Source of the DNA: Loxodes magnus
Taxonomy: Eukaryota; Ciliophora; Karyorelictea; Loxodida; Loxodidae
NCBI GenBank assembly: GCA_946699065.1
Contig: CAMPDV010000043.1
Coordinates: forward strand, 310,001-374,000
Direction: 5' to 3'
Length of the DNA: 64,000 bases
The notes under the pieces are model-generated. The model had not been told where the DNA came from. It saw nothing but the letters and a program-made list of their open reading frames with translations, and did not search any database. Shown piece after piece: positions 1 through 64,000 of this stretch. Position 1 is the first letter of the stretch. Every line of letters starts with the position of its first letter. Position numbers and translations under genes: made by a program.

Positions 1-347
1 CCCATAACTCTAAATGAATGAACGAATCCACTATATTTTTCTAGGTTATCTATCCATATTTCTTATACATAAATGTCTTCAGATAAGTTTATTTCTATCC
101 ATACTTCTTAACTTTAGCACCTGAATCTCATGTATCTCTAATTATCATCATTCAGTAAAGCTCTTGCATTCTTAACATTATTTGAATTCATTATTTACGC
201 ACCACCTTCATATGCTGCATAATTATATTCTCTTGTCTCCTGAGTTTCATGCTACTTTTACGGCTTAAGTAGGCAAGAAAAATAGAAGATAGCAACTAAA
301 ATAACGAAGTGGAAGGATTTGAAGAATTTATTGGTAGTATCTGGCAT
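1..347 (-). CDS. SUN-domain membrane protein, N-terminal part (runs off window start)
   Basis: The reading frame starts at an ATG at 347 and leaves the window after 115 codons. Residues about 10-29 form a hydrophobic segment (FHFVILVAIFYFSCLL) that should act as a signal anchor. From about residue 40 the sequence matches the SLP1/SUN-like fold: YAAYEGGAQIMN, then KNARALLNDDNQRYM, a short cysteine-containing strand, EINLSEDIYVQEIWIDN and the YSGF...FRVMG end. SUN-like proteins of this class sit in the ER or nuclear envelope. TAA and TAG codons fall at Gln positions and no TGA interrupts. The rest of the protein lies outside the window. Assignment to the SUN superfamily is confident; which subfamily and membrane is inference. 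Confidence 0.75.
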
Positions 348-3300
348 ATTAATAATTAAGAATTAATTAGTTTTAAACTATTTAAACTTTACTTTTACAC
401 TCATCTTTACTATCTTACTTCTTTTATATAAGCTACACTTTTATTTATGAACCCTTTAGATAAAAGTACTAAAGCCTCTATAAAAATATTAACATAGGAA
501 TTTAATTTTCGCTTTTAAGGATTAAGAAAACTTCTATAGAAAGACATTAAATATAGAGAATTGCTATAAATGGATGAAATTAATTGTTTATAAGATAATT
601 AACAACTTACCTTATTAATATCTCAATAAATCTAGTCTTAATATATATTCATTTCATATTATTACTATCTATTCATATCTCACCCTTTGAGTCAAAAAAT
701 TATTAAAAATAACAAAGCGCAAGGACATTAAAATTTTATATAATTAATATAGAATTTAGTGTACGAATAACGCTAAATAAATCTAATGAAATATGACAAA
801 ATATGAATACATGATACTTATTTATTTAGCAGTTATATTTGCTATTAAATATTTATCTTTAACTATTTTATATTTTAAAACTCCCTTCTACATTATTAGT
901 TAATAGTTTTTTCTTATTTGCGACTTAATTTAAGAGATAAGCTACTTTAAGTTGAAAGTATTTTGGTATATTTAAAGTCAAATAATCGATAAAATAAAAA
1001 AGACTTAGAATTAACTATTTGATAATCAATTTCTAGCACTTTCTAAACATCTTTAATGAACTTTTAATTTAGCAAAGAATATTTATTTACTTCTGCTTTA
1101 GTGTTAAGTCTAAAAGATTTTCCTAAAGCCACTATCAAGAAAATATTAGATTGCATGTTGCTAACTTGTAGACAATTGTAAATTATCACTTTAATTGCTC
1201 TAGCTATATAAACTTATTTATTAGATCTTACGAAATTATAGTTGTATTAAGTAAGATGAAATAATTGCTCTAAATAAGCTATATATCTTATGGCTTATAC
1301 GAAATCTTAATAGCCAATATTAAAGAGGGTTAAATCAATGCTAAAAGAAAAAAGCTAAGCTTTAACTCAAACTTTAAACCTAATTTAAGTAAAATAATCT
1401 AAAAGTTTTTAGGAAGAAAGCAATATAAAGTTGAATTAATACTAGATATATGATATTTTAGATAATAGAAATGCTAATACAAATTAGCTTCATTTATAAA
1501 ATCTTATATTTTATTAATTTTAATGAAGAGCATTTAGAGTATTACTTATAACTTCTACTTCTTTAATAAAAGAGTGCTATTATATAAATAATAGAGCTAG
1601 TAGTTAATGGAATATTAATGCTATAAATATTCTATTAGCAATTTAAATGAGAGAGATCATTCTGTATATTGGAAATAGATATTACCTTTATTATTAAAAT
1701 TATTATATATGATTTAATAGGAATTAACAAATATCAAAGGTATAATATTTTAATATTCGAACATAATTGCATAACTTATTTGAGGGTACCTTGCAAATAA
1801 TGCTAAGTTTAAGTTTTATTTTCTTTCAAGCTCCTAATCATGTTCCTTTTGCAAATATTTTAATAAAGGTGAATATGTGATTGAATAATTAAGCATAAAT
1901 TACAGTTTATTTAAAACTAATAAGGTAACGTAATTAATTATTGAAAGCATAAGAATTACTATTTAAATAAGAATAAGGCATACTTATTGCTTAACGTATA
2001 AATCAGTATTATTAGATTATAGCTCTACTGCTAATATATCTTAATTATTTTCTTATTCACACTTTCTAGTTTAAATGATAAACTAAATTTAGTTATGAGG
2101 AAAATAACTATAAATCTCACAACTACTACATTAATGTTATGTTAACGGCTACGGTTATTAAAAGCTATTATTTTACTAATAGTAGCTGTAATAGTTTATA
2201 AATATAGCTAGATAATTCCTCAATAATTTAGGAAATGTCCAAATGTTTATCTTCTAATAAATATTTGAATCATTCATTTGTTTCTATTTAAAGCTAAAAT
2301 CCTTTTATTGTAATACTTCTACAAATACTTAAATATATTGCAATCCTTTAAACTATGTAAATTGTATTAAAGCCTATTTGACTTTAACAGAATAGAGATA
2401 ATAAAGGGAATTAAAATAAATAAAGTGGACAAAGATACATAAATAATGTACAAATTAGTAGTGAAGTCTATATATAAACTAGAGTGTATTTAAGTTTATT
2501 ATAGCAGTATAATAATAAGATAATATAGCTTCATGCTTATATATCTCAATTTATTTACAAATAGATATTAATTAATCAGCTTATTTAATTTCCATCATTT
2601 TAACATGTTACAATCATTAAATAAACTTAGAAAATTCAAATTAATAAGAGTATCTAGAAGGAATAAGTTTGAACGAATGACTACAGGAAAGCTATCTACT
2701 GAATCAGTTGTGTGAGTTATCAAAACTATGAGTTTATACTAAGCAAATAAAAATAAAAATTATAGAAGCAAAGAAACTTAACTATTTAAAATATCATTAA
2801 GCTAAATAGAAAAACTTTTTATATATCTTAAATATTTATTATAACTCTTAAACTGTAAAGAGTTCAAGCTTAAATTAATTAATTTATAAGGGATTTTAAA
2901 TCTAAAAATTATGTAAAAATCAATAAATTAAATATATGCACTAGAATTACGTATCAACTATATTCAATAAGCTTAAATTCTTATAAAACTAAATATTGCT
3001 ATATGAATATCTATTTAAAAACTAAATAGAGATTATTTAAACTAAGCTAAAGAGAATTTTAATTTAACGGATAGAAGTCACTTTAACTAAAAATAAAAAA
3101 AATTATTCAGAAATAAGCAAAAAACAAAAATTTAACTTTTTAAAGAATCTATTGATGATAATGTATTTAAATAAATACAAATTAGCAAAGATAATTTAAG
3201 AATCACGCTAGCTAAATCTCCGATTATATAAAGAAATATAGAAATAACAGTGTATCTACGCTAAAATTAAATTGCAAACAAAAAGGATTAGAAATTCCTA

Positions 3301-3389
3301 ATTTGTAATTAAAGAAGCAATAAAATCCTAATCAAACTACTTAGCAGCAAACCTCTTATTTAAAAAACTATGAAATAGGAAATAATCCT
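348..3389. other. AT-rich DNA without a supported gene
   Basis: No recognisable domain was found on either strand. TGA is rare here, so many frames stay open by chance; a plus-strand frame from 249 to about 815 is open but overlaps the SUN gene antisense and looks like a shadow. A fast-evolving gene cannot be excluded. Confidence 0.3.
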
Positions 3390-3564
3390 GATGATTAAGA
3401 AATTCAAGCCTGGATAGAAGCTAGAAACGAAGCTCGACGCAGATGTGATTTTGAAGAAGCAGATAGAATAAGAGATATGCTTAAGCAGAAAAATATAGTG
3501 TTAATTGATGAGAAAGGAGCACGAGGAAAGTGCATAACAACTTGGAAAATTGAAAATCGATGAA
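3390..3564 (+). CDS. 3' end of a gene with a CysRS-type C-terminal helical module
   Basis: One frame ending at a TGA at 3562-3564 encodes WIEARNEARRRCDFEEADRI followed by RDMLKQKNIVLIDEKGARGK and a Trp-containing end. This resembles the helical tail of cysteinyl-tRNA synthetases (AR...DF..AD.IR..L...GI.L.D), a module also found attached to other RNA-related proteins. The frame stays open upstream to about 3160 with a Q/N-rich sequence, but it has no in-frame ATG and none of the synthetase catalytic motifs (no HIGH or KMSKS). It may be the last exon of a gene whose start I missed, or a gene remnant. The module is clear; the gene's identity and start are not. Confidence 0.4.
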
Positions 3565-4578
3565 TAATTCAAGGCAATTAAAAATTTTTAAATAATCTAT
3601 TTCATCTAAATTTACTTCAACTATCATTTGTTTATCCTTTATGTACTAATCTATTAATAAAGGTTATCATTAATAACCATGCTCACTTTAGAGAAAATAA
3701 AGAGCATTACTTGAAGAAATGTAATAGAATGAAATAATATCCTTAAGTAAATTAATTAAAAAGGACTATAAAATAATAATAATAAAACATGCTATAGATT
3801 TATATATTAATTAATTAATTAAAAATATTAACTTTATATAAGTAGAAATATTGATCTTAGTGCAATAGTTTTAATTAAAAATTAACTATCTATAAAAATT
3901 ACCTTTGTAAATTATCCTAAATATAAGTTTAAAAGTGTATAAATTATTAGCTAACTAAACTAAAATATAAAATTTTATTTCCAATTTGATATATCAATTG
4001 GTATTCAACGTTGGATAAGTGGTAGGTTTTGAACCCACCATATTTCATAACCTATAGTTCTCACTTCTTAAAGTGCTTTAACAAAAAGTTATGAGCTTTA
4101 AAGCTTATGTAAACAGGTTAATGAGACTTTATTAAGACACCTACTCTTTCATTTTGAAGTCAATCATATAAGTTGTAAACTGCAGAATCTTGAATATTTC
4201 CTATAATACTAATTAGGATGCTAGCTATTAAAGCAATACTTTAATCTATTTTAATAAATCCAGCTATTTTTTAATTTGTATATGAAAATGATTTTAAACT
4301 ATTAGCTAGAAACAAATAGAATTAGTTGATTTAAAAGGAACTAAATGTAATAACTTCTATTAAACATATTAGTATCACACATGAAAAATAGTATATATTA
4401 ATTTATGGGCTTTAATAAGAGTTCGCAATTAAGTCGAATTTCATTGATAGCTAATATCTTTAAAGAATAACTTTTATGGCTAAATATGAATCTAATGTAT
4501 TGGATATGCTAGCAAATTTAAAATTAATTTATTGCTATAAAATAAAGTTTGCTACTGTTCTTAAAGTTTAGCAATGCT
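3565..4578. other. AT-rich intergenic DNA
   Basis: No coding or RNA signal recognised between the CysRS-like tail and the 3' end of the first sirtuin. A short tRNA-like T-arm near 4010-4035 was considered and rejected. Confidence 0.4.
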
Positions 4579-5888
4579 TCATTTTGAAGTTAATTTTCTT
4601 AAATCCTCTCCCCATTCAATATCTTCACAGAGCTTAGCAATTACTTAGTCACAGCTATCTATTATACTCAACTAATTATGACCTTCAAATCCAGGTAGTT
4701 CTTATTAGTTAATCAATACTATAGGAACTGATGAAGGAACTAAATCCTTAAGCCCTGCAAAGGGGAAAACTTTTAAACTAGTTCCTAATACAAGTAATAA
4801 ATCACACTCAGAACACTTTGATATGTTATCTTAGTATTTTTAAGGAAGCTTTTCTCCAAAAAGAACTACATCAGGTTTTACAAGTGAATCACATAAATCA
4901 CATCTAAGAATCTTTTATTCGCGAAGATGTTCGAACATTACCTCTTATGAGTATTCTTATTTGCAACCAATACAATGAGAGCTTTAGTAAGATCCATGTG
5001 CTTAAACTAATTTATCTTCATTAACTCCAGCTTTCAGTTCCAATCCATCAATATTTTAAGTAAAGCACATGTGCAACAAGTCTTTATCTTAGAGTAACTT
5101 AAAGAAATACTAAAATTAAAAATTACATGTGTAGGAGTAGGATTATATTTCTCTATATCAAACTCTGTTGAGAATTTGTAAAAGGGTTCTGGATGTTCTT
5201 CAAAGTACCAAATTGTGAATATAAGTTCAGGAGTTTCTAAATCATACTCTTCTTTTATCTTTTCATAAAGACCGCTACCTTTTGATCTAAAATCAGGAAT
5301 TCCCGCAGAAACACTTATTCCTGCACCACTCATAATTAAAATTCTTTAAAACTGATTTTTTTTGAAGCCTTCCACTAAATCTTCATATTTGAAACGCTTT
5401 GTAGCTTGTGGAAGTTCTTCTTTTACTTCTTCTACTTCTTATTAGTTTTATTAATTTTAAGACTATTAAATAGATTGATTTTGCTTATTCGTTAATCCTA
5501 TTTTTTCGAAATTTTCTAAAATTTCTTATTCATCCGAAAATTTTTTATTTCTAACAAAGCTCACAAAAGGTACAGTTTCAGCATTAGCAATGTAAGACTC
5601 ACAAAAATAGCATCATAAAGAAAGATCTGAGAAACTCAAGGTTATACCATGTTCAGTTTCTTATGCATGTGCCAATGCATGTTCTTTAACATATATACTA
5701 CAGTTTATTTAGCCACACTTCATGCAAATCCAGTTCTCTTTTGAACTCTAACATCCTGAGCACTAAGTATCTCTAACGTCTATACCTTTAGTTTCAAGTA
5801 AACTAGTAAAATGTTCATACTGCATAATAAGCTGATTCACATGAGGACAATCTAGTTTTGGTTAAACTGCAAATCCTTTTTAATCCAT
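4579..5888 (-). CDS. UBP-zinc-finger + class I sirtuin fusion (copy 1)
   Basis: ATG at 5888, one 17-nt intron at 5110-5126 (GTAA...TAG), stop TGA at 4579-4581, 430 residues. Residues about 14-105 form a UBP/BUZ zinc finger of HDAC6 type: CPH, CSGC, ENWICMKCGQINC, then H..H and the DLSLWCYFC signature. The Trp of that signature (residue 92) is encoded by TGA. A Q/E-rich linker follows. From residue 186 comes a SIRT2-like NAD-dependent deacetylase: GAGISVSAGIPDFRS, NPTPTH at the intron, TQNIDGLE, catalytic HGS (His292), the four zinc cysteines (CIGC, CDLC), KPDVVLFGE and GTSLKV. The core looks catalytically complete. In the ubiquitin-tail pocket the HDAC6 Arg of CGRY is Ile here. A paralog with the same layout lies at 61977-63289. 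Ubiquitin binding and substrate are inference. Confidence 0.92.
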
Positions 5889-6515
5889 AATTTAAAATAA
5901 TAGAAGCAGTATATAAATATATAAAGATCCTTAATCAGAATAAATAGTTTATAAATAAATATCTCTATCCGTCTATTAACTACTACTGCTTTGATTAAAA
6001 CTTAATGTCTAATAATTTCTGTTAATAAATTATATTAGGAAATTAAATATCTATCATTCTTAATGCTTGTGACTAACTTGATTATAAAATAAAGTTTAAG
6101 GTAAGACTCTTTTAATGTATTAGATATCTTTATCATATTAAAAAGTATTAGTTTAAAAGATTAAAGGTAGATAGTAGTGTCGATTGTGATGTTTATATTA
6201 TTCCATTATACTTTGCTTAAATTATTAGATATTTAATGTTTATTACTAAGTTAGACAAGTTTAGTTATACAAGCACTAAGTGCAAAGTTTATTATTCTAT
6301 TTCTAGTATCAAGTATAGTTTATCAGGCACATTATGCTTACAAGATAGGACTAGATGATTTAAGCAGGATTGCTCTTACTAAGTTTAATTTCTACTAGAA
6401 CTGAGAAAATCCTAAGTGTGTTATTTAAATTACTCCCTTTAACTAAACTATTAAACTAGCTAGTATCTAAAGTATCTAAGCATTCCTATATGACTGACTG
6501 TTGGATTTAGTTTTA
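5889..6515. other. Intergenic, nothing recognised
   Basis: Lies upstream of sirtuin copy 1 and of the 6516 ORF. The 6516 frame remains open upstream apart from one TGA near 6495, so that gene could begin earlier. Confidence 0.3.
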
Positions 6516-7481
6516 ATGTAGCTAAATAAGTAGAGTCTCGAATAGCTAATTCCTTGCTTATAGAAATAGAAAGTTACACAAGAAGTTAGTTAAGAGAATG
6601 ACTTGCTGGATGTTATTATATCTAAAGTAAAAAATCAAAGACTTCAATTAAAGAACTAAAGGCATGAAGTTCTTAGTTTGATAAAGTCTTCTAATTAATA
6701 ATGGGAGTTTCTATTAAAGGGAGCAGATGCCGTTAAAAGGAACTTCTTGCGTGTGGATATTAATGGAGATAAAGCATGCACACATTACTAAAATGTTCTA
6801 GAAATGCAATGCAAAGAACTAAATACTCAAGGAATAATGTTCCGAAACTGTTCCTAACTCTTATAAAATCTTAATTACTAGCTGCAAGAGCTAAAGGGGA
6901 AGTCGAAGCAAATCATAAAGCAAGCAGAAAAAGTATATAAAAGACTAAAAAAATAGGAAAAATTAGCATAAGGCATAAAATAAAGCTCTATGTTCTAGAA
7001 ACCACTTGCAGTAGATTTCATTAACTCTGAAAATCTTTTGAACCAAATAAGAAAATCTTATAGTGAAGTTAAAGAAATAGAACTATTAGGTTAAGTGTCT
7101 CAAGAAATAGAGGCAGTATTTTTAACCTTAAATAAGGAAATGATAAGCATTTTATAGAATCTTGCGATATGTGATAGCAAAGCCTTAGGAGTAAATAAAG
7201 TGGTAGAAACTTGCTAATCTTCTAACTCACAAATATCAAGTTTAAGCATATAGAACTAGAATTCTCTTCAATAAAGCAGTTTTATGGAATCTTTCTAGAG
7301 CTAATAATCGTAAAATGACAAGCTAGTTAGAGATCAGTTCTAGAATTAAAGTCTAGGGATAAAAAAGGCTAATTAGTAGATTTACATTCCTTCCCAAAGA
7401 ATTTTAAATTCAAATATAAATATTTTAACTAGTGAGATAAATGTTTCCATCAATCCAGTTTAGAGAAAAGCTGACTTTTGA
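6516..7481 (+). CDS. Possible coiled-coil protein, unknown
   Basis: Open frame of 321 codons from ATG 6516 to TGA 7479-7481. About eleven TGAs occur in the other two frames and none in this one, and the region is less AT-rich than its flanks. The product is helical and charged (for example QLQELKGKSKQIIKQAEKVY) with a Ser/Gln-rich second half and a middle segment LLKGADAVKRNFLRVDINGD. I recognise no domain. The frame continues for a further 16 codons if the TGA is read as Trp. The evidence is statistical only, because TGA is generally scarce in this DNA. Confidence 0.45.
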
Positions 7482-8841
7482 AATATAGATAAAGCAACTT
7501 TACTTTAATAATTAACATTATCATACTCTCTTCATTGAATCATCACTTAAAACATTGATATTCCATTAACTTGCAGTAATAAGAGTAAACTTATTAAGTT
7601 TACTTCTTTTAGTGTAAAAGAGATTAATCTATATAATATTTTAGAGACTCAAGACAGTTAAAGACTTTAGTATAATAAAGCAACTTTTAGAGTTGGTTGG
7701 CTAGTCTAAACAACTAATAAGAGTATTACATTATTATTGCATGTGGTGCATCTCTATTTTAGTTGCTTAAGTTATTAAATGGTATTCCATATCTATGAAA
7801 CTAATGCTTATTAAAGTTTTGCTCTATTTGAGTATTAAATATAACAAGTTATCATTTATCCTTCTATTTTGATATTTAAGCATTTGCTTTAATAGAGAAA
7901 ACTAAGTTAGTGATCATAAGTAAATTTAGCTTTGCTTTATTGGTTTCTGCACATATAAACTAAAAGGGAATTATTGCTAATTGAGTGAGATTAATTAGTT
8001 TCTAGTTAAGCAATTGTATTCCATCATCACTTAAATAGCTAGTTCCAGTGTAAACTTCTCATAATAGCAGTATTAGTTGCAGTGATTCAGTAAAGTAGCT
8101 TCAAAGCTTACTTTAGCTTAAATTAAGTTTAGAAAAGCGCTTCTCTTCCTAATAAATAAGGATCTAAGTAAGCATACTAAAGCACCAAATAAGTATTATA
8201 TTAGTAGTGTCATTATTCCTATTATAAAGAAAGCCTTTTGCTTTAAACTTGACTTGATATTTAATAGCTGAAGCAGCAAAATATCTGAACTATAAATAAT
8301 AACTCATAGTTCAATAATAAAAATGACTTTAAACGCTAACTTTGCAAATAAAGAACTGCTTCATTATGAAAACTACTAGAACAAGTTAGAAGGCATTATT
8401 ATATCTAAGATTTAATATTGCTAAGCAATAAAAAGGAAAGCAATTAATAGAAAGCGTAACTTATATAGAGTTACTTAGTAGATGATATACTATTATATTA
8501 GATCACTTCAAGCTAATTAGCCAAGATAGCTTTAACTTAATTTAGTATTTATTATTTTCTAAATACTAAACTAAGGGAAATGTAACTACTACTTATAAAT
8601 TACTGCTAATTTATTATGTCACTTATTGCTTATTATTTACTTCGTATGCTTATAAGAGCTAGTTAGCTTATAGGATAAAGGATTCCTAACTAAATACTTC
8701 TGCTTTAACTAATTGGTGCTGGCTTTTGTTCTTTATTGGGAAAACTAAATGTAAGCTTAGCTTGATGCTAATTTAACTCCATGAAGGAAAAGCTTAACTA
8801 TGATAATATATGTTTCTCTTAGGGATACTTTAATACACTTA
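7482..8841. other. AT-rich stretch, no supported gene
   Basis: Frames on both strands contain scattered TGAs and no recognisable motif. It could include a 3' extension of the preceding ORF. Confidence 0.3.
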
Positions 8842-9390
8842 ATGTGTATGTAAATTATGTGCTAGAAGCTTAATGTTATGACATAGTAGTTTATGATTAT
8901 ACTTTAGCAATTAATAGATAAGCATAACCATATTACCTAACTTTTGCAAGCTAAAGCAAACGAAAAGGCTAAGCTAGTTAATAAAGATAAATATTAGAAT
9001 GCTGCTAGAATATGCAATTATTTGATTTCATAGCAAATACGAAATCATAATTTAGTAAGCTCTAGACAATCTAGTTCTATAAGAGTGTGCTAAACATTCA
9101 TTAATTGCTTAGAAGAGTAATTAGGAGCATTCATTTTTCTATGGCTCATTAATAGAAACTAAGGGCTTTATCTTAAAACTACCACTTTAATATAACCTTA
9201 GGATACTAGTTAAGAAGCAAAGCAATAAGAAAGTACAAGGGAGTCTTTAGGAGCAAAGTAATGCTTAATTACATGACAAGCAATAAAACTCTAAAGCAAA
9301 TTAGTAGAGCTATAAGTTTATACTTCTCTGGCTATATTAAGTTAGTTAATCATTATATTCATAAGTAAGGAAGTTAAAATGGCATCTTGA
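8842..9390 (+). CDS. Weak ORF, unknown
   Basis: A plus-strand frame from ATG 8842 to TGA 9388-9390 (182 codons) with one internal TGA that would be Trp. It includes a moderately charged helical part (LLQAKANEKAKLVNKDKY) and no known domain. Its stop would lie 45 bp from the stop of the convergent RING-kelch gene, a spacing like other tail-to-tail pairs in this window. The internal support is poor and it may be a chance open frame. Confidence 0.25.
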
Positions 9391-9435
9391 TTAAACTAAT
9401 TAAATATTAATAAAATAGTTCCTCAAAGTAAATAT

Positions 9436-10830
9436 TCATTCATCTTAAAACAAACCATTTTACTAGGCTTCATGCATGCTAGCTGCTTCTTATTTATTAG
9501 AATTACACTTCTAGGATGATTCAAATCTCCACTTAGCTAACTTGATGTCATAAATCATTATTCCTAGCTTTTCAATTATATTAATTTAAGTAGACTAAGA
9601 AGATCATATATATATAGTAGACTTGTAAAGATTAGGAAGGTATCAGATATTTTCTACATGTGGATACTTCTATCCATGTATGAAAATGCTTTTTTTATCA
9701 TATAATAAAGTATCATTTTGACATTAATGATCCCATATTAGAAATGAAGAAAAGTTTACAGCTGATACATTATAAGAAGGATAAGGTAAATACATACCAT
9801 CTAGAAACCATTAGTTCCTTTGTATTTCGTAATAATATATGCTGCTTGAATTTTCCATCCAATATTCTCCACCAAATGTATAAATTGCTTAATCTCAGTT
9901 ACAAATCCCAAATCCTCCAAGTTCTGAAGGTAAAGACTAAATTTGAGTAAAGTTCTTTAGCTACTTGTTTCATGCTAAGCAGGAACTTTTATTTCCTCCT
10001 ATTACATAAATTTGCTTGTGAAGTTCGAAGCATCTATGCCACCCTCTCTATTGAGGCATTTTGTAATCTTAGATTTGATCTTTCCTTATTATTTTTCACT
10101 AATATCCAGTCTTTTCGCTTTAGCCTCCTGATGCTATGATTCCACCAACGTTAAGCTATAAGTTAAATGTAAAGGCTCCGTCTTAAAAAGGAAGATTCTA
10201 GGACTAGACTAGTTAAAAGGACTGCTATGCAATATTGTACTTGATATTGATATTTAAGTAGTCATTTTATCTATATCTATGATACCAGCTTCTACTTTTA
10301 TAAGCAGCTTAAGCTAAAATCTAGTATAGCTTTTTAACTATTAAGTTAGGCAATATTTCTCATTTTATCACCATGAGAGGAATAAGGGAAAACTAATTCT
10401 CTTTTGCAAGTCTTTTACGTTTCTGCATGAACTTCAAATACAACATATACAAAAATTCATGCGTTATAAAGCTTTTCCCTACTAACAAGCTAGAGTCATG
10501 CCTTTATTCATACTTATTCAGGCTTTAATTAGATAGTTGCTAAGCTTATTACCCAGGTAAAGTGCTTTGCAGCAAGAAATTATTCAAAGTATGCTTTTCG
10601 TAAGTTTAAATGATTTGCTAGTTGATTTGCAGGCTGGTAATATTCTAGACTTCAGTTACAAAATTACATGATTAACATGGTATTAAAGTGCTTTAACCTA
10701 CTTATTGACTGTATTAAGTAGCGCATTTTAGACATACAGTATGAGAGCAATGCAGAGTATAAGGAACATTGCTAGTTGTGTTAAATTATTAAAAGCAAGA
10801 GCATTCAGGTAAGCTTTATATCTCTTGCAT
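9436..10830 (-). CDS. RING-finger kelch-repeat protein (probable E3 ligase)
   Basis: ATG at 10830, stop TGA at 9436-9438, 464 residues, no intron needed. The N-terminus is RING-like: LPECSCFQQF, PYTLHCSHTVCLKCA and IPCQSCNF, so the zinc ligands are C.C, C.H..C..C and C..C. The first pair is spaced by one residue instead of two. A helical linker follows, then kelch blades from about residue 220: GGIIASGGQS, HKQIYVIGGNKS, QAIYTFGGEYW and IYIW, with the usual YD...W spacing. At least six Trp are encoded by TGA, mostly at kelch Trp positions, so a standard stop reading would cut the gene to pieces. RING-kelch proteins usually pick substrates with the propeller and recruit an E2 by the RING; E2 genes lie at 30.1 and 32.7 kb. 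Substrate unknown. An internal ATG at 10428 is an alternative start but would lose the RING. Confidence 0.75.
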
Positions 10831-10838
10831 TTATAATT

Positions 10839-10868
10839 AGTTCTGCTTATTCACTAATAAGCAGAACT
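10839..10868. repeat. Perfect 13-bp inverted repeat with 4-nt loop
   Basis: Arms AGTTCTGCTTATT and AATAAGCAGAACT are perfectly complementary around CACT. It lies 9 bp upstream of the RING-kelch start codon, so it could be a regulatory palindrome or form a hairpin in a 5' leader. Function not shown. Confidence 0.6.
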
Positions 10869-12830
10869 CCATATCTATTGCTTTCTTTTAAATTATAGGG
10901 CTGGCATTAAAATAATTGGGGATCGCTTTTTAACTAAGCAAATCTCTTAAATACAGTATGCTTTAGTAATACTCTTCTCAAAGCTTTAAACTATCTAGTT
11001 TAGTATTCAGTCTCATTAAATTAAGACTCTTATAGAAATATATCAGCTAAAGCAAGAGTTTAGTGAGCCTTTGCTTCTCAATGAGCTAAATAGCAAAGTT
11101 GCTAAAGCTGCATCAACCTTTTGGTAAACTAAATAAATGGCTAAAGATTAATTTAGCTTTGGGAATAAAAAGTGATAAATAGGAAAAATCTTTGAATACA
11201 ACTAAGGGATCAAAATTAAATTAGGCTTAGAGCTAAAAATTTAGCTAGTCTAAACTAGCAGAGATATACTTACTTAAATTCTATACTTATATAAGAAATC
11301 ATCTATTTGTATTGCACCAAAGTACTAGAAATTAATACTTCCTTGCTTATTAAATGCTAAAAGGGAATAGTCTTTATTTATTCAAGAGAGTTAAGAAATA
11401 AGCACAACAAATAAAAGTATTTTAGTAGCATAATGAATCAATCAAAATTAGACTAAATATTTATAAATTAATGCCATTTAATAATCCTGATACTATATAG
11501 CAATAAATCTTCTTAATGTCTAGAATAATAGTCACATTAATAAAGAGGGAAATATTTAAAGCACTAAGGCTAAGGAAGTTTGCATTAGGCTGCTGTCAAA
11601 TATAACATATTTATAGTAAGGACTATTTTTAAATTTGTTTGGCTAGCAGTTTATTGAATAAGAGATACTAGAGGCAATGAAAGATATACAATTGCTTTAG
11701 TTTACTTATAGTTGCTTTATATTTTTAGTTTGCATCTAATATTAAATGCATGCTATCAGTCAGTTTAGAGTATTTATAGCAATATTTTATTAATAAAGCA
11801 GGATATTGTGCGTACTTATATATCTCTCTAATAGTTAGGAAGATAGATGATAAAATAGAAGTACTTGTATCTTTACAGCTTTGTGTATAAACAGTTAGAG
11901 TAAGTTATATATAAGTAGCTTAATAGTTAGATATAAATAGTTACTTGCTTAAGCATTCCTTTATCAAAGTCCCTTTCTCTCTTTATAAATTCTAATGATT
12001 TACATATAATAAATGCAATCCTATAACTAATTAAGATCATACTAGATTTCAAAAGTTTGCCTCAAAAATAGTTATACAACTTGTAAATTTAAGCTAGAAA
12101 GGAAATTTAAAATAGTAATACTTAAATCCAAAACTGTAAAGTGTAAGTTAAATAGGAATAAGCTAATAAAGAAATATACCTATTAGATACAATAGCAAAC
12201 AGAGGCTCTATTAAATCTTAAATAAAGCTTTATAATAAAACTTTGCAGTGCTAAATTAGCATTTCCTGTCTAGGCTTAAAAATGATGTACATTAGAATAA
12301 CTACTATTTATATAAATGGCCATAGTAAAATCTATTAAGGTATGTTTAGATTATCTATTCAAATAATAAGAAAGAAAAGTTGTAAGTTCTAAGGATATTC
12401 TATTTAATAAAGTGCTATTCATAATTCATAGTAATCAAGTAGATATCAAATTTAGCGTATTAAAGCATTAAAGCACTTATTTCAAATTTTAAGTTAGCAA
12501 GCACTATTTCTAATTTTACTAAACTTGGTCCATTAACTTAACAATATTAATTGCAATTTTAACAGGATAACTTAAAATAAACATATAGGTCTAATATAAG
12601 TGTTTATTATAATCTTAAAGCTAAACAAAAGTATATCCTGTCTTTTTCGCAAAATATAGCAGGATTAAGTAAAGCTAGGATGAAGGTTAATAAAAAGCAA
12701 TTTACTTGAGTGCTTAAAATAATTACTAAAGAGCCTAAATAAAAATTAATTTGCCTAATTAAGCAGTTAGTCGTAGCTGATTTTGAATTAATAGAAGCAT
12801 TAAGTTGATACCTGTTTCTTAATAAAATAA
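10869..12830. other. AT-rich stretch, no supported gene
   Basis: A plus-strand frame from about 10860 to 11430 is mostly open and somewhat protein-like (contains KVAKAASTFWQTKQMAKDQF) but has no ATG near its 5' end and no domain. The rest shows nothing recognisable. Confidence 0.3.
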
Positions 12831-15800
12831 ATGAAATTGGCTTTAATGACTAGTTTCTTTCTTTTAACTTTTCTTATTTTTATCGATGCTAAAGAAGCAT
12901 CAGAAGAAATCTACGTTACTACTCCAGAAGTGTCTAAGTTTTTCAGTATTTCATACTCTAATGGAACAAAAGATTACCCTTTTACTTCCCTATCAGATAC
13001 CATTTATAACTTAAAAGAAGGATCTTCATATACAATTTTTGTATCTCCACATATTCATGAAATGAACTGTTTAGCTTGTAATGCTTGCATTGATAAATGC
13101 GAAATTGTAAGAGGAGGTGCAAAATGAATTAGTACTAAAGTATTTACAATTTAGAAATTTTAAGATTGCGAGACAAGTGAGTAATTCCAAGTAATGTGCT
13201 ACAATAAGGAATAAAATGGAACTCTTTCTATATAAACAAAAGATTTATATCTAAGAATATAGAATGATACTTTAATACTCTAAAACCTAATCATTACAGC
13301 AAAGACATTGAAAAGTTAGAATGTCTATGATTATCAAAATGAATAGTTAATATTTGCCTAGCAATCAACCTTAAGGATGTACAACATACTTGTAGAGAAT
13401 TTCAATAATTAATATTATCGATGCTTATCTATAATAAGCAGCTAGTTAGAAATATATGGATCTACTTTATAACAGTTTAAAACATATAAAAATAGGTAAA
13501 TCATTTAAATTAATCATTCTGTAGCAACAATAGAAAACTGTACCTTTATTTAAAGCTAAGGGAGCGTTATTTATAGTGAGTTTAGTAGTTTGCTAATAAA
13601 CTGTTCCTTGTTTAAATAGAATACAGCTTACTATGGGCCTTTATAGATTATTACCTCAGTCTTAACTGTTTAGAATTCTTAATTTCTATATAATATAGGA
13701 TAAAGCAACGGAGGAGCATTGTTCATTCAAAAAACCAATTCTTACATTAGCCAATCTTAGTTTTAGTATAACGTCGCTAGCTTAAAAGGTGGATCTTTAT
13801 ATTTAGATAATTCTAACAGTTCCATTGAGAAATGCAATTTCGATTGAAATAAAGCATAAGATGGAGGAGCTATTTGAATGAATTAATCTAGTTTAAAGCT
13901 GTTCAATAATTGTAGCTTCATTAGCAATTATGCGAGTTATGGAGGTGCTGCTTTATTTAATAATTCTAAGGCAGATCAGATTTTAATGAGCTATTTCAAC
14001 AATAACAGCGCTGATATCTAAGGGGGAGCTTGTTATATTTACAATACTTCAATAGAAGAGGTTGCAATAAGTAATTTTACAAATAACTAAGCCAAAAAAT
14101 AAGGAGGTGCCTTCTATCTATAATATTCATACATAGCCCAAATTAATATGATTTCAGCAACTAATAACAAAGCTTCTTAATATGATGGAGGTTTTATTTA
14201 CTTAAATTAGTCATCAATAGTTTATGTAAATTATAGTGATTTCTCTTTTAACAGCGCTTATTAATTGGGAGGAGCTTTTTGTCTCATGCAAAATGCATAA
14301 ATAAAACAATTAAGTTATAATAACTTTTCCTATAATTCAATAGATTGGAAAGGAGGAGTCTTTTATGTTGAAAATTCAATTATTTATTCATTACTAAATA
14401 ACTAGTTTTTGCAGAATAAAGGCAGGTCAGGAGCAGTGCTATTTGGCTAAAATTAAACTCTTTATTCTATTGAAAATTGCTCTTTTATAAGTAACTAGGC
14501 CACTTTTGGGATCTTAACTTTTAATTACTCTTAAATATCTCTCTTTGATAGAATTCTAGCATAAAGCAATAAAATAAACTAAGGAACTTTTTATTTTCGA
14601 GGTTCAAAACTTGATTGCTTGAAAAATAGTATATTTGAAGGAAACGCTGCACAAGAAAAAGGAGGAGTTTTTTATGTTTAGGAGAATTCAATTATTATAA
14701 ATGTTGAAAATAACGTTTTCAATAATAACTCAGCTATAATATCTGGAGGAAGCTGATACATATGAAACTCTTAAATTTAATACTTTTACTAGAATTAATT
14801 TACTTAGAATACAGCTAGATAAAGTGGAGGAGTAATGTTCATCATTAATTCAAGCATTCAGCAAATAGTAGAATGCTAATTTATCAAAAACAATGCTTCA
14901 TATGGAGGAGCTTTAGATATTTATTAAGTTGCTATAAGTAAAATCTCTAATGTATATGCATCTGAAAATTAAGCATTATAAGGGTGTGGAGGATTCGCTT
15001 AAATAAATTCTTCAAAAATAGAATATTTTGAATCTAATTTTTTTTCATAGAACTATGCATAGAAAAGTGGAGGAGTTTCTTACTTTCATAATGGTTCTAT
15101 TTCTAATGATATTTATAATTTAACAATTATAAGAAATTCAGCTGAAGGATAAGGGGGAGGCTTCTATTTTGAAAACTTTATTATAAAAAGAATAAAAGAC
15201 TGCTCTTTTATATTAAACAGTGCAAAATTAAATGGAGCAGCTTTAATTGCAATTAATATGAGTATATTATCCATTTAAGACTGCATTTTTGATTAAAATT
15301 AAGGTGAAAGTAGCGGAGCTCTTTACTTTTAGAACACGAGCATCAATTTAATTTCTAGGATCTATTCATCTCAAAATTAGGCTAATAATGGGAACGGAGG
15401 ATTTTCAAGTTTTGTATCTTCTTAAGTAAAAATTTTGGAAAATAGCTAATTTTTAAAAGGCAAAGCTTATAAATAAGGTGGAGCCTTTTACTTTTCTTAA
15501 AGTTCGATTCTTGATAATATTGAAAACTTAACTTTTGAAGAAAATGTTGCTGAAAAAGAATCAGGAGGCTGTTTCTTTTTTGAAAACACTAGAATGAAAT
15601 AAATTTTAAACTGCTAATTTATTAAAAATTAAGCGAATACAAGTGGAGGAGTAATTAGCTCAATTACTGCTGATATTTAATCAGTAAAGAGCTGCCTTTT
15701 CTTACAAAATAGTGCAAAATCTAGTGGAGTTCTTGATTTAGTTAATTCAAGTTTAACCGAATTAATAGACATAGTAGCTGAAAAAAATGAAGCAACAAAT

Positions 15801-18800
15801 GGAAATGGAGGATTTTCTTAATTTAAGCATTCAACTATCCATTAAGTGATAAATAGTACATTTATGTATAATAATGCTTCATATGATGGAGGTGCTTTTT
15901 ATTTTGAAGTCTAAACTACAACGAATTTGCTAACCCTTTAGAATTGTTAGTTTGTTTCTAATTAAGCTAGCTCAGGAAGTGCTATTTTTATATAAGAGTA
16001 GTAGATATCTTTAATTAATCTTTAGGTAATAAATAACCTAGCATTAAGTTAAGGAATACTATTCTTCAGTAAATCCGAAGTTACTATTACATAAGTTTAT
16101 GCTGAAAACAACGAAGCAAATTAAGGAGGCTTGATCTATAGTATCAACTCATAAGTTGCTATTGATAATTTAACAGCCATCAAAAATAAAGCATAAGAAG
16201 GAGGAGTCCTGTATCAATAAAGTGGATATTTATACTTAAATCACTTAGAAATCTAAGAAAACAAAGCTTAGACAGGAGGCTGCTTTTGGTTAAATATCGT
16301 GCTATCAGTAATTAATATAATGCAATGCAATTTTATTATGAACTAGGCAGAAAAATAAGGTGGAGTCATATATGCTTAGTATGGAAATTTTTCTATGGAA
16401 GAGATTTAGATTGAGTATAACTAAGTAGACAGTGGATCAATATTTTATTTATACTAATCAGATTTAAATTTATCCAACATTTAATTATTGTACAATGAAG
16501 CAAAAAGAGAATCAATTCTATTCCTATAAGACTCAAGCGCTAGATTTAAGTAAGTCGAAATGATTAGCAATATAGCTTTAGGAGGTAATTTGATAGACAT
16601 TTCTAACTCTGGCATCTTTCTTTTAGATAACTGTACTCTGTAAAATAATGAAGCAAACTAAGTTGTATTTACTCAGTAGATAAAGAATACAACTATGCTA
16701 AAAACCATTTTTATTTCCAACCTTGCATAGTTAAATTTGATATAAAGTAGTAACTATCAAATATAATTTATGGACAGTCATATAGAGAAAAATGAAGTAT
16801 TAAGTGGGTCTATATTTGCTATCTTAAATCAAAATTTCTAGTTTATTAACAGTAGTGTGGTTAAAAATTTCGCAACTAATACATTCATTTTAAACTTAAA
16901 GTATGCAAAGGGAAATTTTGATAATTCGTTTTTTTTAAATAATTTCGCAACAAAGGGAGGATCAATTTCATCTTAGCTTTCCAATTATAAAATCACAAGA
17001 TGCTTTTTTAAAGAAAATGAAGCTTAAAACTAAGGAGGAGTTATAGATGCTAATCAGGATTAAATTTAAGTTTCTAATTGTACCTTTATAAAGAACAAAG
17101 CTCTTAATGGAGCTGTATTTTAAGTTTCTTAAGGGAACATAACTATTAATTTCATTAAAGTAGAAGAAAACGAAGCATCATCAGGAGGCTTTGTGAAATC
17201 AGATTAATCCAACATAACTGTTAATAATTCTATTTTTATAAAAAATAAAGCATAAGAAGGAGCTGTTTTTCATATTTCCACAACAAATCTGTTCTTCAAT
17301 TAAAGCGAATGTAACCAAAATGAAGCGCATAGTAAGGGAGGAGTTTGCTACTTACAAATGAATAGCTATTTTAAGAGTGAAAATTCAACTTTTTGGAGTA
17401 ATAATGGTAATGAGGGAGCAATTGTATATGCTCAAAGTTCTTAATTTGAAATAAATAATTCACTAATTTATTCCAATTTAGCATATTCAATAGGCATTAT
17501 AAATTTATGAACTTCAAATTAGCAGAAGCCAAGCTTAATATAAAGTACTTAGATTGCAAATAACTTTGCCAAGATATCAGCAGTATTTGTTTATTAAAGT
17601 AGTTTGAATTTTAATAAATCGGTTATGTCTAATAACTCAGCTATAACATAAACATCTGGTATGGTATTATTAAGTTCTAGACTCTTTGTCAATTAATCTG
17701 TTTTCGAAGATTAGAAAGGACTGACAGGAGTCTTTATTTCAAGTGATTTTCAAGCAGAAATAGAAATTAATAATACAAACTTTTATAGAGGGGAAGGATA
17801 ATAAGGAGGTTGTATTTATATAAAGCAGACTACAATAAGATTAAATTAAGTTAGCTTCAAAGATATGACAGCGAATTAAGGAGGAGTTATTTATTCGATA
17901 TAATCCAATTTGACTATTTACAATACTAGTTTCTATAATATTTCTGCCTTAGATTACTAAGGATCTATAGTATACATGCAAAGCTCTAATATGACAATGC
18001 AAGATTGTCTACTCTGATATTATGTAAACACCGCTGTAGCTATCGAAGTAAGTAGTTACTTAAAATTGAATCGCACAACTTTTGTTTACGGTATAAGTGA
18101 TAAATATATAGGAGCAGCTGTTTATTCTAAAAATTCATAAATAGAAATGTATAATTGTAACTGTACAAACCAATAGTCAATATCAGGCTCTTGCTTCAGT
18201 ATTGAAAATGACTTTAACTAAAATTACTCTAATTTTATTCTAAATAATTCTTTCACCTAATGTATAGGCTTTGAGTAAGGGGGAGCAGGGTTCTGCTAAA
18301 ATGCTAACGTATAGATTAAGTAAAACTAATTTTAGAATAATAAACTTCAAGGAGGAAAGTATTAAATTCCAAAAGGAGGAGCTTTAAGACTGTTTTGTGA
18401 TAATTACTAAGCTTGCTAGTATTAAATGCATAATAATACATTTTTTAATAACTTTGTATCTAATTCAATAGGAGAAGGGGGAGCCATTTCTTTCTAAGGT
18501 ACTTTTCCTGATATATTTCCAGATGTTAAAAGCTAAGAATCTTGCCTTTTATTTAAAAACAACTCTGCATTCTATGGAAACAATATAGGTTCTTTCGCTT
18601 TTAAATTGTATAATTAATCTATTGAAGATGTCCTAAGTCACTGTACAAATGAAAATAAAAAGCGTTTATTATTAATAGATGAATTACCAGGCTTTCCTCT
18701 ACCAGAAAAAAGTGTATAAATAGTAGATGTTTATGGTCAATTGGTTACTACAGATAATTCTTCTATTGCTTAAATTTTTTCCGATGATGCAGAGTTATCA

Positions 18801-21242
18801 GGAAAGACAAGAATACAAGCAGAGTAAGGTATTTTTATCATAAAAGATATATCTATAAAAGCTTAGCCTGGAACATACGTAAATTTGTAATTAGAAACGA
18901 ATGCTATAGATTAAGAAAGCTTACTTTTAAATGATGAAATGACTAATAAAATACAAGTGCAAGTATATTTGAATTATTGTCTTTAAGGATAAATTTTAAT
19001 AGATGGAAATACATGTTAAGATTGCTTACTTGGATAGTACTCTTTAGATGCAGGTGATAAATATTGTAAAGAATGCTTAGATAATGGAAGGTGTTATGGA
19101 AGCGATTTAATCACTCCTAAAGAAGGATATTGAAGAAAAAATTGTACTGAATAAAAAATTCATTAATGTCCTTATTTTGATGCTTGCCTAGGAAGTATTT
19201 TAAATAGCAAATTTGTTGATTATTATAAGCAATAATCAGATTAGGCATAAAGAGAGTCTATGAAAGAATTGATAAATTGATAAGGAAGTTGCAAAGAAGG
19301 TCATAAGGGAATAATGTGTGATGTTTGCGATTAAGATTGAACAAAAGACAGTTAAAATAGATGCTAAAAATGTTATGATAAAAGCGCTGAAGTTATCCTG
19401 TTGATTATAATTATATTTGTATTTATAATTTATAATACTTACGTTGTTAAGACTACCTTAAAATCTACTACTCAGGAAGATTAATATGATGGAGTTTATT
19501 TTAAAATTATTACAAACTATATGCAAATCTGCACTCTTATCTAAAACTTTAATTTAAGCTGGCCTGATTTTATTATTTCAGCATTCAAATTAAACTAGGA
19601 ATTTACTTCAGCCACTTCTACAATATTTACGCTTGATTGTATAATGAAAGATGGAGAGGAGAGATATTACAGCAAAGTATTAATTAATATTTCAATACCT
19701 GTTATAATATTAATAGTAACTCTAGTTTTCTTATGTTTATGATCCTTAATTACGTGAAAGCCTTTTAATAAATCATGGTTTATCACAACTATGAGTGTTT
19801 CATTTTTCTAGATTTATACAAACCTAACTCTTATTATTTTTAGTTCCTTCAGTTGTTATGAAATTTCAGATGATTTTTTAAGTTTGAACTCATATAGTGA
19901 TATACAATGCTGACATGGAAATCATCGTAAGTTTGTACTAACTTTTACCTTACCAGGTTTATTAATTTATGGAATAATGGTTCCATTAATTGTATTATAG
20001 TATCTTTATAAGCATCGTAATTAATTATAGTCTTATAAAATGATTTCTTAATTTGGATTTTTACTAGAAGGATATAAAGAAGAGTTTTACTACTGAGAAT
20101 TTATTAAGATGTATTAAAAGTTTGCTATTTCCTCTGTCTTCATTTTCCTTCAAAAAGCATCTTTAATTTTCTAAATTTGATGCTTAATTTTAATTCTAAT
20201 TTTGAGTATAATTCTATAGCTTAGGAACTAACCTTTTGCTAAAAAGGAATTAAACGATTTGGAAATGAAATCTTTAGCTATTTCAGCTTTTATTTTGTAT
20301 CTAGGAATTTATTTTGAATCAGGAGAACGCTATTATTATATGGATCTCACTTCTTTAATGCTTGCAGTAGCTACAAATGCTTATTTTATTAAAGTTTGAC
20401 TAAGTCTATTACTAATAGAGTATGGATAAAGAATATAAAAGAAACAACTAAAACTGTACTTTTGATTTGGTTTCCTTAAAAAATAAGTGAAGCTATTGGA
20501 TATCATAAAGAAATGAGAGTAAGATAAAATAACTTAAGAAACTGAATCTCAGGAGAGTATTAAGGACAATAAGCATAGCATTAAACTATATACCTAATTT
20601 GAAGATAGAAACTATGTAAAAATGCTTTAATCATTAGAAAGTTAGCTCCTGTTTAGTATGAGCTTATTTTAGCTCCATAAGCTCAACATTAAAAACTAGT
20701 ATTAATCTTAAGAGAAATATTGATCAAGTAGAATAAGAAAATTCTTATAATATTATGAGTAGTTTGAAGGATAACTTATATAATATCAACCCTCTAATAT
20801 TTAAATTAAAAGTACTTACGCAACTCAAGAAAACCTGAGTCTAAAGAAAATAAACGAAATCTAAGTTCATAGTGTTAATAAACAAAATTCACTTAAATCA
20901 AATTAAAAAAATAAATCATTTTTAAATTAAGAACCTTAATAAATAAAAAAGAGCTTCAACATATAAGGATAAATTTCAAAAATAAAGGATATTTTTGCTC
21001 TGAATTAAAGTTTTCAGTCATAAGCATAACAGGAAACTTTATATACAATTTAAGAATCTATAGAGGAATCTCAGGAATAAGAATAGTAAATATAATGTAG
21101 CAATAACCAAACTTTTGATTAAACTCAAAATGAATTCAATATTTAGCTGAGCTAGTTTTTAGAAGAATTTAAAGAAGATGAAAAATCGTAAAGCTGTCTT
21201 TAAGGAACTTTTTAATTAAATAAATATTCTTTGATTCTCTGA
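12831..21242 (+). CDS. Giant beta-helix (pectin-lyase-fold) surface protein with multi-TM C-terminus
   Basis: One continuous frame of 2804 codons from ATG 12831 to TGA 21240-21242. Residues 1-20 are a signal peptide (LALMTSFFLLTFLIFI). Residues about 150-1950 are parallel beta-helix rungs with the recurring element GGA/GGV-(F/Y)-...-N(S/T), as in polymorphic-membrane-protein-like repeats. A Cys-rich segment follows (about 2050-2185: CQDCLLGQY, GYWRKNC, GIMCDVC), then about seven membrane segments (2189-2560, first VILLIIIIFVFII) with the NFNLSWP motif seen in large ciliate membrane proteins of this layout, and a Gln/Lys-rich tail of about 240 residues. Many Trp are TGA (GGAIW, GYWRKN, CLWSLITW). 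The protein should be displayed at the cell surface or cortex with the rungs outside; ligand unknown. The last TGA could in principle be read through. Confidence 0.88.
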
Positions 21243-23856
21243 GTCAAAATCTCTTTATAATAATATTAATGCTTAATAAAGAAGTTTAAAAAAATAAACC
21301 AGGAACATTTTTAAAATAGAAAAATTTTATATAATTTTATATTCATGGTAGTAAATTTTTGGAAAGTCTTACTCTATTAAAATAGAAATATAGTTTCAAT
21401 CAAACAAACAGCAGAATCTTTATGTATCTCGTTATCAATTCTTTAATTGTTGCTTTACGCTCAGAATAAATGTTTTTATACTTTTAATTCAAGCATTATC
21501 TTACTTTCACTCATTCAAACATGAACCATATCCAGGTTGTTAATCAATAATTACACAATTAACATTATAATGTAAGTCAGAAATTATCATTATAGTCATT
21601 AGTCGTATTTTGATCCTTCAATATCTATTTTAGTAACCATTTGGACGCTTCTAAGTAAATGTTTATCTGTTTTCATAATTAAATTACAAAAATTTTTATA
21701 AATTTAGATAGATTTATTAGTTAAATTCAATTATATTAGCTTACCTTTATTCAATTCATAATAAATCACCAATCTCATTATTATTTATCTAATTTATTTC
21801 TTTTAATGCATTATCTTGGAAAAAATTTACAGTTCTCAACAACTTAAAACAGCAATAATAGTCTCTATGTAAGTATGTATCTTGTTTATTTGAAAATAAC
21901 TAATAAACGTATAGAAATCCTTAATGAAAAAGATTATTTTCAAATCCAATTGATGGTATGTATTCTATCTGTTTTTATCAAAAATTTTTTCTTAATTCTT
22001 AGAGAGCAAGCTTTGAAAAATTATCTGGCTTATAATTTTTTAATTATTATAATCCAATATTTTAATAATATCTGAAAATATTCTTCCCCAGCAATTCAAT
22101 CATTTCTTCTTAACTTCTCTACTGATACTTTATTTGTTATCTCCTCATTTGAATTTTAAAAGGTTTTTTCTTTATTTAGGTAAATAAAATAAAACTCTAT
22201 TTTTTTACAGCTTTTTTAATTTTTTTGAAGCATTTAATAAAGTAACCAAAATATCACTGCCAAATAATCAAAGTACTTAAATAAAAGGTTCATAATATTA
22301 AATTAGCGATTATATATCCTACAGATAATATTATAATAATGCTGATAATTTAGATAAATTTCATTTGAAAAGTGATAGAACAAACTTGATGACTTCTGAA
22401 ATTGATACAGGATGCAATATTTATAAGAACTACAACTGTTTAATAATAAATTAATAAAAGTAGTAAAATTTATTTAATTTGCTTAATAAAGCATCAATAC
22501 ATCTTTTTAATAGGAAAGCATTTCTTTAAAATTTCTACTTTTTATAGAATTTATTTATAGTAATCTATTTTAAAAAATATAATAATAGTGATATTTATAG
22601 TTATACGAATACTTAATAACTATTTACGAAACTTTAAAAATATTATATTAGGTATAATGAAAAGCTCATTAAAATAACTTAAGCAAATTAGGATTTTAAA
22701 TAAAAGTTTTTTTAAATCCAACTACTTTATACTATGCAAGCAATAATTTATAAATATTGCAATTTTAATTTTAAAATTAATTATAGCTTATTAAATATTT
22801 ATCCAATCAATTTAAAATTCTCTATATTTTGATATATAAGAAAGCTGATTAAGAGATTATTGATATAAAAGAAATAATAATCTGCACTAGACATGAAATA
22901 ATTGATGTTAAAATAAAAAATTAGGAAAGCTTCATATAATAGAAGATAAATTCTTTTTAATATTATCTAATAATTTTTCCTTACCTTATAATATCATTTT
23001 ATAAATTAGAAAACTTAAAATACAATTTGCATTTAGAGCAATTATTTTATTTTAATATCTCAAATTATATTTCTTCAATTAACTATTTGCTAGCATCTCA
23101 AACTTAATAATCTTTAATCTTTAACTTTTAGCATTTTAGCTAAATTTTTTATTTAACAATATATTTATAGCTAGATACTTCCTCATCTTGTAATGAAAGT
23201 AGTTTTTAAAGTAAAATAATATTTTATACTCATATAGATCACAATCCAATCTTAGTCTAATCTAATTTTAAATGGATATTGAATAACTAAAAAATAGAAA
23301 CTAATATAGAGACCTTAATGATCTTAGTAAAAATAAAAGATAATCCATACTTTTAATTATGAATAGTTAATTAAGAATTAGCTTTAATGAATTATTGCTA
23401 AAATTTATAGAAAATTAGTTAAATAAAGCAAACTTAAAAATAAAAAATTAATTAAGAAGCAGCATTTTAGATAAAAACTTGCTTATATTTATACAATTAA
23501 TCATATGCTTATTCTTCCACTTACACTCTATAATTTACAAAGTAAAATTACTTATTTAAAATTTGTTTAATTTCTAAATAAATACTTTTAAATTATTTCT
23601 CTCTTTACTTATTAAATCAGCTATAGTCCATATACGTTAAAGTTGAAAAATATCAAAACAAATAAGGTACTTTGTTTATTGTATAATAATATGAGACTTT
23701 TATTTATAAATTTAGAATGAATTTCTTCAAAATACCATACCTGAATAAGGTAAATATATGAATTTATAGATAGTATAAAATGTAAAAAGGTTGATTATTC
23801 AAGTATTTTTTTAGTAATCTAAGTAGTTTAAAGATAATTATCTTGGTAAAAATATA
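21243..23856. other. AT-rich stretch between convergent genes
   Basis: A minus-strand frame from about 22160 to 21300 can be read with seven TGAs as Trp, but TGA occurs there at the random rate, so I do not call it. No RNA gene recognised. Confidence 0.3.
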
Positions 23857-25377
23857 TCACTTTTTATAAAGTTTAGCTCTAGCTTTATTTTTTACTTTTA
23901 TGCCTTATATCAGTCCTAATGAATAGTTTCTTGTCAAATTTTTTAAACGATTACAGCTCATATATTCACTTGTTTGAATTACATTTTAATCTATCTTGTA
24001 TTCAACTTTTTATTGACTCATATATTTTTTAGAAGAAAAAGTTTCTAAATTTAGTGCTTTCTTATTAGTATAAGTTTAAAAGAGTTGCTTCTTCTTTTTA
24101 CTTTTACGCTATTATAAATTTATATTTTTGTGATTTTAATCCTTTTATTAATCTTATCTTGAGATTTTATTAGTGCTTTAGTAGTTAAAATTTAGATTCT
24201 AAAGATTTTATCTTTAGTTCATAATTATATAGGGATCTAAGATTTTACTTTCAACCTTAACTTTATTAATATTCAGATTTCAAAAATCAATACTTTTACT
24301 TTTTTTTCGTCTTTTTAAAAAATCACACAGAAGCTTTTCGTATTACTATTAGTCTCGATTTTGATAAGAATCATGCTTATCTATTTTTATTTCATCTTTT
24401 GATTTTTCTTAATCTTTGGCTAGTAAATCCACTTAAAAAAGAGAATCCTTAATATATGTCTCTTATTTAAGATTTTTTATTAGCTAATTTTAATCTTAAA
24501 TTCCTACTATTTTTTCGAAATCACTTATCTCCTTTCTATTTATTTATTTGACTTATTCTTCATTTTCAAGTTAAAGAAAAGCAGAGCATTTATCTAAATT
24601 AGCGCAATTAACTTGCTATTTCTTTTGTTTTTTTAAATATCTTGGGCTTAAAACAAAGATAGGATAGTTAAACTTTACTAAATAATTGTTTATCTTTTTT
24701 TTAACTTTTTCTTATTTTTATAGTTTTTTTTGTTCCTTCTTCTCCTAAATTAAATGTTAAGCATTTATTTCTTCTTCATATAAATTATTTAATATGTTTA
24801 AATTCTCAGTTTCAGGCTCAAATCCTACTAATTATTTTTATTGTTTTATGATTTCTTCGTAATTTTCTTAGATTTTCATTTTTGGTCTAGCAAAATTCAA
24901 AAAATCTAATTCGAAAGAAGCTGTTTTTTATACTTTTTAATCGAATTTGGAAAAATTATTTTTCAGTTTATTAATGATGATATTGTGAACTAATGTGAGG
25001 CACTTTTATTTAAAATTATTTTAAGATTCTGAAGTAGGTAAGTTTTATAAACTAAAGGCATAATCACTTAGATATTCAGCTTTTTTAATTCATGCTCCTC
25101 TACATGAAATACACTTACAAGATCTAGATCTAAACATTTTACTTATTTGTTTGTATTTTTTTATGCTCATTTATTTATCTACTTTGCTAATTAAGTTATT
25201 TTTATATTTGTTCATTTCAGAATTCATTATACTCTAACTTTTTATTGTCTTATTCTTTGAAAATTTATTAATTATTTTTATTTTCTCTTTTATGCTTTGA
25301 GTATTTTGAGTCTTTATCTATTCCTTAAATTACAATATATTAATTTGCTATTTGGAAAGTTCTAATTAAGCGTTCAT
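23857..25377 (-). CDS. Unknown Lys/Gln-rich protein with a small Cys cluster
   Basis: Frame of 506 codons from ATG 25377 to TGA 23857-23859 with two internal TGAs read as Trp. The N-terminal 50 residues are helical (ELSKQQINILQFKEQIKTQN). Near residue 85 lies a Cys cluster, SRSCKCISCRGAW, resembling half of a zinc site. The remainder is very basic and Gln-rich with short helices (EEEINAQHLIQEKKEQKKL). No family recognised. The frame stays open about 80 nt upstream of the chosen ATG without another ATG, so an upstream exon is possible. It is divergent from U6 (start 25578). Basic, low-complexity composition suggests a nucleic-acid or cytoskeletal partner, but this is a guess. Confidence 0.55.
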
Positions 25378-25577
25378 AAGATTATTAAGATCTATGCGAC
25401 TATCTTAAATAGTAATTTCAAGCTACTAAAGATTCTAAAGGATACTAGAGTCTTTAATTATGTTTAAGCATTATATTATGCTAGTATTATTTAATATTAT
25501 TTGCTTAGTGCTATTAAAAAACCTTAATAAAATAAAAGTAAAAGATCTATCTTTTTATACTTTCACTATCTTTATTA

Positions 25578-25688
25578 GTGGAACGCCTCGGCGATCCATC
25601 CCATTAAATTGGAACGATACAGAGAAGATTAGCATGGCCCCTGCGCAAGGATGACACGCTCAAATCGAGAAGTGTATCCCCAATTTTT
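25578..25688 (+). ncRNA. U6: U6 spliceosomal snRNA
   Basis: Contains the universally conserved U6 core: ACAGAGAAGATTAGCATGGC (includes ACAGAGA, which pairs with the 5' splice site), then the AGC triad context and a downstream GATGACACGC block, and it ends in a run of six T that fits a Pol III terminator (25684-25689). The 5' end GTGGAACGCCTCGG can form the usual capping stem-loop. A TATA-like TTTTTATA lies about 25 bp upstream. A short 64-codon reading frame crossing this locus is a chance overlap. Fits the presence of many small spliceosomal introns in the window. Confidence 0.97.
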
Positions 25689-25689
25689 T
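25684..25689 (+). terminator. Pol III T-run of U6
   Basis: Six consecutive T residues at the U6 3' end. Confidence 0.85.
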
Positions 25690-26840
25690 ATACATACAAA
25701 TGCATAAGAAAAGTTAATAATTTTAAACAAAAAAATAAGGAAAAAGGTAATATCTAATAAACAATAGCTTGCATAGAGTTAAAGAATGCTTATATTTTAA
25801 ATTGTATTAATAAATTTAATTATTTAGTAAGTGTATTTTCTTCTAATACAAGCAAAAGATTCAATTTAATACATCGTTATATATAATTTGTAGAATAATA
25901 CTCCTAGTTATTAATAACTTCTAAATTAAACTAGTAGCAAAATATTAAACTTATATAATTAGATCATCATAAGCTTTTTAAGTTAGTTTCTTAATATTTA
26001 AATAGCTTGAGTCTAGTAAATCATATAATTATAAGAGTGCTTAATAAAATGCTTCTAAAAAAATTGGGTCTTAGCTTAACTTTTTAATATAAGATTGATT
26101 ATTATTATTTCATTTAGTTCCATATTCTTATGTTCACCAAATCAAATCTATGTTCCTTTGTGGTAAACTTTTATTGAGCAGAACTAAAAAATTCTAACTT
26201 TCGCTCTAGAAAAACTTTTAAAACTTTGAATTATTAATAGAAATAAAGATGATTAAAGTAAATAATTTACTCATTATAAATTAAGCCTTCATTTTTATAT
26301 ATCTTTATTATATCTTCTTACAAAATGCTTCAAAAGGGCTCGACTTTATGTGAGAGATGATTATAAAGCCTGACTATAATTCATAATAGAAGACAGTATC
26401 CTAAAAGATGCATAAGCAATATGGATAGCAGTTTGAAATGAGTAGCTTAATTTTATTGCAATGCTCTATTTTTATTTAATGCTTTTCTTTATATTTATCA
26501 CTTCATTGATCTTGCATATTTAAAGACTTAACTAACTGCTCTTAAAAAATCTATTCTTTTTTAAATAATTAAGAATTTTTGTACCTATTTTAGTTTAGAT
26601 ATTGTAAGTATTGTGATTTAAGAATTAAAAAAATAAAGTAATAAGTTATAAAAAGTCAATTAGAATGAGAAAAGCATAAATGTATAAAAGCTTAGTATAC
26701 AAAGTAGATTAAATAAGTATTAGGAACTAGGAATTGTATTTGCTTGATGGTAAGCGAATTTAAATATTTTGTTTTACTATGAATAATAATGTTGAATCTC
26801 CATTCTTATAAATTTTCATTTTATTAATAATTTTTATAAA
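25690..26840. other. AT-rich DNA with a slightly GC-richer island at 26330-26460
   Basis: The island is noticeably less AT-rich than its surroundings, carries a possible C-box-like GATGATTA and a CTGA, and has no convincing reading frame (a 38-codon ORF at most). It could be an unrecognised small RNA; nothing else seen. Confidence 0.3.
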
Positions 26841-27158
26841 ATGCTGGTTAGAGCGATTAGACGTTTGAAGGTAAACGTTACGAAGGGCAAAACTATTTAT
26901 TAAGTAACAACCTTAAAAGAAAAAGGATAAGAAGATGCTTACTTCTCACTCTAGGATGTCGCTACTCTATCTGCATATGTAGCCAAACTTTCTGCTTAAA
27001 CTGTAGACAAAGTTTAGCTTAAAAATATTTATGAGCAATAAGAGGAGCAGCTTAGAAAGATATTCACTAATAATGGATATGTCCTTCATAGAAACTTCAA
27101 TCTAATTCAAGATTTATTGGACTGGAAGAGAGCCGTTGAGGTTTACAAAAATGACTGA
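26841..27158 (+). CDS. Small helical protein, unknown
   Basis: ATG 26841 to TGA 27156-27158, 105 residues. The sequence is more GC-rich than its flanks and codon-like throughout: basic start (LVRAIRRLKVNVTKGK), then SLQDVATLSAYVAKLSAQTV and a helical end (LIQDLLDWKRAVEVYKND). Gln codons are mostly TAA/TAG; Trp is TGG. No family recognised. Reading the TGA as Trp would add only a short AT-rich tail, so I place the stop there. Confidence 0.6.
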
Positions 27159-27457
27159 GGTCGTTTTTAAAAGACTTAATTAATAGAAAATAATTGTGTT
27201 TAGCATTTTTCTTTAAGGTAATTAAGTTATTTATAATTATCTTCTCTTCTTCGTTTTTTACCATTAAAGCATAAGTTATTATTACATTGGTTAAGTATAT
27301 TCATTAAAAAGTGCTTTTATTTACGTTGAACTTAGCAAAAGAAAAAAGAATATAGAATTAAATGGCTTAATTTAAGAAAGTTAATTTAAAACTTTAGGCT
27401 TCATTTCAAATTTTCTTATCTATTTTAATTTACAACATTAAGTCATATACTAATTAA

Positions 27458-29133
27458 ATGGCCTTAGGAAACTAGTAAATAAGTGATTTCTGAACCAAAC
27501 GTATTGAGATGGAAAAAGATGCATCTAAGAGGTTCAACTTAGCCTTTTAAAAGCAATATTAAACTCAGCCAAGAGAATTATTAACTTCTTATGAACCTGG
27601 CAGATATTTATCTCCATATAAAAGATTTTCAAATCCTTATATGATTAACTCAACTTATACTAATCCTAGTGATCCTAATTCAATGAGGAATTTAGGAGGC
27701 CCTTTAAAATACGATCCTCTTTATGATAAACCTACATAGAACCATTATGTTCCAACAAATTTCAGTGAAATTTCTCATTCAAACAACGATGAAAGGAAAA
27801 CAAAGACTCCTAGTTCAAGTAAGACAAAATCAGTTAAAGAAGATTTTTACAATAAATTGAATTGAGGATATGCTTTTGGAGGGAAAAGTAATATAAAAAA
27901 TGCTTTAATCCATTAAAGATCTTTCTCAATAGAGAATTAAAAAGGCAGGTAACATTTAATATCTTAGAGAAAATTTATAAAAAGATGAAAAGCAAAACGT
28001 TTAAGCATCTTAAAAAAAATAGCAACACTTAAATGTAAACTAATAAAGTTTAAACTTTTAAAGTTAAAATAAAGATACAAACCTTGTGGTATAAGGAGAA
28101 AAGAAAACATAAAAATCGATTAATTAATAAAATTAAAAAAACCCTTAACAAACTTTAGAAGATATGATAAAAAATTCAATAACATCATAATCACGTCCAT
28201 AGTCAAGTCAAGAAGTTTAAAATAAATTTCACTAGAGAATAAAAAATAATTCAAAAAAGACTCCGTTTCAACAAAAGCATCACAGCTAAAATAAATTATA
28301 ATAGCAAATTTAGTAAATCTAAAGAAAATATGCCTCTACATAGTAAAACTAGCAATTTAACACTAATAATATTATACAGCCTTCAATACTATAAGTATAA
28401 GAGCAACAAGAAATACACTATAAAAGACCTTAAACTGCTCGCAGTGCCTACTCAAGCTAAAGAGTTCATTCTAGAAACAGTGTAAGAGAGTAAAATTTTA
28501 TACAAAATGAAGAGAGGATCAGTAAAACTTATGAAATATAATAAGAAAACTTTCCAAAAAGTTTATAATCTCCTAAGAACTCAATCTAAAGCTAAAGTAT
28601 TAATCCAGCAAAAAATATAAAATAAAGTTAAATTATAAAAGTACCATCAATGACAATTGATTAAATGATGCATATTAAAAACTTAAATAACTAGTAAGAA
28701 TAAAACTTAAAACAGATATCATAACAGTCTAAAACAGAAATATCATTCACTAAGAGGTTAGTAAGTAATAATAGTGAAAAATCACTTGATAGAATGATAG
28801 ATTAGTAAAATTATCAGGATAATTCATAAATTTAGGAAGTTTAAGAAGATTAAAATCAAGAAGATCAATAAAATTTAGACCGAGATCAAGAAATAAAAAG
28901 TCAAATTTCAAGAAAAAGTAGGAAATCTAATAAATCTCACAAAACACAGAGTTCACTTACTTCAAGATCAACAGGACGATCAAGTTATGCATCATCTACC
29001 ATAGTAAAAAATTTATATTAAATGCTATAGGAAGAAAGATAGGTAAGTCTTAAAAATTTAGAAAAGAGAATAACTTGAGAATTTACTCTTTAGTTACATT
29101 GGCAAAAATAAAAACAATGTAAAAAATTTGTGA
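27458..29133 (+). CDS. Gln/Asn/Ser-rich coiled-coil protein with two 19-nt introns
   Basis: ATG 27458; introns 27949-27967 and 29043-29061, both 19 nt, GTAA...TAG; stop TGA 29131-29133; 545 residues. Skipping the first intron is needed to keep the frame, since reading through gives an early stop; skipping the second gives a continuous helix (LEQ-type heptads, ERQKREQLENLL). The N-terminal third is aromatic and proline-bearing (SDFWTKRIEMEKDASKRF, then YEPGRYLSPYKRFSNPYM), and the middle is low-complexity Q/N/S/K. Trp in SDFW and LNWGYAFGG is TGA. No family recognised. The layout resembles scaffold or ciliary proteins, but that is only an impression. Confidence 0.7.
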
Positions 29134-29855
29134 GTAGAATAGCAGAAAACCTATTATTTATTATTATATCTAATATCTCATTACAAATATATAATTTTTC
29201 CAACTACTTTAGTTTTATTTTCTAAGTTTAATAGTCTTTTTCAACTTATTTTCAATTTTTTATGACTAGTTAAAGTATAATTGATAGTAGTTTTGAATTA
29301 TATCAATTTTTAATGATTTCATTTATTTTTTAATAAGCACAGATAGATAAATTTTCTCATCATTTATCAAGAGTTTTATTTTAAATTTAATGAAAAAATT
29401 ATTTATTTTATAGCTCTTGACTACAAATTGATTAAACACTAATTGAAATTCTATTAATGATGGTAATATTATATGCTAGTCATGCAATATTACTTTATTG
29501 TTTAATATATTTCTTATATATAGCAAGATATATAGTAATATTATATCTAAGATGTAGAATTGACATGGTTTTATTTCTACTCTGAATTATAAGAAAAATA
29601 TAAAATTCTTATATCTACTTGATTTTTCTTTGAAGAAACTAGTGCAAAGTAGTCAATAGAAAAGATTGAATTTAATCTAAAATTGATAAATATAATAGAA
29701 TTTTATACAATTTGAAATTATAATATAACATTAAGAATAAATTATCTAAACACTGAAGCAAAACTATTAAATTTACTTTTTTCTTTCAAATCATTTACTT
29801 AATATAATCCAATATAATTTTTTTCAACAAAAGGTTCAATAAATGTCTCTACTAA
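29134..29855. other. Intergenic, nothing recognised
   Basis: Very AT-rich spacer before the first unit of the tandem duplication. Confidence 0.4.
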
Positions 29856-30099
29856 ATCAACGAAGAGATAATTTTGAAACATATTATATTAATATATAGA
29901 AAGAATATATTAGGTTGGAGTGAATAAAAATGAGGCATTATATAATGAAATGAATGAAAGTTATGATGATAAAAGCGAGTAAACTAATTCGGTTAAATTC
30001 TAATTTTATATTGAAAATTATTGTGTGTCATAAACTTTCAAAAATTCAATAGAAAACTTCATTTATAAGCTAAAATTTCCACAAAATGTATAATTTTAA

Positions 30100-30552
30100 A
30101 TGGCTGCTCTTACTAGACTAAGTAAAGAGATCACTGATCTTAAAAATAATCCTCCTCAGGGAGTTGTTTGTGAAACTGATGCAGGAAATAATAGAAACTG
30201 GAACGTAAGAATTTGCAATCCTGCAAACACTCCATATTCAGCTGGAAATTTCAGTTTGTAATTAAAATTCCCTGAAAATTATCCTTTCAAAGCACCTGAA
30301 GCTCAATTTATTACAAAAATTTATCACCCTAATGTAAAGTCAGATTCCGGTGAAATTTGCTAGGATATTTACGGAGCTAGCAAGTGGGTACCAACTTTAA
30401 ATGCAAGATATGTAGTAGAAGCAATCTTAAGTATGCTACACAATCCAAATTTAGAATCGCCTCTTGAACCTGAAATAGCAAAACAATATTAAAGCGATTA
30501 TAACGGATTTGTTAACTCCGCAAAGGAATGGACTTCAAGATACGCACTTTGA
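30100..30552 (+). CDS. Ubiquitin-conjugating enzyme E2 (copy 1)
   Basis: ATG 30100, stop TGA 30550-30552, 150 residues, the normal length of a core UBC domain. It starts with the usual first helix ([18 protein letters not shown]), followed by [28 protein letters not shown], the active-site Cys87 in GEICQDI, then a Trp loop, [12 protein letters not shown] and a C-terminal helix with EWTSRYAL. It should accept ubiquitin from E1 and pass it to E3s in the cytosol or nucleus; two RING proteins are encoded in this window. All Trp are TGG. The frame is open upstream to an ATG at 29950, which would add 50 residues; I keep 30100 because it fits the family start exactly. The stop lies 17 bp from the stop of the opposite gene. 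Confidence 0.93.
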
Positions 30553-30569
30553 TTAACAGTTTTTACATT

Positions 30570-30911
30570 TCATTTTAATAATAACCATTTTACCAGTTGT
30601 TAAATCTCCTATTATCCCATTTTACTTTCCTTTGTCATAAATCCGTAGTATAATAGCTTTCGAAAATATAAATCAGTTTGCTTATTCTAATTTTTCTTCA
30701 TTTCTTTTATTATCGTCACCTTTTTAACTCTACAAGCAGAATTCTTACAATTGATATGGTTTTCTAAACTAAGAATAATTCTAATTTTAGTCTATAAAAC
30801 TTAAATTTCTATTGAAGACATTTCTGGACTGTAAAAATCTAATGATAAATTGTTTGAATTATGGTTTTAAAATAGTTTAAATAGTATATTATAAGAACAT
30901 GGCATTTTCAT
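30570..30911 (-). CDS. Small unknown protein (copy 1), convergent with E2
   Basis: ATG 30911 to TGA 30570-30572, 113 residues: begins MKMPCSYNILFKLFQNHNSN, then DFYSPEMSSIEIQVLQTKIR, a CKNSACRVKK patch and a helical end (MGQQEIQQLVKWLLLK). The single A/G difference from copy 2 in this frame falls at a third codon position and keeps Leu. No family recognised. A short upstream frame on the same strand (30941-31123) does not join it by any obvious intron. Confidence 0.5.
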
Positions 30912-31232
30912 TTAGTTAACTCTCAGCAAAGAAAGATTAATCAAATATTTACCTCTAAATAAGAAGACTTGTGAAAAGCAGCCATTCTATTAGGATTAAT
31001 ATAATACACGATTATGAGAAATAATTTTAACTTTGCATTTAAATGAGAAATATTGAAGTTGTCATACTTTACTTTTATTTTAATTATTAAAAAAGTTTCT
31101 AAGATAAAGAAAGCTTTAATCAAAATTGAAGATTCAGTTATGAATTATTTAAAAGAATATATTTATAAACTCCAAAAATTAAATGATTCATAAAGGTTCT
31201 TGAGGCAATTAATTAAAAATTTTAATTTATGA

Positions 31233-32014
31233 GCGGGAGACTCAATTGTTTTGTACATAATGTATTATTTAGCAAGGATAGTATATAAGCGCATTAGCAA
31301 AGAACTAGAATTTCATGAAATAGCAAGTTTTAAGTATCATTCTTTTTAAAATTAATCTCATAATTTAAGGTGAGGGTGTATTTAATCCTTTTTATTGGAT
31401 TTTTAATATTATCTTTTTTTATCTTCATTCGTTCAAACTGTTACTCCAAAAGCTTCCTCAATGTTTTTAATTTAAAAATAAAAAAGCGCATCTATAAAAG
31501 TAAAGAATAGGCAATTTAAATTTTTATATGAATAAGCTATTGATTTTAAGCGATATATTTAAAATATAAATAGCTTTTATTATAAAAAAATAATAAGAAA
31601 ACTAAAATAAATACATATGGAAAATTTATTAATATTAAATTTTTAAATTTAACTTATGAATTAAAATAAAGGTTTTAGTGTCTATGGTGCTGGTAAGTCC
31701 ACTAATACTCAATCATTAAATTTATTTTTCTTAAATTACAATTCAAAATACAATTAACTAACTTAAATATTTACAAATTCTTGAAGAGCATTGTTATAAT
31801 ATTAAAAAAGACTTACATTGTTTTAAATAGATAATTCATCTTTATATACCATCCTAAAATAAACTTCAGAAGTAATATTTTAGCAAATTTTAATTAAATT
31901 AAAAGAAGTTTTGGTTTAACAAAGCTTTGATGGCATGGAATACTATTAAGATAATTTTTAGTCAAATAAAGAGAAAAGCTTTGCATTTGTATTTTGAAAT
32001 ATAGATAATTTATT
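31233..32014. other. 782-bp segment present only in unit 1
   Basis: Absent at the corresponding junction at 33833. It is flanked by AATTTATGA on the left and AATTTATTA on the right, a 9-bp near-direct repeat, as expected of an insertion with target duplication or a deletion by microhomology in unit 2. No transposase, terminal inverted repeat or convincing gene seen; a 42-codon ORF near 31656 contains GAGKST but is not a full Walker A. Confidence 0.6.
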
Positions 32015-32438
32015 AATATTTATTTATAAAATTATTCAGTTAGAGTATCCACTCATCAAATTTGATATGCTTCTTCGTTTTATTTTAACAAAATAGAGCA
32101 TTTTAAAGATAAAAAGAAATTATATTGATTAAAATAAAGAAGTAATCTTTATAACAATACTCCTAGTATAATACTTTTTATTTTGCATATTTTTCTATTT
32201 TCATCATTTTTAAAATTAAATAGGATGCTGTATTGATATAAGGCATTTATTTATCATTCTTTTATTGAAACCCTATCGTTCATTTCTACGAAAAGCAATA
32301 CTTGTATCAATTTTAAGCTTCTGATTTTGTTTTATATTTCTTAAGGAAAAAGAATTCTAAGTAAGTTTTGTTTCGAAAAGCTATAAAACTTTTTCTTAAA
32401 TTTAAGAAAGCAAAACTCTGCTAAAATTTAATTTAAAA
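32015..32438. repeat. Tandem duplication, segment B, unit 1
   Basis: About 424 bp near-identical to 33833-34256 (offset 1818 bp), with at least four substitutions. Noncoding as far as I can tell. Confidence 0.9.
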
Positions 32439-32700
32439 GTTTGCTTATTCTAATACATCAACGAAGAGATAATTTTGAAACATATTATATTAATATATAG
32501 AAAGAATATATTAGGTTGGAGTGAATAAAAATGAGGCATTATATAATGAAATGAATGAAAGTTATGATGATAAAAGCGAGTAAACTAATTCGGTTAAATT
32601 CTAATTTTATATTGAAAATTATTGTGTGTCATAAACTTTCAAAAATTCAATAGAAAACTTCATTTATAAGCTGAAATTTCCACAAAATGTATAATTTTAA

Positions 32701-33153
32701 ATGGCTGCTCTTACTAGACTAAGTAAAGAGATCACTGATCTTAAAAATAATCCTCCTCAGGGAGTTGTTTGTGAAACTGATGCGGGAAATAATAGAAACT
32801 GGAACGTAAGAATTTGCAATCCTGCAAACACTCCATATTCAGCTGGAAATTTCAGTTTGTAATTAAAATTCCCTGAAAATTATCCTTTCAAAGCACCTGA
32901 AGCTCAATTTATTACAAAAATTTATCACCCTAATGTAAAGTCAGATTCCGGTGAAATTTGCTAGGATATTTACGGAGCTAGCAAGTGGGTACCAACTTTA
33001 AATGCAAGATATGTAGTAGAAGCAATCTTAAGTATGCTACACAATCCAAATTTAGAATCGCCTCTTGAACCTGAAATAGCAAAACAATATTAAAGCGATT
33101 ATAACGGATTTGTTAACTCCGCAAAGGAATGGACTTCAAGATACGCACTTTGA
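32701..33153 (+). CDS. Ubiquitin-conjugating enzyme E2 (copy 2)
   Basis: Same 150-residue protein as the copy at 30100, with the same active-site Cys87 and C-terminus; the one difference I see inside the core frame is GCA to GCG (Ala). A second difference (CTA to CTG) lies in the upstream open extension and would also be silent there. Both copies look intact, so this is a recent duplication that doubles gene dose rather than a pseudogene pair. Confidence 0.93.
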
Positions 33154-33170
33154 TTAACAGTTTTTACATT

Positions 33171-33512
33171 TCATTTTAATAATAACCATTTTACCAGTTG
33201 TTAAATCTCCTATTATCCCATTTTACTTTCCTTTGTCATAAATCCGTAGTATAATAGCTTTCGAAAATATAAATCAGTTTGCTTATTCTAATTTTTCTTC
33301 ATTTCTTTTATTATCGTCACCTTTTTAACTCTACAAGCAGAATTCTTACAATTGATATGGTTTTCTAAACTGAGAATAATTCTAATTTTAGTCTATAAAA
33401 CTTAAATTTCTATTGAAGACATTTCTGGACTGTAAAAATCTAATGATAAATTGTTTGAATTATGGTTTTAAAATAGTTTAAATAGTATATTATAAGAACA
33501 TGGCATTTTCAT
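33171..33512 (-). CDS. Small unknown protein (copy 2)
   Basis: Copy of the 113-residue gene at 30570-30911, same start, stop and predicted protein. Again 17 bp tail-to-tail with the E2. Confidence 0.5.
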
Positions 33513-33832
33513 TTAGTTAACTCTCAGCAAAGAAAGATTAATCAAATATTTACCTCTAAATAAGAAGACTTGTGAAAAGCAGCCATTCTATTAGGATTAA
33601 TATAATACACGATTATGAGAAATAATTTTAACTTTGCATTTAAATGAGAAATATTGAAGTTGTCATACTTTACTTTTATTTTAATTATTAAAAAAGTTTC
33701 TAAGATAAAGAAAGCTTTAATCAAAATTGAAGATTCAGTTATGAATTATTTAAAAGAATATATTTATAAACTCCAAAAATTAAATGATTCATAAAGGTTC
33801 TTGAGGCAATTAATTAAAAATTTTAATTTATG

Positions 33833-34256
33833 AATATTTATTTATAAAATTATTCAGTTAGAGTATCCACTCATCAAATTTTATATGCTTCTTCGTTTTA
33901 TTTTAACAAAATAGAGCATTTTAAAGATAAAAAGAAATTATATTGATTAAAATTAAGAAGTAATCTTTATAACAATACTCCTAGTATAATACTTTTTATT
34001 TTGCATATTTTTCTATTTTCATCATTTTTAAAATTAAATAGGATGCTGTATTGATATAAGGCATTTATTTATCATTCTTTTATTGAAACCCTATCGTTCA
34101 TTTCTACGAAAAGCAATACTTGTATCAATTTTAAGCTTCTGATTTTGTTTTATATTTCTTAAGGAAAAAGAATTCTAAGTAAGTTTTGTTTCGAAAAGCT
34201 ATAAAACTATTTCTTAAATTTAAGAAAGCAAAACTCTGCTAAAATTTAATCTAAAA
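33833..34256. repeat. Tandem duplication, segment B, unit 2
   Basis: Copy of 32015-32438. Its junction with segment A shows the structure without the 782-bp segment. Confidence 0.9.
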
Positions 34257-34622
34257 ACTTTAATGATTAAATTACTTTATGCTATTATATGAGTGTAAAT
34301 CTTATATAGTAGTGATTATTCTTGCTTGAAAAAAGTTTTTTCATTTAATTTTATTGCCTTCCTTTACTTATTTAAAATCAATTAATAAACTAGTCTTCAA
34401 GGTGCAATTAAAGTTAAAACATATTGATGAAATAAATAAGCATTTTCTAAATATAGATGCTAAGTATAAATAATTGAATTAAAATAAATTTTTCTTTATC
34501 CTTTTTCTTATTAATTAGATACTTTGCTAATATCTCAAATCAGTAAAGTGATTATTCTTTAATAAGAATTTAATCTCTTAAGCTTAATTAAGATAAGAAG
34601 TAATTAAAAAATAAAAATTAAA
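34257..34622. other. Intergenic, nothing recognised
   Basis: AT-rich spacer between the duplication and the 3' end of the YTH gene. Confidence 0.4.
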
Positions 34623-37600
34623 TCACATCAACTAGGTATTTAAATAAGCATCTACAACTTCCTAAATGTTTCCATGGATTTTAACAAGCTGTTATACTTT
34701 CTGAAGATTTACTTGCTATCCTAATATTTCTTTCAGTTTAGTAACTGCTTCTTAATATAAATCAGTCTTTTGAAATTCTTACTACAAACTCTATTTTTAG
34801 AAAAAATTTTACTAATTTCTTTTTAGATAACTTTATTACTATTAAGGTGGCTATTAGTTTTGCTTACTTGAATTATCTATATTTTTATATTAATTACTCA
34901 GTACTTAATAGGAAAATTTCTAATCTGATAGCACTAATTTATTATATTTTACTTAAAACACAGAAGTATAACGACCTGGCTATTTATCTACTTACCATTA
35001 AATCGTTTTTTAGATCTTTTGGCCTGGCTTTATGCGTTAAATAACATCAATAGTTATTCCATCAAAATCAATATTAAAGCAGTCATAAATTTCTATATTT
35101 TGGATGAGTAGCAAATGTATTTCAAAATATATATTTTGATATTGCTAATAAGCTTTGTTCTACACATTCATTACTTAAAATTATAGAATTTATTCTGGCA
35201 TGTTTAATATTTTAAACTGTAAATTTGATTCTTAACTATTTATTTATCTATTTGAGTAGCTATCTATCAACTTCAAGCTTACCAAAAATTCTTAGGATTT
35301 TTAAAATTAAATTTTTATTGGCTGCAAGTTTGTTATTTTATTGACTTCTACTGCATTCAGAGTTTGATTGAAACTTTAAAAATCACTCTTTAGTCATACT
35401 TGATTTTACTTTCAATTAACATTTCCAATATTTCTTACTTAGCTATATTATTATAAAAACTTACATGTTAACTATTATTTACTCGAAGATATACGCTTCG
35501 AATGTCTTAAAAGGAACAATAATTTCACCTTACAAAACTACTGATGACTAAGATTTATTTAATTACTAAATCTCAATTTGATTTCTTATTTGAGGCTGCT
35601 TTATTATATTAACGTTTAGCGGTTGTTAAACCTGATTTTTCTGGTTTTCCTTTTTTATATATTAAGCTTATTATTTGAGCTCTTACTAAAATTCTTTTTG
35701 GATTTAAGATTATTAAAATTAAGCAGGCTAGTTAACTGCCTTTTGTTTTTCTCAAATAAATTCTTTCTACTAAATTTATAACTTTAATGTCTTTAATTCT
35801 TCTTAAAGATTTTAATCTTCCTGTTAGAATTTTTCAATTTATGAGGTCTTATGATTAAGCTGCTCAGTTAATTACTAGATTATTAAATTATTTTCTTCTA
35901 ATTACTAGACTTATTTAAGCATCTTCTGCTATAGTTCTTAAAAGCAATTATGCTATTTTAAATCTTATCTTGAAACTATTATTTCACAATTTTTGCATTT
36001 AATCTTCAAACCAGTACAATTTGTAAAATGCTAATTTATTAAATGGAACTGAAACTTCTGCTAACAACTTTTGCATTGCACTTCCCTTTTCTCGCAGACA
36101 TTTAAATGATCTTATAAATCAAAAAGAGTTATTTCAGCTTTATTACATAAAGGACACCTTATTTAAAGATTCTTTATTTCTATATCGATTTCCTCATTCT
36201 TAATCAGCTCGTAAGGTTGATTACAAATTAAGCAAGGCTTGTTCTTTTCCTATCCTTAATACTGCTCATGACAAAATTAGCAGTAAACTTTATGGCATTT
36301 ATTGCAAACACTCACATTTTGAGCTACTAGAAAACAAAAATGACATAAATACTCCTCCCACTCTTGACTTACAAATAAGTCAGTATCGTAACCACCCTCC
36401 TTATCTAAGAAATCATAATCTTATTCTTCTTAATTCAATTCTTAGAAATTAAAGTCTTAAAGATTTTCTACTTCAAGGATAGACTAATAAGCTTTATTTA
36501 ATATAAATTGCTTCTTATTTATGTCAAATTATAGATTATCTATTTTGTTTTCTTATGACTATTCCATTTCTTATTTTCTTAGATTTTCCTCTTTTTGCTT
36601 TTTTATATAGCGCTTTTATTTTATTAGTTCTCTTTACTTTTTGGCGTAAGTAGGATCAATTTTATAAATTTAAGATTATGTCTAAATTATTTTTTCAAAT
36701 GTTTCTATATTATTAATGATAGTAGAATCTGTTTAGTACTAATTAAAGCACAAAATAAGTTCTATAGCTTGTTTTTCAGGAATTTTTTAAATATTGCTAG
36801 CATTAATTATGTTTTTCTAATGTTTTGTTCAGTCATCTTCTATCATGATTTAGCTAACTTAGGAAAATGATAAATCTTTTACTATAAGCCAATTTACTTT
36901 GAAATAAAATTTTACTCTTTCCTTTCCATCCCATTTATCATAGTCCACAAAATTTCAATTTAATACTTCAGCTGCTCCATAAAATTTTCTAAATCTTTCA
37001 CAAGTGAAAAATAAGAGAGATTTTATGCGATTTTATTATTTACACTTTTTAGCAATTCTATAGTATTATTTTTCTGATAATCCCCATACTTGATCTTTTA
37101 TTGAGTGATAGATATTCTTTTCACTAATAGATTTGATTACATAAAAGAAAGCTCCATAATATATTGATAAATCTATTTTTGCGAACTATAGTTTGTTAAA
37201 ATTCAATTTAATTTGAATTATTTATTCCTATAGCTGCTATTTTTACTTGTTTAACTCTTCAAAAGCTCTTTACTAGTTTAAATCTACCTCTTCAATAGCT
37301 CTTTACTAGTTTAAATCTTATTCTTCAGCATTTTAATTTTAATAATCTTATCATATTTCGTCTTATTCTTAAATTAACTTAGCCATGTCTTCTTTTTTTA
37401 TTCCCTAAAGCAAATGCTATTTTTCTTATCCGTTAAATAACTTTTCATCCAAAAAAATTCTAGCTATACTCAAAATTTATTCTTTATCATCTTCTATTCA
37501 CAGTTACTTAAGTCAATTTGAATCTAAATTTTAAATTATCTTTCTATTGATTTAATTACATTTATCCTTCTAATAAAATCCATATTTCTCCAACAGTCTC

Positions 37601-37971
37601 TTAATATGTAACTTTGCAAATTTTTGAACATATTTGTTAGCTTTAACTTGGCAAAATTATTAAAAACTAGTAACTCAATAAGGTTGGTCAATTAAAGGAA
37701 CTTGATTATTGTCTTCAAATATATTTATTTGCTGCTAGTTAAATTTCTTTCGAGTTACGATTTGTAAGATTATTGTACTCCCATTTGATATTTAGTAAGT
37801 CGATAGCATTTCGTTCTTATCTAAGATAACTTATTCATAAATTAAATTGAAACTTTAAAACGGAAATATTTGCTCCTTTACAATTTACTCAATATCAGAA
37901 ACTTTAGAGTTTTCTCTATCTAAGCTAATCAAGCAAGTATTACCACTCAGATTATTTATAAATATTAGCAT
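34623..37971 (-). CDS. Ubiquitin-like + YTH + RING + TRAF zinc-finger + NBR1-like + UBA-like multidomain protein
   Basis: ATG 37971, one 22-nt intron at 35443-35464, stop TGA 34623-34625, 1108 residues; lengths close the frame exactly. In order: ubiquitin-like domain 1-75 (LIFINNLSGNT, LIYEQVILD, STYQIS.GSTIIL); helical linker with a short tandem repeat (DLNQQRA twice); YTH domain about 273-430 (FYVIKSISEKNIYHSIKDQV then Trp296, FYGAAEV, YDKW347, VNWLIVKD, INASNIQKIPEKQA); RING 543-590 (CHFC, CNKCHKVYCQFC, CLIC); TRAF zinc fingers 606-670 (CPLC, CEKREVQCKSCQQKF); coiled coil about 675-760; an Ig-like fold from 814 resembling the NBR1 FW domain (VRNIGNVNWKQNQVWL); C-terminal UBA-like helices (VQQLVKIHGNIQEVVDAYL). 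Known roles: YTH reads m6A RNA, RING transfers ubiquitin, the Ubl/FW/UBA layout recalls autophagy receptors. Linking methylated RNA to ubiquitin or autophagy is inference. Confidence 0.9.
35443..35464 (-). other. 22-nt intron in the YTH-RING gene
   Basis: GTAAGT...TATAG on the minus strand. Removing it restores the NBR1-like strand (VRNIGNVNW) and the whole downstream frame; reading through gives scattered TGAs without sense. Confidence 0.85.
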
Positions 37972-40207
37972 TTTATTAGATTATAATTAAGGAATACTTT
38001 ATCTATTTCTACTTTATAAATTAAATGGAATCCTCTTTTAATTATTAAGCTAGATATTTAACTTTATGCAAATTCTTAGATAACTAGCAATGCTTTGCCA
38101 ATCTTAACTTCTAATTTAATTAATTGTAAGAAACATTTCAATAACCAAATATTTTAATGCTTCCAGATTACAAGCACTTAATATAAAATAAGCAACTATT
38201 GACATATATCTTATAAACTTAATTACTATAATAATTTTAACAATTAGCTAGTTTCTTATGTAAATTATATGGTTTAAAGTTATATTTTATGTATAAAAGT
38301 TAAAAGTAAGTTAATAATTTAATTCTTTCATTTTTACTTTATTACTTTACTTAGAAAAGATAATTGTTAATTAGTTGTTTTTAATAATAATCTTCTTTCT
38401 TTATATCTACTATATGTTTTAATTATTCTAGCTATGCTTTAATACTTTATTATGATAAGTTATAGATGCTTTCTTATTATCTATTAAACTTTAGCATTAT
38501 ATTATATTTTTCTTTTATATAAATCCAAATTTTAGATGTATGTTATTAAGTTATAGCTAAAATGCTTGCATATACTTTTAAAAATAAGTTGTAAGTATAA
38601 AATGCTGTCTATCTTATCAATTCCTTTAATTTATTCTATCACATTTTTATAATTTATTATCTAAAAACTTCTATCCTTTCCTTAGTTTTACAGCTATGCT
38701 TGAGTATCACTTACAGATTAAATTTTAATTGATTAATTATGAAAGCAAATTATTAGACTTGATTGGAGCAAATGATTTGAAATATTTTAAAATAAATAAA
38801 GTTTAAAATAAGATAAGGAAAGGAATTCTTAATAATAAGGAAATAAGATAAGCTAAGTAATATTAAAATTAAAAACTATCATAGCTATAAAGTTAAAATA
38901 CTAGAGAATGCAGTTGCTTTCTAATTAAGTTGCTAAGTCTATTTTTATAAGCTTGCTAAATAAACAAACTTAAAGTTAAAAGTTTATTCTATAATTGAAT
39001 AGATACTAATATAGAGCGAATTAAATTATTAGTCTTAATAATAAAGCAGCTGTTTACATATAAGGTATAAATCTAAACAGCTTGAACTAAATAAGTTTTG
39101 CTATTATTGACTATTAAAATAACTAAACTTGATTCAAATTATAAGTAAAATATATAATTATACTAATTATTAGCTAGCATTATTTATATTTATTTGGACT
39201 AAGAAATTAAATAACTATGCCTTTTTAATTTAGGCAACTAATTTTTAAAATTATAGATAGAAGTAATAAGAAATAATCTTATTAATATTAAATTAAAAGT
39301 GTGATCAGATAGTTTCTCAAAATAGATCTATTACATTCAACAATATAAAAATAAGATTATAAAGCCATATTAATAAAATTAATAAGCAATTATAAGACAA
39401 AATGTTAGCATTGCTTTGAATCTAACTTAAGCGAAGATAAAATAAATTTAAACATATCATTAAAGGATAAATATTATAAGCATTTAAAATGTGAATAAAG
39501 TATATGCTAATTAATAATTAGAGTATATAATTAAATAAATACAAACCATTTTTCTGAAAGAGCTTCTATTAATGTATATCAGAATAACTAGTTTATATAA
39601 ATTAATTAAGGCTCTTTGACAATAATTTAATTTTAGCAAACTTTGCTTATTCAAAATAGGGAGTAAGCCCATTTTTAGAATTGTCATAACTTGGTTATCT
39701 TGCTAAGTCTTAGCTAAAGGAATCAATTAGATGAATTATAGAGCTATTATCTGTATTTTAAGTAAAAATATATTATATAGCTCAATCAAAAATATTAAGG
39801 AGAGTTTTAAACTATATCATATGATTTATCATTTAATAATTATCATTTGCATACATAGAATTATTGAAAAAGATATCTAAAAGAAATAATTTCCTTAACT
39901 TAAAGAAAGGGAATAAACTTAATTAAGTGCTTGTTTAATGAAAATTAAATTTAAAAAGGGCAACTAAAAAGTTGATTTATATTGTGATTATAGAAAAAAT
40001 ATTTAATTAAAGAGTTTGCAAGCATAATATAGCGACTAAAGAAGGTAATAAGATAATAGAGACTTCACTAGATTACTTTTTAGCCATGCTTCAGTTTTAA
40101 GTTTTTCTAAGATTTAATAAGAGGAAGCTTTATTTTGAAGTAATTCATAATTTACTTGAATAAGTATTGTTTAATTTAATGTAAGGAAAGTTTAAAATTA
40201 CTTATTA
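37972..40207. other. AT-rich intergenic region
   Basis: No domain recognised. A short minus-strand stretch near 39600-39750 reads as NGLTPYFEQAKFAKIKLL, too little to call. Confidence 0.35.
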
Positions 40208-41151
40208 ATGGCATAAGCTTAGTAAGCTTAGAATATAAAGCCTTTGAACGAAATCAAAATCTGTACTTATAATTTGTTTCTTAGGCCTCCTCCTGTTCAT
40301 AATGAAGGAACTTCAGATTTTAAAGATCTTCGAACTGATTTGTTCATAGCAGAGAAGCTACAAAATTATGATGTATTTTGCTTATAAGAAGTGTTTTCTA
40401 CGTTTAATACTAGAAAAGAAAGAATTAAAAGCAAAGCTAGAAAATATGGTTTCTTTTATAATGCTGAAAGTATAAAACCAGGATTTTGAAATAAGGAAAT
40501 AGGAGATGGTGGCCTATTAGTTCTATCTAAATTTCCTATAATAAAAGCGGAATATAAGTAATTTGAGTTTTCAAGTTCAGTTGATGCTATGGTTGGAAAA
40601 GGAGTATTGTATACTTAAATAAAATTAGAGAATAATATACTTCATCTTTTTACTACTCATTTATAAGCTATTTACTCCTTAGATTTTTAGGAGCAAAGTG
40701 TAATTTTTAAATTTAGGAGATGCAAGCAAGAACAGTATTACATTAGTTAAGGTAAATAAAAAATTTTATTGAAGAAAAAAGATTAAACTTTAAAGAATCG
40801 GAAATGATTCTTTTAGCTGGAGATTTTAATATTGATGGGAATACCGAAAAATGGTATTCAAAGCTCATTTATTCTCTTCCTCCTTTAGTTGATCTTCATT
40901 TAAAACTTAATAATAAGCATCCTATCACTTTTTCAGAAACAGATGAATAAGGTAATCCAATGGAAACCATTCTTACTCCAGAGCTTTCTCAGAAACTAAA
41001 CGTTTGTCTTGACTACATTTTCATGATTCATTAAGGAGATTAACTATAGCCAACCAAAATTTAAATGGATAGAATGGAAGTGAAAAATAGTTTTGTTACT
41101 CAATTATCCGATCACAATGCTGTGGGATTGACATTGAATTGTAAATAGTGA
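40208..41151 (+). CDS. Neutral-sphingomyelinase-type endonuclease/exonuclease/phosphatase-fold phosphodiesterase
   Basis: ATG 40208, one 17-nt intron at 40700-40716, stop TGA 41149-41151 (a TAG just before it is Gln), 308 residues. The EEP-fold motifs appear in order: CTYNLFLRPPPV, CLQEVF (metal-binding Glu), GDGGLLVLSKFP, HLFTTHLQA, LAGDFNIDG (catalytic Asp/Asn), LDYIF and the C-terminal SDHNAV (catalytic Asp-His). The early NLFLRPPP and GGL(L/A)(V/I)LSK strings favour the neutral sphingomyelinase branch over DNase I or inositol phosphatases. Expected reaction: hydrolysis of a lipid or nucleotide phosphodiester, Mg-dependent. No signal peptide or TM segment, so likely cytosolic. One Trp is TGA (PGFWNKE). 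Confidence 0.88.
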
Positions 41152-41944
41152 CTTTTTTTATCATAAATACTTAATATTCAAATTAATTTTAGCAAATTTG
41201 TCTTTATAAAATATAATTAAACTTATAGAACAAAAATAAATTAAACTTTATAGCTTTTTATTCAATTCATAAGTATATGGCATATTTCTTTAAATAATCA
41301 GCTTCTTATAGGTTCGTATTTGCTTTATGGAGTTCTTATATATCTGATCATTAAATATTTTAACTGCTCTAGAAATATTATTATATTAGCTATTAGAATT
41401 TCTTTTATTTCTTAAACTGGAATCTAGAAAACAAGCAAAATAAAAATTTATAGTGTAACTGAGCTTTGTGAATTAAAAATTGCAAGTAATTGAACATCAT
41501 AACTATAAAAGAATAAAATCTAAGATTAGACTAAAAATGTTTATTTTTAAGTTTTATAGCTTTATATAGTTAAACTATATAATTTATTAATAATATCTTT
41601 AAGTTTAAGCACAGACAAATACCAAAAATCATTATATAATTAACTCTTCAATTTTCTAAAATTGTATTAAGAACATTAGAACTTTTTAAATTTGAACCTC
41701 ATATAATTTTGAGAAATGGAGGAATTTAATTATCTTAAGTAGTTAAAGCTTTAAAATTTTTGCTTTCTCTCTTCTTTATACTTTTAAATTGCATATTAAT
41801 TAAATAATATTCCATTAGTAAACTAAAGACACTTAGTTTATTAACGAATCCTATTTAAAAAGAAAGAGATAGGAATGAATTATTTAAAAAGGATCAAAAG
41901 CAAAATATGAGGCTATAATAAAAAATAAACCTGATTTAAAGTTT
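41152..41944. other. Intergenic, nothing recognised
   Basis: AT-rich spacer between two convergent genes. Confidence 0.4.
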
Positions 41945-42964
41945 TCACTCAATAATCTACACGAAATTAAAAGGAAAATATCCTTCATTTCCTCTTAGAA
42001 TCCCTTTCCACCATCCATCTTCATTCATCTCTGTAATTTATACAATGTCTCCTTCCTAAAAGCTTAGATCTCCTGGCTATTCCCCTTCAAAGTCATACAT
42101 TGCCTTTGCTTGCTAAATAATTTTTTCTGCTTCATTTAAATCTTAAAAAGAAGGGGCTCTTGCTCCTGATCTTCAACCTTAAACTTTTTATATTAAATCT
42201 TTTACAGGAATCTAATCTTTTTCTAACTCCTGTAGCTTTTCACATAGTAATGATTATATATAATCAATTGCTTATTGTTTTTTGTTATCTATTTCTTATT
42301 AATGCAGAATAAGACTCACTAAATTAACAAAGCAGTTAACTAAATTAACACAGTGCTGCTTAAAAATATTCTCTTTCTATTGAAGCTAAAAGGTTTACTG
42401 TTCTAACTACTCTTTAAGTTTTAGTTCATTTGCCATTTATTTTTACCCTTCTACCATTCTTTTAAGTTGCGTATTTAAGTTTGTGATGTCACTTGAAAGT
42501 TTAGTACTTTCTTTTTTAGAGAACTCTGCTTCATCCTTAAGCCTTTTTCTTAGCATATATATCTGATCTGATTACTATTTATTTTACTATTTTAATTATT
42601 GAATCTCAAGAGTTAGCTACTATATTTCTTACTTCTAAGATCATATTATTTTTTCATCTTTCTTATCTTAAGTTTGACTTTAACTCTATTTTGGCTATAG
42701 TTTTAATGACTGATCAAATGACATGTTTAGAGATTTATTTCTTGATTTAATTTATCTGCTTGAATTTAAACTGGTAGTAGATGAAGGAGTCTGCTTCTAA
42801 ACAATTATTTTCTTAATTTTAGGCTAAGGAGGAGTTTGCTACAACTATTGTTCCTCTGGTTGCTACTATTGACTTTTTTACTTTATAGGTGACACACTTT
42901 CTTTTGAAAGAAATTAATAGGAGTGCATCTAAGAAAACAACCCTTTTGATAATTTATCAGTCAT
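41945..42964 (-). CDS. Coiled-coil protein with C-terminal SH3 domain
   Basis: ATG 42964 to TGA 41945-41947, 339 residues. The N-terminal 95 residues are Gln/Pro/Ser-rich (EEQQLQQTPPQPKIKK), then a coiled coil about 110-250 (IWSQKQEIQQLTLEIQQLKQ), and a canonical SH3 domain at about 285-338: AKAMYDFEGEQPGDLSF, GDIVQI, DGWWKG and GYFPFNFVQII, with the ALYDF-like, WW and P.N.V residues that bind proline-rich ligands. Likely an adaptor of endocytosis or the cytoskeleton. The frame is open upstream past the ATG for about 75 codons with an SSB-like start (SLNKIIIIGKL, SENWISFKLI), so the true start may be further up or a second gene may abut. Trp of IIWSQ and GWRSG are TGA. Confidence 0.8.
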
Positions 42965-43534
42965 TTTTTAATTTTTAGAAGAAGGATTTTAAGCTTTAAT
43001 TAATTTAAAACTTATCCAATTTTCGCTTCTTATTGTTTAAATTCCCCTTATCTAAGAAATTTCTTCCTTTATTAACTTTAAATTAACCCTATATCTGCCA
43101 AAGTTGCTATCTCTTCTATAAGAGATATTTTAATTTTCTAATTTCCCAATTATTATAATTTTGTTTAAGGATTTTACACTATAGAATTTTCTGATCACAA
43201 TTTGAATATAGGTATTCCAAATCAGTACAATGAAAAGCAATGAAATAATTATCTATGAGCTTTAATGATTTGGAAGCTATTTAATTAAACCTTTAGATTA
43301 TTAAATTAATAAGTTTAGTAAATATCTTGTATGGTGAAGATAAGATAAGCTAGATTTATTTAAGCAGTCATTAACTTTATAAATTGATATATTACAAAAA
43401 TCTAATTATAGTTACTTATAATTTATTGCAGACCTATTGCTTTAAATATAAAGGCTTTGAAAGTCTATTATATAAATATTTAATTTTTGGGCTTTAGTTT
43501 AATTTAAAACTATAAAGAATTATATCTTAAGCAT
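42965..43534. other. In-frame SSB-like extension upstream of the SH3 gene, then spacer
   Basis: Minus-strand codons from about 43200 down to 42965 continue without TGA into the SH3 frame and read SVKSLNKIIIIGKLENQNIS, then FGRYRVNLKLIKEEISQIRG and ENWISFKLIK. This recalls the first strands of mitochondrial single-stranded-DNA-binding proteins but lacks the rest of that fold. No ATG precedes it (GTG ATC at the expected start). Confidence 0.3.
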
Positions 43535-46503
43535 TCAAATAGACTAATATTCTAAGCATGCTTATTATAGTACCAGAAATCTTTTAGTTTTTTAAATTTA
43601 AAGCATATATTTTTAAATACAATTAGATAAATTAAAGAGGCAAAATAACTAAGACAGTGCTTTAACAATTTATTAATTAAAAAAAATAACTAAGTTAACT
43701 TAAGAAAGAAAGGAATTGGTATTTAGCAGGCCTTTTATTGTAATTAAAGAAATTATTTATAATAATTAAAATAAATTAAATTAATTGTTTTGCTTGAAGT
43801 TTGAATTTATCTTTTTCTCAAAATCTAACATTTTCTGTTCAAGCGACGATTTGTTTTTCTAAAGTTTTGCAAGTTTTTCTTTAATACTGCCCAGAGATTC
43901 TGGATATAGTTAATTTTCTTATTTAGAAGGAAAATCTTTCTATAATTACTTAAATTTTATGCTCATTCTTGATTCTTCCTATTTTATAGATTATTAAGAT
44001 ATTTCATCTTCTATATTAAATACTTACAGAAAGAAGAATCTGGCTGATCAGTCTGCATCTTAAAAGAATCAGCCAAAAGTTCTTCTTCTTCGAAATTTTA
44101 GTGTTTATTTTAGTAAACTTCTTATCTGCTTACAGATGGATTTTCCTTTCTTGCTGGAGTAAGCATTTTATTAGGTGTAGAATTTTTTTAAATAAAGCCT
44201 GGATATTACTAAGCCCTGAAGTTAATTTCTCTTTCTAACCCTTATAGTAATTTCTTGTTTTTATCCTCAACTTCTGCTACTTTTCTATATAAAAATTCAT
44301 TTTCCTGTAAAGCTTTAGCCAATTTGAATTCATTTTCTTTAAGATCTTCCTATTATTTCTTTATTAACTTAAGCCTGTCATTCTCTTTAAGTCTTAATTT
44401 TTCCATTTCTTTTACTTACAATTCTAATTTTCCTTTTAGCTCTTTTTCTTTTAGTAATTGAAGATGTCCTTCATTTTCTAATTGTTTAACTTTATCTTTT
44501 GTATCCTTATATAAAGACTCTACTCTCAATCTATGATTTTTTTCATTCTCTGCAGAATTCTAAGCTTATTTTCTCTCAACTTATTCTGTCCCATAAAGAC
44601 TCTCCAACTCAGAATTTCTTTATTAAAGTTATTCTTTTATACTTATTTCCATATTATATTCAGATTATAAATTTTGATTCATTACCTTAAGATGGTCACA
44701 CTATTAAGACAAAGCTTAGTTTTATTCCGTGAATAATTTGATTTATTTTTCCATGTTTTATATTTCATTTTAATATTATTCAATCATAGATTGCTGTTTA
44801 TTCAAAACTTAATCTTTTTCTTAAATCTGTATTTCAACTTCAGTTATTTAACTTAACTATTTAGATACTTCGCTATCTTTAATGTGGTGCCTTTCCTTAA
44901 GTTAAAGGTTTTCTTTGCTAAGATGCTCAATTTAACTTCTCAAGGCTGATTTTTCCTCATAACTTTACTCCAACATATAAGTAAGCTCATTAATTCCTCC
45001 AGGGCCTTCAGTTAAAAGTTATAACTCCTATTTCATCTATTATAGATAAGCAATCAACTCTTATTCCTTTAGTTAAGCAAGTTGAAGCTTTTTCTCTTCT
45101 TAATCGTAAAAATCCTAGTAAACCTGTTCTGATTTCTATACTTCAGAGACATAGCTTTAGCTTCTAATATTTGGATTATGCTATTCTATCTAATATGATT
45201 TCTATTAGTTGCTCAAATCTAAGGTTTTTTATTATTCTTATTTACTTTATAAAGAATTGTCTTATAAATTCTAGATTTCTTTTTCCAGTTCAAAAGCTTC
45301 TTCCTCTTATTCGTAATCTATTGCAATTTGTCCTTGCTATTTTTCTTTTTCTCTTAATTTTTCAATCAAGTCTAATACTTCACGACCTCCGCATCCGTGA
45401 GCCAATGCAAAACCTCCTCCACAACTTATTTATTTCAAGTTATCGTTTTAAAAAATAACTACTGGCTATACTCTATGCTTTGAATCTCCTGTTCCTAATT
45501 CTCCTGATGTATTACTTCCTCAACTTCATAATTAACCTTTTTAATCTAAAGCAATTCCAAAGCAGCCCCCAATATCAACATCAATTACAGGCTCTTAAAT
45601 TTAAGATAAATTTTAAGGAGATAGAAATTAACCAAAAACACCAGTTCCTCAAATATAAAGTTTATGGTCAGCATTAATGGCAGCACTATGATGTCCTGCT
45701 GATATTTTTTTAATGTTAGAAAGGTTTTCTATTTTTTACGGAGTGCTTGTTGAAATTTTATTTCCAAGTCCAAGCTATCCAAACGTATTTCCTCCGCATG
45801 CATAAATGTTTTCACTTTTGGTTAGTATCAAAGTATGAAAAATTCCACAACTAACTTATGAAATTTCTTCCTATTCATTATTATCAACATTTGTAATAGT
45901 AACTTCAACAAATGACAATTCCTTATTTCTTTTACCAGTTCCTAATTATCCAGTATTTCCAGCTCCACACATTAATAAAGTAAATTTAGAATCTTCAGTG
46001 TAATTTTAATTCTAATTAGTTCCAATTACACCAGAATGTCTTGATCCACAGCTTATTTATTTTCCTTTGAAACCTTTTGGTAATTTTACTTAAACTGGCT
46101 TTCACTCCGTTTCTGTCTATCCTGTTCCTAGTGCTCCGTTTTCACCAAAACCCCATGAAAAAACTTACCCTTCGTTCGATAATACAAGAGTATGTCCTCA
46201 TCCACAGCTAACTTAAATAATTTTAAAGCTAATTAACTGCTCTACTAGTATAGGAAAAGATGAATTAGAAACTTCTCTATTGTTAATACCTAATCTTCCT
46301 TCATCATTATTACCAATTGAATATACAGTTCCTTCAGGAGTTAACAAAACAACATGTTCCTCTCCACACGCAATCTAAGAAATTGACTTAATTTTAGGAA
46401 TCTTGCAAATTTTAGGATAATTATATGACTGATAAGGAACTTCTTAAGCTAACTATCCAAAATGATCATTTCCCCAGCCTAAAAGGAAAGTGTTTTCTTC
46501 CAT
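43535..46503 (-). CDS. RCC1 beta-propeller with long coiled coil
   Basis: ATG 46503, one 17-nt intron at 44011-44027, stop TGA 43535-43537, 983 residues. Residues 1-390 form about seven RCC1 blades: LGWGNDHFGQLA, IACGEEHVVLL, GNNDEGRLG, VSCGWGHTLVLSNEGQVFSW, GAGNTGQLGTG, GGNTFGQLGLGN, ISAGHHSAAI, LWSWGSNTSGELGTG. In-frame TGA sits at canonical RCC1 Trp positions (GWGHT, YIWG, LWSWGS). From about 400 to 920 follows an almost unbroken charged coiled coil. RCC1 propellers often act as GEFs or scaffolds; fused coiled coils of this size suggest a structural or ciliary role, but no exact ortholog is claimed. The last 90 or so codons are AT-rich and low in charge, so the real end could be nearer 43785 if that tail is not coding. 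Confidence 0.88.
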
Positions 46504-49376
46504 TAATAACCTAAAAGTAAAAAGTAGTACATAAATGACTTTGCGGCTTAATAATTGAATATATATAGTGATTATAGGAAATTATTATCCTTTCTACTTA
46601 TCTACTTCTTTATTTAGCTTAAGCAATTTCCTACTTTCGCTTCTATTTCTATCTTTATTACTCAATCTAATAGATTTAAATTAATTGATTTACTCTTTTA
46701 TACTTTCTTAATATCTATTTGATACTAACTCATTAAGAGTTAGTAAAGAGGCATTTTACTTAACTACTATATTGCCTAAATTTATTTAAACCAGGTAGCT
46801 TATAAGTAAAAGTGATTTAAATTTAAAAAAAATGATAGGAGCTGATAATAAAAGATATTTAGTTTAATTCTCTTTAAATTAAAAAATATAGTAAAAGTGT
46901 AAATAAAGGTATATTAATTATCTAAGTATGTAACTATTCATTTCTAGCTATGTTATTAGCTTATTTAAAGTAATTAGTAGAAATGTAGTTTATATGATAG
47001 ATTAAATATAAATCATAAGGTTACTTTTAATCTTCTTAACTATTTTAAAATATCTATTCTTTTGATTATTTGATAGTAATTACATATTTTTAACTTAATG
47101 AGAGTATAAGCTTAGTTTAAAACAAGTACTACATATACTGACTAAGTTACCATATATAATAAATGAATAATTTGATTTATAATAACAAATAGTTTAATAA
47201 ATATTATTCAGTTTATTATAAATTACAGTCTATCAGATATTTAAGTATGTACATTGATTAATTATTTTAAATTTCTTATTTTTAGATTTTTAGTTACAAA
47301 GCATTTAGATATTAGCTATTGCATATTCACAAAATTATCTTTTAAACTTTAAGAAAAATATATTTTATTTAATTTAATGCAAATACATTCAATGTTTTCG
47401 TAGTTTAAATAAGGTAAGTTATCATTGAAACACTTTTATGAATGTTTAACCATATAAAGGCTAAATTTGATTATATCTTTAAAGTTTAATCATTTATGCA
47501 CTTTAAACTATGAAGTATTTGAAAATGGTAATCTCAATTTAAAGCTGAGTTTTCAAAGAATTTTAATTACTTTGGAATTAGAAATTTACAATAATGGAAG
47601 TTTAATTAAATTTATTATTTCTCTTGTATGTAGTGTTGTTTAATAAGAAGTATTCATAGAATAATTATTTTGTAATCAATTTCCTTTTCTATTAAGTTCG
47701 ATACACATATATCATATTTATCTCTTAATTTTCAGTCTTTATTATGTTTATTTCATAGTAAATTTAGCAAAAGTTTAATTATATCCTATATAACTTTGAA
47801 CGTTATTCAATTATAATAATTTGGAGTTTATACTTGCATCTGTTTCTAAATTATCTATCATAAATCTAATAAACTCTTTTTTCTTTGATTTAAGCATTTG
47901 ATGATATCAAGTTTAAGTAAATTAACCTTCATTTTTATTATTAAGCTTCATCTTTTATCTAGTAATTTCTTCTCATTATTATAATATATCTCTAGAAGAT
48001 AGTGAGAACAATAATTAGATAGAAGAAGATTCCTCTTAGAATTAAGAATGCATCACTTTCATAAATAAAATCTAAGATTCTCATATACTAATCCATTTTA
48101 GCCTGCAGCATTGTATATCAATTAATAGACTATAAGTACTTAAATAATACTAAGTATTTAACATATATTAAAACTGCCTAAATATAAGGCTATTAAATAT
48201 TAGTCTACTTTAATTTCAATCATAAAAGATAAGTAATAGTAACTGTATAATTAGATTATTAGTTGCTTTAGTAATTATACCTTAATTACATTTATCTATC
48301 AAGCTTAATTAATTCATTGCATAAAAAGAAACTTAAATAGTAAAATAATAAACTAATATAAAATAATTCTTATGAAAACCCCCAATTTTACTTTATACTT
48401 AATAAAAAAGAATAAGCTTTTACATAATAAACTAGTAGTGCTTACTAAATATTTTATTTAATTAATAATAAGCTAAAAAGTTTTAATATATAAAACAAAG
48501 CACTATGTGTATTAAAGGATCGAATTAAATAATATAAAGTTAATATAATGAATATAATAATTATTACATCCACTTATATTTTATACTTTTGTAAATCTAA
48601 ACTTAAAGGTAAAAACATATAAAGATATAAATGCTAAAGAAAAGGAGGTTTAAAAAGATTTAGATGCATTAACTTTTATAATCACCATAATTTAAATAGT
48701 ATCTTAGTTAAAAAAATAATTTCCAAAAATGAATTAAAACAAGTAATTCAGCAGAAAGAATATATCCTTATTCAAAAGCTAAATTATAAATGATATTACT
48801 TAAACTAAGAATTACGCTTTAATTTAGATAAATTAATAATAGTTCTCAGCAAATAGAAATAATATAGCTTAGTAATCAATTAGATCTAATATAAAATATT
48901 TATACCTCTATATATTCATCTTAATTTTATATAATTATTAAGTATTTAATTTATTAGTAGCTCTGGATGTAAGCTAATAGTAGCAATATTTTTATAATAA
49001 ATTAAGGATATAATTAAATAATAGAGACAGCCTATATGTATTAATGCTATATGACAAAACCTATTTAACATACATAGAATACATACAATTTAATTATCTA
49101 TTTAATTCTCTACTCTTTTCATAAAGGGATTCAACAAATTAGGATAAAATCTTTTATTTAAAGTATATTAGAAGATAATAATGTTTTATATTAGTAAATA
49201 TTGACTTAAGTAGATAGAATAACTTACTAAGTTATATTAAAGGAGGACTATAAAGAAGATATAATAGAAAATTATAATATGATATGTTGAGTGTGCTAGA
49301 TATTAAGATATATGAATTAAATGATTAAATTATATTATAATAAACTATTTAAGAATTTATTTGAAAATAGTAGTAA
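46504..49376. other. Long AT-rich region without supported gene
   Basis: Scanned on both strands; no domain, RNA gene or repeat recognised. Confidence 0.35.
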
Positions 49377-49886
49377 ATGGGTAATAAGCAACTTAAGAGA
49401 TAAAAAAGTCTTATTTTTAAGACTTTTGAAGAGATACCGACCAAGGGCGCTCCTAAGCTAAACTTGGAAAGTAATAGACTCTACGATAAGAGAATTAGCA
49501 GAATTTATTCTGATGTTCTCAAGCTTGATTAAGAATTGCAAGATTTCTTTGAATCAGATTCTACAACTTGTGCTTCTACTAGAATTTCATTTGACTGTTC
49601 TGTCCAAGAAACTAAATGGATGTAAGAGTTAAAGGAAAAAAAATTAATTAGGTCTTCTTAAAACTAAACATAGCAAACATAAAAATACCTAAAGTAGTAG
49701 GAAATCAATAGACAAAGAAACTCTTATTACAGCCGAATTGGAATTTAAGGTAGATAAGCCTGTAATTCTGCTTCTAATAGATAATCTTATAACTAATAGT
49801 CATAAACTATGCCCGGGAAGAAAAATATTTTTAGTAATGATAATTTGAAGAAATTAGAAAGCCAACAAAGCTTTTAAAAAAGCTGA
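49377..49886 (+). CDS. Small basic protein with possible N-myristoylation signal
   Basis: ATG 49377 to TGA 49884-49886, 169 residues. The start MGNKQLKRQKSLIFKTFEEI has Gly2 and basic residues, which can direct N-myristoylation and membrane contact. The middle is mixed-charge helical (LYDKRISRIYSDVLKLDQEL), then Gln/Ser-rich (NQTQQTQKYLKQQEINRQRN) with one late PGKK patch. Codon content is clearly higher in GC than flanks. No family recognised. The TGA could be Trp, since EHWLW follows, but the next stretch turns into AT-rich noise. Confidence 0.6.
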
Positions 49887-51397
49887 GAACATTGGCTATG
49901 GAAATTTAGTTAATTTTATTAAATTTCACTTGTAAACATAATGCTTTGTAATGAGGAAGTATCTTTCATTTAAATTCTTCATATTAATAAAATACTAACT
50001 ATTCTATTTATTTTTAACCTTAAATTTGAAAGTTTTTCGTATAATTAACCATTTAAGAATTCAAGGCATGAAAACATTTTATTTTTTAATTTTATTAAAC
50101 GAGTACTAATCATTTTACCTTTAAATAGTTAAGCTTATGATGCTAATACTATTAAGTAGCAGCAAAAATATTAATTTATAATCTTATTTGGCAAAGCATG
50201 ACTAAGTTATCACTTTCAAAATAATAAGTGAATCATATTCTGTAGAATATTTACATTTTAGACTTAATCAATTTAGTGGCTATTTTATAATTCGACACTT
50301 TTTAAAATAATCATTTCTTTACTTTTAGATTTAATCTATAAAAGCACAAAACATGCTTATCCATAAGATATATAATAAATTTTTTATGCATCAGTCTCAA
50401 ATAAATGAGGGAAAAGTTAAAATGTAAATATACTTAGTAATCCCCAGAAATCTAAAAGGAAGATAGAATTCTTATAGATTAAATAATTAACTACTACTCT
50501 AATATAAATTAAATTATAGAAATAAGATAATAAATACTAAAAGAAGCAAACAGATAAAAGTAGATCGCTTTTCTATTAATCTCAATTGATTTATTAATTA
50601 TAATACTTATTGTACTTATATAATATCAGACTTCTGCTAGGCCTCTCTTGATTTTTCCTGAAGAAAAGTGTAAAATATAGAAATAAAGAATATAATTAGA
50701 ATTAAGTTATATTTATTTAAAAATTACCAAAATAGATAATTTGTTTATGAGACTTAGCTTTTAAACTGAAATAAATTGAAATATTCTATATATTTTGCTA
50801 ATAATGCTCCTATATTATTGTATTAATAATTGCAGTCACTATTAATTTCATATTTAGCAGCCATAGCTTTTAAATTAAAACTTTTCCTTTAGTTTCTTCT
50901 TTTAATTTTGAATAAATGGCTTAATTTTTCTAACTAATTATAGATTAATTAAAATAATAAACATACAAAAACTTCAAAAATGAGAGTACTAAGAAAAAGA
51001 GAAAGGATAAGCTAGATATAAGTATATATCTGATTATCTATTTTCTATTCTCTATTATACTTTATATGTGTTAACAAACTAACTCCTTTATAGATCTTTG
51101 CTTTAATACTAATATCTTCTACCTTCTTCAGCTTTAGACTTCTTATAACTATTTTATTAAAAAGCATAGGCAATAAACTGAATTATCTCTAAAATGTAAA
51201 ACTAACAGTAATAGGAAAAATAATTAGAAATAAACACATTAATTAAGCTGATATATGGAGATAAAAATAAGCTGATGGATGAGAAAAGAAATTTCTTATT
51301 TAAGTGATTAAAGTTTGGAAAAGAGATTGCTTAAATAGGTTTAAATAGATCGAAAAAATTTAAGTAATGAAAGTAAATTAATATATTTAAAAATCAA
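49887..51397. other. Intergenic, nothing recognised
   Basis: AT-rich; no motif found on either strand. Confidence 0.35.
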
Positions 51398-52222
51398 ATG
51401 TAAGAGGAAGAAAATGAAATCTGCAGCAACTGCAATAATGAAATTTCAAAATCTAAGATGATAATACATTAGCGTCATTGCCTAAAAATTTATTACAAGT
51501 GTGAATGTGGAGAGGTTGTAAAAAAGGATGAAAAAGAAGAGCATGACTAAGAATTTCATTCTCAAGTTCCATGCAAATATTGTAGATAAAAGTTTTTAAA
51601 ACCTGAAGTTAGCTAGCACTAAGAAAACTGTAATAAGAAACCAGTAATTTGTCAATATTGTGAAGCGCACATTGATGTGGATTTATATTAAAGCCATCTT
51701 AAAGAGTGTGGAAGTAGAACTTAGCGATGCTTTAAATGTGAAAAAAATATTCTGAATGTTAACTTTGAAATTCACTAGTAAAACTGTAGACTAAAGAAAT
51801 AAAATCCACAGAATTAAGAGTAAGTTTTATCAATATTAGTGACTTAGTTGGATATCAATACTCTTATAACTAAAGAAGTTCTTATCAAAACAATACGGAA
51901 TCTTAATTTGAAAGTGAAGATCCAGAACTTTAATTTGCTATTTAGAAATCCATAGAAGAATAGTCCATAAACTAGGAAAAATAAAGAACTATAAGCTAAC
52001 AGAAGCAGATAATCCATGATATAGATTATAATCCGAAGTTGAACAGTAATGAAACTTAACAAATATTAAATCAAGCATCTTGTAAGCTTTATTTATTAAA
52101 TTTACCATGTAGACTTAGAAAGTGAAAGAAATTAATAATAAAACTAAAATAACAAAGAATAAGGCATCGGCTGTTGCTTAGGAAGAGATAAAGATGAAAA
52201 CTCGAGCTGTTTTATATTCTGA
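51398..52222 (+). CDS. TRAF-type zinc-finger protein with ubiquitin-interacting motif
   Basis: ATG 51398, introns 51820-51839 (20 nt) and probably 52082-52112 (31 nt), stop TGA 52220-52222, 257 residues. Residues 7-130 are serial TRAF/XAF1-like fingers: CSNCNNEI...HQRHC, CECGEVV, CKYCRQKF...HQENC, CQYCEAHI...HLKEC, CFKCEKNI...HQQNC. After the first intron the frame gives EDPELQFAIQKSIEEQ, a near-consensus ubiquitin-interacting motif. The first intron is well supported, since without it the UIM is lost. The second is less sure: without it the protein ends at 52125 after LRK; with it the tail is GIGCCLGRDKDE. A role in ubiquitin-dependent signalling or trafficking is inferred from the domain pair. 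Confidence 0.8.
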
Positions 52223-53296
52223 GTAAAATTTTAGAAGTTCTATTAAACTTACTTCCCTTAATTTATAACTACAAGAATTAATTTTTATGCAAATATTTTA
52301 CAAATAGCTCTGATTTTTACAATTTATTTATTACTTAAAAGAATCTTATTGCATATTGATAGATATCATCTCTTTATTAATGTATATTCAAGGTTGCTAA
52401 TTCTTTATTATTCATCAGATTTTTTCATATATTTACCAAAATTTTGCTTTAAATTTATTTGAAAGATTAAATGCAAATTTAATCTAAAAATAAGAGCTAA
52501 ATTCATCAAATAAAAAATAGAAAAAGTTAAGTTATATCAAGTAATTAAAATTAATGTAGCTGCATTTATATAACTTTATTCTTAACTTAAAGGTATCTAA
52601 GAAGATTTTTTATATAAGTATATTTTATGCAAGTTAGAGGTTTAGCATTTATTTTATCTAAAACTTAGAAATTTACTAATTACAACTATCACTAAGATAT
52701 CCTTATTAAAGCATTAGTCAAGTTTATGATGACCCAGACTTTATGGAGTTCTATTACTTTTATAAAAATTGTTTTTTTAGAATATTTTATAAGAAACTCT
52801 CTACTTTTGTATTTTTAAACTAAAATTGGAATTATAATATCTACCTTCTATCTCTTTATTTAATTTTGCATTTCATTTACGAATTTTAAAGCCTTCTCTA
52901 AATTAAAATATTTAAAAGAGAAATTTCAAACTAACCTCTAAAATATAATTTATAACTCTGTAATTTTGTAATTAAAATCCTAGATTTCTAATGAAATGCA
53001 GTCAGTTGTTAAAATTAAGTATTAATTAGTTTTATGAAAACTACTTAATGTATCATTATTCAAGCTAAATTTGAGTATTAACTAAAATAAATCGTTTGGG
53101 TAGTTTAGGTTTATAATACTAAATATAAAGATATTTACTCTATTTTAGCAAACTATTAGAACATTATATTCTCAGCTAATTTTGATTTGATTGATAATAT
53201 AGATATATATTTGGTAAAGAACTAGAGAGGATATTCCTGATTGCTTCTTTATTAATATATTTTTTTAAATAGCTAAGTCTTATAAATTAATAGTCA
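52223..53296. other. Intergenic, nothing recognised
   Basis: AT-rich spacer between convergent genes. Confidence 0.4.
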
Positions 53297-55856
53297 TCAA
53301 AAGTATTTCTTCTTAGTTGCAGGTTGGCTTCCTACTTCACCAGCCCATGCTTTTTGTACTGGAGCTTTGTTATCTAAGTTCCAAGCATTATTCATCATGA
53401 GTTCGAAATAGCGGTCATCATCAATTGAGCACGACACATTATTATAATACTCAAGCCATTCTTCTAGAGTAACATGAGAATCTCGACCAGTTCCTCCAGT
53501 CTAAATATAAAATCTTACTGCTAGTGAATGATGCATTTCAAAAGTGTCTAAAAATTCGCACAAAATGTCATCTTCTGTTTTCTTTCCAGATTTTACATCT
53601 GGATGGTTTTTCGCATTATAAACTCCTTTAAGATCTGAGATTTCAAGAACACCATCTCCACTTTTGTCAATCTTTTAGAAGGCTCTCTTGCAAAGATTGA
53701 TACGATTTTGATTCATTGGTCCTCTTATCTATCTTAATAATTCATCATAATCAACAGTTCCTGATCCATCTCTATCAAAAGCTTTGAAGACACGGGTAAT
53801 ATCGTTTTCTGGGATATCTACTCTAAAATCTTAGATGGCTTTGGCGAATTCTGGGAGATCTAATGTGTTATTATTATTGTCGTCCATAATTTTAAACGAT
53901 CTCTATAGTCCGATTATTCCTCTTGCTCCTCTTGAAAGAAGCTTAGCTCTAAATCTTTCAACTAACTCTTCAGTTGTACCTTTTGCTGCTTATGATTAAC
54001 CTTATTTACCTCCAGCTTAACTAGCTGTAGCAGGTCTGCTTTAGGTACTATAATCAATAGGATCAGGAGATATTCCAAAGGGAGGTGGCTTATGATGATC
54101 AGCAGCCCAAGCTGCACGACCCTAAAGTGGTTCTTTTCCTCCAACTTACCCAGCCCATGCTTTTTTAACTTCTGATTAACCTGATAACTTCCAGGTGTTT
54201 GTCATCATTAAATCGAAATATGCATCATCATCTATATTTAAAAAATTTACCAATAGACATGGATACGTTATTATAATATTCTTCAAATTCTCCCAATGTA
54301 ATGATATGATCATTTCTTGCCTTATTCGAAACATTATGGTGCATTTCGAATGTTTCTAAAAAGTCGCCCAAGATATCGTCTTCAGTCTTTTTTCCTGATT
54401 TAACATCAGGATGATTTTTTGCATCATAAACTCCTTTAATGTCATTAATGTCTATCTAACCTGATCCATCTTTGTCTAACTTTTTAAATGCTTTATGAAC
54501 AAGTACTTTTCTATTTTAATTCATGGGTCCTCTAACAGATCTCAAAAATTCATCATATGAAAGTTCTCCTGATCCATCTCTATCAAAAGCATCAAAAAGT
54601 CTTCCTAAATCATTCTCGGAAATATCTATGCGAAAATCTTTAATTGCTTTGACAAATTCTTGCTTGTCCAATGTTAAACTATGATTATCGTCCATTATTT
54701 TAAATGATCTTTATAATCCTATCATTCCCCTTGAGCCTCTAGCTGCTAATCTTGATCTGAACTTTTCAAACAATGCTTCAATAGAATTTCCTCCTGTCTG
54801 AGGTTGAGAGGTAGGTTCTGGAGCTGCTTTAACTCCTGCAATTTGTCCTTTTTATGCTTGAGATTTACCACCAAAAGCCCCCTTCATACTAGAAGAAGTA
54901 ACTAGTTCTCCTTTCTTTGGAGGTGGCCCTTCATTTAATTTCCAAGCATTAGTCATCATAAGTTAGAAATATTCATCGTTATCAATACTAGCACTTACAT
55001 TATTGTAATATTCTTCCCATTCTTCTTTGTCTACTACGTGATCTCCTGCTGTTCCTCCAGCAATATTATGGTGCATTTCAAAAGTTTCAAGGAATTCTAG
55101 AAGTATTTCTTCTTCAGTTTTTTTACCCTATCTAACATCGGGATGATTTTTAGCGTTGTAAACTCCTCTGATGTCATTTAAATCTATTACTCCTGAACCA
55201 TCTTTATCTAATTTATTGAAAGCTTGATTGACTAATGATTTTCTGAATGCATTCATGGGCCCTCTTACAGCTCTTAGAAACTCGTCATAGGAAAGAGTTC
55301 CATCTCTGTTTACATCAAAGGCATTAAATAGAATTTGAATTTCTGCTTCAGGTACATCAATTCTATAATCTTTAACTGCCTTTGTGAATTCGTAAATATC
55401 AAGAGATTTGGAATTGTCATCGTCCATTATTTTGAAAGATCTTTACAATCCAATCATGCCTCTAGCTCCTCTTGAAGCAAGCTTCTGTCTGAAATTCTCT
55501 AGTGATCTTTCTACCATAAGTTGTTCCTGGGAACTAACAGTCTTCTAAGGGGAAAATTTGCGAGTTGTTCCAGACTAATTTCCAAAAACGATACTAGCAA
55601 ATTCCTAGTAGTCCAATACTCCGTCTCCACTAGCATCATATTGCTTAAATAAGGTCTCGATTTCTTCGAGAGATTAAATAACAATTCCAATTTTTTCAAT
55701 GGCTTTAATAAATTCTTGCAAATCTACAGTACCAGAATTGTTGAGATCGAAATATTTGAAGCTTTTCATAAGGACTGCTTCTGCGCCCTAATGCACAGAT
55801 CCTTTTTGTTCAAGCTTGTTTTTCAACTCTTGCTCAAATTACTATCTCGTACTCAT
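53297..55856 (-). CDS. Calcyphosin-type EF-hand protein with three tandem units
   Basis: ATG 55856, introns 54232-54250 (19 nt) and 53501-53518 (18 nt), stop TGA 53297-53299 directly followed by a second TGA, 840 residues. An N-terminal EF-hand pair (DLNNSGTVDLQEF, DASGDGVLDYQEF) precedes three calcyphosin-like units with homologous starts near residues 144, 388 and 651. Each unit repeats RG.RG.IGLQRSFKIMDD, FDRDGSG, LLR..RGPMN, KLDKDGSG, KNHPDV, GKK, FEMHH, EEYYNNVS and YF.LMM. Human calcyphosin has one such unit, so this is a triplication linked by Gln/Ala/Pro spacers. Loop ligands D.D.SG are mostly intact; the first hand of units 2 and 3 (DDNHSLTLD, DDNNNNTLD) is degenerate. Calcium-dependent role in cilia or cortex is inferred. 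Intron removal in unit 3 is supported by alignment to the other units. All Trp are TGG. Confidence 0.93.
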
Positions 55857-58231
55857 GATAAATATTATTAAATATGGATGAAAATTGATTTTATGTAGAG
55901 TTTTTAAACTAAAGAAAATAGTTGATATAGCTTAACTTTAATATTTTCTTATATATTGTTTATTCTAGAACTTTCTAAGCTTCTATTTTTCCTTTCTTCT
56001 TAGCCACTTTCTCTTATTTACTATCTGTCTTTCACCTCTTAGTTTTAATACTTTTTCTTTCTACTTCTTTGTGTTTTACTACAAGCTTTAACTATTTGGT
56101 TTAGTTATATCTCTTAAGATTAAGTTAGGCTTATATGCACATATTGAATAGTCGAAATTAAAGGAAATACAAAGATATATAGAAGTTAAATACCTACTAT
56201 AGTCTAGAGTCACTTCATAGATGCTATAAGAGGCAACTAAAACTACAAGATAAATCCTTTTAAAAAAGGAAAACATACTAACTACGGAACCTTAAAGGAG
56301 TAGGAAAGAATTAATAAGTTATGTATAAATTAATAAGATATCATTCAATACATAATCTATTTGCTATCTATAAACTATTTTACTTCAATAATACCAAAAT
56401 TTACTATTTAATAGCTAAAACAAATACAGAAAGATTATATCTAGTACTTATAGCAGTAGAGCAATCAATCTTAATTCTTAAAAGAAAGTTGATATTTATG
56501 TACTAGTTTTTCAAATTTAAATTGATGTTTAAAGATATCCCTTATAAATATTAATCAACATAAATATGCTAATTTTAAATGTTCTACTTAAGGTTTAATA
56601 AATTAAATAAGCTAAAGGTACAATTAATTCTATATTAGGCTTGCTTTATTATATTAGTGTCTAAATAATGTTCTAGTTGTATAGTTACGTTTATATTTAA
56701 AACTTATACTATTCCTCTAATGATAGCTGCATCTTGAAACACTCAGTTATCAAAAATTGCTTCAAATACTCTTAGGATCAAAGTAAGAAGAAACTAATGC
56801 TAAATACTATCGTTAAATGAGCTTTAAATCTAAATAGGTCTTATCTATTAGATTTAGCAAGTTTTCAAGTATAACATGCAAATTATTAGTTCGATGCAAG
56901 AAGAAAATTGGAAGCCTTAGGGTCATAGTATAATAATAAAATACCTTTAAGTTTAAAATATTTAGCTTCCAAAGAACTATTTAGATAACTTTAAAATATA
57001 TCATATAATTAGGGTATAAAAGCCTCAATCCTACGCTAAAATAGCTACATACATATGAAAGAATCAGCACTTATTAGTTTGAAATGCTAAATTAAGCGGT
57101 ATTAATAACACTAGCTAAATAAATAGAGTAAAGACAGAGCTGTATAATACTATAATTAGAAAATATCATAGTTTATATCATTAAAGAGAATAAGAATATC
57201 TTATATATTTTTTAATTAAATGTATTATATTAAGCTTCTAAAATTATCCCTAAAAGTCCTTGCATACTTTAATTATATCTTTATAATCTAAGAGGTTAAT
57301 GGCATCATGAGTGCAATCATGATTGCAAGCAGTAAGAAAAAAAAATTGAGACCTTGCCTCACTCTGAAGGATAACTAAAAAAAGGATAAAAAATAAACGA
57401 AGAAAATATAGTGATAAATATAAAGATTATGTAAGATAATTTAACAATAACCCAAGATTCTACTATTAGGTAGTAATAGAGAATTTTCAGTTAAGGAATA
57501 TTTTCAAAGATAAATATCTTAAAAAAATTAAATAATTATTCAGCAACAAGAAATTTTAGATGAAGGATGTTTAAATTAAGCAAGATTAAGAGAATTTAAT
57601 ATGAAATAGTCGCCTTTAATAAGTTAGTACCTTAAATAAGTCCTCAAGCATTTTTATCTAATTATAACAAATAAGCAATGAAAGATATGATAAAAATATA
57701 GAATGAATAGACAAGAAAATGAAAAAAACATTTCGCTGCAAAATTTGAGATAGCATTAAAAAGCCATCATTAAAGTTTTGTATATTAAAAATTATTTGCA
57801 AAATATAAAGACAATAAGTTAAGATTTATTGCTTAAAGAAAGAAAATAGAGAAAATAGGGCATCACTTTAAGAGATCACTAAGTTAAAGTTTAGTATTTT
57901 TTAAAATGAATTGAAAAAAAAAATTTAAGTAGAATCCTAAGAAAGTAAAAGCATTAATTTCCATGCCTTTATATTAGTTAACTAATTCAATTTTAAATAT
58001 AAAGGTTAAGCTTAATAATAATAATAACAACATCAAAATGTTTACTTTCACTAGGCTAAAAGCCTATAAGTTTATCATTATAGTTTCTTAATTAATTGAG
58101 ATTATAAATTATTTAAATTGGAAGCAAAAAGCAATGATTAAAGCTTAGTTAAAGGGAGTTAGCTTTTCTAGAAAGAAATACTTTATTTAATTAATTGTTT
58201 ATATAAATTGTTGAGCTTAATTAGAATCAAC
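55857..58231. other. Long AT-rich region, one ambiguous stretch at 57300-57910
   Basis: Around 57450-57800 two overlapping plus frames look protein-like (one starts KILLLGSNREF), but neither shows a real domain or consistent start. No gene called. Confidence 0.3.
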
Positions 58232-58894
58232 ATGTCGATCATTCCATCAAATTAGACAAGCAAAAGCAAAACTACTATTCGTGATGCCTCTAATGTCTCT
58301 GATAAATAGGCTTAAAGAATCTATTTAAAGGAAAAGAGGAAAGAAATCTTCGCTTATTACCAATAGAATTCAAAAGTCCTCTAACATAAAATCTACTACT
58401 CTATAATTTTTGACATCCTCAAAATTATTAAAGATAAGAAAATATGCACCATTGCAGGATATTGGCCTATTGCAACTGAATTAGATGTAAAGCCTATTCT
58501 AGAATATTTATATTCTGCAGGATACGAAATTGGCCTTCCAATAGTAGTAGGTCCAGGCAAACCCCTAATTTTCAGAGAATGGACCCCAGAAACTGAATTA
58601 ATAAAAAATGGGTTTTGTTATGAACCTCCAAGTTCATCACCAAGAGTAAATCCTGATATGCTATTAGTTCCTTTATTAGGATTTAACTCTAAGTTTTACA
58701 GACTTGGCTATGGATAAGGATTTTATGATCGAACTATTTAAGAAATTAAAGAAAAGCGTAGCATAATAACAATTGGATTAGGATTTGATATTCAATTTTA
58801 CGAAGATATTTAATATAATCCAGATGAAGATCAGAAATTAGATCATATAGTTACTGAAAACGGAATTTTTACTTAAACTCTTTAATATTAATGA
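58232..58894 (+). CDS. 5-formyltetrahydrofolate cyclo-ligase (MTHFS)
   Basis: ATG 58232 to TGA 58892-58894, 220 residues, normal for the family. Expected reaction: ATP-dependent conversion of 5-formyl-THF to 5,10-methenyl-THF in one-carbon metabolism, cytosolic. Visible motifs: R.YLKEKRKEI N-terminal helix, AGYWPIATELDVKPIL, the GLPIVV strand, FREWTPETEL, NPDMLLVPLLGFN, and the nucleotide-binding signature RLGYGQGFYDR (family GYGGGYYDR), followed by TIGLGFDIQF and the DHIVTENGIF end. TAA supplies the Gln in GYGQG, where most homologs have Gly. The N-terminal 20 residues are Ser/Thr-rich and precede the domain. No intron needed; Trp codons are TGG. Confidence 0.95.
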
Positions 58895-59816
58895 GTTTTT
58901 AAATAAGTTAGTTAAATAGCTTATTATCATGTTCTATTATTGCTTTCCTTTCTTCTTTCATCAACTGTTAGCATTTTAAGTTAATAAAATAATAATTTCA
59001 GCATTTAAAATTAAGATAAACTTTCTTATTCAGCTTACTTAGTTAATACTATCAAAATATCTCCTAAAAATTTATAAGTCAACCTTCTCTGAAATTAAGA
59101 GAGTGTTATTTTCAGTAAATTTATAGTGTGATATTATTTTCTAACCAAAATTTCAAATTCTATTCTTAACAGAATACTTGCTAAGTGCAGGTTTATGAGG
59201 AATATAAAAATTATTTTAACTCTTAATAAATTTCAATTTCCGAAAAAATTAAAAATCTTATTATTTAAGTGATTTAAATCTGATATTTGATATAAACATC
59301 AACAGATTGCTTCGTTATGAAAATGAAGTAGCATAAAGATATAATATAAGAAATAACTTTATTATAGAGAATAATTATGAATTAACTAAATAACGTTGAA
59401 ACGGATGCTTAATCTAATCAGAAGGATTTATAAATTTACATATTACTAAAAAAGTCTGAACTTTTTAATTTAATAGCAATTATAATAGACAGACTAAAAA
59501 CTTTTCCTAGTTAAAAATTTTGATTTGATGTTTTATTCTATTAAATTGAGTATATTCATAGTATAGCGAAATTCTACAACATATAAATTGAAGCATATCT
59601 TTTAGAACTTGATCTTTCACATTATTAGAAATGTATCAATTTTCTAATTTATTAACTTATATGCTCATTCCTTTATTTGAATCTCTCTTTTTATAACTAA
59701 GTAAAAGTTTGTTTATCTATCGAAATATTAAATAAAATGTATGCAATGAGGAAATAAGACTTGATAATGAAATGTAGGTAAAATCATTTATAAAGATAAG
59801 TATAAATTATAAAAAC
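58895..59816. other. Intergenic, nothing recognised
   Basis: AT-rich spacer between convergent genes. Confidence 0.4.
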
Positions 59817-61328
59817 TCAAACAATTTTAGGTAGTTTAGTTGAATAATCTCTTGCAGTCTATATCTATATTTCGTTTAAAGCTGAAGCGTCCTTACTACT
59901 AAAAATACTTCTGGGTGTCTCTATTTTACTGATATCAGCGCTTTATCTATTTCTAACTGATTATGGTTTAGATATATTAATATTTTCTATCTTGCGTTAT
60001 GAAATTTTTAGATGCCTTTAGTGTATAAAATGTAAATTTGGATTGACATAAGGCTCTATATGTTTAAGCAGTAGTTCTACTACTATAATTTTATCCTGTT
60101 AGTCTCATTCCTAAACTGGAGTTTCCATAATTCTCTAAATATCTTCACTTGAAATATCTTGATCCGCAATTTTTTTGAAGTTAAGTAGATAATGTCGCAA
60201 TATTTAAGTTAAATCAGTAAGCGGCTTCTAGAATTCTTCCATTTTTGCTTTATAGATATTTTTAAATTTGTTAGCTTGGTTAAAGTCTTCAGTTAGATTC
60301 TTTATTTAACTTTCTAACTCCAAAATTCTAGATTCCATCGCAATCGTGTCAAATGACTTAGGAGTACCTTGATCCTAAGATTCCATTATAGAGGAATAGT
60401 TAGAGATTTAAATATTATGAGTATCTTCTATTTATTTCAATTTCTGCTATAACCTTTAAATTATTTTCTAATATTGATGAGAACGTTTGGCTAATTCTGA
60501 TTCAATCTACTTGTGAACATCAATTTCTCTTTTCAAGTTTTGAACTTATTCTTATAATTAATTTTACTTCTAAAGCAGCTTTTCAGTTTGCTTAGATTAA
60601 TATTCTAATTCTTATGTTAATCTGCTGTTTTCTAGAATGGTAAGCTTTGTTGTTGTATGTATCTATTAGTCATTAAGAGCCATTAATTTAGTTTTTGTTT
60701 GCTTAATTTTTGTCAGCATTTCTTTCTTCAAATTGTCATTTGATTATATTTTTTCCCTTTCTAGATTAGCAATCTCTTCGTTATGCTTGTGTTTAAGTTC
60801 TTCGATTTTTGCTTTCAGTTACTCTATTTCAATTTTCTGTTTTTCCTTTTCTTTTTCGTAATTAGCCAATTCAATATATTTATTGTTAAGTTTGAACAAC
60901 TCTTCCTTATGGTAATTTATTTCGTCATCATGTTTTTTTTTAATTTCCTGTTTTTCAATCTCAAATTTATCTAATAAGCTTTTTATTTCAGACTTTTTTT
61001 CTTCAATTGTATCTTGTAACTATTCTTTTGCATGTTTTTCCTAATTTAATTTTTAGCCTGTTTCCCTTATTTGCTGATACTAAACCTAAATATCCTATCT
61101 TTGCTGCTTTGAAACCTCTTCTTACTTATCTTTATAATGCTTAAAGTCAGTTGATACTCTAGAAATTCTTTCTTAAAGCTATTTTTCTGACACTCTTGCA
61201 AGTAAAAGCTCCCTATAGTTTTCTCTTGCTTAATTTTCAGGCCCTGTCAAAAGCTTAGTAGCATCATTATCCTTCTTTTTGTCCTTCTTCTTTTCTTTTT
61301 TCTTTCCTTTGCCTGTTTTTTTAACCAT
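59817..61328 (-). CDS. CFAP157/BBOF1-like ciliary coiled-coil protein
   Basis: ATG 61328 to TGA 59817-59819, 503 residues. The start is a basic tract (KKTGKGKKKEKKKDKKKDND) typical of CFAP157 and BBOF1, then coiled coil through about residue 340. The segment near 215-310, with LKKEMLTKIKQTKTKLMAL, TTTKLTILENSRLTQELEYQ, SKQTEKLL and KRSHQYQKIIQRL, is the most conserved part of this family. These proteins act at basal bodies and axonemes in orienting or maintaining motile cilia. The C-terminal 130 residues are less helical, with one TGA as Trp (PVQEWDQQD). Which of the two families is closer needs alignment. The gene is 60 bp or less from no neighbour; it stands alone between spacers. Confidence 0.78.
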
Positions 61329-61976
61329 TATAAATATAAAAAATAGATAAAAATAAATAACTTAATATATGACTAAGCCATATATTACATCGCTAGTTCT
61401 TCTTCATAGAATAATACTAACCAACTAAGTTTTAATTCCTCTTATGCAATTTAATTCTTAAATAGAATTTTATATTATTATAATGTTCTTCACTTTTCTA
61501 TCTCTAGTTGTTGATAGATGAAGTCATATTTTCACCAATATTAAATACTATACAAGAGGCTTTCATTTAAAACTAATGGATTTATATTTATAACTCAGTA
61601 TCCTGTTAGCTTAGCATAATTAAATTGCTAAAATATCTTTAACTAAGTTACTTATTAAATATATGCTAAAGTAAAAACAGACTCTAACTGTATGAAAACT
61701 TCTAGCTATTTAAATTTAAAAATCTTAGAATTTCCTAGACATATTTTTGGATTTTAGCTAGGATATTGAAATAAGCGAGAAATGAATAAATGAACTTAAG
61801 TTAATTTAAAAATAAGTTATTTCTACTAGTTTTTGAAATAAAGCAATCATATAAATATCCTAGGAGCATAATTAATCTTAAGCTAACAAAGACCTAATAA
61901 TAAGAGATATAGATGATAGATGTATAGTATATATAGTATATATTAGATGTGAATTATTTAATTATTTTTTAATAGG
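61329..61976. other. Intergenic, nothing recognised
   Basis: AT-rich spacer. Confidence 0.4.
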
Positions 61977-63289
61977 TCAAATTAAAGCAGAACCTTTCGA
62001 CTATATTATCTTCTAAAGCTCCTCTCCCCAACCCACATCCTCACATAGTTATGTTATTACTTAATCGCAGCTTCCTATTAAACTTAACTGGTTACTATAG
62101 CCAAATCCAGGTAATTCTTATTTATTAATTAATATTTTTGGAACTTTTATAGGTACCAAATCTTTAAGACTGGCAAAAGGGTAAACTAGCAAAGAGGTTC
62201 CTATAACAAGTAGTAAATCACATTCTAAGCATCTTGATAGATTAGTTAGATACTTTTTAGGTAACTTCTCTCCAAAAAGTACTACGTCTGGCTTTACGAG
62301 TTCGTTACATTCGCTACATCGCAATATTTTTTCTTGTCTAAGATGTTCATGCATTATCTCTTTTGAATATTCTTTATTACATTTTATACAATGGGAACTA
62401 GAATATGAGCCATGAGATTAAACCAACTTTTCATCACTAAGACCAGCTTTTAATTCCAGTCCATCAACATTCTAAGTAAAGCACATTAGAAGTAGATTTT
62501 TTTCTTGAAGAAGTTTCATAAAATACTACAGTAAAAAATTACATGGGTAGGAGTAGGATTATACTTTTCTGTGTCAAACTCTTTAGAATATTTATAGAAA
62601 ATCTCAGGGTGTTCTTTAAAGTATTCAAGTGTAAAAATAATTTCAGGATTTTCTAATTTATATTCTCTTCTAACTTCTTCGTATATACCTGTACCTGGAG
62701 ATCTAAAATCGGGAATTCCTGCTGAAACACTGATCCCTGCTCCACTCATAATTAAGATTTTCTAGAACTTATTATTTTTTAAACCTTCCACTAAATCCTA
62801 CTACGTGAATTAAACTTATGTCTGTGCAAACTATTAGTTTTCTGCTTAAAAATTCTCCTAGTTTTATGCTTTCTATTACTCCTAATTAAGTAAAAAACTT
62901 ACTCTTTCGAAATGTTCTTATAGTTATTGCTGATAAATTAGCTTTTTTTCTCTTGAGAAATTTACATAAGTATCAGTTTAAATACTAGTTACAGTAGAAT
63001 CACATTAAAAGCACCATAGAGACAAATCCTATAAATTTAAAGCAACATCATGTTAAATTTCCTATGAATGATTCAAAGCATGCTATTTAAAGACTCTGTT
63101 ACAATTTATTTACCCACATTTCATGCAAATCAAGTTCTCTAGGCCACTATTACATTGCTAGCAAATAAAAGTATCTAAATTTGATAATTTATTTTAAATT
63201 AATTTAGTGAAATCATCATATAGCATTAAATTATCACCTAAATGCTAACAATCATAGTTAGGCTGCATTGCAAAACCATCGTATTCCAT
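61977..63289 (-). CDS. UBP-zinc-finger + class I sirtuin fusion (copy 2)
   Basis: ATG 63289, a 17-nt intron at 62526-62542 at exactly the same codon as in copy 1 (after NPTPTH), stop TGA 61977-61979, 431 residues. The zinc finger has CQQCNSGLENLICMKCGQIN and DLSLWCFQC; its Trp92 is TGG, where copy 1 has TGA. The sirtuin core from residue 181 keeps GAGISVSAGIPDFRS, TQNVDGLE, catalytic SHGSY, CIKC and CSEC zinc pairs, KPDVVLFGE and GTSLLV. In the ubiquitin pocket the Arg of HDAC6 CGRY is kept (CNRV) but the Tyr is not, the reverse of copy 1. A 21-nt GTAAGT...TTAG stretch in the linker could be a second, in-frame intron. The start codon is 43 bp from the divergent gene at 63333. Confidence 0.92.
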
Positions 63290-63332
63290 TATCTAAATAA
63301 TTTTAAGCATATAAAGAAAAATTGTAAAAAAA

Positions 63333-64000
63333 ATGGATAAGTCAATAAGAATATCTAAGAACTAAGCCAGAAAGATTAGAAAGAAAGCAGCTAAGACTAT
63401 TAAGCAATAAGAAAAGTTGAACGAATCGAACTCTTCCTCTAAAGGTAAGATCATGGTGGGTATTCTAGAGAAAGAAGAAAATTAAATTAAAACAGTATTA
63501 ATAGAAATGGAACAATATTAGCAACTAAATAAAAGAATATCTGACTTTGACGAAATCATATTCAATTAAGGAGAGAATTCGCAATTTTATGAATGAAATT
63601 GAAGATTTAAATAACGAAATAAAAAAATTAACTAATAGAAAAAAAAGTAGTAAGTGAACAAGAACTGTACTTATAATCTTAACAAAGCTATAAGACATCA
63701 AATAGAATGATAATCGAAGATTAATAACCTAATGTTTAACAAAATCGCATGAAAAATGAAGAAGGTCCAAACTAAGAAATATTAAAACGAATTGGAGTCC
63801 TAGAGAAAAAATTCTTCCAAAAAGAAAAGAGTGAACTTAAGTCAAAAGTTGCTTTTATTGCAAATCGAAGTGGCATTTACTAAAATCTTGCAGGGAATGA
63901 AGAATACTTATAAAAAAAGAAGAAAACAAAAGATGAAGGAAATCAACTGACTTTATAAAAAATAATAAGGATTTTTTAAAAGAAGAATCTTTGCAAAACC
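63333..64000 (+). CDS. Basic coiled-coil gene, 5' part (frame changes; runs off window end)
   Basis: ATG 63333 opens a lysine-rich helical protein (SIRISKNQARKIRKKAAKTI, then ILEKEENQIKTVLIEMEQYQ). After about 63560 the best protein-like sequence moves to another frame (MNEIEDLNNEIKKL) and after an eight-A run at 63639-63646 to a third (EILKRIGVLEKKFFQKEKSE, ANRSGIYQNLAGNEEYL). No intron of the local type explains both shifts, so indels in the assembly or a decaying gene are possible; alternatively the first frame continues with several TGA as Trp. No domain recognised. Confidence 0.4.

Follow-up and report, generated by a model that had tools for sequence, protein, structure and literature searches.

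The known readers of N6-methyladenosine (m6A) in RNA that carry a YTH domain act via effectors that they recruit separately, such as deadenylases, translation factors or splicing factors. In known YTH proteins the domain is accompanied by disordered regions, by a helicase, or by CCCH fingers, as in CPSF30-YTH. Ubiquitin-like (Ubl) and UBA domains are found together in shuttle factors, of which Rad23 and ubiquilin are examples. The other described proteins of relevance here are the E3 ligases of the TRAF6 type, and NBR1 and ILRUN.

The window analysed here is a stretch of 64 kb of DNA from Loxodes magnus, and one gene in it (34623..37971, minus strand) resembles each of these systems in part. 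As in the YTHDF and YTHDC readers, its YTH domain spans almost all of the profile and has Trp at two of the cage positions, but the domains that accompany it are different. Like the TRAF6-type E3s it has three TRAF-type fingers behind a RING (profile E 2.2e-9), but it has no match to MATH/TRAF-C, its RING has eight cysteines, and Ubl, YTH and UBA-like parts are added. It has the N-terminal Ubl of Rad23 and ubiquilin, together with a C-terminal UBA-like segment (a putative UBA), but contains RING-TRAF and YTH in addition. The likeness to NBR1 and ILRUN consists of an N-x-G-N-x-x-W motif of the FW type, a sub-threshold match to N_BRCA1_IG on the segment that follows, and the UBA-like end; in contrast to these proteins it has neither PB1 nor a ZZ match, and its FW falls below every cut-off. 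The earlier note on this DNA knew of no described protein with this combination, and none was found in the protein set and literature searched.

Gene structure and coding evidence

The gene has 1108 codons followed by a TGA stop, read in the karyorelict code 27. Exon 1 (35465..37971, minus strand, 2507 nt) encodes the Ubl, a linker, YTH, RING-TRAF, a Gln-rich region that appears by eye to be a coiled coil, and the start of an FW-like segment. Exon 2 (34623..35442, minus strand, 820 nt) encodes the remainder of the FW-like segment, a second segment, the UBA-like end and the stop. Between them is a GT-AG intron of 22 nt (GTAAGT...ATAG; 35443..35464, minus strand), which interrupts the FW-like segment. 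The spliced protein has 1108 amino acids. This bears out the single frame with one 22-nt intron that had been proposed, running from 37971 to 34623 on the minus strand.

Nine tryptophans are encoded by internal TGA and five by TGG. Because code 27 has no dedicated stop, an open frame alone is uninformative for this gene. Codons 382 to 739 contain no TGA, so that the end of the YTH domain, the linker and RING-TRAF lie in a common TGA-free frame.

Codon usage was assessed by comparing the in-frame score of each stretch with those of null stretches from non-coding DNA, and counting the nulls that reach the score. The training segments excluded the gene itself, although the segmentation from which they came was partly seeded with it. 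The score was reached by none of the nulls for YTH (0/726), RING-TRAF (0/732), the UBA-like end (0/852), and residues 78-255 (0/714), 500-538 (0/856) and 690-810 (0/774). Few nulls reached it for the Ubl (6/822), residues 417-500 (4/822) and residues 838-1020 (2/714), and residues 100-195 beat all but 3 of 798. Two sub-stretches are weak, namely residues 78-130 (41/840) and 1021-1065 (53/852).

Query profiles were also made from the paralogues only (see below), with the window gene left out, and searched against the 64 kb window. They recover seven segments of the gene, in order: Ubl (1.4e-6, a one-row query from L010), YTH (8e-46), the linker before the RING (3.8e-14, for the stretch from residue 492), RING-TRAF (2e-53), the FW-like segment (2e-12, one-row query), the second segment (7e-12, two rows) and the UBA-like end (4.6e-6). 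The best match anywhere else in the window was at 0.025 (RING-TRAF query, 51560-51781). It is concluded that the gene very probably encodes one continuous polypeptide.

Domains of the predicted protein

The Ubl (residues 1-77; 37741..37971, minus strand) scores 26.9 bits against PF00240 (cut-off 25.4) when searched as a cut piece, and is unlisted when the whole protein is the query. No Pfam match to PB1 was found in the protein. The head had been described as of Ubl/PB1 type; it is of ubiquitin type and not PB1. The joint alignment hinted at a helical domain between Ubl and YTH in common with the paralogues, but the leave-one-out profile misses the window gene, and this candidate was dropped. 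The structure predicted from the single sequence for residues 78-419 is a poor model (mean pLDDT 42).

The YTH domain (residues 276-409; 36745..37146, minus strand) matches PF04146 over nearly the whole profile with 63.3 bits (cut-off 22.1), and PDB entry 4rcm at 4.5e-11. Its identity, already proposed in the earlier note, is certain from the sequence. In the alignment, Trp296 and Trp347 correspond to the first and second tryptophans of the aromatic cage in YTHDF2 and Pho92, as had been claimed. The third cage residue had been placed at Val342 or at the UGA-coded Trp339; the alignment puts this position, where an aromatic residue or Leu is expected, at Val353 instead. After the cage, an R-D pair with a contact role is replaced by S-N. 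Both cage tryptophans are retained in L009, where the first is encoded by TGA and the second by TGG. The first is Leu in L010, and both are Leu in L011, which implies that m6A reading is not a constraint on the whole family. In a tree of 13 YTH rows the four family domains cluster together (99/97), apart from the YTHDF- and YTHDC-like copies that L. magnus also has. The copy in the window is somewhat more likely than not to bind m6A RNA.

Upstream of the RING, the paralogue alignment has an acidic conserved stretch (residues 505-538; 36358..36459, minus strand). The RING itself (residues 540-588; 36208..36354, minus strand) has eight cysteines (543, 546, 556, 559, 564, 567, 580 and 583), which are invariant in six aligned rows, as are the twelve Cys and His ligands of the three CCHC fingers of TRAF type that follow (residues 606-676; 35944..36156, minus strand). 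The profile made from these six rows matches TRAF6 across RING and fingers (E 2.2e-9, positions 3-139 of 154), and RBBP6 and Kaiso more weakly. The window RING alone reaches 15.5-18 bits in Pfam, below the cut-off of 27, while a Pfam RING exceeds a cut-off in three relatives (L029, L030 and L031). Where a C-x-H is usual the window RING has C-x2-C, and in its last C-P-x-C motif the Pro is replaced by Leu. Pfam found neither zf-TRAF nor a C-terminal MATH/TRAF-C domain in the protein. The earlier assignment of RING and TRAF fingers is supported by the invariant ligands and the TRAF6 match. Provided that the protein is a single polypeptide, E3 activity is fairly likely.

The C-terminal part is less easily named. 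The FW-like segment (residues 811-905; 35235..35541, minus strand), which contains the N-x-G-N-x-x-W motif, has no Pfam or PDB match. Aligned with FW by hhalign, it gives a motif match of 15-17 columns, with P 0.0012, a probability of 19.5%, and 0/100 column shuffles reaching the score. The second segment (residues 918-1018; 34896..35198, minus strand) is common to L009 and L011, and hhalign gives no link between it and three FW chains (41/100 shuffles reach the score). N_BRCA1_IG (PF16158) is the top match for exon 2, at residues 970-1002, but is below threshold (14.9 bits, cut-off 28, E 0.04). The UBA-like segment (residues 1062-1105; 34635..34766, minus strand) is conserved in an alignment of six relatives and has no significant Pfam or PDB match to UBA. 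UBA_Rad5 and Img2, at about 13 bits each, are under the cut-off and were rejected as identities for the tail. The earlier note had placed all of these modules in one protein. That holds for YTH, Ubl and RING-TRAF, but the names FW and UBA are sub-threshold: the former has its motif and the top exon 2 match in its favour, and the latter its conservation.

Paralogues and relatives

The gene was compared with the 706-Mb macronuclear assembly of L. magnus. Three paralogues, L009, L010 and L011, have YTH through TRAF fingers in a single frame and a similar C-terminal end, and are 36-43% identical to the window gene over 420-463 aligned positions (E 2e-64 to 1e-89). L009 has an intron of 20 nt, identical in position and phase to the 22-nt intron. 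A Ubl also stands at the head of L010 (PF00240, 46.8 bits), and none was found in L009. Neither L010 nor L011 yielded an FW-like first segment, and among these four genes the complete set of modules is seen only in the one in the window. For L010 against L011, dN/dS from YTH to the TRAF fingers is 0.48, which indicates constraint on that pair and not on the window gene.

Two shorter relatives, the L028 pair, lack the YTH domain. Each begins with a Ubl (Pfam ubiquitin, 52 and 47 bits), continues into RING-TRAF and closes with a UBA-like segment, and in both genes there is no TGA between Ubl and RING. L030 has RING-TRAF and a ZZ that is over the Pfam cut-off, and one RING-TRAF relative bears an FW-like motif by eye. 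In a tree of 11 RING-TRAF rows, six domains cluster (100/99), and the four YTH-bearing copies are not separated from the L028 pair. Relatives of the L028 layout (Ubl, RING-TRAF, UBA-like end) suggest that the parent was a TRAF6-like scaffold.

The same genome contains a METTL3-like stretch (243 bits, with DPPW) and a METTL14-like one (218 bits), these being two of four MT-A70 matches. No E2 was found in 15 loci of 8-10 kb, which include those of the paralogues, and this rules out linkage to neighbouring E2 genes at the loci searched. Searches of a large protein set with the whole protein, or with residues 262-700, found no homologue, and the profile of the four paralogues found one match there, an ordinary protein with YTH only. 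No relative outside the L. magnus genome that joins YTH to a ubiquitin-system module was found in the protein set or literature searched.

Proposed function and alternatives

Our preferred explanation is that a YTH domain has been built into a TRAF6-like RING/zinc-finger protein with a Ubl head and a UBA-like tail. The YTH domain would dock the protein on RNA carrying m6A made by a METTL3/METTL14-type writer. The RING-TRAF part would then recruit an E2 and ubiquitinate either the proteins of this RNP or its own polypeptide, and the Ubl and UBA-like ends may deliver the ubiquitinated RNP to the proteasome or to another ubiquitin receptor. That the protein is brought to m6A RNPs in this way, as an E3 or as a ubiquitin receptor, is, in our estimate, an even chance. 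The complete form, an m6A-directed ligase that ubiquitinates the proteins of marked RNPs through its own RING of TRAF6 type and hands them on through its Ubl and UBA-like ends, is possible but less likely than not.

The most serious alternative, possible though not favoured, is a TRAF-like E3 or scaffold in which m6A reading has been lost and the YTH domain is only a general RNA- or protein-binding module. There is a precedent in Mmi1, which according to PMC9778586 has no preference for m6A in its binding. Loss would also fit the two paralogues of four that have lost the first cage Trp (one of them the second as well), the valine at position 353, the change of R-D to S-N, and the position of the four domains away from the YTHDF- and YTHDC-like copies. 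Against this, the window gene and L009 retain both tryptophans, and YTHDC1 is said in the same paper to read m6A with a cage of W377, W428 and L439. It is also conceivable, if improbable, that the target is N6-methyladenine in DNA, with the protein acting as an E3 or ubiquitin receptor linked to chromatin. The preference of YTH domains for single strands counts against this, as does the presence of METTL3/14-like genes in the genome. In its favour, the modified base is abundant in the Loxodes MAC, where a report gives 4,405,028 6mA ApT positions (0.85%), 99.87% of them hemimethylated (PMC11441545).

The earlier note proposed an NBR1-type receptor for the selective autophagy of methylated RNPs. 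The FW-like motif, the leading rank of N_BRCA1_IG for exon 2 and the UBA-like end speak for it, as do the relative with a Pfam-level ZZ and the one with an FW-like motif by eye. But the NBR1-type layout is unsupported, because the head is ubiquitin-type and not PB1, no ZZ (PF00569) was matched in the protein, and L010 and L011 have no detected FW-like first segment; PF16158 is in addition below its cut-off. We regard this as quite unlikely. Less likely still is that the Ubl is a separate small gene ending at the TGA of codon 99, with a YTH-RING gene starting at Met196. By eye, about 18 codons before this TGA contain no TAA, which matches the depletion of TAA before stops reported for L. magnus (PMC11441545) and so counts for two genes. 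Residues 78-130 alone are weakly coding, and the helical profile of the paralogues does not match residues 100-200. However, residues 78-255 and 100-195 have high coding scores in the frame of the gene, both L028 genes run from Ubl into RING free of TGA, and L010 carries its Ubl at the same end.

Returning to the m6A-recruited E3 or receptor, three sister genes with the same YTH and RING-TRAF core suggest that RNA marks and the tagging of proteins are directly linked. If true, an m6A-directed ligase would couple the epitranscriptome directly to the ubiquitin system. An E3-type module built into a reader would make the effector explicit, and the idea that m6A can mark RNP proteins for ubiquitination would become testable. 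The family of four, with cage-intact and cage-broken copies beside METTL3/METTL14-like genes, provides a natural comparison that would separate m6A reading from the remaining function.

Gene model and coding potential

Translation used NCBI code 27, in which TAA and TAG encode Gln and TGA is either Trp or stop. The gene lies on the minus strand and runs from an ATG at 37971 to 35465 (exon 1), followed by a 22-nt GT-AG intron (35443-35464) and a second exon that ends with a TGA stop at 34623-34625, giving a spliced product of 1108 residues. This agrees with the single frame and one intron described in the earlier note, and a 20-nt intron occurs at the same position and phase in the paralogue L009. 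Introns in the L. magnus macronuclear assembly (706 Mbp) average 19.3 bp, with 93% no longer than 25 bp (PMC11441545). The 100 codons upstream of the ATG have no in-frame TGA and two more ATGs occur at −55 and −78, so the gene may start earlier.

Because code 27 with TGA as Trp opens every frame, an open frame is no proof of coding. Better evidence comes from codons 382-739, which lack TGA, from codon usage and from the paralogues described below. For codon usage, sections were scored in frame against equal-length non-coding stretches, using a codon model whose training segments exclude the gene but come from a segmentation partly seeded with it. The score was reached by 6/822 such stretches for the Ubl, 0/714 for residues 78-255, 0/726 for YTH, 4/822 for residues 417-500, 0/732 for RING-TRAF (where a second frame is also positive), 2/714 for residues 838-1020 and 0/852 for the UBA-like end. 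The signal is weak at residues 78-130 (41/840) and 1021-1065 (53/852).

Domain assignments

The earlier note listed YTH, Ubl, RING, TRAF fingers, an FW domain and a UBA-like end, and profile searches bear this out fully for YTH and in part for the Ubl, RING and fingers; the FW and UBA names do not reach a cut-off. YTH scores 63.3 bits in Pfam (cut-off 22.1) and matches yeast Pho92 (4rcm, E 4.5e-11). The Ubl passes when residues 1-77 are scanned alone (26.9 bits against 25.4), but is unlisted in the full-length scan; it scores 46.8 bits in the paralogue L010 and a sub-threshold 17.8 in L011, and was not found in L009. L010 has a second ubiquitin-like stretch, seen by eye.

Neither the RING (15.5-18 bits against 27) nor the fingers reach a Pfam cut-off, but a RING-TRAF profile of six relatives matches TRAF6 across both RING and fingers (5vo0, positions 3-139 of 154, E 2.2e-9), and more weakly other zinc-finger proteins, namely RBBP6 (1.6e-4), Kaiso (6.5e-4) and FLN29 (0.002). 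All six rows share the same eight RING cysteines and twelve finger ligands. The RING reads C-x2-C-x4-C-x2-C where TRAF6 has C-x-H, a form also present in relatives whose RING exceeds a Pfam cut-off.

The first FW-like segment (residues 811-905) has no match in Pfam or PDB. Alignment with NBR1, ILRUN and fungal NBR1 using hhalign covers 17 columns around N-x-G-N-x-x-W (P 0.0012, beating 100/100 column shuffles), but with a probability of 19.5%. Exon 2 scores best in Pfam against PF16158, at residues 970-1002 in the second segment (918-1018), though below cut-off (14.9 bits against 28, E 0.04); cut out alone, this segment matches neither Pfam nor, by hhalign, FW chains. The motif and the PF16158 match together make two tandem FW-like domains possible. 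The UBA-like end is conserved in six relatives, but has no significant named match in Pfam or PDB.

Paralogues and neighboring genes

Searching the genome (705,730,643 bases) gave 14 YTH matches in 13 places, two overlapping. Besides the gene described here, RING-TRAF lies in the YTH frame in L009 (43% identity, E 1e-89), L011 (36.5%, 2e-66) and L010 (35.7%, 2e-64), aligned from residue 258 to an end within 676-713. L010 and L011 adjoin on one contig, their YTH matches about 7 kb apart, and both have lost cage tryptophans. No significant RING-TRAF match occurs within 8-9 kb around the YTH of L012, L036, L037 and L038, and none was found within flanks of about 1.5 kb at the five remaining places.

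Queries built from L009-L011 only, run against six frames of the 64-kb window, find the gene: Ubl (L010 alone, 1.4e-6), YTH (8e-46), pre-RING linker (4e-14), RING-TRAF (2e-53), FW-like (L009 alone, 2e-12), second segment (L009 and L011, 7e-12) and UBA-like end (5e-6). The best match elsewhere in the window is 0.025. The corresponding profile of a helical segment common to the paralogues finds no match in the window.

Two tandem plus-strand ubiquitin-conjugating enzyme (UQ_con) genes (29899-30546 and 32479-33153) have identical products over the 216 residues compared, the second ending 1.5 kb from the gene. No E2 match was found in the 15 loci searched, paralogues included. In two minus-strand coding stretches (5124-5888, 63/55 bits; 62540-63289, 59/56 bits) a zf-UBP finger is fused with the beginning of a SIR2 (sirtuin) domain, an unusual ubiquitin-deacylase combination. 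A plus-strand stretch of 2259 codons (12885-19661) matches a right-handed beta-helix (Pfam, 68 bits).

Origin and possible function

No such domain combination turned up in searches of 5.8 billion proteins, which reach only relatives that share exact words; the last of them scored no more than the top 7990 candidates, and coverage of ciliates that use reassigned codes may be poor. Among the matches listed, no open-licence paper describes such a protein in its title or abstract start, and the main text of PMC11441545 does not mention YTH.

Locus L028 holds two adjoining genes of about 370 residues, each with Ubl, RING-TRAF and UBA-like end and without YTH. In the RING-TRAF tree (11 rows) this pair groups with the four YTH-bearing copies (support 100/99), which are not separated from it; in the YTH tree (13 rows) the four fusion domains group together (99/97), apart from the sampled YTHDF- and YTHDC-like copies. 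The simplest history suggested by these sequences is that a Ubl-RING-TRAF-UBA ancestor gained YTH, although the L028 genes may instead have lost it. Tails in the wider RING-TRAF family (L029, L030, L031, L033) are SPRY-like (sub-threshold), ZZ, or FW-like by eye.

For m6A reading, the alignment places Trp296 and Trp347 at cage positions 1 and 2, as first proposed, and L009 retains both tryptophans, the first TGA-coded. The genome also encodes METTL3-like (L039, 1e-71, DPPW) and METTL14-like (L040, 6e-64) stretches, two among four MT-A70 matches; the latter reads DPPW where animal METTL14 has EPPL. Against it, position 3 is Val353, and not Val342 or Trp339 as earlier suggested, the R-D pair after the cage is S-N, and Leu occupies position 1 in L010 and positions 1 and 2 in L011. 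A possible alternative ligand is 6mA in DNA, a mark reported in the macronucleus (PMC11441545). If m6A RNA is the ligand, YTH would dock on it, the RING-TRAF region, a putative ligase, would recruit an E2, and contact with the ubiquitin system would fall to the Ubl and the UBA-like end.
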